Shown here piece after piece: positions 1-64,000 of a stretch of DNA of 64,000 nucleotides. The first letter of the stretch is position 1, and every line of letters starts with the position of its first letter. A model generated the notes under the pieces. That model saw only the letters and a program-made list of their open reading frames with translations, did no database searches and was not told where the DNA came from. The position numbers were made by a program, and so were the translations under genes. The DNA lies in contig JAFLTR010000004.1 of the NCBI GenBank assembly GCA_022509205.1, positions 25,049 through 89,048 on the forward strand, in the 5' to 3' direction. The stretch comes from Muribaculaceae bacterium (lineage in GTDB: Bacteria; Bacteroidota; Bacteroidia; Bacteroidales; Muribaculaceae).

Positions 1-56
1 AGCTCCGGTAAGGGAAAGGTGTCATGCCCGGCCTACGGATAAAACAAGACAAGATT

Positions 57-980
57 ATGGAAGAAGAAGTAAAAATATTAGAGGAACAACCGACCGAGGG
101 CCATAAGGCCGGTTTTGTTAATATAGTTGGTAATCCGAATGTTGGCAAGTCAACGCTTATGAACGATTTAGTCGGAGAGCGAATCTCCATCATAACGTCG
201 AAAGCTCAGACCACACGCCACAGGATTATGGGAATCGTGAACACTCCGGAGTATCAGATTGTATTTTCGGATACTCCGGGGGTGCTCAAACCTAAGTATA
301 AACTTCAGGAATCGATGCTGGGTTTCTCGGAAGGAGCCTTGACCGATGCCGATATCCTGCTTTACGTCACGGATGTAGTGGAAGATCCCGAGAAAAACAA
401 AGAATTCCTCGACAGAGTGGCTAATGAGGATATCCCGGTGCTTCTGGTGATAAATAAAATCGACCTGCTGAAAAACGATGAAGACCTCAGGACACTCGTA
501 GACAAATGGCATGAGAGACTCCCAAAAGCCGAGATTTTCCCTACCAGCGCCACTGAACATTTCAACGTTGAGAACCTTAAGAAACGCATCGTGGAACTCC
601 TCCCGGTCTCTCCTCCATTCTTTGGCAAGGATGCCCTGACCGATAAGCCGGCACGTTTCTTCGTCACCGAAATCATACGTGAGAAGCTTCTCCTAAACTA
701 CGACAAGGAGATTCCTTACAGTGCGGAAGTAGTGGTGGAGAAATTTGAAGAGAAAGAAAGTTCCATCCATATCATGAGCGTGATCTATGTGGAGCGCGAT
801 ACTCAAAAAGGGATCATCATCGGTAAGGGTGGCGACAAAATCAAGAAAGTAGGTATCGAGGCGCGTCAGGATATCGAAAGATTCTTTGGCAAGAGGGTCT
901 ATCTTGAAATCTTCGTAAAGGTGGAGAAAGACTGGCGCAACCGCGAAAACAAACTTAAGGCATTCGGTTATATCGAATAA
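57..980 (+). CDS. era: GTPase Era
   Basis: G1 GNPNVGKST, DTPG and NKID motifs with C-terminal KH domain (IIIGKGGDKIKKVG). ATG at 57 (MEEEVKILEE) preferred over track start at 24. Confidence 0.95.
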   Translation: MEEEVKILEEQPTEGHKAGFVNIVGNPNVGKSTLMNDLVGERISIITSKAQTTRHRIMGIVNTPEYQIVFSDTPGVLKPKYKLQESMLGFSEGALTDADILLYVTDVVEDPEKNKEFLDRVANEDIPVLLVINKIDLLKNDEDLRTLVDKWHERLPKAEIFPTSATEHFNVENLKKRIVELLPVSPPFFGKDALTDKPARFFVTEIIREKLLLNYDKEIPYSAEVVVEKFEEKESSIHIMSVIYVERDTQKGIIIGKGGDKIKKVGIEARQDIERFFGKRVYLEIFVKVEKDWRNRENKLKAFGYIE

Positions 981-994
981 AAAACTTTTAGATT

Positions 995-2314
995 ATGGGA
1001 AGGTTAGTAGCAATAGTGGGACGTCCGAATGTGGGCAAATCCACTCTCTTCAATAGATTGACACAGACACGCTCGGCTATAGTCGACGATACGGCCGGCA
1101 CCACGCGCGACCGGCAATATGGTAAGGTAGACTGGTGCGGACAGGAATTTTCCATTGTCGATACAGGAGGATGGGTAGTGAATTCTGAAGATGTGTTTGA
1201 AGCTGAGATCAATAAGCAGGTGCATATCGCCATCGAAGAGGCCGACGTGATTCTATTCGTTGTCGATGCTTCCAATGGTGTCACAGACCTGGATGACAAA
1301 GTGGCTCAGATTCTCAGACGCTCAAAGAAGCCGGTGATTCTTGTGGCCAATAAAGAAGACAAGGGAGATGCCAGATTCAACATACCTGAATTCTATTCTC
1401 TTGGGCTCGGAGAACCTGTGGAGGTTTCTTCCGCCAATGGGAGCGGCACGGGAGACCTTCTCGATAAGATCATAGCCGACATGCCGGAACCTAAGGCAGA
1501 CGACCAACCGGAAGACAATGTGGCGAAATTTGCTATCGTAGGGCGACCAAATGCAGGTAAATCCTCCCTTATCAATGCTTTCATCGGTGAAGAAAGGCAT
1601 ATTGTGACTGATATCGCCGGCACTACACGTGACTCCATTTATCATCGTTACAATAAATTCGGTTTCGATTTCTATCTTGTAGACACTGCCGGGATCCGTA
1701 AGAAAAACAAGGTGAACGAAGATATCGAATATTACAGTGTCATCCGTTCTATACGTGCCATCGAAGCAAGCGATGTATGTATCCTCATGATCGACGCCAC
1801 AAGAGGTATAGAGTCGCAAGACGCCAATATCTTCTCACTTATCCAGAGAAACAAAAAGGGACTGGTGGTGTGTGTGAATAAATGGGATTTGATCGAGGAC
1901 CGTTCCCTGACGGCTCAAAAAAGATATGAGGAAGCTATAAGGAATAAATTCGCGCCATTCACAGATTTCCCGATCCTGTTTACTTCAGCCCTGACAAAAC
2001 AAAGGATCTATAAGGTGCTTGAAACAGCCATCGAAGTCTTCAACAATCGAAAGAAAGTGATCCCGACTTCACAGCTCAACACCTATATGCTTGAGCAGAT
2101 TGCCCAGACACCTCCTCCGGCCAATAAGGGGAAATTCGTGAAGATAAAATATGTCACGATGCTTAAGGATTCCGTGATCCCGACGTTCGTTTTTTTCTGC
2201 AACCTGCCCCAATGGGTAAAGGAGCCCTACAGAAGATTTCTTGAAAATAAAATCAGGGAACACTGGGATTTCACGGGGACACCTATCCAGATATTCATGC
2301 GTGACAAATCCTGA
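995..2314 (+). CDS. der: Ribosome biogenesis GTPase Der (EngA)
   Basis: Two tandem G domains (GRPNVGKST and GRPNAGKSS) plus C-terminal KH-like domain; 15 nt after era. Confidence 0.96.
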
Positions 2315-2340
2315 TAACAGATTCTTTCTTAAATCATACG

Positions 2341-2378
2341 TCGACCCCTCTTTACACCTGTAAGTAAAGAGGGGTCGA
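2341..2378 (+). terminator. Hairpin terminator downstream of der
   Basis: Perfect 15-bp inverted repeat TCGACCCCTCTTTAC / GTAAAGAGGGGTCGA with 8-nt loop, followed by T-rich TTCTGTTTTG. Confidence 0.75.
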
Positions 2379-2620
2379 TTCTGTTTTGTCACCTCCCCGG
2401 CATTTTATTTCCGGGTCTTGTTAGCATTAATGATGATTGTCTCAGACTTCATCGGCCTATTGAAACTCGTCGAAATTCAAATGGCTTGATTTTTATAGAA
2501 ATTAGAAAGGTTTATTAAAGAGTTTTTTACCAAACACTAAGGAATTTTATGAACTTTTTAAGCTTTTAATCATTATAATAACAGAAGATAGTTATTATTA
2601 ACATTAAAAAGCATAAGGTT

Positions 2621-2821
2621 ATGAAAGTAAGATTCAACAATACTCCTCTCGCAATTCTTGTTTTAATCATTGGAATTGCAATAATTGTGGCCGGAATATT
2701 AACGATGGCCCTCTACCACGACATGCAGTGGCAAAGTTATGTGATAATCGGGGTGATAATGCTATGTGCTATCTGGGCTATGCTTAATATCCCCTTTAAA
2801 ATCACGATGAAAGATAAGTAA
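2621..2821 (+). CDS. Small hypothetical membrane protein (66 aa, two predicted TM segments)
   Basis: ORF with two hydrophobic stretches (LAILVLIIGIAIIVAGIL, SYVIIGVIMLCAIWAML) and basic C-terminus. Confidence 0.6.
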   Translation: MKVRFNNTPLAILVLIIGIAIIVAGILTMALYHDMQWQSYVIIGVIMLCAIWAMLNIPFKITMKDK

Positions 2822-2845
2822 CGCCCCAAGGGGCCGGATGAACCC

Positions 2846-5551
2846 TTATTTCCCGGTCAGTAGCCCCTGAAGATCATTAAGCATATTGAGAGCCTGAAGG
2901 GGAGTTAGACGCTCCACATCAATATCGAGCAATCTGTCCCTGATTTGGGAGAGCAAAGGATCATCAAGCTGGAAGAAACTCATTTGAAGAGCATCCGCTT
3001 CATTCTTTATATGTGACGTGTCTTTACGCGTCACTGTTTTTTTACTCTCTTCTCCCATGCCCTGCGCTCCTTCTTCAAGCTGATGAAGCACCTGTTCGGC
3101 TCTCTTCACTATCGAGCGAGGCATACCGGCAAGGCGGGCAACATGGATACCGAAGCTATGTTCCGAACCACCCTTCTCAAGTTTTCTCATAAACACTACC
3201 TTGCCATCAATCTCCTTCACGGACACATTATAGTTAGCGACTCTCGGGAATTTCCCCTCCATATCGTTAAGTTCATGATAATGGGTGGCAAAAAGAGTTT
3301 TCGGACTCACACGTCCGTTGTCGTGGATATGTTCCACTATCGACCAGGCAATAGATATGCCGTCGTAAGTGGATGTCCCTCGTCCCAACTCGTCGAATAG
3401 TATAAGCGACCTGTGGCCCATATTGTTAAGGATGGATGCGGCCTCATTCATCTCCACCATAAATGTAGATTCTCCCGACGAGATATTATCGCTGGCTCCA
3501 ACACGTGTGAATATCTTGTCCACTATACCTATATGGGCTGCTTTGGCCGGAACGAAACTTCCCACTTGTGCCAGGAGAGTTATAAGTGCGGTCTGACGCA
3601 GAAGGGCCGATTTACCACTCATATTAGGTCCTGTGATCATCATAACCTGACATCCCTTCCTTTCCCCGTCTTCAGCCGACGAATCCAACACGAGAGAATT
3701 TGATATATAGGATTCTCCGGGAGGCAATGTTCTTTCTATCACCGGATGCCTTCCTTCGGTGATTTCAAGCACAGTGGACTCATCCACCACAGGCCTGACG
3801 TATCCGAAGTCTTTGGCAACGTCTGCAAAACTCAAGAGGCAGTCGGTCATCCCAATGCTCAGGGAGGTACTGTTGAGATCGGTGAAACGTGTAGAAATTT
3901 TTTCTATCAATTCACGGAAAATACGCTCCTCTATCTGCGAAATCTTCTCATCAGCGCCCAGGATACGCTCCTCGAGGGCCTTCAGTTCCGGCGTCACATA
4001 CCTCTCTGCATTCACCAGCGTCTGCTTCCTTATCCAATGATCGGGCACTTTCTCCTTGTGGGTGTTTCTCACCTCAAGATAATAGCCGAATACATTATTA
4101 TAGCTGATTTTTAGTGAGGTGATACCGGTGGCCTGTATTTCCCGGTTCTGAATCTCAAGAAGGGCATCCTTGCTATGGTCGCGCAATCGGCGCAACTCGT
4201 CAAGTTCGGCATCAATACCCGTTTTTATCACATTGGTTTTCCCAAAACTGTTGACAGTGTCGGGATCGATTGTTGCATCAATCCAGATTGCCACGTCGCG
4301 GATGTCGGGCATCCTTGCGGCAATTTCCGATTTTGTTTTATCCGGATTCTCCCCCAGTATGTTTTTCAGTTCTTCGGCACCCTTCACACTTTCTGAAAGC
4401 TGAAGCATCTCTCTCGGAAGAATTTTACCCGAAGCTACACGCGAAGAGATCCTCTGCATGTCTCCGATACGCTTCACAGCCCTCCTTGCCTTTTCGCGAG
4501 CTTCGTCATCGTTGAAGAAATCCTCCACTATATCCAGACGCCAATTTATCTCTTTAGGCTCCAGAATCGGAAACAGCAACCAGTTTGAGAGCTTTCTTCC
4601 TCCCATCGGCGAGAGGGTGCGGTCTAAAATGTTAAGAAGGCTTTTTCCTTCCGGGCTCAAAGGAGAAATAATCTCAAGATTCCTGACCGTGAACGGGTCG
4701 AGATGCATCACTCTCGAGTTGTCGAGGCGTGCCAGTCCGGTTATGTGTTGCAACCCGGTGTGGCCGGTCAAATCAAGGTAATGAAGGATACTTCCTGCAG
4801 CTATTATGGCAAGACGCATGCCGGAGACGCCGAACCCTTTGAGCGATGAAGTGGAAAACTGTTTGAGCAGTCTTTCTTCTCCCGCCTGAGTGGTGTAGAC
4901 CCAATCATCGAGCTCGAATATGCTCCCTTTATAGTGGAAATTCTCGGTGAAATAGTCCCGGCTTCCCTTCATTCGTAAGATCTCCTTTGGACCGATCTTG
5001 GAGATTATACGGTCTATTGTTTCCACCGATCCTTCAGAACAGAGGAATTCACCGGTAGAAATATCCAGGAATGCCACCCCTGCTTTGTTTTTCTCACAAT
5101 ATACGGCACCCAGAAAATTATTCTCCTTGCTATGTAAGGCCCCCGGAGAGGTATTGACTCCCGGAGTCACCATCTCGGTGATTCCTCGTTTCACAAGTTT
5201 CTTAGTGAGCTTCGGATCTTCGAGCTGTTCACAGATTGCAACTCTTCTGCCGGCCCTCACGAGCTTTGGCAAATATGAGTCAAGGGCATGATGGGGAAAT
5301 CCGGCAAGTTCCACGCTCTGAGCCTTTCCGTTGGCTCTGCGTGTCAGCGTAATTCCAAGAATCTCGCTCGCCGCTATGGCATCGTCGCTGAAAGTTTCAT
5401 AAAAGTCACCGACCCGGAAAAGCAATATCGCATCCGGATGTTTGCGTTTCATCTCCATATACTGGAGCATAAGAGGCGTTTCAGCTATCTTTGCCAAGGC
5501 ATTGTAAATTTTTCGGTTAAGGATATTGGGGCTGCCGGCATATTCAGCCAA
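2846..5551 (-). CDS. mutS: DNA mismatch repair protein MutS
   Basis: Mismatch-binding motif FRVGDFYETF, Walker A TGPNMSGKS, DELGRGTSTYDG; 901 aa. Start could be internal. Confidence 0.95.
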   Translation of the reverse strand: MAEYAGSPNILNRKIYNALAKIAETPLMLQYMEMKRKHPDAILLFRVGDFYETFSDDAIAASEILGITLTRRANGKAQSVELAGFPHHALDSYLPKLVRAGRRVAICEQLEDPKLTKKLVKRGITEMVTPGVNTSPGALHSKENNFLGAVYCEKNKAGVAFLDISTGEFLCSEGSVETIDRIISKIGPKEILRMKGSRDYFTENFHYKGSIFELDDWVYTTQAGEERLLKQFSTSSLKGFGVSGMRLAIIAAGSILHYLDLTGHTGLQHITGLARLDNSRVMHLDPFTVRNLEIISPLSPEGKSLLNILDRTLSPMGGRKLSNWLLFPILEPKEINWRLDIVEDFFNDDEAREKARRAVKRIGDMQRISSRVASGKILPREMLQLSESVKGAEELKNILGENPDKTKSEIAARMPDIRDVAIWIDATIDPDTVNSFGKTNVIKTGIDAELDELRRLRDHSKDALLEIQNREIQATGITSLKISYNNVFGYYLEVRNTHKEKVPDHWIRKQTLVNAERYVTPELKALEERILGADEKISQIEERIFRELIEKISTRFTDLNSTSLSIGMTDCLLSFADVAKDFGYVRPVVDESTVLEITEGRHPVIERTLPPGESYISNSLVLDSSAEDGERKGCQVMMITGPNMSGKSALLRQTALITLLAQVGSFVPAKAAHIGIVDKIFTRVGASDNISSGESTFMVEMNEAASILNNMGHRSLILFDELGRGTSTYDGISIAWSIVEHIHDNGRVSPKTLFATHYHELNDMEGKFPRVANYNVSVKEIDGKVVFMRKLEKGGSEHSFGIHVARLAGMPRSIVKRAEQVLHQLEEGAQGMGEESKKTVTRKDTSHIKNEADALQMSFFQLDDPLLSQIRDRLLDIDVERLTPLQALNMLNDLQGLLTGK

Positions 5552-6917
5552 GCCCGAAAAGACCGATAGTCCAGGTAGACATGCTCACATAAATCAAGAG
5601 TCCCACCACATCATTGGTAATCTGAATGAAAGGACCGGTGGCGAGTGCCGGATTTATATTGAGCCGTTCCAGCGTCAGGGGAACAAGAGTGCCGAAAACA
5701 GTGGCGAAGATCACCACGGCAAACAAGGAGATTGCCACTGACACCGACACTGTCCATTTCACCCCCGGGGGTTGGGTAAGTATGATATATAAGAAAACCA
5801 CGCTGGAGATGACCACAGCGTTCATCAGGGCCACAAGACTCTCACGTCCTATCTGAGTCATCGAGTTTTTAAGGTCGAGGCGTCCGTTGGCCAGACCCTG
5901 CACCACTATAGCTGAAGCCTGCACACCTACATTTCCGCCTGTGCCTCCTATCAAGGGGATAAAAATAGCCAAAGCCGTGATTGCTGCAATCTGAGCCTCG
6001 AAATTCCCTAAAATCAATGAATTGATGATACCTCCTACTATCCCTATCAGAAGCCAGGGGATACGGGCCTTTGTCTGAGCGAACACGGAGTCGGAAACGT
6101 CTACATCGGAAGCGATACCGGAAGCCAACTGGAAGTCGCGTTCGCTCTGTTCTCTCACTTCATCCATTACGTCGTCAACAGTAATCTGACCCACAAGGCG
6201 CCCTATACTGTCGATAACCGGCATCGCAACAAGGTCGTATTTCTCGAAATCCAAAGCCACCTCATCGATCGGTGTGTCTGTTCTCACCGAATGAGGGTCG
6301 GAGTCCATCACATGTTTGATTTTTGAAACTGAAGGATGGGTGATCATTTTCTGCAAAGGCAACACACCCTCGAGACGATTGTCATCATCCACAACATAGA
6401 CATTATAGATATCATCGAGATCTTCAGCCTGACGGCGCATCTCTTTCAGACAGTCAGGCATAGAAAGATTCTCGTTGACCACGATCATCTCAGTGCCCAT
6501 AAGACCGCCGGCCGTATCTTCGTCATACTGGAGAAGGTCGACGATATCTCCGGCCTGCTCCATGTCGTCGATATGCTGGATCACCTCTTCACGGTCTTCC
6601 TCATCGAGTTCCTGGATAAGGTCTACCGCATCGTCAGTGTCGAGCAAGTCGATGAAATGACCGATCTGCTCCGGTTCCATTCCTTCAAGCAGTTTCTTAC
6701 GGTCATCTTCATCCAGCTCCATGAGCACATCGGCCTTCTTCTCATTGTCGTCGATGAGATCGAAAAGCCATTCAGCCTCCCGCAGATTGAGCTTACGGAA
6801 CAATTCGGCAATATCGGCTGCGTGAAGTTCACTGACCTCACGTCCTGCAGCCTCACTGTCGCCCCTCTCCACGAGCTCCTCGATCTGCTCTATGTCTGTT
6901 TCGCTGAAATCCTTCAT
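5544..6917 (-). CDS. mgtE: Magnesium transporter MgtE
   Basis: MgtE N domain, CBS pair, C-terminal TM domain with GGTGGNVGVQAS; overlaps mutS by 8 nt. Confidence 0.93.
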   Translation of the reverse strand: MKDFSETDIEQIEELVERGDSEAAGREVSELHAADIAELFRKLNLREAEWLFDLIDDNEKKADVLMELDEDDRKKLLEGMEPEQIGHFIDLLDTDDAVDLIQELDEEDREEVIQHIDDMEQAGDIVDLLQYDEDTAGGLMGTEMIVVNENLSMPDCLKEMRRQAEDLDDIYNVYVVDDDNRLEGVLPLQKMITHPSVSKIKHVMDSDPHSVRTDTPIDEVALDFEKYDLVAMPVIDSIGRLVGQITVDDVMDEVREQSERDFQLASGIASDVDVSDSVFAQTKARIPWLLIGIVGGIINSLILGNFEAQIAAITALAIFIPLIGGTGGNVGVQASAIVVQGLANGRLDLKNSMTQIGRESLVALMNAVVISSVVFLYIILTQPPGVKWTVSVSVAISLFAVVIFATVFGTLVPLTLERLNINPALATGPFIQITNDVVGLLIYVSMSTWTIGLFGLG

Positions 6918-6925
6918 TTCAATCG

Positions 6926-6933
6926 CAAAGTTA
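6926..6933 (-). promoter_or_regulatory. Putative Bacteroidetes -7 element for mgtE
   Basis: TAACTTTG on minus strand matches TAnnTTTG; 8 nt before the mgtE ATG; no clear -33. Confidence 0.45.
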
Positions 6934-7066
6934 AAGAAAATTTGGCAATAAGGGAGACCATATTTGCGTTTTATACCCTAAGAGCCCGTCACCCAAACTC
7001 TGTCAAAACCGGGGTGACGAGTTTTGAAGAGAGTCGACAAATTGAAGAAGGAGCCATCTTATATAA

Positions 7067-10000
7067 ATGAGCGGAAATAGCGTTTTCAATCAGTTTTCAA
7101 TCGCAGGTAAATTCCCCGGGATAGCGGTGGCCGCTGTCCTGCTCTTTCTCATTTGTCTCTCATCCTGCAGCCCGAAGAAAAACACTCCGGCTTCTCGTCA
7201 ATGGCAGGCTTTCAACACCCGCTATAATGTCTATTTCAACGGTGAGGAGCATTATAAGGAAACCCTTTCCGATCAGGAGAAAAACTATGAGGATGATTAT
7301 TCCCGTCAACTTCTGATGCACCCTATCGAAGCCAAGGAGCAACCCAAGCTTCCGCAACCATCCGGAGATTTCACACGCACCATCGAGAAGATGCAGAAGG
7401 CTATCCAGCTTCATTCCATCACCAAGAAGCCTGTGAGACGCAATTCCTCTGCCAAAGAGAAGGCATTCAGGGCAAGGGAGGAATTCAATCCATTCCTCCA
7501 TAACGCATGGCTGATGATGGGGCGAGCACAATACTACAACGGTGATTTCCTCGGTGCGGCATCAACGTTCCTTTATATCTCGAAACATTTTACCTGGCTT
7601 CCGAATGTTGTCACTGAGGCCCGGCTCTGGCAGGCACGATCCTATTGCGCTCTCAACTGGAATTATGAGGCGGAAAATGTAATGCACCTCGTAAAGGAGA
7701 AAGACCTGACCAACAAGAATCTCCGTTTCCTCTATAATTTTGTGGAAGCAGACTATCTTATCCGCAACGAACGGCCTCAAGAGGCGATACCTTTTCTAAA
7801 GTTGGCGGCTCAGGCATCTTCCGGGACTCAGAAAACACGACTATGGTTTCTTCTGGGGCAGCTATATGAGCAAACCGGCCAAAAACAGGAGGCTTACATG
7901 GCTTTCAAGAAAGCCGAAGGAGGACCCGCAACACCCTACCGCACAAAATTTAACGCCCGGATCAAGCAGAGTGAAGTCTTTGCAGGCAACGATATCCGAA
8001 AAGAAGTCAATTCTCTCAAGAGTCTAACCAGATTTGCACGCAACAGAGAATTTTTCGACCAGATTTATTATGCCATAGGTAATCTTTATCTGTCAAGGAA
8101 AGATACTGTCAAGGCTATGGAAAATTATCAGTTGGCTGTGAAATATTCCCAACGGCAGGGAATAGATATGGCCCTTGCGCAACTGGCACTCGGAAATATC
8201 TATTTCGCCGAGAGAAAATATGTGGAGGCCCAGCCATGTTATGCAGAGGCAATTCCACTACTTTCCGACACTTATCCAAACTATAAGCTTCTTAAAAGAA
8301 GAAGCGATGTGCTCGACGAGCTCGCAGTTTATGCCGGTAATGTAGTGCTCCAGGATTCCCTTATAGCACTGTCCAAACTCTCCCCTGAAGAGCAGGAGAA
8401 AGTTGCAAAGAGACTTGTGGAGGAACTTGAGCGACAGGAACGTCTCGCCAAAGAGGAGGCCGAAAGAGAGGAATTCCTTGCCCAGCAACAGCAATACGAA
8501 AACCTTAACGCCAATTCCGCCGCTATTCCCGGGTTCCAGGCCAACAGCGACAACAGCTGGTATTTCTACAACACCTATACCAAAAATGCCGGCAAAACAC
8601 AGTTCCAGAGAAAATGGGGTTCACGACGGCTCGAGGATGACTGGCGGCGCAGAAACAAAACCACCTTTACATTTGACGAACCGGAGAACGAAGAAGCCGA
8701 GGATGAAGAGGCACTGGAGATGGTGGCTGCGAATGATTCCGTGGCTGCTCCCGATGCCGATCTCCTAAAAAGGGAAAGCGACCCCCATTATATTGAATAT
8801 TACCTGAAACAGATTCCGAAGACGCCGGAAGATATCGAAGTAGCCAACGATGTCATTCAGGAGGGACTTTACAATATGGGTCTCATCCTCAAAGACAAAC
8901 TGGAGGATTTTCCGGCTGCACGTTATGAGTTTACGCGTCTTCAGGACCGTTATCCCGAAAACGTCTATAGCCTCGATGTCTATTATAATCTTTACCTGAT
9001 GGCAGCCCGCGAGGGAGATATGTCGCAGGCAGAGCAATGGCGGCAGATAATTCTGACTCGTTTCCCGGAATCAAACTATGGTCTGGCCATGCGTGACCCC
9101 GATTATTTCGAGCATCTTCGACAGATGCATCAAAGGCAGGAAACTATGTATGAGAAAGCATACGCCGCATATCTCGACAATGAAAATACAACTGTGCATT
9201 CCCTCACCCGGGAGATGGAAGCAAAATATCCGCTTTCTCCACTCTTGCCTAAATTCGTGTTTATCGACGGCCTGTCTTATTTCACAGAAGGAGAGAATGA
9301 ACTCTTTAAAGACCGGCTAACGGAACTGCTGCAGAAATGGCCAGACACGGATATGACCGAGATGGCTTCTTCAATTCTTAAAGGTCTTAAGGCCGGTAGA
9401 ACCCTGCAAAGCTCAGAAACCAATTCCCGGGGTATGATTTGGCAGATTCGTCTTTCGGAGTCGCAAGAGGAGGAATTGGCCGAAGACGGATTGCCGGCTA
9501 ATTTCGAACGCGACCCGGACGCTCCGCAATATCTTGTGCTTGCATTCCCGAAAGATTCCATCAATCCTAACACAGTTCTCTATGAGGTTGCGAGATTCAA
9601 TTTCTCCTCTTTCATTGTGAAAGACTTCGATATGGAACAAATGAGTTTCTCCAATATCGGTTTGCTCATTATAAAGGGCTTTGCCAATTTGCGCGAACTG
9701 GAACATTATCGCACTGTGATGGAAAACTCCGACCTTAATCTTCCCTCTGAAGTCATGCCAATCATGATCAGCAAGGCAAATTTCGAGCTTCTGTTAAGAG
9801 AGGGACGCACATTCGAGGAATACTTCCGCTTCCGTGAACAAGACACAGTGGATCAAGTAGAATCAGAAGTTCTCCAGGATCTCCCCATTGAAGAAGAGGA
9901 TTCTCCGCCGTCAGAGGAAGAAGACCGGGCCATTGATGAAAATGCCTTAGAGGAGAGTGAAAATGAAAGCCCTTCACAGGATGTGAATCCGGAAGAGGAA

Positions 10001-10072
10001 GAAAATTCAATAGAAAATGAAAGCCCTGTAGAGGAAGAAAGCCCCTCTGCAGAGGAGGATCAGATCTCCTGA
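7067..10072 (+). CDS. Tetratricopeptide-repeat lipoprotein, PorW/SprE-like (type IX secretion associated)
   Basis: Lipobox LSSCS, RQWQAFNTRYNVYFNGEEHYKE N-terminal signature, TPR-like repeats, acidic low-complexity C-terminus. Confidence 0.7.
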   Translation: MSGNSVFNQFSIAGKFPGIAVAAVLLFLICLSSCSPKKNTPASRQWQAFNTRYNVYFNGEEHYKETLSDQEKNYEDDYSRQLLMHPIEAKEQPKLPQPSGDFTRTIEKMQKAIQLHSITKKPVRRNSSAKEKAFRAREEFNPFLHNAWLMMGRAQYYNGDFLGAASTFLYISKHFTWLPNVVTEARLWQARSYCALNWNYEAENVMHLVKEKDLTNKNLRFLYNFVEADYLIRNERPQEAIPFLKLAAQASSGTQKTRLWFLLGQLYEQTGQKQEAYMAFKKAEGGPATPYRTKFNARIKQSEVFAGNDIRKEVNSLKSLTRFARNREFFDQIYYAIGNLYLSRKDTVKAMENYQLAVKYSQRQGIDMALAQLALGNIYFAERKYVEAQPCYAEAIPLLSDTYPNYKLLKRRSDVLDELAVYAGNVVLQDSLIALSKLSPEEQEKVAKRLVEELERQERLAKEEAEREEFLAQQQQYENLNANSAAIPGFQANSDNSWYFYNTYTKNAGKTQFQRKWGSRRLEDDWRRRNKTTFTFDEPENEEAEDEEALEMVAANDSVAAPDADLLKRESDPHYIEYYLKQIPKTPEDIEVANDVIQEGLYNMGLILKDKLEDFPAARYEFTRLQDRYPENVYSLDVYYNLYLMAAREGDMSQAEQWRQIILTRFPESNYGLAMRDPDYFEHLRQMHQRQETMYEKAYAAYLDNENTTVHSLTREMEAKYPLSPLLPKFVFIDGLSYFTEGENELFKDRLTELLQKWPDTDMTEMASSILKGLKAGRTLQSSETNSRGMIWQIRLSESQEEELAEDGLPANFERDPDAPQYLVLAFPKDSINPNTVLYEVARFNFSSFIVKDFDMEQMSFSNIGLLIIKGFANLRELEHYRTVMENSDLNLPSEVMPIMISKANFELLLREGRTFEEYFRFREQDTVDQVESEVLQDLPIEEEDSPPSEEEDRAIDENALEESENESPSQDVNPEEEENSIENESPVEEESPSAEEDQIS

Positions 10073-10177
10073 TTATTAAACCTATAAAAATCAGTGCATA
10101 AGGTATAAGATTTGTGATAGTCAACAAATTTTATACTCAATGCCACATTTTTTATAGGTTTCTTTTTGCTTTTATAT

Positions 10178-10185
10178 TAGTTTTG
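10178..10185 (+). promoter_or_regulatory. Putative -7 element upstream of GH32 gene
   Basis: TAGTTTTG matches TAnnTTTG, 30 nt before ATG at 10216; -33 not evident. Confidence 0.4.
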
Positions 10186-10215
10186 CCTTCGATAAATTTC
10201 CACCGAAAAAAAATC

Positions 10216-12063
10216 ATGAATATGAAAGCGATAAAAAACAGTTGTATATTTTCCGCCTTGTTTTTAGGTGGGTTCTTCATGCAAGGCGTGGCAGTGGCGG
10301 CCGAGGGTGTAGAGGTTAGGCACCTCGGTCCCACCCATACCCTGGTAAAAGTCACCGGTGACAACAATTATCTTCTGCTCCCTGTGCAGGAAGTATTTGA
10401 GGATGATGCCCGCATCAATGTGCTCGCAGATGGTAAAATCGCCGAAACCATCTATGTGAGACTATCGCGCACTAAAACCGACTACACAGTGCCTTTCGAC
10501 CTCACTCCTTACAAAGGTAGAAATGTGGTGCTCAATATCGTCACCAACCAGAACCGAAATTCTGTAAGAGATGCCCAAGACGATGTCTGCTGGGATGAAA
10601 TGGTTCTTACCGACAATTTCGACACCACCAACACCGAGTTGCAATGGCGCCCGGTCTACCATCACACCCCTCTTTATGGATGGATGAACGATCCCAACGG
10701 AATGTTTTATAAAGACGGAGTGTGGCACCTCTATTATCAGAAAAATCCTTACGGTTCTAAATGGCAGAACATGACTTGGGGCCATTCCACATCAACTGAC
10801 CTTGTGAATTGGACTGCACAACCCGACGCCATTAAACCTGACGGACTCGGATCGATATTCAGTGGTAGCGCTGTTGTGGACCATGACAATACAGCAGGTT
10901 ACGGTAAAGATGCAGTGATCGCCCTGTTCACTTCGGCCGGAACATCGCAGATGCAGAGCATGGCACACAGCAACGACAACGGTCAAACATTCCTTGTCTA
11001 TCCGGGCAATCCAATTATAACACTTGACTCAGAGGCAAGAGACCCCAATATGTTCTGGAATAATGAAACCGGGGAATGGAATCTCATACTTGCACATGCC
11101 CTTGAAAAGGAAATGCTTATTTTCACTTCTCCCGACCTTAAAGAATGGACTCTGCAAAGCTCATTCGGCAAAGGGCTTGGAGCACAGGAGGGAGTGTGGG
11201 AATGTCCCGATCTTTTCCCGCTTACAATTCCGGGCAGCGACAAAACCAAATGGGTGCTTCTTTGCAACATCAATCCGGGAGGTCCGTTTGGCGGTAGCGG
11301 AATCCAATACTTTATCGGCGATTTCGATGGCAAGAAATTCACAAGCGACACCAATCCCGACGGCACAGTGGCTACAAAATGGCTCGACTTCGGCAAAGAC
11401 AATTATGCTGTGGTCAGCTGGAGCAATGCTCCCGAAGGACGCCGACCCGTGATCGGCTGGATGAGCAACTGGCAATATGCAGCCGATGTCCCGACAATAC
11501 AATTCCGAAGTGCAAACACGCTGCCCCGAGAAATGGAACTTTTCTCCGATGCCGACGGTGAGCTCCGTGTAGCTTCAGTCCCCTCTCCCGAACTTGCAAA
11601 AATCAGAGGGAAAGTGATTTCCACTGCCGACAACAAGAAGATTTCCGGCAAGCCATCAAGCTATAAACTTCCGGCAGACGGAATCTGTGAAATCGATATG
11701 ACTTTCCAGGCTAAGGAGAACGATCTCGTCACCCTCACAATCGACAATCCTAAAGGTGAAAAGGTGATTATGAAATATGACGCAAAGAACCATACAATGT
11801 CGTTCGACCGTAAGGAAAGCGGCGTGGTAGACTTCAATACAAAATTCCCGGCCGTCACCTCCGCTCCCACTTTTGAGAAAGATGGCAAAATTAACCTCAG
11901 GATCTTTATCGACCGTTCAAGCATGGAAATGTTCGGTAACAACGGACAATTCGTGATGACCAACCTTGTATTTCCTGAAAATCCCTATACCTCTCTTTCT
12001 CTGGAATCAAAGAATGGCACGGCCCAACTTGATTCTCTGAAAGTCTATAGCCTAAACATTTAA
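10216..12063 (+). CDS. Glycoside hydrolase family 32 (fructan hydrolase), predicted periplasmic, with N-terminal beta domain (DUF4980-like)
   Basis: GH32 motifs WMNDPNG, RDP, WECPDLF; signal peptide MKAIKNSCIFSALFLGGFFMQGVAVAAE. Start at 10216, not track start 10114. Confidence 0.9.
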   Translation: MNMKAIKNSCIFSALFLGGFFMQGVAVAAEGVEVRHLGPTHTLVKVTGDNNYLLLPVQEVFEDDARINVLADGKIAETIYVRLSRTKTDYTVPFDLTPYKGRNVVLNIVTNQNRNSVRDAQDDVCWDEMVLTDNFDTTNTELQWRPVYHHTPLYGWMNDPNGMFYKDGVWHLYYQKNPYGSKWQNMTWGHSTSTDLVNWTAQPDAIKPDGLGSIFSGSAVVDHDNTAGYGKDAVIALFTSAGTSQMQSMAHSNDNGQTFLVYPGNPIITLDSEARDPNMFWNNETGEWNLILAHALEKEMLIFTSPDLKEWTLQSSFGKGLGAQEGVWECPDLFPLTIPGSDKTKWVLLCNINPGGPFGGSGIQYFIGDFDGKKFTSDTNPDGTVATKWLDFGKDNYAVVSWSNAPEGRRPVIGWMSNWQYAADVPTIQFRSANTLPREMELFSDADGELRVASVPSPELAKIRGKVISTADNKKISGKPSSYKLPADGICEIDMTFQAKENDLVTLTIDNPKGEKVIMKYDAKNHTMSFDRKESGVVDFNTKFPAVTSAPTFEKDGKINLRIFIDRSSMEMFGNNGQFVMTNLVFPENPYTSLSLESKNGTAQLDSLKVYSLNI

Positions 12064-12087
12064 TAATCTAAATGACTAAATAATATC

Positions 12088-13293
12088 ATGGACGCCTCAG
12101 TTAACAATTCTCTTGTGGTGGATAAAAAATCCTCCCTCATGCAGATCGTGCCGGTGATGCTTTGCTTCTTTGCTATGGGTTTCGTAGACCTTATCGGCAC
12201 GGCAAAAGACTATGTGCAAAACGATTTTAATATGAGCGAAAGTCTCGCCGGATGGTTACCTTCAATCGTTTTCTTCTGGTTTTTTGTAATTTCAGTTCCC
12301 ACCGGTATCCTCATGAACAAGATCGGCCGAAAAAAGACCGTATTGCTCTCTCTGGTGGTGACAACACTGGCATTGATAATCCCGATCTGCGGCAACAGCC
12401 TTGCCCTCATAATTATTGGTTTCTGCCTGCTTGGTATCGGTAATGCTATCATGCAGACATCACTTAATCCCCTTGTAAGTAACCTTATCTCCAATGATAA
12501 ACTTGCCTCAACGCTGACTTTTGGTCAGTTTATCAAAGCCATTGCATCAGCAATTACTCCGTTGATGGTGGCATGGGGGGCAACGGAAGCAATTCCGACT
12601 TTCGGACATGGATGGAAAGGATTTATGGCTATTTATGCCATCATCAGTTTCCTCTCTATAGCAGTGCTTGCTGCCACTCCCATCAAAGAGGAGAAACCTG
12701 ACAAGGCTTCCGGAATAGTGGAAAGTATCAAATTGCTTGGTTCTCCCTTCATTTTCCTCTGTTTCGTAGGTATCTTCTGTCACGTCGGGATAGATGTGGG
12801 CACAAATACATACGGCAAGAAAATCCTTATGGATCTTCAGAATCTCTCCCCTGAAGCCGACGCAGTGGTATTCACCACCATACTTTATTTCATTTTCCGT
12901 CTGACGGGCACATTCATCGGCACTTTTCTACTTAGACTGATGAGCCAGAAACTCTTCTTCCTTATTAGCGTAGTGATGATGATAGGTGCAATGGTCATAT
13001 TCTTCACCTGCAGCTCCGTAGCGGCTATTTACACAGGTATTGCCTTGGTGGGATTCGGCAACTCCAACATCTTCGCGATAGTCTTCTCACAGTCGCTTGA
13101 AGCAAAACCGAAAGAGAGAAACGAAGTGTCGGGTCTTATGATCATGGGTCTTGTGGGAGGCGCCGCTTTCTCAGGTGTGATGGGTTATGCCTACGACCTT
13201 TTCGGAGGTATAGGAGGAGCCATTGCAGTTATTTCTGTGGGTGTGCTGTATCTTTTATTCTTCACGACTCGCATCCGCAAACCGGCTATGTAA
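12088..13293 (+). CDS. MFS sugar (probably fructose) permease
   Basis: 12-TM MFS with GRKK loop; between GH32 and fructokinase, as in the BT1757-1759 arrangement. Confidence 0.85.
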   Translation: MDASVNNSLVVDKKSSLMQIVPVMLCFFAMGFVDLIGTAKDYVQNDFNMSESLAGWLPSIVFFWFFVISVPTGILMNKIGRKKTVLLSLVVTTLALIIPICGNSLALIIIGFCLLGIGNAIMQTSLNPLVSNLISNDKLASTLTFGQFIKAIASAITPLMVAWGATEAIPTFGHGWKGFMAIYAIISFLSIAVLAATPIKEEKPDKASGIVESIKLLGSPFIFLCFVGIFCHVGIDVGTNTYGKKILMDLQNLSPEADAVVFTTILYFIFRLTGTFIGTFLLRLMSQKLFFLISVVMMIGAMVIFFTCSSVAAIYTGIALVGFGNSNIFAIVFSQSLEAKPKERNEVSGLMIMGLVGGAAFSGVMGYAYDLFGGIGGAIAVISVGVLYLLFFTTRIRKPAM

Positions 13294-13328
13294 GGATTAA
13301 TCTAAATAAACTGAAAAACTAAAACGCC

Positions 13329-14210
13329 ATGAATAATAAAATTGTAGTAGGAATGGGGGAAGCCCTCTGGGATGTATTGCCCGAAGGGAAAAAAATCGGA
13401 GGAGCCCCTGCAAATTTTGCTTATCACGTTTCTCAATTCGGTCTTCCTTCCTGTGCAGTGAGCGCAGTCGGAAACGATCCTCTCGGCAAAGAAATAATTG
13501 AGAATCTCACATCTAAAGGTTTAAATTTCAGCCTTGCTGAAGTGCCTTACCCGACCGGGACAGTGCAAGTGGAAATCGACCAGGCCGGTGTGCCACAGTA
13601 TGACATAAAGGAGAATGTAGCATGGGATAATATACCTTTCACGGATAATTTACTTGAACTTGCCAAAAAGACAAGTGCTTTCTGTTTCGGTTCCCTTGCA
13701 CAACGCAACATAGTATCTCGCCAGACTATCAATGAATTCCTTGATGCGATGCCAAAGAACGAAGATTCTCTTGTGGTTTTCGACGTAAACCTTCGTCAAG
13801 GATTCTACACAAAAGAGATACTCTGCAATTCGATGGAGAAATGCAATATTCTTAAGATAAACGATGAGGAGCTGGTGACAGTGAGCCGCATGTTCGGCTA
13901 TCCCGGAATCGACCTTCAAGACAAGTGTTGGATTCTTTTAGGGAAATACAATCTAAAGATGCTGATTCTGACCTGCGGAATCAACGGCAGCTATGTCTTC
14001 ACTCCCGGAAGCGTTTCCTTCCTGCCGACTCCTAAAGTGGAAGTGGAAGACACGGTTGGTGCCGGTGACTCATTCACGGCAGCCTTTATAGCAAGTATCC
14101 TGAAAGGCCTTTCAGTGGCGGAAGCCCATCATAAGGCTGTGGAAACCTCAGCATACGTCTGCACTCAGAAAGGGGCTATGCCGAAACTTCCGAAATCAAT
14201 CACAGAATAA
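13329..14210 (+). CDS. PfkB-family carbohydrate kinase (fructokinase)
   Basis: N-terminal GEALWDVLPEGKKIGGAPANFAYH and C-terminal DTVGAGDSFTAAF signatures. Confidence 0.9.
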   Translation: MNNKIVVGMGEALWDVLPEGKKIGGAPANFAYHVSQFGLPSCAVSAVGNDPLGKEIIENLTSKGLNFSLAEVPYPTGTVQVEIDQAGVPQYDIKENVAWDNIPFTDNLLELAKKTSAFCFGSLAQRNIVSRQTINEFLDAMPKNEDSLVVFDVNLRQGFYTKEILCNSMEKCNILKINDEELVTVSRMFGYPGIDLQDKCWILLGKYNLKMLILTCGINGSYVFTPGSVSFLPTPKVEVEDTVGAGDSFTAAFIASILKGLSVAEAHHKAVETSAYVCTQKGAMPKLPKSITE

Positions 14211-14250
14211 TATCGGGGAAGCTTATAAAAACAGGTAAAAATGTCTTAGG

Positions 14251-15123
14251 TTAGTTATTCCAAAGAAGCTTCTGACGAAGGATGGAGGGGAACCCTTCAT
14301 CCTTCTTTCGTATAATCAGCGCGGGGAAAGGAGCCTTTCTGACGCGAAATTCTCCCCTTGCCGGGAGCACAAAGGAACGGTCATCGATGGTAAGGATGCA
14401 ATTTGCCGAACGGCTCTCCGGTTCCAGAATTATTTCCGAATCCGCCCCGGCTACAAGGGGGCGAAGCGTCAGAGTGTGCGGAGCCACCGGAGTGAGGCAC
14501 AGGCAATCTATAGTAGGCTCAATCACAGGTCCTCCGGCTGAAAGGCTGTAGGCCGTGCTACCCGTTGGCGTGCTCACAATCAGTCCGTCGCCTCGATATT
14601 CGGCAAGGAAGCTTCCATTGACAGTGGCTTTCACGTGGAGCATTGAAGAGCCATAACGCATCAGGGCCATTTCATTCAGCGCATAATGCCAACGGTCAGC
14701 CGGTAATTCCGGGGAGGAAATCTCAAGAAGCATCCTCTTCTCTATCCTCACATTTCCCTGACAGACGTGACGCAACATATCTTCAGCTTCAGGCAAGCCA
14801 CAAGTAGCCAGAAAACCAAGGTGACCCGTATTGACCCCTAAAATGGGTATCTGCCGCTCCCTGATCCAGCGCGCAGCCCTGAGGAAAGTTCCGTCGCCTC
14901 CGAGACTCATCACTAATGAGACCCCGGGGGGAATATGGTCGCATGGCACCGAATGCCTTGTATCAACACCGTTTCCCTCCAGATATGCGGCAAATTTCGT
15001 ATATATGAAAATCCGGAACCCGGCTTCCTCCAGAAAAGAGAAAAGCCGCGGCAATTGTCCGAGAGAATCGGGTTGCCGGCGGCTTCCGTAGATCGCTATT
15101 TTATTACTGTTTTCCACTGTCAA
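14251..15123 (-). CDS. nadK: NAD kinase
   Basis: GGDGTFLRAAR, NTGHLGFLA, DGLIVSTPTGSTAYSLSAGGP motifs. Confidence 0.95.
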   Translation of the reverse strand: MTVENSNKIAIYGSRRQPDSLGQLPRLFSFLEEAGFRIFIYTKFAAYLEGNGVDTRHSVPCDHIPPGVSLVMSLGGDGTFLRAARWIRERQIPILGVNTGHLGFLATCGLPEAEDMLRHVCQGNVRIEKRMLLEISSPELPADRWHYALNEMALMRYGSSMLHVKATVNGSFLAEYRGDGLIVSTPTGSTAYSLSAGGPVIEPTIDCLCLTPVAPHTLTLRPLVAGADSEIILEPESRSANCILTIDDRSFVLPARGEFRVRKAPFPALIIRKKDEGFPSILRQKLLWNN

Positions 15124-15171
15124 TTCTTATTATCCTCTACCTCCCGATCATGAGGGAAGGATTTACGAGTG

Positions 15172-15681
15172 TCATACATTCATCAAAGCCTGAAGCGACA
15201 GGAGACGCTCTGTGGCTATATCCATCCTTTGGAAATCATCGCCACCGGAATGAGCCTCCACAACATGATATCCATAGCGTTCAAGACTCCTCACTGCGGC
15301 AGTCGGATCGGAATGTCTAACCCTGAGAGTCACGATCATCCTGCCGTTGTCGGAGGGTGCACTTAGCAAGTCAACTAAATGTGCGTCGGAATCCTCCACT
15401 GCATGCGCAAGCACACTGGCACTATAATCCTCCGGGGTACATTCCACGGCTATGACGCTGCAATCGTCGCGTGGAGCTATCATCCTTCCGATGCCGGCAA
15501 GAAGAGAGGTCTCGTCGATTATCCCCACAGCTTCTCCACCCTCGATGACTGTCAGCTCATGCTTGTCTGTATCAAGGAGACGTGGGATTATATCGAGAAG
15601 CGGCATCTCGGAATCCACCTTTATTGTAGGCAGAGCATCTTTTTCTGGTTGTTTAATTGATAATATATCTTTGGCTGTCAT
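15172..15681 (-). CDS. CBS-domain protein
   Basis: Tandem CBS-like segments (LPTIKVDSEMPLLDIIPRLLDTDKHELTVIEGGEAVGIIDETSL) and C-terminal ACT-like segment. Confidence 0.7.
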   Translation of the reverse strand: MTAKDILSIKQPEKDALPTIKVDSEMPLLDIIPRLLDTDKHELTVIEGGEAVGIIDETSLLAGIGRMIAPRDDCSVIAVECTPEDYSASVLAHAVEDSDAHLVDLLSAPSDNGRMIVTLRVRHSDPTAAVRSLERYGYHVVEAHSGGDDFQRMDIATERLLSLQALMNV

Positions 15682-15689
15682 TGTAATAA

Positions 15690-15720
15690 TTGTCTCTTCC
15701 CCTAATTTTTGCTATTTTTG
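15690..15720 (+). promoter_or_regulatory. Promoter for pdxJ
   Basis: TTG-N20-TATTTTTG matches TTTG-N19-21-TAnnTTTG. Confidence 0.6.
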
Positions 15721-15793
15721 CAATTCAAAATTACAAATTTTATGCCGAAAAATCCGTTTTGAGATTAAAAAGGATAAATTTTCTCTAAAAAAG

Positions 15794-16510
15794 ATGACTC
15801 GTCTAAGTGTAAATATCAATAAAGTAGCCACATTACGCAATGCACGCGGAGAGAATGTGCCCGATGTAGTGAAGTTTGCTGAAGACTGTGAAAAATTCGG
15901 AGCCGAAGGAATAACTGTCCATCCTCGTCCCGACGGGCGCCACATCACCTTCGACGATGTGGTGAAGTTGAAAGAAATTGTCACCACCGAATTCAATATC
16001 GAGGGTTATCCTTCAAAAGAATTCATGGAACTCGTCTTGAAAGTCAAGCCGACTCAGGTCACTCTTGTTCCCGATCCGCCGGGCGCTCTCACATCGAATG
16101 ATGGCTGGGACACGGTTGTGAATCAAGTGGCCTTGAAGAATATTTGTTCCATTTTGCGGGAAAATAATATCCGGAGCTCTATTTTTGTGAATCCCCGGGG
16201 CGAGATGGTGGTTGGAGCAGCCAATGCAGGAGCCGACCGAGTCGAACTCTACACAAAACCTTACGCCGATTTATATCGCGAAGATAGGGAATTTGCTATT
16301 GCTCCTTATATTGAGGCGGCTACCGTCGCAAGAGAAGCCGGCCTGGGGCTTAATGCCGGACATGACCTCAATCTTGAGAATCTGGCATATTTCGCCGAGA
16401 TGATTCCCTGGCTCGATGAGGTGAGCATAGGTCACGCATTGATCTCCGACGCCCTCTATTACGGTATCGAAGATACTATACGCCGGTATAAAGAAGAATT
16501 AAAGCATTGA
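15794..16510 (+). CDS. pdxJ: Pyridoxine 5'-phosphate synthase PdxJ
   Basis: MTRLSVNINKVATLRNARG, HPRPDGRHI, LNAGHDLNLENL motifs. Track ORF 15452 extends upstream antisense to the CBS gene; ATG at 15794 fits the family. Confidence 0.95.
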   Translation: MTRLSVNINKVATLRNARGENVPDVVKFAEDCEKFGAEGITVHPRPDGRHITFDDVVKLKEIVTTEFNIEGYPSKEFMELVLKVKPTQVTLVPDPPGALTSNDGWDTVVNQVALKNICSILRENNIRSSIFVNPRGEMVVGAANAGADRVELYTKPYADLYREDREFAIAPYIEAATVAREAGLGLNAGHDLNLENLAYFAEMIPWLDEVSIGHALISDALYYGIEDTIRRYKEELKH

Positions 16511-16511
16511 T

Positions 16512-17129
16512 ATGACTTTTTGGGAAACAATTGAGAGAGGGGAATATGTCATGATATCCCTGGCCGTGATCTTTATCCTGATAGTGGTGATCTGGTCGGT
16601 GTGTGGCGGAACCCTACTACGTGAACGTAGGAGGTATCCCCGTCTCATGCAAAGGCTCCGCGACCATCTGGCAGAGGGCGACCTCGAAAACGCACGCCAG
16701 ATCTCGCAGACATATCCCTCTCCCGGAGCTTCATCTCTGACAGCCGGACTAAATAAGGTGGGTCAGCCAATGTCAGAAGTCAGGGAAGCTTTACGCGAAA
16801 CATCTCAAATCGAGTACCAGAAGATGGAACGAGGGAGCGGATGGCTTAGAATTCTTGCAGTAGTTTCACCTCTGTTGGGTTTGGGAGGTACACTTGTAGG
16901 GATCATTGACAGGCTTCGCGATCTGTCGGAAAGTGGAATACGAGCCGACACAGCGGCTATTTGCGGAGCTATCGCTCCTACCATTGTCACAACTGTTGTC
17001 GGACTGGGAGTCGGAGTGTTTGCTCTTATTGCCTACGCTTTCTTGAATTCCACTATCGCATCATCCAAAAGAATCCTCGACGAATTGAATCTTGAATTCA
17101 TCAATCTTCTCGAAGAGCCATCCAACTGA
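16512..17129 (+). CDS. MotA/TolQ/ExbB proton channel family protein
   Basis: ExbB-like topology and motif SPLLGLGGTLVGIIDRL ... IAPTIVTTVVGLGVGVFALIAY. Confidence 0.85.
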   Translation: MTFWETIERGEYVMISLAVIFILIVVIWSVCGGTLLRERRRYPRLMQRLRDHLAEGDLENARQISQTYPSPGASSLTAGLNKVGQPMSEVREALRETSQIEYQKMERGSGWLRILAVVSPLLGLGGTLVGIIDRLRDLSESGIRADTAAICGAIAPTIVTTVVGLGVGVFALIAYAFLNSTIASSKRILDELNLEFINLLEEPSN

Positions 17130-17134
17130 TGTTT

Positions 17135-17153
17135 TTGTAATTGGCAATTACAA
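17135..17153. repeat. 19-bp palindrome
   Basis: TTGTAATTG-G-CAATTACAA, perfect 9-bp arms with 1-nt centre. Confidence 0.85.
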
Positions 17154-17213
17154 GCCCAACCATTTTAGCTCAAGCATTATAAGATATCAAAAGAAAAAGA
17201 ATCAACTAACCGC

Positions 17214-20200
17214 ATGCTTTCAAAACAATATAACCTGATCAATAATATAGGTGGCTGGCTGGTATTTGCCGTAGCCTTGATAACCTATTGGCTCACACTG
17301 GAGCCGACAGCCTCCTACTGGGATTGTGGAGAGTTCATCATACAGGCCGACAAACTGGAGGTGGGACATCCGCCGGGCAACCCCATCTTTATGCTGACAG
17401 CTCGGTTCTTCGCTAATTTTGCCACGGATGCCGGAAGTATTTCTGTGATGGTCAATGCAATGAGCGGTTTGCTTAGTGCCCTCACAATTCTGCTGCTTTT
17501 CTGGACTATCACTCACCTGATGAGACGCCTCGTTGTAAAAGACAATCAACGAAAGGAGCTCACATTGCAACAATATATCGCCATAATGGGCAGCGGTCTG
17601 GTCGGATCCTTAGCTTATTGCTGGAGTGACACTTTCTGGTTCTCCGCTGTGGAAGGTGAGGTTTACGCCTTCTCCTCTTTCTGCACGGCCCTGGTTTTCT
17701 GGCTAATTCTGAAATGGGAAGACAAGGCTGATTCACCTCATTCCGACCGCTATCTGATACTTATCTCCTATATAATCGGTGTGAGCGTTGCAGTGCATCT
17801 GCTCAATCTGCTATGTATCCCTGCTATCGTGCTCGTATTTGCCTTCCGTAAATGGAAAGACATGACACTCGTGAAGACACTCTTCGTATTGGTGATATCC
17901 TTTGTAATGATAGCATTGGTATTGTTCGGACTTGTGCCCGGTTTCATAAAGGTGGCACAACAGTTTGAACTTTTGTTTGTCAACGGTTTCCATCTCGGCT
18001 ACAACAGCGGTGCGATTTTCTACGGACTTCTGACAGCCGGAATATTTATCTGGACCCTCAGCGAACTCTACCGTCAGCGAAGCGGATTGTGGATCCGTGT
18101 ATCTTTCTTCCTGTCTCTTGCTATCTCAGGTATATTCTTCTTCGGCGACACCTTTATCATCGGTTATTTCATTCTTGCTTTTGTTGCTTTCCTGCTATTT
18201 TCCAAATATGGAAGAGAGCTCAACATAAGGGTTATGACAGTGATTATGTGGAGCATTGCAGTAATATTCGTGGGATATTCAAGCTACGCTCTGATCCTTA
18301 TACGATCGAGTGCCGACACTCCGATGAATCAAAACTCTCCTGACAATGTGTTTGACCTGGCAACATATCTTAACCGGGAGCAGTATGGCGAAAATCCTTT
18401 GATTTACGGGGAGACCCTTAACTCGGCCCCCATGAAAGAGGTTGTAAATATGCAACGCGACACTGTGGCAGTGCGTGCCGACGGAAGTGCCGTGGTGCTC
18501 AACACTCCCTATTATAATTCCATAATCAATAAAGGGAAAGCTCAATATGCTAAAGGTGTGGCCGGAGCTCAACCCACATCCGAATACGGATTCCTCTCTA
18601 TCGAAGAATCGCTCGACAATTCTTCGCGGGCTCAACGTGGGGGCGATTATTATGTGCAGAAGGATTATAAGCCGGAGCCCAAACTTAATCCGGAGCTCAA
18701 TATGTTCTTCCCCCGCATCTACAGCCGTGCCCACCGAGAATATTACAAGCAATGGGTCAGACTCGACACAACTCCAGGGAATCTCGTGCCTATTTATGCC
18801 GTGGATGCTGTCACCGGAGAAAAAGTGCCGGAATACGATATACAAAGGGAACCCGAGTATAACCAATACACCGGACGATATGTTTATCCCCAGAAGGTGG
18901 CTTATAAACCCTCTTTCGCCCAAAACCTCGCCTATTTCTTCAACTATCAGCTCACCCACATGTATCTGCGTTATTTCATGTGGAACTTTGCCGGGCGACA
19001 GAATGACATCAACAACCAGTCGGGAGAACTTGATGCGGGCAACTGGATTTCCGGAATTCCCTTCATCGACAATCCCCGTCTCGGCAATCAAAGTCTGCTT
19101 CCGGATGATTTAGGGAAAAACAATCAGGGTCACAACAAATATTATATGCTGCCTCTGTTGCTCGGTATCATCGGGCTGCTATGGCAGTCTTTTGCCGGGA
19201 AGAGAGGTATCGAACAATTCTGGATCGTTTTCTTCCTGTTCTTTATGACCGGAATCGCCATCGTGCTATATCTTAACCAGCCTCCCAACCAGCCTCGCGA
19301 ACGCGACTATGCTTTCGCCGGCTCTTTCTATGCCTTTGCAATATGGATCGGCATGGGAGTAGCTGCAATATGGCGTCTGCTGATGCTGACGTCCGGCACA
19401 TTCCTAAACAAGACCACCGTTAAAACATCCGTTGGATTCCCGACTGACACTCCCGAGGGCAAAGAGATGGCCGAAAGGGAAAAGGAGGTAATGGAAATAA
19501 ACTCTCCAAGGAATAATGAGGAACCGGAACAACTGGAAGCAATTGTGGATGAGCCTCAGGATCTTTGGCCTTTCTCACGATATTGCGCCATTGTGGCCGC
19601 CATAATCGGGCTCGTGATTCCGATACAGATGGTAAGCCAGACTTGGGACGACCACGACCGTTCCGGTAGATATGCCGCCCGCGATTTTGCAATCAACTAT
19701 CTGGAAAGCCTCGAACCGAATGCAATAGTTTTCTGCAACGGCGACAATGACACCTTCCCTCTGTGGTATGCCCAAGAAGTGGAAGGAGTGAGACCTGATG
19801 TAAAGATTATAAACCTCAGTTATCTGAATTCCGACTGGTATGCCAACCAGCAACGTAAAAAATCCTATGATGCCGAGCCTGTGAGCTTCACCGCCACTCC
19901 GGCTGATTATGCCTATGGAAAGTCGGATGTGGCGATCCTGGGTAGGGAGAGCGCACCGGCCGACCTTCTTTCAAGCCTTAAACTTTTCTATTCCGGATAT
20001 GGTAAGGAATCTACCGGCTATCCCTCTTTCCCAAGCGCTGTGGTGACTATCCCGGTAGATAAGAAAGCTGTGATGGAAAGAGGCCTTGTAGCGCCCAAAG
20101 ACACTTCTGAGATTGTGGATCAGATTATGATTAATCTTAGAAACACAAGGGCTTTCAATCAGAAAGGTTATTTGAGCCTGGGAGAGATTCTTATGCTCGA

Positions 20201-21254
20201 TATTATCGCTACTAATGCAGCAGAAGGTTGGCCAAGACCTATTTATTGGGTTACAACCGTAGGCGACGACTATCATCTGGGCCTGACTCCCTATCTACGA
20301 TCCACAGGTATGGCCCATCAGCTTGTGCCGACCATTCAGGATGGAATCCCGGCGAGAGCCGACCGGGCTTATGATGTCGTGACCAAGAAATACCGCTGGG
20401 GAGGAGTCGACTTTGAAGATGGCAATCCACCCTATTTCGACGAAACTGCACGCAGAATGTTGCTCACCACACGCTCCTCAATGTTGGATGTAGTGGCGGA
20501 ATTAATATATGAGGGCGACAGAAGTTCAGATTCCACAGAGCGTCACGAATATTATGAGAAGGCTCTTGAAGTGGCCAATCTTATTGATTCCAAACTTGAT
20601 GAACGCACAGCTCCTTATGGACTAAGCATCGCAAGTACGCTGGGCGATCAGTATTGTGAACTGGGAATGCCGGAACGGCTCGACGACAAGAAACTCACTG
20701 AAAAGGGTCTTGAGATTCTATGGAAAATGCTTGAAAGATACGCACCCTATCTGGCCTACAACAGGATGGTGGCATTAAATTTCGGCAACCCTGCCCTTAC
20801 TCCTGAAACACGTCTTATCCCTTATCAATACTATCACTTCGTTGAGATGTATGTGAGATATGGAGGCAACAGGGAGAAGGTGGAGAAACTCGTAAACAAA
20901 TACGGGCTGACACTTGACGAATTGCAGGACAATTATAATATGTTGTATGGCAGGGGTTATTCATCTCCTGCCGTGGCAGAAGGGCCCGATATCCAGACAT
21001 TAAAGAGCTATGCTGAAGAAATAGCCAAATATTGTGAGATTGCGAATGAGCTCTCTAAATTATCGCCGTCGGAATATGCAGCCCGCAGCGAGGATGAGAG
21101 GCTTGTTGATTCCATGCTGTATGTGGCTATTGAATATTACCGCACTCTGGATCCGGACCTCAATTATCTGCAGGGTTATGAGAATTTTGATAAACTCGAT
21201 ATGGCCCGCACGAAAAGATTGAGTGATGAATACGACCGCAACCATCCGCAATAA
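17214..21254 (+). CDS. DUF2723-family multi-TM protein (PMT-like glycosyltransferase fold)
   Basis: N-terminal [18 protein letters not shown] and [72 protein letters not shown]. Confidence 0.88.
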   Translation: [1346 protein letters not shown]

Positions 21255-21302
21255 ACGGAGCGAGGTCATTTTCCACTACTTTACTTTTATTAACAAGCGG
21301 CT

Positions 21303-21917
21303 ATGTTTATTGAACGCCCGCCACAAATTTTCCGCCGGCTCTTCCCGGGAGTGTTGTTCCGGAAGGAGTCGGATGAAAACCCGGGGGTAGTGTATCTCAC
21401 TTTCGATGACGGCCCCATTCCGGAAGTAACTCCCTGGGTGTTAGACACGCTCGACCGATTTGGAGTGAAAGCCACATTTTTCATGGTGGGCCAGAACATC
21501 GAGCGGAATCCCCTCCTTTTTGAGGAAGTAAAGAGAAGGGGCCATAAGGTGGCAAATCATTCTTTACATCATATCCGAGGCTTCAACATAAAGGCTGATG
21601 ATTATTTGAAGGATGTAGATGCGTGTGAGAAATACACGCAAAGCGGTATCTACCGTCCTCCTCACGGAATTCTGACCCCCTCCCAACGTAAAGCCTTGCA
21701 GGAGAAGTATGAATTGGTAATGTTCGACTTGGTGACTCGCGACTACAGCAAACGGGTCTCTGCAAAAGATGTGTTCAAGAATATCAGAAGATATGCCCGC
21801 AATGGCTCAATCATCGTATTTCATGACTCCTTGAAAAGCTTTGAAAAATTGAAGACGGCTCTCCCCGATTCCCTCTCCTTTCTCCTTTCCGAGGGTTTCC
21901 GCTTTGCCCTTCTTTAG
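21303..21917 (+). CDS. Polysaccharide deacetylase family protein (NodB domain)
   Basis: TFDDGP, NHSLHH, RPPHG motifs. Confidence 0.9.
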   Translation: MFIERPPQIFRRLFPGVLFRKESDENPGVVYLTFDDGPIPEVTPWVLDTLDRFGVKATFFMVGQNIERNPLLFEEVKRRGHKVANHSLHHIRGFNIKADDYLKDVDACEKYTQSGIYRPPHGILTPSQRKALQEKYELVMFDLVTRDYSKRVSAKDVFKNIRRYARNGSIIVFHDSLKSFEKLKTALPDSLSFLLSEGFRFALL

Positions 21918-21938
21918 CCTGGAAAGCTTTTATAAAAA

Positions 21939-21989
21939 TTTCGGTTTACGTTACCGGGCTATAACAGACCGGACAAACATAAACCGAAA
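21939..21989 (-). terminator. Terminator of the fructan SusCD-GH32 operon
   Basis: 10-bp perfect arms TTTCGGTTTA / TAAACCGAAA with inner CCGG pairing; on minus strand followed immediately by TTTTT. Confidence 0.65.
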
Positions 21990-22030
21990 AAATATATACA
22001 GATTTACAGATAAGATTCCTAAGCAGGATA

Positions 22031-23554
22031 TTACCAAACCGATTTTAGAGGATAGAAAGTCACGTCTTCAACACCCGAGATACGATCATAAGGCACAGTC
22101 GGGAATACCAGGCTTGTGATGGCCACCAGACCGTCGGAGCTCAGGATTTCTACAGAGGAGTCATCCGTGTAGATGTGAAGCTCAAGTTCGTCGGCCTTGG
22201 TATCATAAAGGGCACTCATGCTCGGAATGCTGAATAGGCCATGGAAACCAACGTTACCGGAAGCTGAATTCCGGCCAAGAATCACCTTCCCGGCTGCCGG
22301 GTTGACATTAACTGTCACGCACTCTCCCATTTCATTACCTATTGTGAAAGTCTGATTCTCTGAAGGATCAAGTTTTACTATCATTTCATAAGCATCCCCT
22401 CCGGCACACACGCCATCAGTGGCTGCCGTCAATTCACCGGCAATGCTCTCAATCTCATCTACCACTTTGGAGGTTACAACGGGCGCTCCGTTTAGCTCCG
22501 TTAGTTGAAGTTCACGAGGCAGAGTCATTGCAGATCTCCATGGATTACAAGGCACTGCACCAGCATAATTCCAATTGTTCATCCAGCCAATGTATATGCT
22601 ACGACCCTCATAAGCGTTGCTCCAGGTTACACCTGCATAATTGTCGGCGCCTCCGTCAAGCCATAAAGGATAATCAAGAGGTTGAGCCGTGAATTTTGTG
22701 CCATCGAAGTCACCTACGAAATACATTGTGCCGGAACCGCCAACAGGACCACCGGGATTCGTGCTGACAATCAAGACATATTTTTCTCCATCTTTATAAG
22801 GGAGCTTGATAAGGTCCGGACATTCCCATTGACCGATATTGCAGCGGTTGTTGTCAATACGGAATTCCGAAAGTTTTTTCCAGGTTTTCAAATTGTCAGA
22901 GCCCCAGAAATCTATTGAAAAATCGAAACCTTTAGCTAAGGCCATAATGTATTTTCCTGATTCCTGATGATAGAACACCTTGGGATCGCGGAAATCCGGC
23001 ATATCGGTATTAGGGATTATAGGATTCCCCTCAAACTGAGTGTAAGTCAGACCACCGTCGGTGCTGTATGCAAGGCATTGTTGCTGATGTTCGCCCGAAG
23101 CTGTGTAGAAAGCCAGAATGGCGCCGGCTCCAAAACCGGCCACATTATCCTTATCCTGAATTGCACTTCCGGAGAAAATGTCGCCATACTGATTGGGTGT
23201 CATAGCCACCGGCTGTTCCTGCCAATGAAAAAGATCAGTTGACGTGGCGTGGCCCCAGCTCATGTTACCCCAATCATTACCCATTGGGTTATACTGATAA
23301 TAAAGATGCCACACACCATCTGCAAACACCATTCCGTTGGGATCGTTGATCCAGTTTGCTGCCGGAGTGAAATGCACCTGCGGACGATATTGCTCATCAC
23401 GTGAGGATGCTGCTACGTCACCTCCCTCTCCCTCTCCTCCGTTATTGTCTTCGATCGGAGACGGCATAGGTATGATATCAGAGAACTTATCATCGTTACA
23501 AGCCATCATACCCGCAAGGGTCATAGAGACTGCAATGTATTTTATAAGTTTCAT
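22031..23554 (-). CDS. Glycoside hydrolase family 32 surface lipoprotein (levanase/inulinase-like)
   Basis: Lipobox GMMAC followed by acidic NDDK; WINDPNG, FRDPKVF, WECPDL motifs. Confidence 0.9.
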   Translation of the reverse strand: MKLIKYIAVSMTLAGMMACNDDKFSDIIPMPSPIEDNNGGEGEGGDVAASSRDEQYRPQVHFTPAANWINDPNGMVFADGVWHLYYQYNPMGNDWGNMSWGHATSTDLFHWQEQPVAMTPNQYGDIFSGSAIQDKDNVAGFGAGAILAFYTASGEHQQQCLAYSTDGGLTYTQFEGNPIIPNTDMPDFRDPKVFYHQESGKYIMALAKGFDFSIDFWGSDNLKTWKKLSEFRIDNNRCNIGQWECPDLIKLPYKDGEKYVLIVSTNPGGPVGGSGTMYFVGDFDGTKFTAQPLDYPLWLDGGADNYAGVTWSNAYEGRSIYIGWMNNWNYAGAVPCNPWRSAMTLPRELQLTELNGAPVVTSKVVDEIESIAGELTAATDGVCAGGDAYEMIVKLDPSENQTFTIGNEMGECVTVNVNPAAGKVILGRNSASGNVGFHGLFSIPSMSALYDTKADELELHIYTDDSSVEILSSDGLVAITSLVFPTVPYDRISGVEDVTFYPLKSVW

Positions 23555-23581
23555 TATTTTTAGATTTTTGAAGGGTTAACA

Positions 23582-23607
23582 GTCCGGAGGGATGTGACCC
23601 TCCGGAC
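23582..23607 (-). other. Intercistronic hairpin between SusE-position gene and GH32 gene
   Basis: Perfect 10-bp stem GTCCGGAGGG / CCCTCCGGAC, 6-nt loop, no T-tract on minus strand. Confidence 0.8.
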
Positions 23608-23615
23608 CTGAAGAA

Positions 23616-25115
23616 TTATTTTGTTTTCAGATATTCCAAAGAATTCTTGGCAAGAGTGAGCACATTCCCCTGATACGGATTGTTCTTGGGATATGCTGAG
23701 ATGTCTTTTGATCCGTCGGCATTTTTGAGGGAGAATTCACACCCGCCGTTTCCGATACAAAGGATTGTGCCTTTAAATTCGGTATTACCCTGCTGAGCCT
23801 CCCATACATTTAGCTGAGATACCCAGTCGATCTGTGAGTCCCAAGTGCCCAAAGGAATTATTCCGTAAGTGTTAACTATTTCATTATAGCAAGCTTCTTC
23901 CTGATTACCAATTCCGGTGAGCACCGACGGAAGATTGAAGAAAAGGCAATTGTGGTCTTCTGTCCAACCGGGACCTTTGAACTTGATGAGTTTTGTTCTG
24001 TCGGTAGTCTCATAATCCAGGCCTTTGAAGATTGGATGGGATGAAGCATCTTTCTTGAACTTGCTGCCGGGATGGAGCTCCACAGCGAGTGCCCATGTGT
24101 CAGGGTTCCATCCTCCTGCTCCGGTATTGATATTCCTGTCGTTGGTCTTAAGAAGTTCCATTTCAATTCTTCCCAAAGTTCCTACATATACAGTGGCATG
24201 GCTCCACAAAAGTAGGTTTCCACCGTTGGTGTACCACTCTTTGATATACGGAGTGGCTGCTTCCACTACTTGAGGCATAGCGAAAACTTCAGCTTCACCC
24301 ACCTCTTCAAGGTCTCTTAACCAGAAGAGCACACGATACGGTTCAAGATCTGCTATAGATTTGATTTCTGAGAAAGGTATGAACTGGGCGGAGGGATATT
24401 CAGAAGTCAGCCATAACCAGGCACAAGCCTCATCGTCGTCACCGTTAGCCACGAGCTCTTCGGGAGTGTCATAGACACTAAGGAAACCTATGGCTGTCTT
24501 TCCGATCAGGAGTGAAGAAGTTGACGGCAGGGATAAACCTTCACTGTTTTGGGCCGTCAACGACACGTTCCACTCCTCACCATCAGTAACGTTTGGAATA
24601 AGATATTCAGTGGCAGACGCCGGTAGAGTTTCCGTAACCTTTCTATCTCCTGATGTTGCGGTGAGCAGGATATTGTCAGCATCCACCGGGGTATTCCAAG
24701 TCACCAAGGCATCGTAGGTTCCATCGGGATTCTCCACTTGAGACATACTCAAACCTGCAATCTGCGTTGCACCGGGACGAGTGTAATACTTCACTACACC
24801 TGTGGAGAAATTATGACCGTCTGTCACCTTAAATATGTAGGTATAGGGGATATTGGTATTGATATTCGTATGAGTGAAAGAATTCCCGTTGACCACTTCA
24901 TTCGATACAATGATATTTTCATTTCTGACCTGCACCTGCATATTATTTCCTATCTGAGGCCAGGACCACACATAGTTGTCGCCTATAAGTTCACCGGTGA
25001 TTCCGGAAGCATCGATCGGCGCCAAAATCGGATCAACGATCTCTATATCCTTGTTCTGACATGAAGCCATCATAAAAGAGGCCATGGCAAAAACAATATA
25101 TCTTGATATTTTCAT
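23616..25115 (-). CDS. SusE-position surface glycan-binding lipoprotein (DUF4960-like, BT1761-like)
   Basis: Lipobox MMASC, Ig-like repeats, C-terminal domain with YDTPEELVANGDDDEACAWLWL; located after SusD. Confidence 0.75.
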   Translation of the reverse strand: MKISRYIVFAMASFMMASCQNKDIEIVDPILAPIDASGITGELIGDNYVWSWPQIGNNMQVQVRNENIIVSNEVVNGNSFTHTNINTNIPYTYIFKVTDGHNFSTGVVKYYTRPGATQIAGLSMSQVENPDGTYDALVTWNTPVDADNILLTATSGDRKVTETLPASATEYLIPNVTDGEEWNVSLTAQNSEGLSLPSTSSLLIGKTAIGFLSVYDTPEELVANGDDDEACAWLWLTSEYPSAQFIPFSEIKSIADLEPYRVLFWLRDLEEVGEAEVFAMPQVVEAATPYIKEWYTNGGNLLLWSHATVYVGTLGRIEMELLKTNDRNINTGAGGWNPDTWALAVELHPGSKFKKDASSHPIFKGLDYETTDRTKLIKFKGPGWTEDHNCLFFNLPSVLTGIGNQEEACYNEIVNTYGIIPLGTWDSQIDWVSQLNVWEAQQGNTEFKGTILCIGNGGCEFSLKNADGSKDISAYPKNNPYQGNVLTLAKNSLEYLKTK

Positions 25116-25143
25116 CTTTCTGTGGTATTAATAGGTTGTAGAA

Positions 25144-26880
25144 TTAATTATAGCCTTGGTTCTGGGTATAGAGACCGGGCACATAATAGAGCTGGTTGTA
25201 AGGCACCGGATAGAATTCATTCTTTCCGGGAGTGAAACGGGCATCCTTGAGGTATTCCGCATAAGACTGGCCTTCGTACGACACTGTCTGTTCCTTTTCA
25301 AAATAGGCATTAAGAGTCTCCGAAGCTATACCCCATCTTTTCAGAGAGAAGAAACGGTCGTTTTCCATAGCCATTTCAAGCCTTCTTTCCCATTGCACAC
25401 ACTGACGAGCGATCTCTTTTGATGAGAAATAACCGGAAGGATATGTGGAAATCTGGCAATAGTCGGCTGCATAAGCAATATGTTTTGCTACAGAATTTTC
25501 AGCTCTTTTCCTGATATCGTTGATAATATTTTGAGCTTCAGCAAGCTGACCTAATTCAACGAGTGCCTCTGCACGCATCAGCATAACGTCGGTGTAGCGG
25601 AACACGTAGTCGTTCATGGCAAAAGCTTGCCAACTACCATCGTAAGTTTCACCTTTTGAACATTGGGGCACATCCTTAAGGGAGGTATAGTAGCCATAAG
25701 TGTTTGGAGTTCTTGAATTCTCTTTTGTCATAGTGAACTCAGCCTCATACTTATAAGGCCAGGAAGGCATGCCTACGGTGTGGAAAAGACGGGGATCGTA
25801 TTTTTGAGCGGAAGCCACACCTTGTACCGGATAAGAGATATTGTCATTGTAATGGTCAAACATCGGCAGGCCGTTTTCAGTCTTGAAGGCATTAACGAGG
25901 TTTTGTGATGGTTTGTGGAAATCCCATCCGCAGCTCCACATACCCCAGCAGCCATTCAACATATTGCTCCAGTTTGCACGTCCGAACTGTGTGTTGTCTT
26001 CGCTACGGTCGGAAGTCTGAACAGCAAAGACTGATTCCTTAGAGTTCTTGTATTCGGGCAAGAAGATATCTCCGTAATCTTCAAGGTAGCCATATTGTGA
26101 ATTCATTACCACTGCGGTGTAGTCAACCACCTTCTGCATATATGAGTTGTTTATATGGCCCACTCCGTTGGAGGCTTCATAACCGTCACCCCAAGCAAGA
26201 GTTAGATAGCATTTTGCCAGATAAGCAGCGGCTGCGATTTTGTTTGCACGACCTCCGCCGTCGATGCTTTCATTCTCAAGGCCGTCGTAAGCTATCTGGA
26301 AGTCATTGATTACTTTTGCAAAAAGCTCTTCATAGCTATAAAGGTCGTTTCTTGTCTCTTCTTCCAGGTGGTTTGCGAAGATCTCCTCATCTACCCATGG
26401 AATTTTGCGGAACATAGTGAGCAACTTATAGTAGAAATGTCCTCTGAGGAAGTGGACTTCTGCAACTCTTCTTGCAGCAGTTTCAGCACCCAGGACGCTT
26501 TCTCCGTATTGGTCAAGGGAAACGAGTGCCCGGTTGCAACGAGATATGGCACAATAGAGGCGATACCAAAGTTCGTCAAGTTCGCCGGGGGGAGAAGTAA
26601 GTGTCGACCAAATTTCCATCGGATGATAGCCCGTGTCGGTTGTTCCTGAACCACCTTTATAGCAGTCGTCGGAAGAGAAGTCGCCGTAAGGCATCAGATT
26701 GAACGGATAAGTATACCAGCAGTCGCCGAGCATAGCATAAGCAGCTGTGACCATCTCATTTGGCTGGGAATATACATAATCCCCGTCGATCACCCCGGTG
26801 GGAGTAACATCAATGAAATCGTTGCAGGAGGTGGCTGCAAGAGCAATCATTGAAATGCCTATTATATTTTTGAGTTTCAT
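25144..26880 (-). CDS. SusD/RagB family nutrient-binding lipoprotein
   Basis: ATSCNDFIDVTPTG N-terminus, TPR SusD fold features, C-terminal NEFYPVPYNQL. Confidence 0.93.
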   Translation of the reverse strand: MKLKNIIGISMIALAATSCNDFIDVTPTGVIDGDYVYSQPNEMVTAAYAMLGDCWYTYPFNLMPYGDFSSDDCYKGGSGTTDTGYHPMEIWSTLTSPPGELDELWYRLYCAISRCNRALVSLDQYGESVLGAETAARRVAEVHFLRGHFYYKLLTMFRKIPWVDEEIFANHLEEETRNDLYSYEELFAKVINDFQIAYDGLENESIDGGGRANKIAAAAYLAKCYLTLAWGDGYEASNGVGHINNSYMQKVVDYTAVVMNSQYGYLEDYGDIFLPEYKNSKESVFAVQTSDRSEDNTQFGRANWSNMLNGCWGMWSCGWDFHKPSQNLVNAFKTENGLPMFDHYNDNISYPVQGVASAQKYDPRLFHTVGMPSWPYKYEAEFTMTKENSRTPNTYGYYTSLKDVPQCSKGETYDGSWQAFAMNDYVFRYTDVMLMRAEALVELGQLAEAQNIINDIRKRAENSVAKHIAYAADYCQISTYPSGYFSSKEIARQCVQWERRLEMAMENDRFFSLKRWGIASETLNAYFEKEQTVSYEGQSYAEYLKDARFTPGKNEFYPVPYNQLYYVPGLYTQNQGYN

Positions 26881-26913
26881 TTTTCTGTGATTTAAGATTA
26901 TTAGCTGAAATTA

Positions 26914-29900
26914 TCAGAATCCGAATTGAAGACCGAATGTCACTGAAGTTGAGAGAGGATAAGCCCAATTGGGATTCTCAGGATCAGAACAAGTCAGGTT
27001 TTTACTCTTTATTGTGCAGATATTGTTACCTGATACATAGAATCTCACATTAGAGATACCCGTGTGTTTCAAGATTTTCTCGGGGAGGTTGTAACCGAGC
27101 TGAAGGGTACGCAATTTAGCGTAGGAACCGTTTTCCACATAGTATGTAGAGGCCCTGCCTTCATCTGCTGTATTGTTAGTGGTCAAAGCCGGTATTGTTG
27201 AATTTCTGTTATCCTGAGTCCAGGCGTTGAGCATACGGTCGCCCTTATTGGAACCTGCATCAGTGATGCTCCAGAAGTCAGTCTGGAATTTCTGGTTGTT
27301 ATAGACATCCTGTCCGAAGACTCCCTGCCAGAACATCTGGAAATCGAAATTATTCCACGACAGATTAACTGTAAGACCCATGCTGAAATCGGGTACCGGG
27401 TTGAAAATCCATGTTTGGTCGTCGGCATTGATAACTCCGTCGCCGTTAAGGTCGGCATATTTAAGACCTCCGACACGCGCATTGTCCTGACCGGAAGCAA
27501 GCACCTCCTCTTTAGTCTGATAAAGCCCTTCGACAACATAACCTACGATAGATCCGTAAGGTCTGCGGGCCTCAACGAGGTTCTGACTGGTGGTGTGAAC
27601 ATAGGAACCGGTTGTGGAAGAGGGTAGATAAGTCACTCTGTTGCGGTAGAAGTCTCCGTTAAGAGATACACTATATGAAAGCCCGCATGAGTTTACATAA
27701 TCTTTCCAGCTTGCAAGGAATTCCATACCCCAGTTTCTCAAAGAAGGTCCGTTAGCCCAGGCAGCACCGCCTTCACCCATTGATGCAAGGTAAGCCGGAT
27801 TGATAAGCATGTCTTTCACATCCTTTATATATGCATCGATAGAACCTGTGAGCCTGTTGTTGAGGAATCCAAAGTCGATACCGGCATTATACTGAATGGT
27901 AGTTTCCCATTTGAGGTTGGGGTTTTCTGACTGAATTGCACGATATCCTGACGGAAAAATGCCCGATTGCTGAAGCCAGATGTCATAAGCTGTGGAAGTG
28001 ACACGGTCGCTACCATAATCAGCCACATACAATGACTGGTAAGCATTGTTGGCGATAGCCTGGTTACCTGTCTTACCCCAAGAAAGACGCACTTTGAGAT
28101 CGTTGAGCCATGGCTTTTGGATATTTTCGCTCAAGCGGTAGCCTAATGTTGCAGAGGGGAATGTACCATATTTATAATTGCGGCCAAAACGTGAGGAACC
28201 ATCCCTACGGATCGTGAAAGATGCAAGTATGAGGTTTCTCCAGCTATAATCGATCTTTCCGAAGAATGAGAGGAGAGAATATTGCGATTGGTTACCTGTG
28301 AAATATTCAAGACCCGTTGATGCATCCGGCCACATATACTCGGGAGTCTCTACATCGAAATCAAGGTTGCGACCCTCAGTATTGGTGGCAGTCTGACGAA
28401 AACATTCAATACCGGCCAATACGTGGAACTGATTTTGCTCCTTTATATTGAAATCGTAGTTGATAGTGTTAGTCCAGGTCCATTTTGTGTCTCTCGACTG
28501 GCCGATAGCAGAAGCATTGTTGTCATTGTTGACGATGTCGCTATGGAAAGTATATGTGTAGGCATGTATGAAACCTGATTCATAATCAAGACCGAAGTTA
28601 GAGCGGAAAGTGAAACCTTTGAAAGGTTTGATGTCGATATAACCGTTTCCGAAAATTCTCCAGATTTTAAGACGGTTGTCTTTATTGAAAGCTATTTCCC
28701 TCATAGGGTTCTGACGGTCGCTCATACCTCCGACGGGACCACCGTAGGTGACTCCGTCTTCCTCAAATACAGGCACGGTCGGAGCCATCTTCAAAGCGTT
28801 CTCCATTGGAGCACAGTCAACTTGGTCGGAATAAGTGATTGTGGCATTTTCTCCGATAGTGAGCCATTTGACTATATCGTAGGAATTGTTCATACGCACT
28901 GCAAGACTTTGGAAATCGGTATCCTTAATGATACCTGCATTTCTCTTATAGCCAACAGAGAAAAGAGAGCGACTGTTTTCATCAGCCCTTGAGAGTGTGA
29001 GGTCATAATTCTGCAGGAAACCTGTGCGTGTGATTTCATCGAGCCAGTCAGTATTGCTGATTCTCATTGTTCTACGTGAATTGATGTAACCATCATAAAG
29101 ACCGTTGACCATATAGTCTACGTATGCACCTGTGGCCGGATTATAGACTGAGATCGGGAGACCTACAGGAGCATTCAGATTGAGACCATAGTTTGCAGCA
29201 TAGGCCACCGGATCCATTCCGTCGTTTAGGGCAGCTTGAGCCATGGCTGTGGCATATCCGGGAGTGTCAAGAAGACTCATCTTCTGACTCTTGGTGTAGA
29301 ACTGGGCTGTCCAGCTTGCTGAGAAATCCACTTTAACCTTGCTGTCGCCACCCTTCTTTCCTTGTTTTGTAGTGATGATGATCACACCGTTGGCAGCACG
29401 GCTACCATATATAGAAGCTGAGGCAGCGTCTTTCAAGACCTGCATGCTCTCTATATCGTTCATATTAAGAGTGTTGAGGTTGGTTGTGGTCGGCACTCCG
29501 TCGATCACAAACAATGGACTTTGGTCAGCGTTGAAAGAACCGATACCACGGATTCTGACTGTACCGGCTGAAACCGGAGAACCACCATTGTTCGGGGTGA
29601 TGGTCATACCCGGCACTTTTCCCTGCAGAGCCTGCATGGGGTCGGTGGTGGACGCTGTCTCGAAATCCTTGGTGTTGACTACTGAAACTGAACCGGTCAA
29701 GTCGGCTTTTCTTTGTGTAGAGTAACCAACTACCACTACTTCATCCAAAACTTCCGAATTTTCTGAAAGACGCACATCCATCTGAGGAGATACAACTCCC
29801 TCAAAATCCTTGTAACCTATGTAAGAGATACGTACTTTAGAGCCTTGCGGCACTGTCAACTGGAAATTGCCATCAATATCAGTAGCGGTGCCTTTCTTTG

Positions 29901-30042
29901 TTTCTAAAGACAGGACAGTGGCTCCAATCAATGGCTCGTCGTCGGTTGCCGAAACAACCGTACCTGTCACAAGGATATCTTCGGCATAAGCCGACAACCC
30001 TGCCAACAGGAATAACATTAAACTAAAGATTGATTTTTTCAT
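26914..30042 (-). CDS. SusC/RagA family TonB-dependent outer-membrane transporter
   Basis: CarboxypepD_reg domain, plug motif VVVVGYSTQRKADLTGSVS, SIYGSRAANGVIIITTK, C-terminal TSVTFGLQFGF. Confidence 0.95.
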   Translation of the reverse strand: MKKSIFSLMLFLLAGLSAYAEDILVTGTVVSATDDEPLIGATVLSLETKKGTATDIDGNFQLTVPQGSKVRISYIGYKDFEGVVSPQMDVRLSENSEVLDEVVVVGYSTQRKADLTGSVSVVNTKDFETASTTDPMQALQGKVPGMTITPNNGGSPVSAGTVRIRGIGSFNADQSPLFVIDGVPTTTNLNTLNMNDIESMQVLKDAASASIYGSRAANGVIIITTKQGKKGGDSKVKVDFSASWTAQFYTKSQKMSLLDTPGYATAMAQAALNDGMDPVAYAANYGLNLNAPVGLPISVYNPATGAYVDYMVNGLYDGYINSRRTMRISNTDWLDEITRTGFLQNYDLTLSRADENSRSLFSVGYKRNAGIIKDTDFQSLAVRMNNSYDIVKWLTIGENATITYSDQVDCAPMENALKMAPTVPVFEEDGVTYGGPVGGMSDRQNPMREIAFNKDNRLKIWRIFGNGYIDIKPFKGFTFRSNFGLDYESGFIHAYTYTFHSDIVNNDNNASAIGQSRDTKWTWTNTINYDFNIKEQNQFHVLAGIECFRQTATNTEGRNLDFDVETPEYMWPDASTGLEYFTGNQSQYSLLSFFGKIDYSWRNLILASFTIRRDGSSRFGRNYKYGTFPSATLGYRLSENIQKPWLNDLKVRLSWGKTGNQAIANNAYQSLYVADYGSDRVTSTAYDIWLQQSGIFPSGYRAIQSENPNLKWETTIQYNAGIDFGFLNNRLTGSIDAYIKDVKDMLINPAYLASMGEGGAAWANGPSLRNWGMEFLASWKDYVNSCGLSYSVSLNGDFYRNRVTYLPSSTTGSYVHTTSQNLVEARRPYGSIVGYVVEGLYQTKEEVLASGQDNARVGGLKYADLNGDGVINADDQTWIFNPVPDFSMGLTVNLSWNNFDFQMFWQGVFGQDVYNNQKFQTDFWSITDAGSNKGDRMLNAWTQDNRNSTIPALTTNNTADEGRASTYYVENGSYAKLRTLQLGYNLPEKILKHTGISNVRFYVSGNNICTIKSKNLTCSDPENPNWAYPLSTSVTFGLQFGF

Positions 30043-30072
30043 GTGTATTTAGTGTTGAAAATTTTTATGGCA

Positions 30073-30080
30073 CAAAATTA
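30073..30080 (-). promoter_or_regulatory. Putative -7 element for susC-like gene
   Basis: TAATTTTG on minus strand, 30 nt before the start codon. Confidence 0.45.
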
Positions 30081-30220
30081 TAAAGAGCCTTATTATTAGG
30101 ACTATAACAAATGTGGATTAGAATATAAAAAATGCGTGATGCAACAATTCTTACATAAATCGCAACCATTTTAATAATGCGCCATTTTCATATCATTTCT
30201 TTTTATGAGATTATTCAAAA

Positions 30221-30258
30221 TTTAATCGGTACAGTCGTCAACGGCTTTACCGATTAAA
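30221..30258 (-). terminator. Hairpin/terminator downstream of the ATP-grasp gene
   Basis: TTTAATCGGTA / TACCGATTAAA perfect 11-bp arms plus inner AGTCG-TCAA-CGGCT stem; minus strand continues TTTTG. Confidence 0.65.
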
Positions 30259-30293
30259 CTATAATCGCCTGTGTTTTGGTTGAAGTCGGGAAC

Positions 30294-33239
30294 TTATTTC
30301 CTGACAATTCCCACTCCTTTCATACCATTGATGGCAATAGTGAGAGGGTCAGGAAGCTCCACTACTCTTAAGGATTCGGATTCATATTTAGCCGGAAGGG
30401 AATCGAGATAATCGATATCGTATAAACCATTTCCGGCGGAAGGGTCGACAGTGAAATAACCCACGCCAAAGGAAGTGAGATTCTGGAAGAAATGAGTGCC
30501 TTGGGAAGGCTCAATTCTATATCCCGGAATTGCAGTCTCTACCAAAAGGCGCGCGCCGGCAATGTGTGGCCATCTAACAGGGATGCCCAATGCCGGATCG
30601 GAAGAACCCCAGCGCCCGGGACCTATCAAGATATATGGCTCATTTTTCTCCACCAGTTCCCGGTTAAGTTTATCAACTTCCAGAGCAAGCGCCGGATTAT
30701 TGGCACTATTGAAATTATTTTCCCTGACATAGACAATGTGTCTGACGTTGTCCATCACACCATGCCCCAGAGCCTTTTCCGACCGTAGAATCAGTTGGGA
30801 GTCATCCACATTCATCACAGAATCATCGAGCATTTCCTTTTTATCCACGATAGGCCTGATCTGGAGCCAATATATTGTGCCTTTTTTCTCTTCCGTGGAT
30901 GCCTGCGGATTAATGATGCCTGCAAATTCTATCTCCACGGGCCTACCCATAGCATATTGTCCTGTGGATAGCATGAAGTCGACACTATCAGCCAAAGGGA
31001 ACACCTCCTGACGCAAGACATTTGCAAAAGTGACTACTTTCCGACCCGGGCCCCAGTCTGTGTCTCTAAGCATACGGTCGTTGGGATCAAAAGTTGATAC
31101 CATATACCTCAATGCATCTGTCTTGAAAGCATCGGCCACAGATATTTTCTTTATATTGAAGCCTTCGTCGGTGGAGAATTCTTCGCTATCGGGAGCCACG
31201 CTGCTCAAGCCATAAAGATTCTTCTGAGTATCTCGCAAAGCCAGTTCTATAGTAGAAGTCTGCAAAACATGTCCCGGATGTTTCGGAGAGAATCTCAGCG
31301 CCATGCCGCCATCGACAATATATTTTCCAAGACCGGCAGCTACCTCCACCACACCTTCTTCGGATTTTTCTTCCCCGACTGGATAATAGTTGATAGATCT
31401 TCCCACTCCGGAAAAAGAAGGATAATAGTAATCGCCATGCCATTCTCCCACCACTTCCTGAATTATGATAGCCATCTTCTCCTGCTCGATGACATTGCTT
31501 GTGGCGTTCATATAAGCCTTTGAATCGGCAAAGAAGACAGAGGCATAGACTCCCTTCACAGCGTCGCAAAGAAGACGCAACATCTCTTCGCGATCCTGTA
31601 GATAAGGGATCATATAGGTGGAATAAATACCCGCGAAAGGCTGATAATGAGAATCTTCAAGAAGTGAAGAACTGCGGATTGCAAGTGGCTTGTCAAGCAC
31701 ATCGAATAAGGCGCGAAAATCATCAAGCAGATGTTCAGGAAGTTTGGCCCTCAGAAATTGTGCCAGTATTTCGGAGTCCGGAAGTTTGGAGAGGCCCACA
31801 CGATAAAGGCCGTTGTAATCCATAAACTGATCGAAGATGTCGGTGCAGAGCACCACTGTGCGCGGAATCGTTATCTGCACTCCTTTGAGATCGTCAAATT
31901 CCGGATATCGCTTGATGATATGGTCGATAAACGCCAGGCCACGTCCCTTTCCGCCCAGCGACCCCTCCCCTATGCGCTGGAAATTACTGTAACGGTCGAA
32001 CCGGTCTTTGACAAATATCGCCACCACTCCGCGGTTTTTCATCTTGCGGTATTTCACGATCGAATCGAATATCAATTCCTTCACGGAATCCGCCTCCTCA
32101 ATCTTAGAGAAGAAATGACGCTTCATTATATCCGCAATGGGGAACAAAGCCCGGGAATATAGCCAGCGGGAGACGTCATTCTTCCGGCAATGAGCATACA
32201 GGGCGTCATCAGGGATATTGAATACCTGCCTCTGGAGAGTCTTGAGGTCGGGGATTCTCATAATCTCGTGACCGTCTACCGGATCTTTCACAATAAAATC
32301 ACCGAAGCCAAAATTCTGTTCCACCGCCTTCCTGAGCTCCTGCGGGAAAGTCTTGGAGTTTTTATCGAGGAAAAGGTATCCTGCTTTCTCGGCTTTCATC
32401 CGGTTTTCACTCTCCATGCTTTCAAGGATCACAGGAGTGAAAGGATGGCGTTCATGCAGAGAATCAGCCAAAGTGATTCCGGCGTTGGGATCTTTAACTC
32501 CCGCGTGGGGGAAACGCATATCGGAGATCACTCCAAGGATATTCTCCCCGTATTTATCATAGAGAGCCTGAGCTTCCTCATAATCGCGGGCAAGCAGCAC
32601 TTTCGGACGACCTCTCATTCTTAACATCCTTTCATGCTCGTTGAGCGCTTCTGTCGAGAATGTTCGGCTCTGAATAAAAAGATATCTGAAAAGGTGGGGA
32701 AGCACTGAGGAATAAAACCGGATAGAGTCTTCTACCACTACGATGCATTGCACTCCGATATTCAAAATATCGTTTTCGGCATTCATCCGGTCTTCTATCA
32801 GTTTTATGATAGCAAGAATAAGATCGACATCTCCCAGCCATGAGAACACATAATCCACTCCGGCAAGGTCTTCATTGGCTATACGTCGTCTCACCTCCTT
32901 TGAAAAGGGAGTCAAGACCACGAATGGGATCGACGGATATTCTGCATCGATATTCTTAGCCTCCCGGAAAGTTTCGCTGATATCCACTCCGGGCATTGCT
33001 ATGATGAGGTCGAACTGCATCTCCTTGAGAAGCCGTTTTGCCTCTTCGTAGGTGGCAGCTTTCACAAACCTCGGAGGGGATGAAAGATGAAGATCTACAT
33101 ATTCGAAATATACCTGTTCCTCCACTCTTCCATCCTCTTCAAGCATGAAGGAGTCGTAGGGTGTCGCAATCAGAAGCACAGTGAAAATGCGCTTCTGCAT
33201 AAGCTTCTGAAATTCTGTTTCTTTAAGGAACCTGGGCAT
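30294..33239 (-). CDS. Receiver-like domains fused to PEP synthase/PPDK-type ATP-grasp domain
   Basis: Second receiver (IVVVEDS, ISDMRFP, FLDKNS), ATP-grasp (GSLGGKGRGLAFI, IRSSSLLEDSHYQPFAGIYSTY), conserved C-terminus GPGRWGSSDPALGIPVRW; start may be 33200. Confidence 0.8.
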   Translation of the reverse strand: MPRFLKETEFQKLMQKRIFTVLLIATPYDSFMLEEDGRVEEQVYFEYVDLHLSSPPRFVKAATYEEAKRLLKEMQFDLIIAMPGVDISETFREAKNIDAEYPSIPFVVLTPFSKEVRRRIANEDLAGVDYVFSWLGDVDLILAIIKLIEDRMNAENDILNIGVQCIVVVEDSIRFYSSVLPHLFRYLFIQSRTFSTEALNEHERMLRMRGRPKVLLARDYEEAQALYDKYGENILGVISDMRFPHAGVKDPNAGITLADSLHERHPFTPVILESMESENRMKAEKAGYLFLDKNSKTFPQELRKAVEQNFGFGDFIVKDPVDGHEIMRIPDLKTLQRQVFNIPDDALYAHCRKNDVSRWLYSRALFPIADIMKRHFFSKIEEADSVKELIFDSIVKYRKMKNRGVVAIFVKDRFDRYSNFQRIGEGSLGGKGRGLAFIDHIIKRYPEFDDLKGVQITIPRTVVLCTDIFDQFMDYNGLYRVGLSKLPDSEILAQFLRAKLPEHLLDDFRALFDVLDKPLAIRSSSLLEDSHYQPFAGIYSTYMIPYLQDREEMLRLLCDAVKGVYASVFFADSKAYMNATSNVIEQEKMAIIIQEVVGEWHGDYYYPSFSGVGRSINYYPVGEEKSEEGVVEVAAGLGKYIVDGGMALRFSPKHPGHVLQTSTIELALRDTQKNLYGLSSVAPDSEEFSTDEGFNIKKISVADAFKTDALRYMVSTFDPNDRMLRDTDWGPGRKVVTFANVLRQEVFPLADSVDFMLSTGQYAMGRPVEIEFAGIINPQASTEEKKGTIYWLQIRPIVDKKEMLDDSVMNVDDSQLILRSEKALGHGVMDNVRHIVYVRENNFNSANNPALALEVDKLNRELVEKNEPYILIGPGRWGSSDPALGIPVRWPHIAGARLLVETAIPGYRIEPSQGTHFFQNLTSFGVGYFTVDPSAGNGLYDIDYLDSLPAKYESESLRVVELPDPLTIAINGMKGVGIVRK

Positions 33240-33990
33240 TGTGGCGTGAGAGGAAATCGTCGAGGGCCGATGTCATGGAGGGCATCTCTTTGGTGGGAGC
33301 CTCAATAGCAAGTTCAAGGCCGGAGTCTTTGACAGCCTGTGCCGTAGGCGCACCGAATGTGCCTATCAATGCTTTCTGTTTACCATCTTTCACGAAATCA
33401 GGCACATTCTTCAACAGGGAATGAATTCCCACCGGACTGAAGAAAAGCATCAGGTCATAGTCACATTTCTCGTCAGGTGTGAAATCATTGCTCACCGTGC
33501 GATACATCATCGCAGGGGTAAGGTCGATTTTTAACGCCGAAAGAGCTTCCATTCTTTCGGGTAGGATATCGGAAACCGGGATAAGGAATTTTTCCTTATG
33601 GTTTTTCTGGACTGCTGAAATAAACTGTGGATCGTCGAGACGCCCTGTGAGCCCGAAAGAGATCTTGCGCTTACGATAGACTATATATTTCTGAAGGTAA
33701 AGGGCTATCTGCTCCGTGGTGCAGAAATAACGCATGGTGTCGGGCACATTTACACGCGATTCTTCGCAAAGTCTGAAGAAATTGTCAATTGCAGTGCGAG
33801 CAGTAAAAATTACAGCCGTATATTCGGCCAAATTAATTTTTGACTGACGGAATTCTTTGACTGTCAGCGGCTCCACCTTTATCATTGGTCGGAACACTAT
33901 TTCTACGTCATGTTTCTTTGCAATCTCGAAATACGGAGATTTAGGTGAGGTAGGCTGAGGTTGCGAAACCAGAATCTTCTTAATTTTCAT
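33223..33990 (-). CDS. Uroporphyrinogen-III synthase (HemD)-like protein
   Basis: HemD-like fold pattern (YTAVIFTARTAIDNFF, LMLFFSPVGIHSLL, ALIGTFGAPTAQAVKDSGLELAIEAP). Confidence 0.8.
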   Translation of the reverse strand: MKIKKILVSQPQPTSPKSPYFEIAKKHDVEIVFRPMIKVEPLTVKEFRQSKINLAEYTAVIFTARTAIDNFFRLCEESRVNVPDTMRYFCTTEQIALYLQKYIVYRKRKISFGLTGRLDDPQFISAVQKNHKEKFLIPVSDILPERMEALSALKIDLTPAMMYRTVSNDFTPDEKCDYDLMLFFSPVGIHSLLKNVPDFVKDGKQKALIGTFGAPTAQAVKDSGLELAIEAPTKEMPSMTSALDDFLSRHNAQVP

Positions 33991-34109
33991 AGGTCAGAGG
34001 TCATCGTTACTACAGACTTAGAGGTCTATAATTACTCGCTCGGAGAGAGGATACAGGCTGAAATACACAGATTTCCTTCACTGTATGGGTATCGGCTGCG
34101 ACAAAAATC

Positions 34110-34904
34110 TCACAGAATCTTGTCCAGAAGAAGAGAGATCCGATAGCACAAAATCAACGGAATAATTTCCAGACTGCAAAGGTAGCATAAAAAAAGCACC
34201 CAAGACGAAAATTGATAGAAAAAAATCCTGTAACCTTTCCAGATAAATACCAATTTCGCCAGAATAAAAACGAGCAAAGCAAGAGAGGCGACTCCGGGAG
34301 CGGTCTGTGGCAAACAGATTCCCACAAGAGCCAGAATAAAAAATGCCGGTGCCATAAGTGCCTGACTTGCAGAGAATCCCTTGACCCATAATTCGGCATG
34401 TGAACGGTCACTAAACACCCAACCGACAGCTGCATAAGACCACCACATGAAGATACTATATCCGGCCGCTACAACCATTCCCCAAAGCATCCCGATGGCC
34501 GAAATGGGTAAGGGATCGCCCGATGTGAGAAAAAAGCGAAGAAAACAATAACCGATGATTCCTGCGCATCCACACCAGAGAATATTCAGCATGACGATAA
34601 GACTCGTTTCCCTGACAGTGTCGTCGAAAACATTCTGTCGCGTGCGAGTTTCTATGAGATTTCGGAAAATAGTAAGTGCATATTTTATGTTGTTTCGGAA
34701 TCTCAGGGCAATAATGAGAAAGAGCAGGAAAAGTCCTGTGAGTATGAATGAAATGCCGTTCCCATTGTCCGACCTCAGAGGTGCCCTTTCGGGAGGTGGC
34801 GGAGGTGTCAGCAACAATCCGTAGACCGGTTCGGGCGCGGCAATGGTATCAAAGGTTTCAAAAACCGCTTGACTTACGGTTGATATCGAATCGTTCAGAG
34901 CCAT
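34110..34904 (-). CDS. DUF4271-like membrane protein
   Basis: Multi-TM protein immediately upstream of the HemD-like gene, the usual Bacteroidetes neighbourhood. Confidence 0.65.
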   Translation of the reverse strand: MALNDSISTVSQAVFETFDTIAAPEPVYGLLLTPPPPPERAPLRSDNGNGISFILTGLFLLFLIIALRFRNNIKYALTIFRNLIETRTRQNVFDDTVRETSLIVMLNILWCGCAGIIGYCFLRFFLTSGDPLPISAIGMLWGMVVAAGYSIFMWWSYAAVGWVFSDRSHAELWVKGFSASQALMAPAFFILALVGICLPQTAPGVASLALLVFILAKLVFIWKGYRIFFYQFSSWVLFLCYLCSLEIIPLILCYRISLLLDKIL

Positions 34905-35905
34905 CCCTCTTTCTTATACCAGTCAGCAGCATTTCTCACCCCCTCTTTTAGCGACACCATCGGATTGAAACCGAAATCTCTCTTTGCCTTACTGACATCG
35001 GCATCCCAGTTTCGCTGCTTCATGATATTGTATTTATCGCGATTAAGGGTGGAAGGTTTCATTCTTGCCACACCCCATTTTTCAGCTACTGCCGACACGG
35101 CTTTGACAGCCCACAGAGGCATCGGAAGGGACAGGACATGCTTGCGTCCGATGGCTTCGGCAGCTATTTTACGAAATTCTTTCTGAGTGTAGGACTTATC
35201 CTCGGAAATAATGTAGGTATTGCCGGCAGGGGCTTTTTCAAGGGCATCAAATACTGCCCGCGCGAGGTCCTCCACATAGATGAAAGTGAGAAGTTGTTTC
35301 TTATATCCTGCCGAGAAATCAAATCCTTTGGAAATCGACTGCAACATCAGGTAATAATCTTTGTCACGTGGACCGTAGATGCCTGTGGGCCGAAAAATTA
35401 TATACGGGATGCCCTCCATCTGAAGGAGCATTTCTGCTTTCAGTTTGGAAGCACCGTAACGAGTGTTGGGAGCCGGAATATCTGTCTCCCGGAATTTGGC
35501 GCCATCTTTTTCGTGGGATGGGCCATGAACCGACAAGGAGCTCATCAGAAGAAATTTGTCAGGCACCTTCCCTGTCGCCTTAAGTGATTCGAGAAAATTC
35601 TTCAGATATTCATAATTCACTTTTGAGAAATCGGAGAAAGAAATCGCCTTGGTGGCTCCAAGATTATATACAATCCAATCCCATTTCTGATCTCCGGGCA
35701 TGGACTCTTCGATGGTTTGAGCGAGAGAGTCGGGATTATCGAAGTCGAAGGTTACGAATTTGATAGCCGAGTCGGCAAGATATTTACGTGAAGTCGTTTC
35801 TCTCACTCCGGCATAAACCTCACATCCTCTGCGGAGACCCTCTTCTACAATGAAACCTCCGGCAAACCCTCCTGCCCCGACCACCAATACTTTCCTCTTA
35901 TCCAT
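34895..35905 (-). CDS. NAD(P)-dependent epimerase/dehydratase
   Basis: Rossmann VVGAGGFAGGFIVEE, YGASKLKAE, IIFRPTGIYGPRD; overlaps DUF4271 gene by 10 nt. Confidence 0.9.
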   Translation of the reverse strand: MDKRKVLVVGAGGFAGGFIVEEGLRRGCEVYAGVRETTSRKYLADSAIKFVTFDFDNPDSLAQTIEESMPGDQKWDWIVYNLGATKAISFSDFSKVNYEYLKNFLESLKATGKVPDKFLLMSSLSVHGPSHEKDGAKFRETDIPAPNTRYGASKLKAEMLLQMEGIPYIIFRPTGIYGPRDKDYYLMLQSISKGFDFSAGYKKQLLTFIYVEDLARAVFDALEKAPAGNTYIISEDKSYTQKEFRKIAAEAIGRKHVLSLPMPLWAVKAVSAVAEKWGVARMKPSTLNRDKYNIMKQRNWDADVSKAKRDFGFNPMVSLKEGVRNAADWYKKEGWL

Positions 35906-35929
35906 CTGATTGCTCCGATTTTTATGTCA

Positions 35930-35937
35930 CAAAATTA
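35930..35937 (-). promoter_or_regulatory. Putative -7 element for epimerase operon
   Basis: TAATTTTG on minus strand, 24 nt before the start codon. Confidence 0.45.
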
Positions 35938-36146
35938 CAAAATTTTCTGTTACATCGGATATTCACGAAGCTATCGGGTCGGAAAGATAACTTACCGGGG
36001 AAAATAGGAAAAGTCCCCTCAAATAGCGGATTACTCCCGATATATGGAGTATTGGAAGTATCGGTTGAAATAACTCCGACTTCAGAAATAAGCAAGGAAA
36101 AAGTGACTGTGAGTCAATAAGTGGGGTTACATCTAAAAAAAAGAAT

Positions 36147-36154
36147 TAAATTTG
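36147..36154 (+). promoter_or_regulatory. Putative -7 element for hybrid two-component system gene
   Basis: TAAATTTG, 8 nt before ATG at 36163. Confidence 0.45.
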
Positions 36155-36162
36155 TAACCGAT

Positions 36163-38949
36163 ATGAAACATCGACATTTATTTCATCAATTAACCTTATC
36201 TAAAAACCAAGCTCTTAAATTGAGAGCTCGTATTAAAAGAAATCTCATCTTACTTCCGGTCCTTATAATATCGATTATACTTGTAGCAGGGTGCGAGGAA
36301 AAAAAGATATATAAAATCGGGATCTCACAGTGTAGCAGCGACGACTGGCGCTCAAAGATGAATCAGGAGGTGATGCTCGAGGCAATGCTTCATGATGATG
36401 TCGAGGTGGAGATCCGATCGGCCAACGATGACAGCGAAAAACAGATACGGGATATAGAATATTTTGCTTCAAACGGGTTTGATGCAATATTGGTTGCACC
36501 CAACGAGGCTGAAGCCCTGACTCCCGAAATCAGGAAAATTCATAATATGGGTATTCCTGTGATTATTTACGACCGTAATATCAACGATTCTTCCTACACA
36601 CAGAGAATCGGGGTGGATAATGTCTGGCTTGGATCGCAAGCGGCGAAATATTCCGCCATGCTATTCCCGAATGGTATAAGAGCCTTGGAAATATTTGGTT
36701 TGCCGGGTTCAACACCGGCCCGTGACAGGAGCCATGGATTCAATGCTGTAGTGGATTCGGTGGGTGGCATTGTGTTGGGAGGAGCTCCGGCCAACTGGAG
36801 GCAGGATAAGGCAAGAGAGAAAGCCGACTCCCTTATAAGGGAATATCCTCAAGTGAATCTGATTTTTGCCCACAACGACCGCATGGCGATAGGCGCTTGG
36901 GAAGCAGCCGAGGCACTCGGACGAAAAGATATAAAGATTATCGGAATTGATGCAGCACCGGAAATCGGCCTTAAAGCCGTGGCCGAGGGCAAGATCGACG
37001 CTACTTTCATGTATCCCACTCAAGGGGAGCGATTATTGCGTGAGGCACTCAATATACTCAAAGGAGGGGATTTTGAGCGGGAAGTGATGTTGCCGACCAC
37101 ATCCGCTGTGGATGCTTCCAATGCCGACATTTTGCTCCTACAGAATGAAAATATCGATGAGAGTTCTGAAAAGGTTTTGCAACTTCGCCATCAATTAGAT
37201 GATTTCCAAAGTCTTCATAATGCCCAGACCGCTTTGTTCTATGCCATTATCGCCATTCTTGTGCTTCTCTTCGGGGTGCTATTCTTAGTGTTGCGAACCT
37301 ACTGGGCCCACCGGCGCCATCAAAATGCTCTTTTGCGGCAGAACAAACTACTTGAAGAGGAGCGTGACAAACAAAAGGAGCTAAATGAGAAACTCGAAGC
37401 CGCCACTCAGTCGAAGCTTATTTTCTTCACCAATGTGAGTCACGATCTACGCACCCCCTTGACTCTTATCGCAGAACCTGTTGCACAGTTCAACAAAGCC
37501 GATAATCTGACTGCGCCCCAAAAAACCCTTGCCAAGATAGCCGACAAGAATGTGAAGATTCTTCAGCGTCTCATCAATCAGATCCTGGATTTCCGAAAAT
37601 TTGAAAACAACAAGATGACCCTCAACCTCAAGGAGGTGAATTTCAACAATATTGTGAAAGATTGGCTCGAATCTTTCCATGCGGTTGCTAAAAAACGAGA
37701 TATCAATCTGCAGCTGGAGGAGCCAAAGGAAGAACTTTTTATAGCCATAGACCCCGAAAGGATCGAAAGGGTTTTCTTCAACCTGGTTTTTAACGCCATG
37801 AAGTACAGCCCTGACAACAGCACAATTAAAGTCAGTTATAAAATTGACGGAGAAGAATTAATCCTCAGGGTTGAGGATCAGGGAGAGGGGATAACCGAGG
37901 AGAATCTCCCGAAAATTTTCGATCGTTTTTATCAGGTGGATAAAGTCAGACCAAGAGGAAGCGGCATAGGGTTATCACTGGCCAAAGCATTCGTGGAATT
38001 GCATGGAGGCTCGATAACCGTGGAAAGCGAGGTAGGGAAAGGCTCTACATTCACCGTGACAATTCCCGTGATGCATGTAGCCGAAAATGTGGCTGACTAC
38101 ACAAAAGGTATCACGTCGCAAGATGTGGAAGGAGTGATGGAAGATGTAGAGGCAGATCGGGAATTCACGGAAGAGAAACCGGTTGTGCTGGTGATTGACG
38201 ACAATAAGGATATCCGGGAAATGGTTTCTACATTGCTCCGGGAAGACTACAATGTAGTGGGAGCCTCCAACGGGAAAGAGGGTATAAGGAAGGCATCCAA
38301 ATATGTGCCTGATCTGATAGTCTGCGACGTGATGATGCCGGGCATGGATGGCATGGAATGTTGCCGACGGTTGAAATCCGAACCTGTTACTTCCCATATC
38401 CCGGTTTTGATGCTGACGGCCTGCAGTCTTGATGAACAGAAAGCGCAAGGTTTCGATAGCGGAGCCGACGGATATCTCCCTAAGCCATTTTCATCTGTAG
38501 TGCTCAAATCGCAGGCAGCCTCGCTTATAGCCAACCGAAAGAGGATAAAAGACCTATTAGGCGAAAGGAAGCACCTGCAATCGGATGAAACGAAAGGGAC
38601 GAAAAAACAAATAGAGGGAAACGGCGATATCGATAATGAATTCTACAGCCGCTTCTTAAAAGTTTTTGAAGAAAGAATGGGTGATCCCGACCTGAATGTG
38701 GAGGCTATCGCTTCGGAACTTGGTTTCGAGCGCACGCAACTATATCGAAAGATAAAGGCAATCACCAACTATTCACCTGTGGAACTGATGCGCAACCTGC
38801 GCTTGAAGAAAGCCCGGAATCTTTTGATGGGCTCCGAAAAAACCATCAGTGAGATCTGTTATGAAGTGGGTTTCTCGACTCCTGCATACTTCACTAAGTG
38901 CTATCGCGACCAATACGGGGAAACTCCTTCGGAGACGCGCAACAAATAG
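36163..38949 (+). CDS. Hybrid two-component system (periplasmic sugar-binding-like sensor, histidine kinase, receiver, AraC HTH), BT1754-like
   Basis: Periplasmic-binding-protein domain, TM, HisKA (FFTNVSHDLRTPLTL), HATPase (GSGIGLSLAKAFVELHGG), receiver (VIDDNKDIRE, VCDVMMPGMDG), AraC helix-turn-helix at C-terminus. ATG 36163 preferred over GTG 36121. Confidence 0.92.
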   Translation: MKHRHLFHQLTLSKNQALKLRARIKRNLILLPVLIISIILVAGCEEKKIYKIGISQCSSDDWRSKMNQEVMLEAMLHDDVEVEIRSANDDSEKQIRDIEYFASNGFDAILVAPNEAEALTPEIRKIHNMGIPVIIYDRNINDSSYTQRIGVDNVWLGSQAAKYSAMLFPNGIRALEIFGLPGSTPARDRSHGFNAVVDSVGGIVLGGAPANWRQDKAREKADSLIREYPQVNLIFAHNDRMAIGAWEAAEALGRKDIKIIGIDAAPEIGLKAVAEGKIDATFMYPTQGERLLREALNILKGGDFEREVMLPTTSAVDASNADILLLQNENIDESSEKVLQLRHQLDDFQSLHNAQTALFYAIIAILVLLFGVLFLVLRTYWAHRRHQNALLRQNKLLEEERDKQKELNEKLEAATQSKLIFFTNVSHDLRTPLTLIAEPVAQFNKADNLTAPQKTLAKIADKNVKILQRLINQILDFRKFENNKMTLNLKEVNFNNIVKDWLESFHAVAKKRDINLQLEEPKEELFIAIDPERIERVFFNLVFNAMKYSPDNSTIKVSYKIDGEELILRVEDQGEGITEENLPKIFDRFYQVDKVRPRGSGIGLSLAKAFVELHGGSITVESEVGKGSTFTVTIPVMHVAENVADYTKGITSQDVEGVMEDVEADREFTEEKPVVLVIDDNKDIREMVSTLLREDYNVVGASNGKEGIRKASKYVPDLIVCDVMMPGMDGMECCRRLKSEPVTSHIPVLMLTACSLDEQKAQGFDSGADGYLPKPFSSVVLKSQAASLIANRKRIKDLLGERKHLQSDETKGTKKQIEGNGDIDNEFYSRFLKVFEERMGDPDLNVEAIASELGFERTQLYRKIKAITNYSPVELMRNLRLKKARNLLMGSEKTISEICYEVGFSTPAYFTKCYRDQYGETPSETRNK

Positions 38950-38978
38950 TCTATGGCCAATCTCAGGGCCTGAATTTT

Positions 38979-40466
38979 TCAAGAGCGGAAATTGACCTTC
39001 CGCATGTCTCCGCAATCTTCGAAGGCAGAGTGCATAGCGAAAGCCGACCGCAAGTTGTGAGATATATGCCCCGTCCTGGCTACCTTAAGATAGTCGCGCA
39101 GAATCGGTTTATAGTCCGGATGAACGCATTTCTCGATGATCACCTCCGCCCTCTCCTTAGGAGAAAGATTTCTAAGGTCAGCAACACCCTGCTCGGTTAC
39201 AATCACTTTCACGCTATGTTCGCTATGGTCTACATGTGTCACCATTGGAACTATAGTAGACAAAGCGCCTCCCTTCTGTATGGATGGACATAGGAAAATA
39301 GAGAGATATGCATTGCGGCAGAAATCCGCCGATCCTCCTATGCCGTTCATGATCTTTGAACCGGTGACATGGGTGGAATTGACATTGCCATAGATATCAC
39401 ATTCAAGAGCTGTATTCATCGCAATGAGTCCAAGACGTCTCACCACCTCGGGATGATTTGAAATCTCAGCAGGACGCATAAGCAGTTTGTCTCTGAAAAA
39501 CTCTATGTCATCCATGAATTCGAGCATGGAATTGTCGGAAAATGCAAGCGCGCATGTCGAGGCAAATGTGCATTTCCCTTTATGCATGAGCTCCATAACC
39601 GCATCCTGCACAACCTCTGTATACATCTCGAACTGAGGGATACCGGGATGGTCGGCCAGTCCATGAAGGGCTGCGTTGGCAATATTTCCCACCCCGCTTT
39701 GCACCGGTAGGAATCCCTTTGGAATCCTTCCCATCTTTAATTCGTGGGCAAGGAATTCAGCCACATGTGCACCGATAGCCCGAGTGGTGTCGGAAAGAGA
39801 TGTGAAAGAACTTATACTTTCAGACGCGTTGGAAGGCACGACTCCGATAATCTTCTTTGGATCTATTTTTATCACAGGACTTCCGATTCTGTCTGAAGGC
39901 TTGTAGATGGGTATTTCCCGCCTGTTAGGAGGATCAAGCGGTATGTAATTATCGTGGAACCCCCGGAAAGAAGTATGATAATAGGAACTATATTCCAAAA
40001 TAACATTTTTAGCCATTCTGGCAAAAAGGGGCGTCATCCCTATTCCGGCCCCGAGCACCACTTCTCCGGATGGATTCATCTCCGTCACCTCGATAACAGC
40101 AACATCTATGTCTCCCATAAAACCATAACGCAGATCCTGGCTCATGTGGCTCAGATGTGGGTCGTAATAGTCTATTTCACCGGTGTTGGCGCTATTACGT
40201 GCATCAGGGGAGCCCTGATAAGGAACCCTCTTGGAGATTGCCTTGGCTCTGGAAAGTGCTCCGTCGACATAATCATTGGTCGACGCACCGGTGTAAAGAG
40301 TCACCTTGAAAGGTTCACCGGCGTCATGGAGAGTTTTTGCTTTTTCAGCCAAAGCCACCGGAACAACCTTGGGAGTTCCCGAAGCTGTAAAGCCGGAAGT
40401 AGCCACCGTGGCGCCGTTTGGGATATGACTCACTGCCTCTTCGGCAGTTATGAATGGAAAGCTCAT
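38979..40466 (-). CDS. Acetyl-CoA hydrolase/transferase family (succinate CoA-transferase type)
   Basis: ATSGFTASGTPKVVPVALAE, GGSADFCRNAYLSIFLCPS, VIVTEQGVADLRNLSPKERA. Confidence 0.9.
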   Translation of the reverse strand: MSFPFITAEEAVSHIPNGATVATSGFTASGTPKVVPVALAEKAKTLHDAGEPFKVTLYTGASTNDYVDGALSRAKAISKRVPYQGSPDARNSANTGEIDYYDPHLSHMSQDLRYGFMGDIDVAVIEVTEMNPSGEVVLGAGIGMTPLFARMAKNVILEYSSYYHTSFRGFHDNYIPLDPPNRREIPIYKPSDRIGSPVIKIDPKKIIGVVPSNASESISSFTSLSDTTRAIGAHVAEFLAHELKMGRIPKGFLPVQSGVGNIANAALHGLADHPGIPQFEMYTEVVQDAVMELMHKGKCTFASTCALAFSDNSMLEFMDDIEFFRDKLLMRPAEISNHPEVVRRLGLIAMNTALECDIYGNVNSTHVTGSKIMNGIGGSADFCRNAYLSIFLCPSIQKGGALSTIVPMVTHVDHSEHSVKVIVTEQGVADLRNLSPKERAEVIIEKCVHPDYKPILRDYLKVARTGHISHNLRSAFAMHSAFEDCGDMRKVNFRS

Positions 40467-40509
40467 GAGTTTTTCGGTAGTGGATTAAGGTCATTTCCAG
40501 ACCCTCTCT

Positions 40510-40541
40510 TTTGGGTAATCGGGTCTAAAGAATTAAATTTG
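40510..40541 (+). promoter_or_regulatory. Promoter for miaB
   Basis: TTTG-N20-TAAATTTG, full match to Bacteroidetes consensus. Confidence 0.75.
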
Positions 40542-40543
40542 CA

Positions 40544-40574
40544 CAAAAATACCTTTTTTGTTCAATTTAACAAA
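40544..40574 (-). promoter_or_regulatory. Promoter for CoA-transferase gene
   Basis: Minus strand TTTG-N19-TATTTTTG, full consensus match. Confidence 0.75.
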
Positions 40575-40585
40575 GAAAAACTGAG

Positions 40586-41971
40586 TTGTTAAAAAACAAT
40601 AATATTCAACCATTCCTTCTCCCGGAAAGGATTTCAGGAGATTCCTCTTCTAAAAAACTGAGGATTGAGACCTACGGTTGCCAGATGAATGTGGCTGACT
40701 CAGAGACGGTAGCAGCCGTCATGGAGATGGCCGGTTATACCCTAACTGAGAACGATGAAGAAGCCGATGCTGTGTTTTTAAACACATGTTCCATTCGCGA
40801 TAATGCAGAACAAAAAATTTTTTCAAGGCTTTCTTATTGGCGTTCGCTCCGACGAAAGACGGGACGCAACATCCTGATAGGGGTGATCGGCTGTATGGCC
40901 GAAAGACTAAAACATCAGTTGATAGAGGAGCAAGGGGTGGATCTTGTGGCCGGACCGGATGCATATCTCGATCTTCCCAATCTCATTTCAGCTGCTGAAA
41001 ATGGTGAGGAGGCAATAAATATAGAACTTTCCACCACTGAGACCTATCGAGACATCATCCCCTCAAGAATCGGAGGGGGAGGAATCAGCGGTTTCATATC
41101 CATAATGCGGGGCTGCAACAATTTCTGCTCTTATTGCATAGTGCCTTACACGAGGGGCAGAGAGCGCAGCCGGGAACCCCAAAGTATCCTGAAAGAACTT
41201 GACGATCTTCAGAAGCGTGGATTCAAGGAAGTGACGCTGCTGGGCCAGAATGTCAACAGCTACCGATATGAAGGCTCCGATGGGAGAGTCACTGATTTCC
41301 CCTCCCTGCTGACTCTTGTCGCAAAAGCTGCACCCGACATGAGGATAAGATTCACGACATCTCATCCAAAAGATATGAGTGATGAAATAATCTCGACTGT
41401 GGCGGCATTTCCCAATATCGCAAGGCATATTCATCTGCCGGTGCAAAGCGGCAGCAATTCGGTATTAAAGGCAATGAACCGGAAATACACGCGCGAATGG
41501 TATCTCGACCGCATCGCTGCCATCCGAAGGATTTTGCCCGACGCTGGAATTACGTCCGACCTTTTCACCGGTTTCCATGGAGAAACAGAAGAGGATTTTC
41601 AACAAACGCTGTCTATCATGGAAGAAGTGGGGTTTGACTCCTCATTCCTTTTCAAATATTCAGAGCGCCCCGGCACTTACGCATCCAAACATTTGCCTGA
41701 CAATGTGCCGGAGGATGTCAAGATTGAGAGGCTCAACCGTATGATTGCCCTTCAGAACGAACTCTCTCTACGTAACAATAAAAAGGAGATAGGGAAGGAG
41801 TATGAAGTGCTCGTGGAAGGTCGTTCAAAACGAAACCCGGAAGAACATTTCGGACGCACTTCGCAAAACAAGGTGGCTGTGTTCCCTAAAGGTGACACCA
41901 AACCGGGAGATTTTGTGAAAGTGAGAATTACGGATGCCTCCTCCGCTACGCTCAAAGCAGTTTTGGTATAA
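40586..41971 (+). CDS. miaB: tRNA-2-methylthio-N6-dimethylallyladenosine synthase MiaB
   Basis: ETYGCQMNVADSE, radical SAM CNNFCSYCIVPYTRGRERSR, TRAM domain; TTG start as in track. Confidence 0.94.
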   Translation: MLKNNNIQPFLLPERISGDSSSKKLRIETYGCQMNVADSETVAAVMEMAGYTLTENDEEADAVFLNTCSIRDNAEQKIFSRLSYWRSLRRKTGRNILIGVIGCMAERLKHQLIEEQGVDLVAGPDAYLDLPNLISAAENGEEAINIELSTTETYRDIIPSRIGGGGISGFISIMRGCNNFCSYCIVPYTRGRERSREPQSILKELDDLQKRGFKEVTLLGQNVNSYRYEGSDGRVTDFPSLLTLVAKAAPDMRIRFTTSHPKDMSDEIISTVAAFPNIARHIHLPVQSGSNSVLKAMNRKYTREWYLDRIAAIRRILPDAGITSDLFTGFHGETEEDFQQTLSIMEEVGFDSSFLFKYSERPGTYASKHLPDNVPEDVKIERLNRMIALQNELSLRNNKKEIGKEYEVLVEGRSKRNPEEHFGRTSQNKVAVFPKGDTKPGDFVKVRITDASSATLKAVLV

Positions 41972-41987
41972 AAAAACACCCGTTCCC

Positions 41988-43409
41988 ATGCAGGAAGACA
42001 ACAAACAAACCTCACCGGTATCGCCGGCACCGATGACCGTAGATTTCGATCCCGATCAGATTCCCGATTCTCCCACTTCAGGGGGATACTACTGGTTCAT
42101 AATAATCTATCTGGTGCTCCTGAGTGCATTCGGTTCCTTTGTAAACGATATGTATATCCCGACTCTTCCGGTGATGTGTAAGGCTTTTAACTGCTCTGTG
42201 TCCACATGTCAGCTGGGTCTCACTTTCGGAATGATCGGGCTTGGATTGGGACAAATGCTCTTCGGACCGTTCAGTGACAGATGGGGACGCAAGCCTATAC
42301 TATATGTGGCTATGGTGGTATTTGCCATCGGAGCGTTTTGCTCGGTGTGGTCAAAGAGCATCTGGGAGTTTATATGGTGGAGACTGGTTCAGGGATTCGG
42401 GGCTTCGGGGGGCTACTTCCTTGCCCGCACCATACCGGCTGATATGTATCGAGGCCAGGCGCTTGCCAAGGTGATGGCTCTTGTTGGTGCGATCAACGGT
42501 TTTGCTCCGGCGAGTGCCCCGGTGTTAGGTGGTTTCGTGTCTCATGCAATCGGATGGAGAGGTATTTTCTGGATTCTCTTCGGATTCAGTATCCTTCTGC
42601 TTCTGTTGGCTCCCGCGTTAAAGGAGTCTTTGCCAAAACCCCGAAGAGTGCAGGGTCATTTCGGAATAGCCTTCAAGAATTACATCTATCTTGTGAAAAA
42701 TAAGCGGTTTATGGTTCATTCTCTGTTGAAGGGCGCTGCATTGGGTCTGATTTTCGCTTATGTTTCAGCAGCCCCCTTTATTATCCAGAGCCATTACCAT
42801 TACAGCCAGTTGCAGTTCGGGCTCTTTATGGGTTTCAATGCAATATTCATCGCTTTGGGGGCAACGTTCGCCCTCACCTTCAAACCTCTGAAGAAAGCAG
42901 CCGTCTATAGTGGATGGGGAATTCTGTTTCTGACAGTGGGTCAGGGAATCTGCTTGTTTCTGGTGCATAGTGTTTGGGTCTATGAAGCCTGGAATATTTG
43001 TATAATCTTCTGTATCGGCATGATTTTCACAGTGTCGAACACTCTCGCAATGAATGAAGGGCGACTCTATGCCGGAGATGCCTCTGCTTTACTCGGATTC
43101 ATTGGTTATGTTTTCGGAGGTATAGCCAGTCCGGTTGTCGGACTTAACAATGTGCTTCACTCCACGGCTATAACTCAGGTGGTCTATGCACTGGTTATCC
43201 TCTTATTCGCCCACATGACAAAAGTGATACCGGCGGAACTCGTCCCGACATTCCAAAGTGCAGGACGCGCCGGGCTACCTCAATACCCGAAACCGCTGGC
43301 ATCTACAAAAGCTGACTCTCCGACAGCCACGGAAGGATCGGCTACCACTGAGGATGCGGCTGCTACTACCACTCCCCTATCTTCCAATTCTTCAACCTCA
43401 AACGCTTAA
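41988..43409 (+). CDS. MFS transporter, Bcr/CflA drug-resistance type
   Basis: 12 TM, GPFSDRWGRKP motif; ATG 41988 (MQEDNK) preferred over track start; S/T/A-rich C-terminal tail. Confidence 0.85.
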   Translation: MQEDNKQTSPVSPAPMTVDFDPDQIPDSPTSGGYYWFIIIYLVLLSAFGSFVNDMYIPTLPVMCKAFNCSVSTCQLGLTFGMIGLGLGQMLFGPFSDRWGRKPILYVAMVVFAIGAFCSVWSKSIWEFIWWRLVQGFGASGGYFLARTIPADMYRGQALAKVMALVGAINGFAPASAPVLGGFVSHAIGWRGIFWILFGFSILLLLLAPALKESLPKPRRVQGHFGIAFKNYIYLVKNKRFMVHSLLKGAALGLIFAYVSAAPFIIQSHYHYSQLQFGLFMGFNAIFIALGATFALTFKPLKKAAVYSGWGILFLTVGQGICLFLVHSVWVYEAWNICIIFCIGMIFTVSNTLAMNEGRLYAGDASALLGFIGYVFGGIASPVVGLNNVLHSTAITQVVYALVILLFAHMTKVIPAELVPTFQSAGRAGLPQYPKPLASTKADSPTATEGSATTEDAAATTTPLSSNSSTSNA

Positions 43410-43423
43410 TATCCGCTTTAGCC

Positions 43424-44701
43424 GTGGTTAAAGATATTTCGATCGACGATTTCAACTATAATCTTCCGGAAGAGAGAATTCCCCTCCACCCTTTGAAGCA
43501 GAGGGATGAGTGTAAATTGCTCGTAAGGACTCCCGAGGGAAATATTTTCCACAGGGTCTTTAAGGAATTACCGGATTTGTTACCACCGGGGGCTCTGATG
43601 ATCTGCAATGACACCAAAGTGATCAATGCACGCCTTACCTTTCATAAATCCACCGGGGCACAAGTGGAATTGTTTCTGCTCGAACCTGTGGACCCGGCTG
43701 ATTATACCCTAAGTTTTCAGAGTCGTAAATACTGCTCTTGGAAATGTCTCGTCGGGAACTCCAAAAAATGGAAAGATGGGCTAATCTTCGCAGAGATTCC
43801 CTCAGGGAATGATGATATTATAAAGATGCAGGCCGTTAGAAAATTGGCTAACGAAGATGGTTCTTCAGTAGTGGAGTTTTATTGGGACCGTCACGAATTC
43901 ACTTTCGGCCAATTGATAGAATTGGGAGGTGAAATTCCAATTCCTCCTTATTTGAATCGCAAATCGGAGAAAGCTGATCTACAGGATTATCAAACTGTTT
44001 ATGCCCGGGCTAAAGGATCCGTGGCAGCTCCGACTGCAGGACTTCATTTCACCCCTCGGGTGTTTGAAAGTCTGTCTGCCCACGCAGTTGATGTAGAGAA
44101 AGTGACCCTCCATGTCGGTGCGGGCACATTCCGACCTGTTAAAAGTGACACAATAGGCCATCATGCCATGCACTCCGAGCCTTTCTCCGTCAGCAAAACT
44201 TTGATAGAGAAACTTATTGTATGGAAACGGGAAAAGAAACCTGTGGTGGCTGTCGGGACCACTTCCGTACGCACTCTCGAATCCCTTCCTTATATCGGCC
44301 GTGCTATACTAAGAAATGTCTCGGATCCTTTCACTATCTCCCAATGGGATGCATACGAATCGGAAGATCAAATCAGTAATCGGGGACAAAACAAATCAAG
44401 TGAAATATCTGATTTTGATACTATTGAGGCTCTGAAGGCCATCTTAAAATTGATGGAAAAAGAGAATCTTGACAGCATCACGGCCTCCACTTCAATCATG
44501 ATAGCACCGGGGTTCAAATGGAGAATCACCGACTGTATGGTCACAAATTTCCACCAGCCTAAATCCACCCTGCTCCTCCTTGTGTCATCCTTCCTTGGAG
44601 GCCATGAATGGCGTTCAATCTATGAGGAGGCTCTCCGTGGAAATTATAGATTCCTCTCTTATGGGGATGCCTGTCTCCTAATCAAGGAGTCCCTGGTCTA
44701 A
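43424..44701 (+). CDS. queA: S-adenosylmethionine:tRNA ribosyltransferase-isomerase QueA
   Basis: NDTKVINARL, GSVAAPTAGLHFT, VGTTSVRTLES; GTG start. Confidence 0.93.
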   Translation: MVKDISIDDFNYNLPEERIPLHPLKQRDECKLLVRTPEGNIFHRVFKELPDLLPPGALMICNDTKVINARLTFHKSTGAQVELFLLEPVDPADYTLSFQSRKYCSWKCLVGNSKKWKDGLIFAEIPSGNDDIIKMQAVRKLANEDGSSVVEFYWDRHEFTFGQLIELGGEIPIPPYLNRKSEKADLQDYQTVYARAKGSVAAPTAGLHFTPRVFESLSAHAVDVEKVTLHVGAGTFRPVKSDTIGHHAMHSEPFSVSKTLIEKLIVWKREKKPVVAVGTTSVRTLESLPYIGRAILRNVSDPFTISQWDAYESEDQISNRGQNKSSEISDFDTIEALKAILKLMEKENLDSITASTSIMIAPGFKWRITDCMVTNFHQPKSTLLLLVSSFLGGHEWRSIYEEALRGNYRFLSYGDACLLIKESLV

Positions 44702-44856
44702 GTCCAAGGCATTATCACATTACTTCAAAAATCTGATAACTACGGTATTACAATTCTGAATATCAGATCTTTGTGGGTCAACCAACTTTCGCCAGTTTGC
44801 GTAAAGCATTTTGTCGATAAGTCCCTTGTTGGCTGGTGTAGACCTACAATAGCAAG

Positions 44857-44876
44857 CCTCCTTGCGGATAAGGAGG
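44857..44876 (+). terminator. Possible terminator downstream of queA
   Basis: CCTCCTT-GCGGAT-AAGGAGG then GCAATTTTGT; weak T-tract. Confidence 0.35.
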
Positions 44877-45254
44877 GCAATTTTGTATAAATCAATATTT
44901 CTTCCCCTTGCCGTCTTCATAAAGAAAGAGCTGCTTGTGGAATGTACCGGAATCCTTTAATCCCTTTTCTATATCCCAACATTTAGAAAGTATGGGAATT
45001 CTTTTGATTATAATAAACAAAAACATGTAATTTTATTCAGCAATACTAAACAAATTCCCTAAAAATGATTTATGATATTAAATTTTATGGTATAATTGAA
45101 AAAATTAGAGATGGGAAAATCACAAAATCTTACACATATTTACAAGTAAATCAGCCAATTAGTTAATTCCAAAAGGCTGAACTATCCTTATATGATTATT
45201 GCCTTCTTATATCGAACTCACGTTAATTTATTCTTTATTCTCAATATAATATTT

Positions 45255-45962
45255 CTATTGGTTTCTTTTGAATTCTTCCAGTCTTGGGATGTCGGAATCC
45301 GTGAATCCGGCTAATTCTATGGTTACTTCCATAGAATAGCCTTTAGCTAACATACGTTTGGCAAATTCTACCTTTTCTTTCAAAATAACATCGGCATTCT
45401 CGTTTAATCTCTGACGCGTGATCGTATGTTTTAACTTACCGAATACGAAATTGAATTCTAAAGATGTCTTTGTTTCGGTGGCTTGTAGATCCGGCATTAT
45501 AAGATTCCCGAGAATCTCACCAATCCTTACCATCCCTTTTTTCTTGAATTCATCAGAGTCGGAGTCATGCATCTCGAGCAATGTTCTTTTCAGTTCTCTT
45601 ACCTCAGCAAAAGTATTTATGATTGCTAAAGTTGTTTGGGTGGCTATTGGACTTTTCAGGATAGTAGCAAGCATATATAAGCCCCGTTCTGTAAATGCTT
45701 TTGGAAGATACTTTATGTTATGTCCTCTTCCTTGTTTTTCCTTCAAGGTCGAAAATTTCGACCTTGAACATTCAGTCTCTTCTTTGGTAAGTTCAAAAAT
45801 AAAGCCTTCCGGAAATTTATCCGGGTTGTTACGTACTGCTTCATTCACCCGTTTTGTTTCAACTCCGTAAAGTTTTGCAACTTCAAAATCCAAGATTACA
45901 TCTTGTCCTCTTAAAGATATAATCATTCCTTTTACTTCTTCTATTTTTACTATATCGGCCAT
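45255..45962 (-). CDS. ORF6N-domain (phage antirepressor-like) DNA-binding protein
   Basis: ORF6N signature IISLRGQDVILDFEVAKLYGVETKRVNEAVRNNPDKFPEGFIFELTKEE and KYLPKAFTERGLYML. Confidence 0.85.
   Translation of the reverse strand: MADIVKIEEVKGMIISLRGQDVILDFEVAKLYGVETKRVNEAVRNNPDKFPEGFIFELTKEETECSRSKFSTLKEKQGRGHNIKYLPKAFTERGLYMLATILKSPIATQTTLAIINTFAEVRELKRTLLEMHDSDSDEFKKKGMVRIGEILGNLIMPDLQATETKTSLEFNFVFGKLKHTITRQRLNENADVILKEKVEFAKRMLAKGYSMEVTIELAGFTDSDIPRLEEFKRNQ
45742..45768. repeat. 27-nt perfect palindrome inside ORF6N gene
   Basis: TTCAAGGTCGAAA-A-TTTCGACCTTGAA; 13-bp arms with 1-nt centre. Confidence 0.9.
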
Positions 45963-46016
45963 AACTTAATTTTTATTTAGGGGTTCCGGAGAGACTACTG
46001 ATATAGTAACCGGTTA

Positions 46017-46799
46017 TTATTGTGACGTCAGGCTGAAAGAGGAAATGTAGTTGGAAGGATTGACAGGACGTCCGTAATACCTGGTTTCGAAATGTAGATG
46101 AGCTCCGGTGGCATTCCCGGTGGTTCCGCCAAGTCCGATAGGATCCCCGGCTTTTAGCATAGCTCCCATGTCTGCAATTCCTTTCTGCAAATGCCCATAT
46201 AGGGTTTCCATTCCGCCGGAATGGCTGACAACTATGTATTTTCCATAACCTCTCGGATCATAACCGATCTTTGTAACAACACCCGGGAGAGCACACCTGA
46301 CAGTGTCGCCTGCTGTCAGAGCGATGTCTACACCATAATGAAATCTATGAAATTTTTTGCGGTAGCCATAGCCTGATGTCAATCTACCCTCCGTCGGAGT
46401 TTGGAAATCACTCATTTCATAATCAGGCAGTTCCCCCTCATAAGGCACATATCTGAGACGTCGGCCATAGGATAATCTTCTTCCTGTCTTGGGAGCCCAG
46501 TCGCCCGTTTCGTGGTAACCATGTTCGCTATAAACATCGGCGAGATAAGCAAGCACTCCCTCGGTAACGCTTTCCGGCACTACTGCATCGATATAGTAAT
46601 CACTTACAATATCAGCCAATTCAGAAGGATAATAATCCGGGACGGAATCCTCTTCTGAAACCAACGCTCCCACAAGATCTAAAATAGCTGTCTTTCCCCC
46701 GGACTCTTTTCGAGACTGCCCGACGACATCAAAGACCCCTGCCAACACTAATGGCAAGAAAAGTAATAAAGATTTTTTCCTAAGAATCTTGATAATCAC
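46017..46799 (-). CDS. M23 family metallopeptidase (LytM-like)
   Basis: GYGYRKKFHRFHYGVDIALTAGD, GNATGAHLHFE; GTG start at 46799 assumed (track extends to 46877 into the wzz-like gene). Confidence 0.88.
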   Translation of the reverse strand: MIIKILRKKSLLLFLPLVLAGVFDVVGQSRKESGGKTAILDLVGALVSEEDSVPDYYPSELADIVSDYYIDAVVPESVTEGVLAYLADVYSEHGYHETGDWAPKTGRRLSYGRRLRYVPYEGELPDYEMSDFQTPTEGRLTSGYGYRKKFHRFHYGVDIALTAGDTVRCALPGVVTKIGYDPRGYGKYIVVSHSGGMETLYGHLQKGIADMGAMLKAGDPIGLGGTTGNATGAHLHFETRYYGRPVNPSNYISSFSLTSQ

Positions 46800-48096
46800 T
46801 ATCCTTTTTTTCCCCCTTTTTGGATCTTTTCCACAACTTCCAGCCTTTCGACTCACCATCTTCTTCGATGTTATCATCGGATCGGCCGGCTTTCAGTTCA
46901 TGAGCCTTTTTCTTGTATTCTTCCACAAGAGGAGTGCCGAAAAGGATCCATGCGGCACAAGCCACCAAAGCCAGGAAAGCGCATCCCCCGATTATCAGGC
47001 CCTTACGTGGGGAGGTGGGACGGATCGGCACGGTAGCCGGTGTGATTTCTGTATATACAGGGGTCGTCTCTTGAACTCTCGACTTAGCAGACTGGACCTG
47101 AAGAGCTGTTTCATTATAAAGATTGAAAGCAAGCGAAGATTCGTTTTCGAGTCGTTCTTGGGTCACTTGAGCCGAGCGAGTGGCGAGATTCTGATTACGG
47201 TCGATATAATCTGCCAGGCGTTGCTGAGCCTTATAATATTCCTGTTGAGCTTCGTCGTTGAGTTTCTGAGCATATTCCAGATCCTGACGAGCCTTATTTG
47301 TACGATAGTTTGTGACATACTCCCTGAGTCGGTCGACTACCGTGTCGACAAGCACGGCACTCACCATCGGATCCTGCATAGTGGTCTCGATAGTGATGAC
47401 ATTGGTTTTCTGGTCGATACTGGCTGAAATTCTCTTCCGCAACTCCATCACCAGTCCATTCTCCTCGGGGGTAAGTTTGAAACTATTAGTGACGTGGTTT
47501 TCATCCTTTTCTTTATCCTTTTTCCCACGGAAGATACCCATGACGAAACCGATCGTTTTTCCGGGGACACTCATAATCACCCCCCACCATGGACCTCTTG
47601 TTTCCTCCTCAAGGTATTCTCTTACCGTGAATGTTTTGCCCTCCTTATTAGTAACGGGGACATCAAAAAGACTTATAGCAAAAGGCACAGATTCCACTAT
47701 ATCGGGATAAAGCGTAGGATATACTGCATCGGACCCGGTATTACCACCAGCTGAAATACCGGCCATAGATGCCAAAGCACCAAGTCCACCAGATATTGGG
47801 GTTCTTGAACTCTGCGATTCCGGAGCCAGTTTCACAGAAGTGGAATATTCTTTGGGAATACTGAAAGCGATAATAAGTCCGGCCAGCACTCCCCACATCA
47901 CCCAAATCAAAAGGGTCTTGCGCTGGTCCCAAAGCCTGTAAACCAGTTCCAACAGATCAATCTCTTTCTCCTCCTGTGAGCCGGCTCCATTTGAAGCCGA
48001 ATTGTCAGGAGAGGAATTGTCAGGAGCATCATGGTTGCGTGGCTCATTGTCATCGAGCGCCACCGGTTGAGTCTCTCTATTCTTATCTATACCCAT
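46780..48096 (-). CDS. Wzz-type polysaccharide chain-length determinant
   Basis: IDLLELVYRLWDQRKTLLIWVMWGVLAGLIIAFSIPKEY N-terminal TM and PTSPRKGLIIGGCAFLALVACAAWILF C-terminal TM. Confidence 0.88.
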   Translation of the reverse strand: MGIDKNRETQPVALDDNEPRNHDAPDNSSPDNSASNGAGSQEEKEIDLLELVYRLWDQRKTLLIWVMWGVLAGLIIAFSIPKEYSTSVKLAPESQSSRTPISGGLGALASMAGISAGGNTGSDAVYPTLYPDIVESVPFAISLFDVPVTNKEGKTFTVREYLEEETRGPWWGVIMSVPGKTIGFVMGIFRGKKDKEKDENHVTNSFKLTPEENGLVMELRKRISASIDQKTNVITIETTMQDPMVSAVLVDTVVDRLREYVTNYRTNKARQDLEYAQKLNDEAQQEYYKAQQRLADYIDRNQNLATRSAQVTQERLENESSLAFNLYNETALQVQSAKSRVQETTPVYTEITPATVPIRPTSPRKGLIIGGCAFLALVACAAWILFGTPLVEEYKKKAHELKAGRSDDNIEEDGESKGWKLWKRSKKGEKKDSDYQDS

Positions 48097-48103
48097 CAGA
48101 TTC

Positions 48104-50662
48104 CTACCTGAAAATGTTTAAGATTGTAGCCGCGAGAGTAGCCACAGACGTGAAGCTGCTCGCCAATGCCATGATCTGGGTCCAATTGACCCCGGAATTT
48201 GCCGACTTCGACGGTACAATTATCTGGCACCCCGGTTCTATGGGAGAACTTCGTTTTGCTTTCGCCACCGTACCGTTAAGATAGACTATGAAAGCCTTTC
48301 CTTTCCTTGCTCTTTCGCCGTAGCCACCTGCCTGATCGATATAATAACCAAGTTTCTTACCCGGCTCATACACTACCGAGTTCGGGAACATCACATCGCC
48401 CGATATCTTCACAGTACTCTGGAACTGCGGTATATAAAGTTGATCTCCTTCCACAAGCACAAGATCATAATGGCTTCCCGGATTCTGCAAGGCTTTCTCA
48501 AGATCGATACCTACATTATAGGTTTCTGCCACCTCTATCTTAGTCAATGAAATGGAGTCTCCACCGTTTTCCTGGTTCTGGGCCATTGCCAGTTTCAAAG
48601 CCTCCTTACGCGATTCATATTCAGCCTCTGAAAGCTTTCTTTCGAGATGTGCTCCCTTCACATAAGCAGCATCGAGCACTCCTCCGGCTCTACGGATAAG
48701 GTCTGATACCCTTTCATTACGCTTTTCAAGCACATAATCTCCGGCAAACAGCACTTCCCCGTTCACTGAAACGGAAGCCTGCGGTTCGTAACCGGGACTT
48801 TGTCTGACATGCACCATATCATAAGGCTGCAGCATGAAATTCACCCCTGAACCCACTTTGAGAGTCTGGTCAATTGCTACTGAAAAAATCTTTGCAAGCT
48901 GTTCGGTCTGCTCGGTTGCAGCCGGGTCGACGATACGGCGGGCGATATCCACACGAGCGGTAGAGGCACCCTCCAAAAGGCCACCCGCCTGTAGGATAAG
49001 GTCTTCAAGTGATGTGTTCTCTGCGTATGGGTATTCACCAGGGAAAGCCACCTGGCCTTCGATTGTCAAGACCCCTCGGTCGATAATCTCCTCGATACTG
49101 GAGACCACCAGAATATCATTTTTCTTCAATTCCACATCCGGTACTCTTCCGGTCAGAATATCGCCAAGGTCGAGGGCCATCACCTGGAGCTGCAATTCCG
49201 GCCCCTCGCGATAAAGGAGGGCCCTGCCGGTATAGGCATCCTCTGTGAGCCCTTCCGCCACTGCCAATAGTTCAGCCACTGTCTCTACATTCGGACCTAT
49301 GGCATACATCCCGGGACGCATCACTGATCCCCTCAGTTCTACCTTATTGGCATAACGGTCTAATACTGTACCTACAGTTATTACATCACCATCCTGAAGA
49401 TGATAATTATTGAAATCGTTTTTATCGACGTTATAAAGTTCGTTTTCATACCCGGTGTAACGCTGGAGTCTAACCATACCCGAGTAGGCATCTCCGGAAA
49501 ATCCTCCGGCATAGTTTATGAGGGTTTCAACAGTTTCCTTTGGAACCATCTCATAATACATCGGGCGTTTCACATTTCCGGTGATGTTAACGAGCTGTTC
49601 ATAGGGTGGAACGATCACCACATCACCCTCCTGAAGAGTGATATTGCCATCGGCCTTACCGTTCATGATATAGTCATAGATATCCACTCCAGCTACTTTC
49701 CTGCCATTTCGTAACACCTGTATATTTCTGAGCGAGCCGATATCGTTGACACCTCCGGCAAGATATAGAGCATTGAACACTGAAGAAAATGGCGACACAA
49801 GGAATGTACCCGGCGTCTCAACTTCACCCATAACACTGATAATCACCGAGCGTGTCTCTCCCAGAGTCAGAGAGATGTCAGTCTCCGACTCGTTCACTCC
49901 CGAATATTTCTTTGAGAAGGCATTCTTGATATGATTGTTGGCCTCATTGATATTCATTCCGTTGAGATACACAGGACCAAGCTGCTCCACCATGATACTG
50001 CCTTCCGGCGAGATAATCTGACGCAAGTGCTCCTCGTTGGCGCCCCAAATATCTATGATCACCTCGTCGCCTGGACCCAGTTTATAGTTCTGAGGTGTGC
50101 CTACATTTACGTTCGGCTCGAATGTAAGTTCGTTGGTGTTGAAAATGTCATGACCGAAGATGATTTTTTCCGGAATGGAGTCTGTCATCTCCTCCTCATC
50201 GAGCCAGAGCATCTCGTCGATAGAGCTTGCGAAGATATCGATTTCCTCATCTTCGAGTTCTTCGTCCTCTTCGGTCAGAGAGTTTTTGTTTGTTCCGCTC
50301 TTTGTCTTGGAAGTTTTAGTCTTAGATGACGTTTTTGAATTAGTCTTGGTAGACTTTGAGGACGACTTTTTCGACACAGCCTTGTTGTTTGTGGAAGATG
50401 AGCGGGAGCGGGAGGTGGAAGTGCTTGTGGAAAGCCCGTTACCATTACCTTCAGCTGCTTGTTGAGCCTCATATTGAGCCTTAATCCTTTTGGCCTGATC
50501 AGGGGTCACTCCTTTTGCAAGGAGCTCCTGTCCTATCTGATCCTGGCTTTTACCCGCTGCTGCCTGCTGTTTTATGTATGCTATCACCTGCTGGTCGGTC
50601 ATTGCCCAACCCATCAAGGCCACAAACATAAGCAAAAGAAGCAATAAATTTCTTTTCTTCAT
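48104..50662 (-). CDS. SLBB-domain polysaccharide export protein (Wza-like)
   Basis: YKLGPGDEVIIDIWG and repeated SLBB segments (VNITGNVKRPMYYEM, VELRGSVMRPGMYAI, LTIEGQVAFPGEYPY). Confidence 0.9.
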   Translation of the reverse strand: MKKRNLLLLLLMFVALMGWAMTDQQVIAYIKQQAAAGKSQDQIGQELLAKGVTPDQAKRIKAQYEAQQAAEGNGNGLSTSTSTSRSRSSSTNNKAVSKKSSSKSTKTNSKTSSKTKTSKTKSGTNKNSLTEEDEELEDEEIDIFASSIDEMLWLDEEEMTDSIPEKIIFGHDIFNTNELTFEPNVNVGTPQNYKLGPGDEVIIDIWGANEEHLRQIISPEGSIMVEQLGPVYLNGMNINEANNHIKNAFSKKYSGVNESETDISLTLGETRSVIISVMGEVETPGTFLVSPFSSVFNALYLAGGVNDIGSLRNIQVLRNGRKVAGVDIYDYIMNGKADGNITLQEGDVVIVPPYEQLVNITGNVKRPMYYEMVPKETVETLINYAGGFSGDAYSGMVRLQRYTGYENELYNVDKNDFNNYHLQDGDVITVGTVLDRYANKVELRGSVMRPGMYAIGPNVETVAELLAVAEGLTEDAYTGRALLYREGPELQLQVMALDLGDILTGRVPDVELKKNDILVVSSIEEIIDRGVLTIEGQVAFPGEYPYAENTSLEDLILQAGGLLEGASTARVDIARRIVDPAATEQTEQLAKIFSVAIDQTLKVGSGVNFMLQPYDMVHVRQSPGYEPQASVSVNGEVLFAGDYVLEKRNERVSDLIRRAGGVLDAAYVKGAHLERKLSEAEYESRKEALKLAMAQNQENGGDSISLTKIEVAETYNVGIDLEKALQNPGSHYDLVLVEGDQLYIPQFQSTVKISGDVMFPNSVVYEPGKKLGYYIDQAGGYGERARKGKAFIVYLNGTVAKAKRSSPIEPGCQIIVPSKSANSGVNWTQIMALASSFTSVATLAATILNIFR

Positions 50663-50788
50663 AATGCGTCAGGTTAGAATAATAGTCTCTCCGGCATCCT
50701 TTGACCCACCCTCCGGAAGAGGATGTTCACAGGACTTGTAATTTCAAATTGTCTATCTCGCAAATTCAGATTATCGGAGTCTAAAACG

Positions 50789-50796
50789 CAAAATTA
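50789..50796 (-). promoter_or_regulatory. Putative -7 element for polysaccharide export operon
   Basis: TAATTTTG on minus strand about 127 nt upstream of the SLBB gene. Confidence 0.4.
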
Positions 50797-50818
50797 ATAA
50801 AATTTATTCGTTTTTCTT

Positions 50819-50826
50819 TAATTTTG
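50819..50826 (+). promoter_or_regulatory. Putative -7 element for ApgM-like gene
   Basis: TAATTTTG, 5 nt before ATG at 50832. Confidence 0.45.
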
Positions 50827-50831
50827 CATCA

Positions 50832-51674
50832 ATGAAGACAATATTGATTGTAGTGGCCGGAATGGCTGACCGTCCTGATCCTATCACAAGTAAGGATACT
50901 CCGCTGACGACAGCCCACATCCCATCTCTCGATCTCCTTGGCCAGAGAGGCATACTTACGTCTTTCCCGACATACGACGACCGCTTCCCAATTAGCCATG
51001 TCAATTCCCTCCTGTCGTTGCTGGGATATGACCTGCAAAGAGGGGAACCGAATGTCAACCAACTGATGGAATTCGGCCTTGACCATAATCATCAACTTAC
51101 GGATTTCGAAACCCTTCGTCCTTTCGTGATTCCGGGGTTTTCGGGCCACGGAGTGTGCATAACTCCATCCGCTTGGGTGAGAGGTGTAGCCAAATGTGCT
51201 TTTCTTCGACCACTTGACATCTACTCTCCGGGGTCAGCGGACGCAGAGATTGCCGACGCGATGGCAAAGCTCGCAACTCAGTCAATTCAAAATGAAGAAT
51301 TCGTGTTGGTTTATATCGACACCCCTCTGAAGGCTTCCCTTAAAGGTAACTATCAGGAGAAGGTCAGGGCAATCGAACAGATCGACCGCCATCTTATAGC
51401 GCCTATAGCTGATTTTGTCTGGAAATCTGAATTGATGATAAATCTGGCTGTAACGACCGATCTGACAACACCTTGGCACCGCCGCAGACCAACTAAAATA
51501 GATGTCCCCCTGGCTTTATATTTCAATAATCACGACAGCGAGGGTGACCTCGAAATCAGTTTTACGGAAGTAGAGTCTTTTCTATCAGAAAGATTCCTTT
51601 TAGAGCCTTCTGACCTTATAAAGTATCTCATCAATTTCTCGGTGAGCGAATCCGAAGACGAACTCCCTTTTTAG
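50832..51674 (+). CDS. Shortened phosphoglycerate mutase-like (ApgM family) protein, probably catalytically altered
   Basis: Segments alignable to ApgM (VVAGMADRP, LLSLLGYDLQRG, GVAKCAFL, FVLVYIDTPLKASLKGNYQEKVRAIEQIDRHLIAPI, TPWHRRRPTKIDVPLALY) but only 280 aa. Confidence 0.6.
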   Translation: MKTILIVVAGMADRPDPITSKDTPLTTAHIPSLDLLGQRGILTSFPTYDDRFPISHVNSLLSLLGYDLQRGEPNVNQLMEFGLDHNHQLTDFETLRPFVIPGFSGHGVCITPSAWVRGVAKCAFLRPLDIYSPGSADAEIADAMAKLATQSIQNEEFVLVYIDTPLKASLKGNYQEKVRAIEQIDRHLIAPIADFVWKSELMINLAVTTDLTTPWHRRRPTKIDVPLALYFNNHDSEGDLEISFTEVESFLSERFLLEPSDLIKYLINFSVSESEDELPF

Positions 51675-51700
51675 AATCCTTACTCAAAAAACTAACCCTG

Positions 51701-52828
51701 CTACCAGGGTATTTTGTGTTGGGTTTCAAGCCATTCGGATGCAACGGTAGAACGTGACGTTATGCCTCCTCCCACGTATATGCCATATCTCTGTTGAGAA
51801 ACGGCTGCGCAACGGATAATGACATTGAATGTAAATTCTTCCGGCGAGTGATAGGGGCCACAGAAACCTCCGTAGCATCCTCGGTCGAAATGTTCCAGCT
51901 CTCGGATTTTCTCCAATGCAAAATCCTTTGGATTCCCACACAAAGCCGGGGTTGGAGACAAGGATCTAAGGAGCTCCGTAAGCCTGAACTCAGAACATAT
52001 AGGGGAAAACCCGGAACTTTCAGGAAGCGAGGCAAAGATAGGCGTGCATATATGTTCCACCTTTCCTGCTGATTTTGTGAAGGATTCTTCAGCAGTGGCC
52101 TTCAGACCTTGTTGCCGGAAGATATCTACGATATAATCGGCCACAATCTTCTGTTCCTCCTTGTTTTTCTCGTCCCAGCCGTATAAAGGATCCCCTCCGG
52201 TTCGGAAAACTGTTGAGACTCCTTCTTCCTTGGATTTTACACGGGTTCCGGCCAGAGCCATTGTACGGAGCTGTCCGTTTCTGCTTTCAAGAAGCAATTC
52301 AGGACTTGCTCCTATCCAGCAACCGGTAGCCGGAGTAGAGAAACAAAATACAAAAGCTTCGGGGAACCTTTGGCAAAGCTCATAGAATTTTTCGGCAATA
52401 TCGAAAACGGTATCGTTCACGATCACACGTGCGGCCACAATTTTGGAGGCCGGTTTTCCCTCGAGTGCCTTTATTATTTCCTCCACTTCCCGGCTGTATT
52501 CATCGTAGGTGGTGGATCTCTCCGGTATTGAATAGAGTGACCCGATGGCCTCATTCGATTTTATTCCTGAATAAGGGATTGTTATAATCGGTTTCTCGGA
52601 ATCAAAAAAACCGATTGCGAAACCGGGTGTATCAAGACCCTCCACATACCCCTCGGAACTTCCGTAAGACATCATAGTGTCATTGGGGAACCTATAGGCA
52701 TAAAAAGAGAGCCCGGATATAAAGGCACTCCTGATCTCTTCTTCAAATGTTTCGTCTTTAAGTATGCTGAAGAAGATCATCGGGCCATTGGTAGCCCTCC
52801 TCGAATCGCGCTCAAACCTTATGCCCAT
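51701..52828 (-). CDS. Isochorismate synthase / chorismate-binding enzyme (MenF-like)
   Basis: FCFSTPATGCWIGASPELLLESRNGQLRTMALAGTR, GGFCGPY, YVGGGITSRSTVASEW. Start may be internal. Confidence 0.85.
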   Translation of the reverse strand: MGIRFERDSRRATNGPMIFFSILKDETFEEEIRSAFISGLSFYAYRFPNDTMMSYGSSEGYVEGLDTPGFAIGFFDSEKPIITIPYSGIKSNEAIGSLYSIPERSTTYDEYSREVEEIIKALEGKPASKIVAARVIVNDTVFDIAEKFYELCQRFPEAFVFCFSTPATGCWIGASPELLLESRNGQLRTMALAGTRVKSKEEGVSTVFRTGGDPLYGWDEKNKEEQKIVADYIVDIFRQQGLKATAEESFTKSAGKVEHICTPIFASLPESSGFSPICSEFRLTELLRSLSPTPALCGNPKDFALEKIRELEHFDRGCYGGFCGPYHSPEEFTFNVIIRCAAVSQQRYGIYVGGGITSRSTVASEWLETQHKIPW

Positions 52829-52842
52829 TTCAAGACCATGGA

Positions 52843-54171
52843 TTATGGAGCGAGCTTATCATTCGTCGGGACTCCGATAAGTTCGAATGGATAAGCTTCC
52901 GTTATCTTCACATTTATAAAATCACCTGTTTGAAGATTCTCGGGTATGTTATTTATTATAACTTCCGGATCCACTTCCGGTGAGTCATACTGTGTGCGTC
53001 CGTAAGCCGTCTTACCTTCAATACGGTCGATAAGCACTTTCTCCGTTTTGCCTATCATCTCCTCATTCAGCGACTGAGCGATCTCCTGTTGCATTGCCAT
53101 CAGGCGGTCAAGACGCTTTTGTTTCACATCCTGCGGGATCACGTCGGGATGATGGGCCGCTGCAAACGTGTCTTCCTCTTCACAATAGGTAAATGCTCCC
53201 ATCCGGTCGAATCTCTGGGTCCTGACGAAGTCCATCAGTTGTTCAAACTCTTCGTCTCCCTCACCCGGGAAACCGGTCATCAGCGTGGTGCGTATCTTAA
53301 TTCCGGGCACTCGCTTCCTTATCTCTTCAAGCAGACAGAGGGTTTCATCCCTTGAAATATGACGACGCATATTTTCAAGCACCGGATCGGCTATGTGTTG
53401 CAGGGCAATATCAAGATACTTACATACATTTTCTCTCGAGGCCATAACATCCAAAAGATCCATCGGAAAACCGGCGGGATAAGCATAATGAAGCCTTATC
53501 CATTCCACTCCTTCGATATCGGAAATTCGTCCGATCAATTCCGCCAAAGCCTGTCGTCCGTAGAGATCTGTACCGTAAGCCGACAGGTCTTGCGCAATTA
53601 CATTGAATTCCTTGGCACCTTGTCCCACCAGTTGCCTCACCTCCTCTTCAATCTCCTCCATAGGCCGGGAAGTATGCCTCCCTGTGATTCCGGGGATCGC
53701 GCAGAAAGCACAAAAACGGTTGCATCCTTCGGAAATCTTAAGATACGCTGAGTGTGGAGGAGTGGTGAGTCGACGCTCCCACAGCCGCGGTGTTTCCCGC
53801 TTTTTCGAAATATCCGGCAGATCGTTTATAAGCCGCGGCCAGTCAAACTTGCCATACCAGAGGTCAACTTCCGGGATTTCATCTTTCAGAATATCGAGGT
53901 ATCTTTGTGATAGACAACCCATCACAGCCACTTTCCCTATTTTGCCTTCCTTTTTCTTTTTGCAAAGATCCAGAATGGTATTGACCGACTCCTCTTTTGC
54001 ATCGGAAATGAATCCACAGGTGTTTACCACAACCAATTCCCCATTTGGCGCCTTCGGTTCAAAGTTCACCTTATAGCCACGGGATTCAAGTTGCCGAATA
54101 AGGCGTTCGCTCTCCACAAGATTTTTGGAGCATCCAAGAGATATTATGTCTATATTGTTCTTACGAGGCAT
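52843..54171 (-). CDS. rimO: Ribosomal protein S12 methylthiotransferase RimO
   Basis: IDIISLGCSKNLVESE, radical SAM CNRFCAFCAIPGITGRHTSRP, TRAM domain; ATG 54171 preferred over track start. Confidence 0.94.
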   Translation of the reverse strand: MPRKNNIDIISLGCSKNLVESERLIRQLESRGYKVNFEPKAPNGELVVVNTCGFISDAKEESVNTILDLCKKKKEGKIGKVAVMGCLSQRYLDILKDEIPEVDLWYGKFDWPRLINDLPDISKKRETPRLWERRLTTPPHSAYLKISEGCNRFCAFCAIPGITGRHTSRPMEEIEEEVRQLVGQGAKEFNVIAQDLSAYGTDLYGRQALAELIGRISDIEGVEWIRLHYAYPAGFPMDLLDVMASRENVCKYLDIALQHIADPVLENMRRHISRDETLCLLEEIRKRVPGIKIRTTLMTGFPGEGDEEFEQLMDFVRTQRFDRMGAFTYCEEEDTFAAAHHPDVIPQDVKQKRLDRLMAMQQEIAQSLNEEMIGKTEKVLIDRIEGKTAYGRTQYDSPEVDPEVIINNIPENLQTGDFINVKITEAYPFELIGVPTNDKLAP

Positions 54172-54187
54172 GCGCCACAATTGATTC

Positions 54188-55153
54188 TTATTGCAAAGAG
54201 AAGAGGGTTGCCACAAATTCTTCGGGATTGAACACCTGAAGGTCGTCGATTCCCTCCCCAATTCCAATATATTTCACGGGAATCTTAAACTGGTCGCTGA
54301 TGCCGATCACCACGCCTCCTTTTGCCGTGCCGTCAAGTTTTGTTACAGCCAGAGCGTTCACTTCCGTAGCTGCCACAAACTGTTTTGCCTGTTCAAAAGC
54401 ATTCTGGCCTGTACTGCCGTCGAGCACCAGCAACACTTCCTGCGGAGCCTCGGGAACGACACGTTTCATCACATTCTTAATTTTCGTGAGTTCATTCATG
54501 AGTCCCACCTTATTGTGGAGTCGGCCCGCAGTATCGATAATCACCACATCCGCCCCTTGTGCTTTTGCTGAATTGAGCGTATCGAAAGCCACGGCTGCCG
54601 GATCGCTACCCATCTTCTGCTTGATCACAGGCACCCCTACTCTTTCACCCCATATATCAAGCTGCTCTATAGCGGCAGCCCTGAAAGTATCAGCGGCACC
54701 CAACACAACTTTATTCCCCGCCTGCTTGAATTGAGCCGCAAGCTTGCCGATGGTGGTGGTTTTCCCTACACCGTTTACCCCCACTACCATAATGACATAG
54801 GGCACACCGGTTTTTGGAAGGGTAAAATCTTCCGCCACTTCTACTGCCCCCGAAGGCTTGGCAAGAAGTCCGGAAATCTCCTCTCCAAGCAATTTATTGA
54901 GCTCGGCAGTGTTGACATATTTGTCCTTGGCAACACGTGCCCGTATGCGGTCGATGATTTTAAGAGTGGTATCGACACCTACATCGCTCGTGATGAATGA
55001 TTCCTCAAGCTCATCCAACACATCATCGTCTATTTTACTTTTCCCCGCAATCGCACGAGAAATCTTGCCCCATACACCCTCTTTAGTCTTCTGGAGTCCG
55101 GCATCTAATTTCTCCTTTTTCTCCCGATTGAATAATTTACCAAAAAATCCCAT
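54188..55153 (-). CDS. ftsY: Signal recognition particle receptor FtsY
   Basis: NG-domain motifs GVNGVGKTTTIGKLA, DTFRAAAIEQL, DTAGRLHN, TKLDGTAKGG. Confidence 0.95.
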   Translation of the reverse strand: MGFFGKLFNREKKEKLDAGLQKTKEGVWGKISRAIAGKSKIDDDVLDELEESFITSDVGVDTTLKIIDRIRARVAKDKYVNTAELNKLLGEEISGLLAKPSGAVEVAEDFTLPKTGVPYVIMVVGVNGVGKTTTIGKLAAQFKQAGNKVVLGAADTFRAAAIEQLDIWGERVGVPVIKQKMGSDPAAVAFDTLNSAKAQGADVVIIDTAGRLHNKVGLMNELTKIKNVMKRVVPEAPQEVLLVLDGSTGQNAFEQAKQFVAATEVNALAVTKLDGTAKGGVVIGISDQFKIPVKYIGIGEGIDDLQVFNPEEFVATLFSLQ

Positions 55154-55203
55154 TTTAACTGTCTTGTTAGCTTATGCGAAATTAGTTAAAAAACTTGAAT
55201 TTA

Positions 55204-55235
55204 TTGGCAGATAAATGAAAACTCTATTAAATTTG
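55204..55235 (+). promoter_or_regulatory. Promoter for outer-membrane/OmpA operon
   Basis: TTG-N21-TAAATTTG. Confidence 0.55.
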
Positions 55236-55299
55236 CAGATTAAAGGTGTAGGATTCATCCTCAGGGATTAACCGAAAAACCGATCAGAAACTTCACAGA

Positions 55300-56421
55300 A
55301 TGAGAGGAAAACATCTGTTGCTAATATTGACTATGTTAATAGTAAGCCAAACTTCCTATTCCCAGGAGGATTATGAGGAAGTAATGGCCGGCATCTGTGA
55401 AGATTTGTATGATGTTCCCGAGCCAATAAAAGAATACTCCGGGATTTCAAAATTGACTCATGGAGTGTCTTCTTGGTGCAGGAAGAATCATGTGGCCGAC
55501 GGCCTTGATGTGGGGATCGATTTCGGTTCCATGGGAGTGGGATTGGAGGTGAAAACTCCTGTCACGAAATGGGCTGCGCTCCGGGTTGGAGTGGATTGGA
55601 TGCCCGCTTTCACCGTGCCTATGAGTTTCAATCTCAACACCTTTGCGGGTGGTGTGGCAACCAATAATTTTCAGAAGATTGCCGACCGGCTATATAATCT
55701 GACCGGTATCGAAATGGATGAGACCGTCCACATGAACGGACGTGGTTCGATGGTCAATTTCAAATTGATGGTAGACATCTATCCCGTGCCCTCAAACCGC
55801 CATTGGCATCTTACGGCCGGTTTTTTTGCCGGCACATCGATGGTGGGCAAAGCCCTCAATACGAGGGAGGAGAAACCAACCCTTGTGGGGCTTAATATAT
55901 ACAACCGGGCCTACGAATATTTCACCAATCTTGAAAGTATCTTCGATGTTCCGTTAGGCGGCGGTGCATATATGGATCCCGAGCTCGTGATGGAAGTTCA
56001 GGAAAGATTTGAAAGATATGGGAGAATGGGGGTTAGAATCGGTTATTTCGACCGCGATATCGGGATGGATCCGGAGACCGGGCAACCGATATATAAAAAA
56101 GGGGATCCGTATATAATGGAACCGGCTCCCGACGGGACAATATCGGCCCGTGCCTTCGTGAATCATTTCAAACCATATATAGGTGCAGGTTATGCCACCG
56201 ATATCGACCGCAAGGGTAAGTGGCATTTCGGAGTTGACCTCGGAGTTCTCTTTTGGGGAGGAGCCCCCGATGTGATAAATCACGATTATGTCACCGGCAA
56301 AGATATTAATTTCACAAAAGATCTCGTTAATATAAGAGGACGTGTGGGGGATTATATGAAGATCATCAAGTCCTTTCCCGTATTTCCCGTCCTGGCCTTC
56401 AAGTTTTCCTACTCTATATGA
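55300..56421 (+). CDS. Predicted outer-membrane beta-barrel protein
   Basis: Signal peptide, alternating beta-strand pattern, ends in FPVFPVLAFKFSYSI; start/stop overlap with next gene. Confidence 0.6.
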   Translation: MRGKHLLLILTMLIVSQTSYSQEDYEEVMAGICEDLYDVPEPIKEYSGISKLTHGVSSWCRKNHVADGLDVGIDFGSMGVGLEVKTPVTKWAALRVGVDWMPAFTVPMSFNLNTFAGGVATNNFQKIADRLYNLTGIEMDETVHMNGRGSMVNFKLMVDIYPVPSNRHWHLTAGFFAGTSMVGKALNTREEKPTLVGLNIYNRAYEYFTNLESIFDVPLGGGAYMDPELVMEVQERFERYGRMGVRIGYFDRDIGMDPETGQPIYKKGDPYIMEPAPDGTISARAFVNHFKPYIGAGYATDIDRKGKWHFGVDLGVLFWGGAPDVINHDYVTGKDINFTKDLVNIRGRVGDYMKIIKSFPVFPVLAFKFSYSI

Positions 56422-58427
56422 GATCTAAATTTATTGGTATTCTGATGGTCGTTGGTGCCATCTTTTTTTTAACCGGCTGCAAGAGTGCCAAACTTGCGGA
56501 CGCCGAGGAAGCGTATGCCCGGGGCGAATTTTTCGATGCGCAGAAGATTTATAAGAAAGTCTATAATTCACTGACAAAGCGAGAAGACCGGCCTTTGCGA
56601 GGTGAAGTGGCTTATAAGTTGGGCTTATGCTATGAGAAGTTGAACATGTCTCCACGCGCATCCGCGGCGTTCCAGAATTCCATACGGTTTGAATATCCCG
56701 ACAGCATGGCTTACTTCTATCTGGGGAAAAACCTCCAGGCCGAAGGTAAATACAGTCAGGCAATAAAAGCCTATGAAGATTTTCTGGCCTTTAACCCCGG
56801 AGAAGACGGTAAACCTGCAGCATTAAATTATAAAGCACTTGCCAACGAAGGGATCCTGGGTTGCAATATGGCTATCGCCTCCAAGGAGAAACCCAAGACA
56901 AGGTATATCGTCAGGAATATGAAGCTTTTCAATTCCAGCCGGGCCGATTATGCTCCGATGTTTCTCGACAAGACGGGCGACCAGATATATTTCACCTCCA
57001 CTAATGAGAAAGTCACCGGTGAGAACAAATCGGAAGTGACGGGAATGAAACGTGGCGACATCTTCTTTGCAAAGAAAAACGAAAGGGGCCAGTGGCAAAG
57101 GCCGGAAGCCGTGGAGGGTGAACTTAACTCCGACGCCGACGAAGGTATCGTGAGCTTTTCTCCGGATGGCCAGGTGATGTATCTGACCCGTGCTTCAAAA
57201 TCTGAAACGTCTCATTCCACGGTAGAGATATACACATCTCGTCGAAGCGACGCATCATGGAGCGCTCCGGAGAAATTTGTGATAGTAAACGACAGTGTCA
57301 CGGCCACTGGACATCCGGCTGTTTCGGCCGATGGTAAATATCTCTATTTCACAAGCGATATGCCCGGCGGCTACGGCGGCCTCGATATATGGAGAATAGA
57401 TATCAACGACAGGGTGGGAACCCTCAAAAATATGGGACCTCAGATCAATACCCCCGGTGATGAGATGTTCCCTTATTCACGCACCGACTCCCTCTTCTAT
57501 TTCGCATCCAACGGTCATCCGGGATTTGGCGGCCTTGATATTTTCCGGGCAAAACTTAACACCACAGGAGATTACTGGAGTGTGGAAAATATGGGACTCC
57601 CCATCAACAGTGCTGCCGATGATTTCGGAATAACTTTCGGTGTCGGAGAGAGCGGGTATTTCAGTTCCAACAGAGGAGATGCCAGAGGCTACGATCACAT
57701 ATACAGTTTCGAACTTCCCGATCTGAAGATCACAATTTCAGGATATGTGCTCGACAAGGATGAGGAACCGGTGGCAGGAGCAATCATAAGAATTGTCGGC
57801 GACGACGGCAGCAACCAGCGGGAAATAGCACGTGACGACGGTTCCTTCAAATTCAATCTCGGGAGAGGGGTGAAATATGTGATGAAAGCCGGAGCTCCCG
57901 GATATCTGAATGTGAAGCAGGAATTTGAAAGCGATATAGCGGAAGAAGATGCCGATTATGGCATCGATTTCATCCTGGCCGCCATCAATAAGCCACAGGT
58001 GGTGGAAAATATATTCTATGATTTCGACAAGGCCACATTGAGACCCGAGTCGAAAGAGGCACTCGACGAGATTGTGGCTATGCTAAATGAGAATCCTCAC
58101 GTGTCGATAGAGATGGGAAGCCACACCGACCGTAAAGGAAGTGATGAATACAATATGGCTCTTTCGGAGAGGAGGGCTCAAAGTGTGATCGATTATCTGG
58201 TGGATGCCGGAATTTCCCCTGAAAGACTTAGTCCAAAAGGTTATGGTGAATCTGTCCCGAAAACTGTCACCAAGAGAATCAACAGAGATTATCCTCAGTT
58301 TGAAGAGGGAACTGTATTGAGCGAGGAATTCATAGAGAGTCTAAGTGAAGAGGATCAGGAAGCAGCCGACCAGATCAACCGTCGCACGGAATTTCAGGTA
58401 CTTTCAATAGAATTCGGACTCTTCTAA
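56418..58427 (+). CDS. PorE-like lipoprotein: TPR, PD40 beta-propeller, CarboxypepD-regulatory and OmpA C-terminal domains
   Basis: Lipobox LTGCK, TPR, PD40 repeats (YLYFTSDMPGGYGGLDIWR), CRD-like VLDKDEEPVAGAIIRI, OmpA IFYDFDKATLRPESKEALDEI. Confidence 0.8.
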   Translation: MRSKFIGILMVVGAIFFLTGCKSAKLADAEEAYARGEFFDAQKIYKKVYNSLTKREDRPLRGEVAYKLGLCYEKLNMSPRASAAFQNSIRFEYPDSMAYFYLGKNLQAEGKYSQAIKAYEDFLAFNPGEDGKPAALNYKALANEGILGCNMAIASKEKPKTRYIVRNMKLFNSSRADYAPMFLDKTGDQIYFTSTNEKVTGENKSEVTGMKRGDIFFAKKNERGQWQRPEAVEGELNSDADEGIVSFSPDGQVMYLTRASKSETSHSTVEIYTSRRSDASWSAPEKFVIVNDSVTATGHPAVSADGKYLYFTSDMPGGYGGLDIWRIDINDRVGTLKNMGPQINTPGDEMFPYSRTDSLFYFASNGHPGFGGLDIFRAKLNTTGDYWSVENMGLPINSAADDFGITFGVGESGYFSSNRGDARGYDHIYSFELPDLKITISGYVLDKDEEPVAGAIIRIVGDDGSNQREIARDDGSFKFNLGRGVKYVMKAGAPGYLNVKQEFESDIAEEDADYGIDFILAAINKPQVVENIFYDFDKATLRPESKEALDEIVAMLNENPHVSIEMGSHTDRKGSDEYNMALSERRAQSVIDYLVDAGISPERLSPKGYGESVPKTVTKRINRDYPQFEEGTVLSEEFIESLSEEDQEAADQINRRTEFQVLSIEFGLF

Positions 58428-58446
58428 ATTTACATTGATAAAGGAG

Positions 58447-58478
58447 AACCCCGGCGTGGCATCGGCCACTCCGGGGTT
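58447..58478 (+). terminator. Intrinsic terminator downstream of the OmpA-family gene
   Basis: AACCCCGG-C-GTGGC-ATCG-GCCAC-T-CCGGGGTT followed by GCTTTTTT. Confidence 0.9.
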
Positions 58479-58515
58479 GCTTTTTTCTCCCTTTCGGGAA
58501 ATTATATTTGTGCGA

Positions 58516-60282
58516 TTAATACTGCACTTTCAAAGGATCAGCTCCCTTATTGTAGAGGAACTCTGTTTCCGGCACCTGATATCTCCAGCCGGCAAATTCT
58601 GAAGCAGTATAGCTGGCTGCGTCAGCACCCCAGTTGCCTGACTCAGGATTACCTTCCTCCCAGACATTACGGATAAGGTCATCACCCCAGCGTTTCATGT
58701 CAAACCAGTTGAAGCCTTCATCCCAAAGTTCTATCTCGCGATATGCCTTGATATGGGCCAGAAGTTCTTCGCCGGTCAATGTGCAGTCATATTCCGGGTC
58801 ACGAACACCCTTATTCAGGTAATTCATCATCTCCTGAGCTGCTGTGGTATTGCCAAGCATATATTGTGCTTCAGCCACATAGTAGCCCAATTCGGAGGCA
58901 CGCATGAATGGGAAGTTGTTGTAGGCATAATTGCCCTCGCCCCAGAACTTGAAACCAAGACCGAATCTCGGATCTATGTAGGTATAAGGATCTGTGAGGC
59001 TTTCATCGTAATTGACAAGAGCGCTTCCAAATTCTTCCATCCAGCCCAATGCGTAATAATTGGCCATGTAGTAAGCATCATATCCTCCGAAGTCGGGAAT
59101 ACTTGCGCCACCGTCTGCCCAGATCACCATATTGTCAGGGTCAGCGATACCTCCATTATCAATTGAAATGAAGAAATCCTCGGGAGTTATGCCGAAAGTA
59201 GCTGCAAATTCCGGGATGAGCTCCATCAATTCCGGCATGAAATAAAGATATTTACGGCAGTCAGTCATAGCAAGATTCTTGTAGAGGGTATAGTCCATGG
59301 AATCTCCAAGACCGAAGCGGCCTGTGTATTGGCCGTTGAAAGCCTGCCAGTTACCCCAGCAGTATTGGCCTACATCCTGAGCTTCAAGGTCTGTAGCCCA
59401 AAGATATTCGCTGTTGGCATATACAAAACCTGAACGATATTCATCGGCACTCATGAGAGGATAGCCGGCCATTGCAGCCTCCGCCATTTCGATAGCCGTT
59501 GCGTAATCATTCTTGAGCATTGCGGCACGTGCATAGAGTCCGCGAGCCACATCCTCATTAGGCATCCATACGCTGTTACCACGTGAGTAGGAACTGTTTT
59601 CGAATATGTCGATAGCATCGTCGAGATCGCTATAGATCTGAGCAAGCACCTCACCCATTGTGGAGAAATCCTTATTTACATTTTCCACTGTAGAGGGTTC
59701 TGTGCGCAATATTACACAATAGGCAGAGCCATTGTTGGAATCGTCCCAACGCGGAGCATAGGTCTGAAGCAGACGGATATAACCATGCGCACGGATTGTA
59801 AGGGCCACAGCTTCGATGAAATCTTTCTCATCGATTTCTTCATCGGCCACTTCCATATCTTCTACAATAGCCAAAAGATTGTTGGCATCATCGATGAGGT
59901 TATAGCAGTATCTCCACATATAAGCCGGATACACTGCTGCATTCTCATTAAGGTAACGCCAGTTTACATAGTTTGTACCCATCGAACTCAGAGTCCAGAG
60001 TCCTTGGAGACATGCGTTTCCTTTTGCCTCGGCAAAGAAGGTAAGCAGCCATGGCTCACCGTTAGGTCCGTTGAAGCCATAATCGCAGTCACGGTACATA
60101 CCGTTGCAGAGGCCCACCATTGCTGCATGAGCTCCGACAAGACTGCTTGAAACAGTGGAGGCACTCGCATCGGTGATAGGAGTCAGATCAAGGTAATCAT
60201 CCTTGCAAGAGGTCATGCTGGTGGCTATCGCTGCCGTGGCAAGTAGCCCTGCAAATCCTTTTATTATTATATTACTTTTCAT
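58516..60282 (-). CDS. SusD/RagB family nutrient-binding lipoprotein
   Basis: Lipobox MTSCKDDYLDLTP, SusD-type TPR architecture. Confidence 0.92.
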   Translation of the reverse strand: MKSNIIIKGFAGLLATAAIATSMTSCKDDYLDLTPITDASASTVSSSLVGAHAAMVGLCNGMYRDCDYGFNGPNGEPWLLTFFAEAKGNACLQGLWTLSSMGTNYVNWRYLNENAAVYPAYMWRYCYNLIDDANNLLAIVEDMEVADEEIDEKDFIEAVALTIRAHGYIRLLQTYAPRWDDSNNGSAYCVILRTEPSTVENVNKDFSTMGEVLAQIYSDLDDAIDIFENSSYSRGNSVWMPNEDVARGLYARAAMLKNDYATAIEMAEAAMAGYPLMSADEYRSGFVYANSEYLWATDLEAQDVGQYCWGNWQAFNGQYTGRFGLGDSMDYTLYKNLAMTDCRKYLYFMPELMELIPEFAATFGITPEDFFISIDNGGIADPDNMVIWADGGASIPDFGGYDAYYMANYYALGWMEEFGSALVNYDESLTDPYTYIDPRFGLGFKFWGEGNYAYNNFPFMRASELGYYVAEAQYMLGNTTAAQEMMNYLNKGVRDPEYDCTLTGEELLAHIKAYREIELWDEGFNWFDMKRWGDDLIRNVWEEGNPESGNWGADAASYTASEFAGWRYQVPETEFLYNKGADPLKVQY

Positions 60283-60302
60283 TCTGATTGTTCCTTTTTA
60301 GA

Positions 60303-63300
60303 TTAGAAATTAGCTGTCAGGGAGAAGTTGAATACACGGCTCTGCACGAAGTAATTGCCTTGACCACCGCCATAGTTATACTGCGGGTTGATACCCTTGC
60401 GGGCAGTCACTGTGAAGAGGTTTTCGATCGAGCAGCCTAAATTGAGGCCTTGGAGCTTCATTGCACTCACCCATTTGCGCGGGAAATCATAGTTGATGTT
60501 GAGATTCTTGAATACCAGCCAGCTTGAACTTGTGAGCCAATGAGATGATGTGGCGTTGTTGTAGTTGGTCATTGTGGCATTCGAGGTCAGGATGGGCACT
60601 CCGTTCTTGTCGATACGGTTGGCGGAATCTTCTGTCATACCTTCAGGAACTGACTTCCAGGCTTTGAGATTATCAGTGTGGAAGGTATAGGTGTAGTTGT
60701 CGCTATAGTTGAAGCCCATGATGTCGATATAGGGAGTATCGTAGGTCTTGCCACCAAGGCTATAGGTGAAGAGCAGACCAAGATTGATACCTTTCCAGCT
60801 CAGGTTGGTGCCGAATGAACCATACACTGTCGGCAGTGATGTGCCCTGGAAATCGTAGGAAGCATAGGCTGTGTTATAGGTGTAATACTTACCGTTGTAT
60901 TCCACGAGGTTGCCTGTTGCTTCTGCTGTGGCAAGGTTATTGTTCCAGAGAGCCTGGTTGAACGCCCAGTTGCCATCTGCATCCTGAGACTCCCAACGAT
61001 GGCTGTCTTGATTGATCTCATAGAGTGAGCGACCGTTCATCTGGTCTACACCGGCCCATGTCGGCATGTACCATTCGTAGCGGCTCTTGCCTTCAACAAG
61101 GGTGTAGCCTGTGCCTGAACCCCACTGATTGCCAAGAGGAAGCTTTGTAACCTTGTTCTTGATAAATGTAGCGTCGATATTGAAATTCCAGGTCACATTT
61201 TTGTTGCGGATAATATCTACACCGAACGCCAGCTCCCAACCCCAGTTCTGGATATCACCAAGATTTGAAAGGACTGTCCAGTTGCTACCGTCGTATGTTC
61301 CACCTGCACTCGGAGGCATCGGAAGATTGTAGAGAAGGTCGTTGGTCTTCTTCAGGAAATAACCAACTGAGAAGTTGAATCTGTTGTCGAAGAGAGTGCC
61401 TTCCAAGGCAACGTCTAATGTTTTAGTGCTTTCCCATTTAGCATCAGTTGCAGGGAGCTGAGAGGGATATACGGATGCATAACCGCCGTAGCCCATAGGC
61501 TGATTGTAATATAGAGCCCAATAAGCATAGGATGAAGCTGCCGCATCGTTACCTACCGAACCGTATGCTGCCCTGAGTTTCAGATAGTTCACCCAGTCTA
61601 CATTCTGCATGAATTTCTCTTTGTCGATCACCCAGCTTGCTCCGACACTCCAGAATGTACCCCAGCGTTTATCTTTGGCAAAACGGCTGGTGCCATCTCT
61701 ACGGATAGAAGCCTCGGCAAAATATCTCTGGTCGAAGTTATATCTAACCCTGCCAAGATAAGACTCTGTGCGTCTCTTGATGTGATAAGCGTCGTCGCCA
61801 TATTCCTCTGAATAGTTGCCAAGTTCCGGCACATTCGGGAAGATTTCGCCGATCTTGTCGATATAATCATAACCATAGTCATATTGATAGTTCTCGTGGT
61901 CGAGAAGCACGTCGATATGGTTCAGGCCGTAGTCCTGGTTCCATGTGAGGGTTTGCATGAAGTTGTAAGTGTTGGTATATAACCATTGCTTTTCAAGCAA
62001 ACCGCCAAGGCTCACGCCGCTGCCGACATTAGGATTCCAGGTCACTGTGTAGGTCTGACGGTCGCGATACATGTTTCCGCGCACTGTAAGCTCGAAGCCA
62101 TAAGGGATCACAGCCGTGCCATAGATTGAGCCGTCAAGGGTCAGTGCGTTGTAGCCCTCAAAGTCATGACGTATGCCGTAACCGATATTATAGCCCTGGA
62201 TGGTGCCGGAGTTTCCGTTAGGACCCCCTCCGCCGTTCACTGTTCCAAGGTTCCATGCCGGTTCGCCGTTTTCATCATAGATGATGCTGCCGTCGGCATT
62301 ATGGTAATAGTAGGGATAGAACGGTGCGATATAGATGTTGTTGAAAGGGTTACTAACAACATTGAGGTTGCTGCTTGAGAACTGAGCCTGGTCGGAATCC
62401 TGATAACCGGCGAAGAGGTTTGCTCCGAAGCGGAAATATTTCACCGGATTGATATCCACATTGAATCTGGCTGTGAAACGCTCGAAGTCGGTCTTTAATA
62501 CATAACCGTTCTCTTTCAGATAACCTACTGAACCAAACACATTCACTTTTTCAGTAGCAGCAGTGGCATTGATGTTGTATTCCTGACGGTAGCCGTTGCG
62601 CGATACTATCTTCCACCAGTCGGTATCGGTATAACCCGGAAGAGGATTTAATCCGGATCTTACTTTTCCGTTGGCATCGAAAATTTCTTCTGCAGGCACA
62701 CCATAAGTGTTTGCAAAATTAGCGTCCGAACCGCTGTAGAAACGTCCGATATTATAAGCTATTGCATCTTCGCGCGACACACCCGGATTAGCGGCAAGAG
62801 TGGCATTGGTCATAGCTTCAAGACGCAATTCCATCCATTGGTTGGGGGTCACCATATCATAGAATGGAAGACCGCGGTTGTACATACCCTGGTTCACCTG
62901 TACGGTCACATCCACTTTACCTGTACGTTTTCCGCGCTTTGTTGTGATAAGGATTACACCGTTTGCACCCTTGGCACCATAAAGTGCGCAGGAAGCGGCA
63001 TCCTTAAGCACTGACATCGACTCAACATCGGAAGGGTTGATGTCGGCAATACTTCCGTTGTAGATCACACCGTCTACTACATATAGAGGTGCTGTGGTAC
63101 CGTTGATTGTGTTGATACCACGAATAAGGATTGCGGGATCAGAACCCGGAGTACCGGTGGTGTTGCTTACTTGCACACCTGGAGCGTTACCTTCGATAGC
63201 TGCTGTAACACTTGTCACAGGACGTGAAGCGATTTCATCAGCATTAACCACAGCTACTGAGCCGGTAAGAGACTCTTTAGATGCTGTACCGTAGGCCACT

Positions 63301-63614
63301 ACAACTACGTTGTCGAGGGCTGTGGCAGCATTTTGCATGTAAATTGTCATGCCGTCGTGTAGTTGCACTGTCTGTGTGGCATATCCAACATAAGACACTT
63401 GAGCCTTGTCTACATTGGAAGGCACAGTAAGAGTGAATTTACCCTCGACATCGGCGGCAACACCTTGTCCACCACCTATCGGCATGATCGTCGCCCCTAC
63501 CAGGGGTTCATTGTCTGACGCATCGAGAACTGTGCCATGGTATGTGCGGGTTTGAGCCTGCAATCCCCATGTACACGCCAGAAGCGTCATCATGATAAGA
63601 AACAGTTTTCTCAT
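60303..63614 (-). CDS. SusC/RagA family TonB-dependent transporter
   Basis: CarboxypepD_reg, plug VVVVAYGTASKESLTGSVAVV, ALYGAKGANGVILITTK, C-terminal SRVFNFSLTANF. Confidence 0.95.
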   Translation of the reverse strand: MRKLFLIMMTLLACTWGLQAQTRTYHGTVLDASDNEPLVGATIMPIGGGQGVAADVEGKFTLTVPSNVDKAQVSYVGYATQTVQLHDGMTIYMQNAATALDNVVVVAYGTASKESLTGSVAVVNADEIASRPVTSVTAAIEGNAPGVQVSNTTGTPGSDPAILIRGINTINGTTAPLYVVDGVIYNGSIADINPSDVESMSVLKDAASCALYGAKGANGVILITTKRGKRTGKVDVTVQVNQGMYNRGLPFYDMVTPNQWMELRLEAMTNATLAANPGVSREDAIAYNIGRFYSGSDANFANTYGVPAEEIFDANGKVRSGLNPLPGYTDTDWWKIVSRNGYRQEYNINATAATEKVNVFGSVGYLKENGYVLKTDFERFTARFNVDINPVKYFRFGANLFAGYQDSDQAQFSSSNLNVVSNPFNNIYIAPFYPYYYHNADGSIIYDENGEPAWNLGTVNGGGGPNGNSGTIQGYNIGYGIRHDFEGYNALTLDGSIYGTAVIPYGFELTVRGNMYRDRQTYTVTWNPNVGSGVSLGGLLEKQWLYTNTYNFMQTLTWNQDYGLNHIDVLLDHENYQYDYGYDYIDKIGEIFPNVPELGNYSEEYGDDAYHIKRRTESYLGRVRYNFDQRYFAEASIRRDGTSRFAKDKRWGTFWSVGASWVIDKEKFMQNVDWVNYLKLRAAYGSVGNDAAASSYAYWALYYNQPMGYGGYASVYPSQLPATDAKWESTKTLDVALEGTLFDNRFNFSVGYFLKKTNDLLYNLPMPPSAGGTYDGSNWTVLSNLGDIQNWGWELAFGVDIIRNKNVTWNFNIDATFIKNKVTKLPLGNQWGSGTGYTLVEGKSRYEWYMPTWAGVDQMNGRSLYEINQDSHRWESQDADGNWAFNQALWNNNLATAEATGNLVEYNGKYYTYNTAYASYDFQGTSLPTVYGSFGTNLSWKGINLGLLFTYSLGGKTYDTPYIDIMGFNYSDNYTYTFHTDNLKAWKSVPEGMTEDSANRIDKNGVPILTSNATMTNYNNATSSHWLTSSSWLVFKNLNINYDFPRKWVSAMKLQGLNLGCSIENLFTVTARKGINPQYNYGGGQGNYFVQSRVFNFSLTANF

Positions 63615-63707
63615 ACTTTGTTGGTTTTTGGTTAGTTAATAAGCTACCACACTTCTCCCGAAATATGATAGCTATGGTTTTCTCCTAAATTTTTCTTGAC
63701 CTCTTAT

Positions 63708-63741
63708 CGCAACCCTTTTATCAGAGGGATGCGGATTTTTT
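63708..63741 (+). terminator. Plus-strand terminator-like hairpin upstream of the second susC-like gene
   Basis: CGCAACCCT / AGGGATGCG (one A-A mismatch), 8-nt loop, then GATTTTTT; antisense to the susC leader. Confidence 0.5.
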
Positions 63742-63831
63742 ACCTGTTACCTGTTTTAACTTTTACACCGATTTATCTGTTTTTACACATTTTATTAAAA
63801 TTTTTGTTAAAAAAGATAAACTTCGGGATTG

Positions 63832-63839
63832 CAAAATTA
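63832..63839 (-). promoter_or_regulatory. Putative -7 element for second susC-like gene
   Basis: TAATTTTG on minus strand; shares TTATAATTTTG with the first susC-like gene; implies a leader of about 210 nt. Confidence 0.35.
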
Positions 63840-64000
63840 TAATTTTTTGTTCAATAATATTAACAAACTATGTTTTTTAACATATTGAATGTTTAAAAAT
63901 TAAGCTATTTGATATAAAAAAATTCACCCCTACTTCAACCATAAAATTATTTTTATGATATAAATTTGTCAAATATAATTTTCAAAATAAAGGGTAATTA

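Follow-up and report, generated by a model that had tools for sequence, protein, structure and literature searches.

A near-universal Bacteroidales protein combining receiver domains with a PPDK-type ATP-grasp is genetically partnered with glutamate dehydrogenase and probably regulates it

The stretch of DNA analysed here (the window, 64,000 nucleotides of a Muribaculaceae contig) encodes a 981-aa protein whose family has a well-supported, conserved genetic partnership with glutamate dehydrogenase (GDH). The protein is best described as a receiver-gated ATP-grasp regulator of GDH activity that acts probably by phosphotransfer, a chemistry suggested by its domains and invariant residues. We consider it rather likely that it is a dedicated partner of GDH, most plausibly a post-translational regulator. 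In Bacteroides and Prevotella, dominant bacteria of the gut and rumen, GDH is a main route by which ammonia enters glutamate. Keyword searches of the open-access literature returned no paper describing a link between this family and GDH.

The family is near-universal in the Bacteroidales and is not an oddity of a single genome. Matches with E <= 1e-10 were found in 256 of 295 Bacteroidales genomes (about 87%), including 208 of the 243 genomes of good quality, and matches with E <= 1e-100 in 78 of 81 sampled genomes of the genus Bacteroides. The order and genus labels of these samples were read off from named relatives, which belong to the Muribaculaceae, Bacteroides, Phocaeicola, Prevotella, Parabacteroides, Tannerella, Barnesiella and Paludibacter. 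The search for the family covered the Bacteroidota, and a phylum-wide sample drawn mostly from other classes contained it in 34 of 198 genomes (E <= 1e-10), at roughly 40% identity over the full length. Viral contigs held no relative of the 981-aa protein, and a plasmid collection yielded relatives in only three Bacteroidales records. Across hundreds of genomes, homologs share 38-71% identity with the protein, so that the open reading frame at 30294..33239(-) is not a chance one.

The domains of the product follow one another in the order REC1, REC2, helical linker, ATP-grasp and C-terminal domain (Table 1). An AlphaFold2 model of the whole protein, computed from a 62-sequence alignment, has a mean pLDDT of 87.4 and a pTM of 0.81. 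A phmmer search of the PDB with the full protein returned no match; a profile of the family, unlike the single sequence, reached rifampin phosphotransferase (RPH) and HpeI.

Table 1. Positions of the features discussed, in window coordinates or, where a locus handle (L) is given, in the coordinates of that locus
Feature	Position	Strand	Basis
Whole gene, 981 aa	30294..33239	(-)	ORF, Pfam, AlphaFold2; ATG start
REC1, residues 20-161	32757..33182	(-)	AlphaFold2 secondary structure, alignment column counts
REC2, residues 165-309	32313..32747	(-)	AlphaFold2, alignment
Linker, residues 310-423, mostly helical	31971..32312	(-)	AlphaFold2
PPDK_N / RPH-type ATP-grasp, residues 424-810	30810..31970	(-)	Pfam, alignment, Foldseek
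C-terminal domain, residues 811-981	30297..30809	(-)	AlphaFold2, Foldseek, Pfam
H916 codon	30492..30494	(-)	Alignment of 62 homologs
HemD-like gene	33223..33990	(-)	ORF, Pfam; overlaps start of family gene by 17 nt
Two-component pair	L035:9322-11397	(+)	
C-type paralogues beside GDH: ATP-grasp + RWGS/GTHFFQ domain + C-terminal PF01909	L037:7805-10987; L052:7840-10581	(-)	
B-type paralogues, ~575 aa	L037:10981-12723; L038:9766-11511; L039:10154-11872; L047:9944-11674	(-)	

The initial annotation, made from the sequence alone, had proposed a degenerate receiver-like domain followed by one that retains its key residues, and both proposals hold. Two consecutive (beta-alpha)5 folds are predicted by AlphaFold2 over REC1 and REC2, and Foldseek pairs the N-terminal half of the protein with the tandem receivers PleD and 3luf in the PDB. 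REC1 is receiver-like in predicted fold but not in its active site, as no Asp is conserved at the end of beta3 among 58 homologs and the phospho-Asp position is not acidic. REC2, correctly placed by the annotation at roughly 32310-32780, combines the fold with the acidic pair, phospho-Asp, Thr/Ser and Lys of a receiver. Its signature of E170, D171, D240 (codon at 32520-32522), S274 and K293 is complete in 57 of the 58 homologs that have the domain, and in all 58 once N is allowed at position 171. The Pfam Response_reg model (PF00072) finds REC2 at residues 202-287, with an E value of 2e-5 and a score below the Pfam cut-off.

The assignment of the following region to a PPDK_N-like ATP-grasp is equally sound. 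PPDK_N (PF01326) matches residues 427-810 with an E value of 1.2e-38, and the structural matches of the domain in the PDB (Foldseek) are RPH (5hv1/5hv6), HpeI (9goj) and PPDK. Six of its residues, K431, R522, E769, E771, Q793 and R795, do not vary among the 62 homologs; when the motifs are compared by eye, they align with GGKG, VRSG, DMEF and LQTR of the genome's own PPDK. The TSHAA-type His motif that the annotation reported missing is indeed absent: PF00391 had no Pfam hit in the protein, and a GGxTxHA motif occurs neither in the 62 homologs nor in the six frames of the window. The PEP/pyruvate TIM barrel (PF02896) likewise had no Pfam hit in the protein. Without a canonical phospho-His domain the protein is therefore not a normal PEP synthase, as had been supposed.

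One might still regard it as a PEP synthase or PPDK that has lost a domain, or as a decayed copy of one, given the PPDK_N match and the automatic name that such proteins usually receive (in Parabacteroides distasonis, a 55% homolog is entered in RefSeq as a 'PEP/pyruvate-binding domain-containing protein'). This is extremely improbable. The His domain and the TIM barrel are both lacking, a complete-looking PPDK is encoded elsewhere in the genome, and on these grounds a canonical PEP synthase or PPDK was rejected; decay is ruled out by conservation of the family in 256 of 295 genomes.

The His swivel domain of an RPH-type dikinase is not found in cis, and no partner carrying one was recognised among the conserved neighbours. 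With an intact ATP-grasp and no swivel domain, the protein would have to pass a phosphoryl group to another acceptor. Dikinase-type phosphotransfer is still possible without a swivel domain on the same chain, because HpeHI is a split dikinase in which the ATP-grasp (HpeI) and the His reside on separate chains (PMC12167813). In place of a swivel His in cis, GDH itself or H916 of the C-terminal domain could serve as acceptor.

The initial annotation had overlooked the C-terminal domain and the one invariant His in it. The last 170 residues are confidently predicted to be an autonomous fold; residues 800-981 modelled alone with AlphaFold2 reach a pLDDT of 91.5 and a pTM of 0.90. The family alignment shows large invariant patches in this domain, which contains the motifs GPGRWGS and PSQGTHFFQN. 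Within the latter lies H916, the only His that is invariant in 62 of 62 homologs and hence, judged from the alignment, a candidate phospho-acceptor or acid/base. The window's copy of the domain has no Pfam hit and no Foldseek match in the PDB at E <= 0.001; hidden homology to the PEP-utiliser swivel domain or to any solved fold was rejected on this negative Foldseek result. The RWGS and GTHFFQ motifs are shared by the distant C-type paralogues (see below).

The partnership with GDH is visible first in gene order. Within the phylum-level sample, a cluster of proteins of about 450 aa adjoins the family gene in 17 of 20 loci. The sequences in this cluster are GDHs, and Bacteroides proteins belonging to the same GDH family match solved GDHs in the PDB. 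Of 80 named Bacteroidales loci, 22 have a GDH no more than 4 kb from the family gene, as do 15 of the 52 whose flanks reach 3 kb or more on each side; the commonest arrangement in named loci is divergent, with a short intergenic stretch. For Bacteroides, a hand count from coordinates, confined to genomes with both genes on one contig, gave a GDH within 4 kb in 43 of 54. A rough estimate of the chance expectation for an interval of that size is about 0.5% of genomes.

Two types of GDH are involved. The gdhA type has its best PDB matches among the NADP-type GDHs, and the gdhB type matches the NAD-type 1bgv best. The RefSeq gene order in Parabacteroides distasonis is gdhA(-), family gene(+) and, 3.5 kb further, a second GDH. 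In Bacteroides beyond the seven genomes named below, gdhA is parted from the family gene by insertions of about 1.5 to 24 kb, and gdhB stays close. The window's own genome has two GDHs, one in the gdhA clade and one in the gdhB clade of the GDH tree, both on other contigs and unlinked to the family gene.

The neighbour that had been singled out earlier was a HemD-like gene, apparently co-transcribed with the family gene. The 17-nt overlap of the two frames (33223..33239) is correct, and upstream of the family gene the HemD-like, DUF4271 and SDR genes form a block at 33223-35905(-). This linkage is lineage-specific, however: in the survey of 80 loci, HemD and DUF4271 neighbours were confined to the window and three of its close relatives, 4 loci in all, so that co-function with HemD was rejected as a general signal, and the widely conserved, recurrent neighbour is GDH. 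The genes flanking the region in the window, a SusC/SusD-like pair and a hybrid two-component regulator with AraC-type output (25144-30042(-) and 36121-38949(+)), represent an ordinary polysaccharide utilisation setting. A protein of about 448 aa without a Pfam match is encoded directly downstream of the family gene in 13 Muribaculaceae-like loci (e.g. L060:10964-12310(+)).

A second line of evidence comes from paralogues. In several genomes of other classes the family gene is present in two or three copies, most of them behind a GDH, and particular copies go with particular GDHs. Clade 1 of the family gene sits behind a T446 GDH in 6 of the 6 cases with an upstream GDH in view, and clade 2 behind a T453 GDH in 8 of 9 (Fisher p = 0.0014 for the pairing of clades); for the C-type paralogue the partner is the distant T428 GDH in 5 of 5. 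Such a pattern would arise if pairs were duplicated as units; its retention argues that the partner is one particular GDH and not a metabolite common to them.

This observation bears on the idea that the protein is a small-molecule dikinase or ligase in the pathway of GDH, for example phosphorylating some metabolite of the glutamate or 2-oxoglutarate pathways, with the receivers as allosteric domains and the GDH protein left untouched. Such an enzyme would agree with the nearest folds found by Foldseek (rifampin phosphotransferase, HpeI and PPDK), and pathway partners are often conserved neighbours. The one-to-one tracking of GDHs that carry out the same reaction fits a protein partner better than a metabolite, however, and neither a swivel domain nor a domain for a known substrate (PEP/pyruvate, rifampin or other) was found. 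We regard a small-molecule substrate as unlikely and prefer GDH itself as the target.

The distant paralogues also differ in architecture. B-type paralogues consist of the ATP-grasp and the C-terminal domain only, without receivers, and a C-type gene follows each of them. C-type paralogues have another N-terminus in place of the receivers, and two of the four that were scanned contain a PF01909 nucleotidyltransferase domain. In only three loci (L035, L036 and L041), a PAS-HisKA_3 histidine kinase and a LuxR-type response regulator lie between the GDH/partner pairs; this kinase/regulator pair is a possible source of phosphate for REC2.

The presence and absence of the family gene provides a third line of evidence. 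Two or more GDHs are encoded in 157 of 256 genomes with the family gene and in 0 of 39 without it (Fisher 4.9e-15, a value that treats genomes as independent and ignores kinship). The contrast is repeated within genera: species without the family gene keep a single, more divergent GDH in the genera g127 (G218, compared with G332 and G429), g109 and g217, which suggests that the type of GDH changes together with the family gene. Among 30 GDHs from genomes without the family gene, a single one groups with the gdhA clade and none with the gdhB clade, so that in this sample both Bacteroides GDH types are nearly confined to genomes that have it. No GDH hit was seen in 9 of the 256 genomes with the family gene, several of which are fragmented. 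The alignment columns of GDHs from genomes with and without the family gene show only few differences, so that no modification site can be named from them.

We propose that the partnership works as follows. A signal, probably phosphorylation of D240 in REC2, would open or close the ATP-grasp, with REC1 serving as a non-phosphorylated interaction module. The ATP-grasp would then spend ATP in the fashion of a dikinase to phosphorylate an acceptor, which may be GDH itself or, as a first step, H916 in the protein's own C-terminal domain; a change in GDH activity would follow. The activity of GDH is taken as the output because of the pathway linkage, the pairing of paralogues and the title of a 1996 paper discussed below. 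The initial annotation had suggested a phosphorylation-regulated ATP-dependent ligase or kinase and left its substrate open; this reading is partly supported, and the possibility of dikinase-type phosphotransfer, the C-terminal domain and the link with GDH were missed.

Control of GDH could also be non-catalytic: under the control of its receivers, the protein would sense ATP/AMP and serve as a binding or assembly factor, so stabilising or inhibiting the hexamer of GDH. Receivers commonly act by protein-protein contact, and a C-terminal domain of unknown fold with large invariant patches would suit this role. A mere sensor would tolerate some loss among the six ATP-grasp residues, though, and none of the 62 homologs departs from this set, which includes the residues that PPDK uses to transfer a phosphoryl group; we therefore judge a purely binding role quite improbable, and continue to favour catalysis.

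Older work on Bacteroides may bear on this proposal. Reversible inactivation of GDH in B. fragilis was reportedly described in 1987, a result that is not counted as evidence here, and Baggio and Morrison in 1996 are said to have restored GdhA activity in trans in E. coli with a downstream segment of about 3 kb, the transcript being unaffected. Seven Bacteroides genomes (G256, G362, G563, G659, G661, G663 and G668) have the family gene convergent with a gdhA-type GDH and a few to about 300 bp downstream of it; this type we take to be the gdhA of 1996, from a presumed B. thetaiotaomicron sequence (nearest match 98%) and the pattern of PDB matches. The genome whose gdhA is nearest to that presumed sequence has a 486-aa catalase-like gene between gdhA and the family gene, so the 1996 factor could be another gene. 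As worded in its title, the 1996 paper concerns a 'trans-acting' factor that affects GdhA activity and that, in B. thetaiotaomicron, maps downstream of gdhA (Baggio & Morrison 1996, as listed among the references of PMC4539542). The family gene is a strong candidate for this factor, although its position is not a demonstration. Activation as the proposed direction of control is suggested by that title.

If the protein does regulate GDH, a protein that about 87% of the sampled Bacteroidales genomes encode, and that is now labelled 'PEP/pyruvate-binding' or 'PEP synthase', becomes a nitrogen-control element, and the family gene is a concrete, cloneable candidate for the 1996 activity factor. Probable control of GDH by the 981-aa protein may then explain the Bacteroides factor of that report, as far as its title describes it. 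A PPDK-type ATP-grasp would have been recruited to regulation, with a new domain replacing the swivel domain. More boldly, and only tentatively, one can propose a new enzyme class, a receiver-gated dikinase-type protein phosphotransferase with an ATP-grasp and an undescribed C-terminal domain (with H916 as the catalytic residue), that switches GDH on covalently, constitutes a Bacteroidota-wide switch of nitrogen assimilation and is the GdhA factor of 1996.

Post-translational control of ammonia assimilation is familiar from GarA/OdhI, which act on GDH and 2-oxoglutarate dehydrogenase, and from GlnE/GlnD and PII, which act on glutamine synthetase. The domains of these regulators are unrelated to those of the 981-aa protein, although some distant paralogues of the latter do have PF01909. 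PPDK and PEP synthase (PF01326) share with it the ATP-binding domain and its K/R/D-E/E/Q/R set, and differ in having the PEP-utiliser His domain and the TIM barrel. RPH (PDB 5hv1/5hv6) has an ATP-grasp of the same fold, and is both the top structural match (E 1e-12) and the top sequence match; the 981-aa protein lacks its rifampin-binding domain and swivel catalytic His, and has instead two receivers and a C-terminal domain of unknown type. HpeI of HpeHI (PDB 9goj, PMC12167813) is likewise an ATP-grasp chain without a swivel His domain of its own, but it consists of the ATP-grasp only, with no receivers and no link to GDH, and HpeHI acts on phenols (PMC12167813). The 1996 factor, as presented in the title of that paper, resembles the family gene both in its place near gdhA and in its link to GDH activity.
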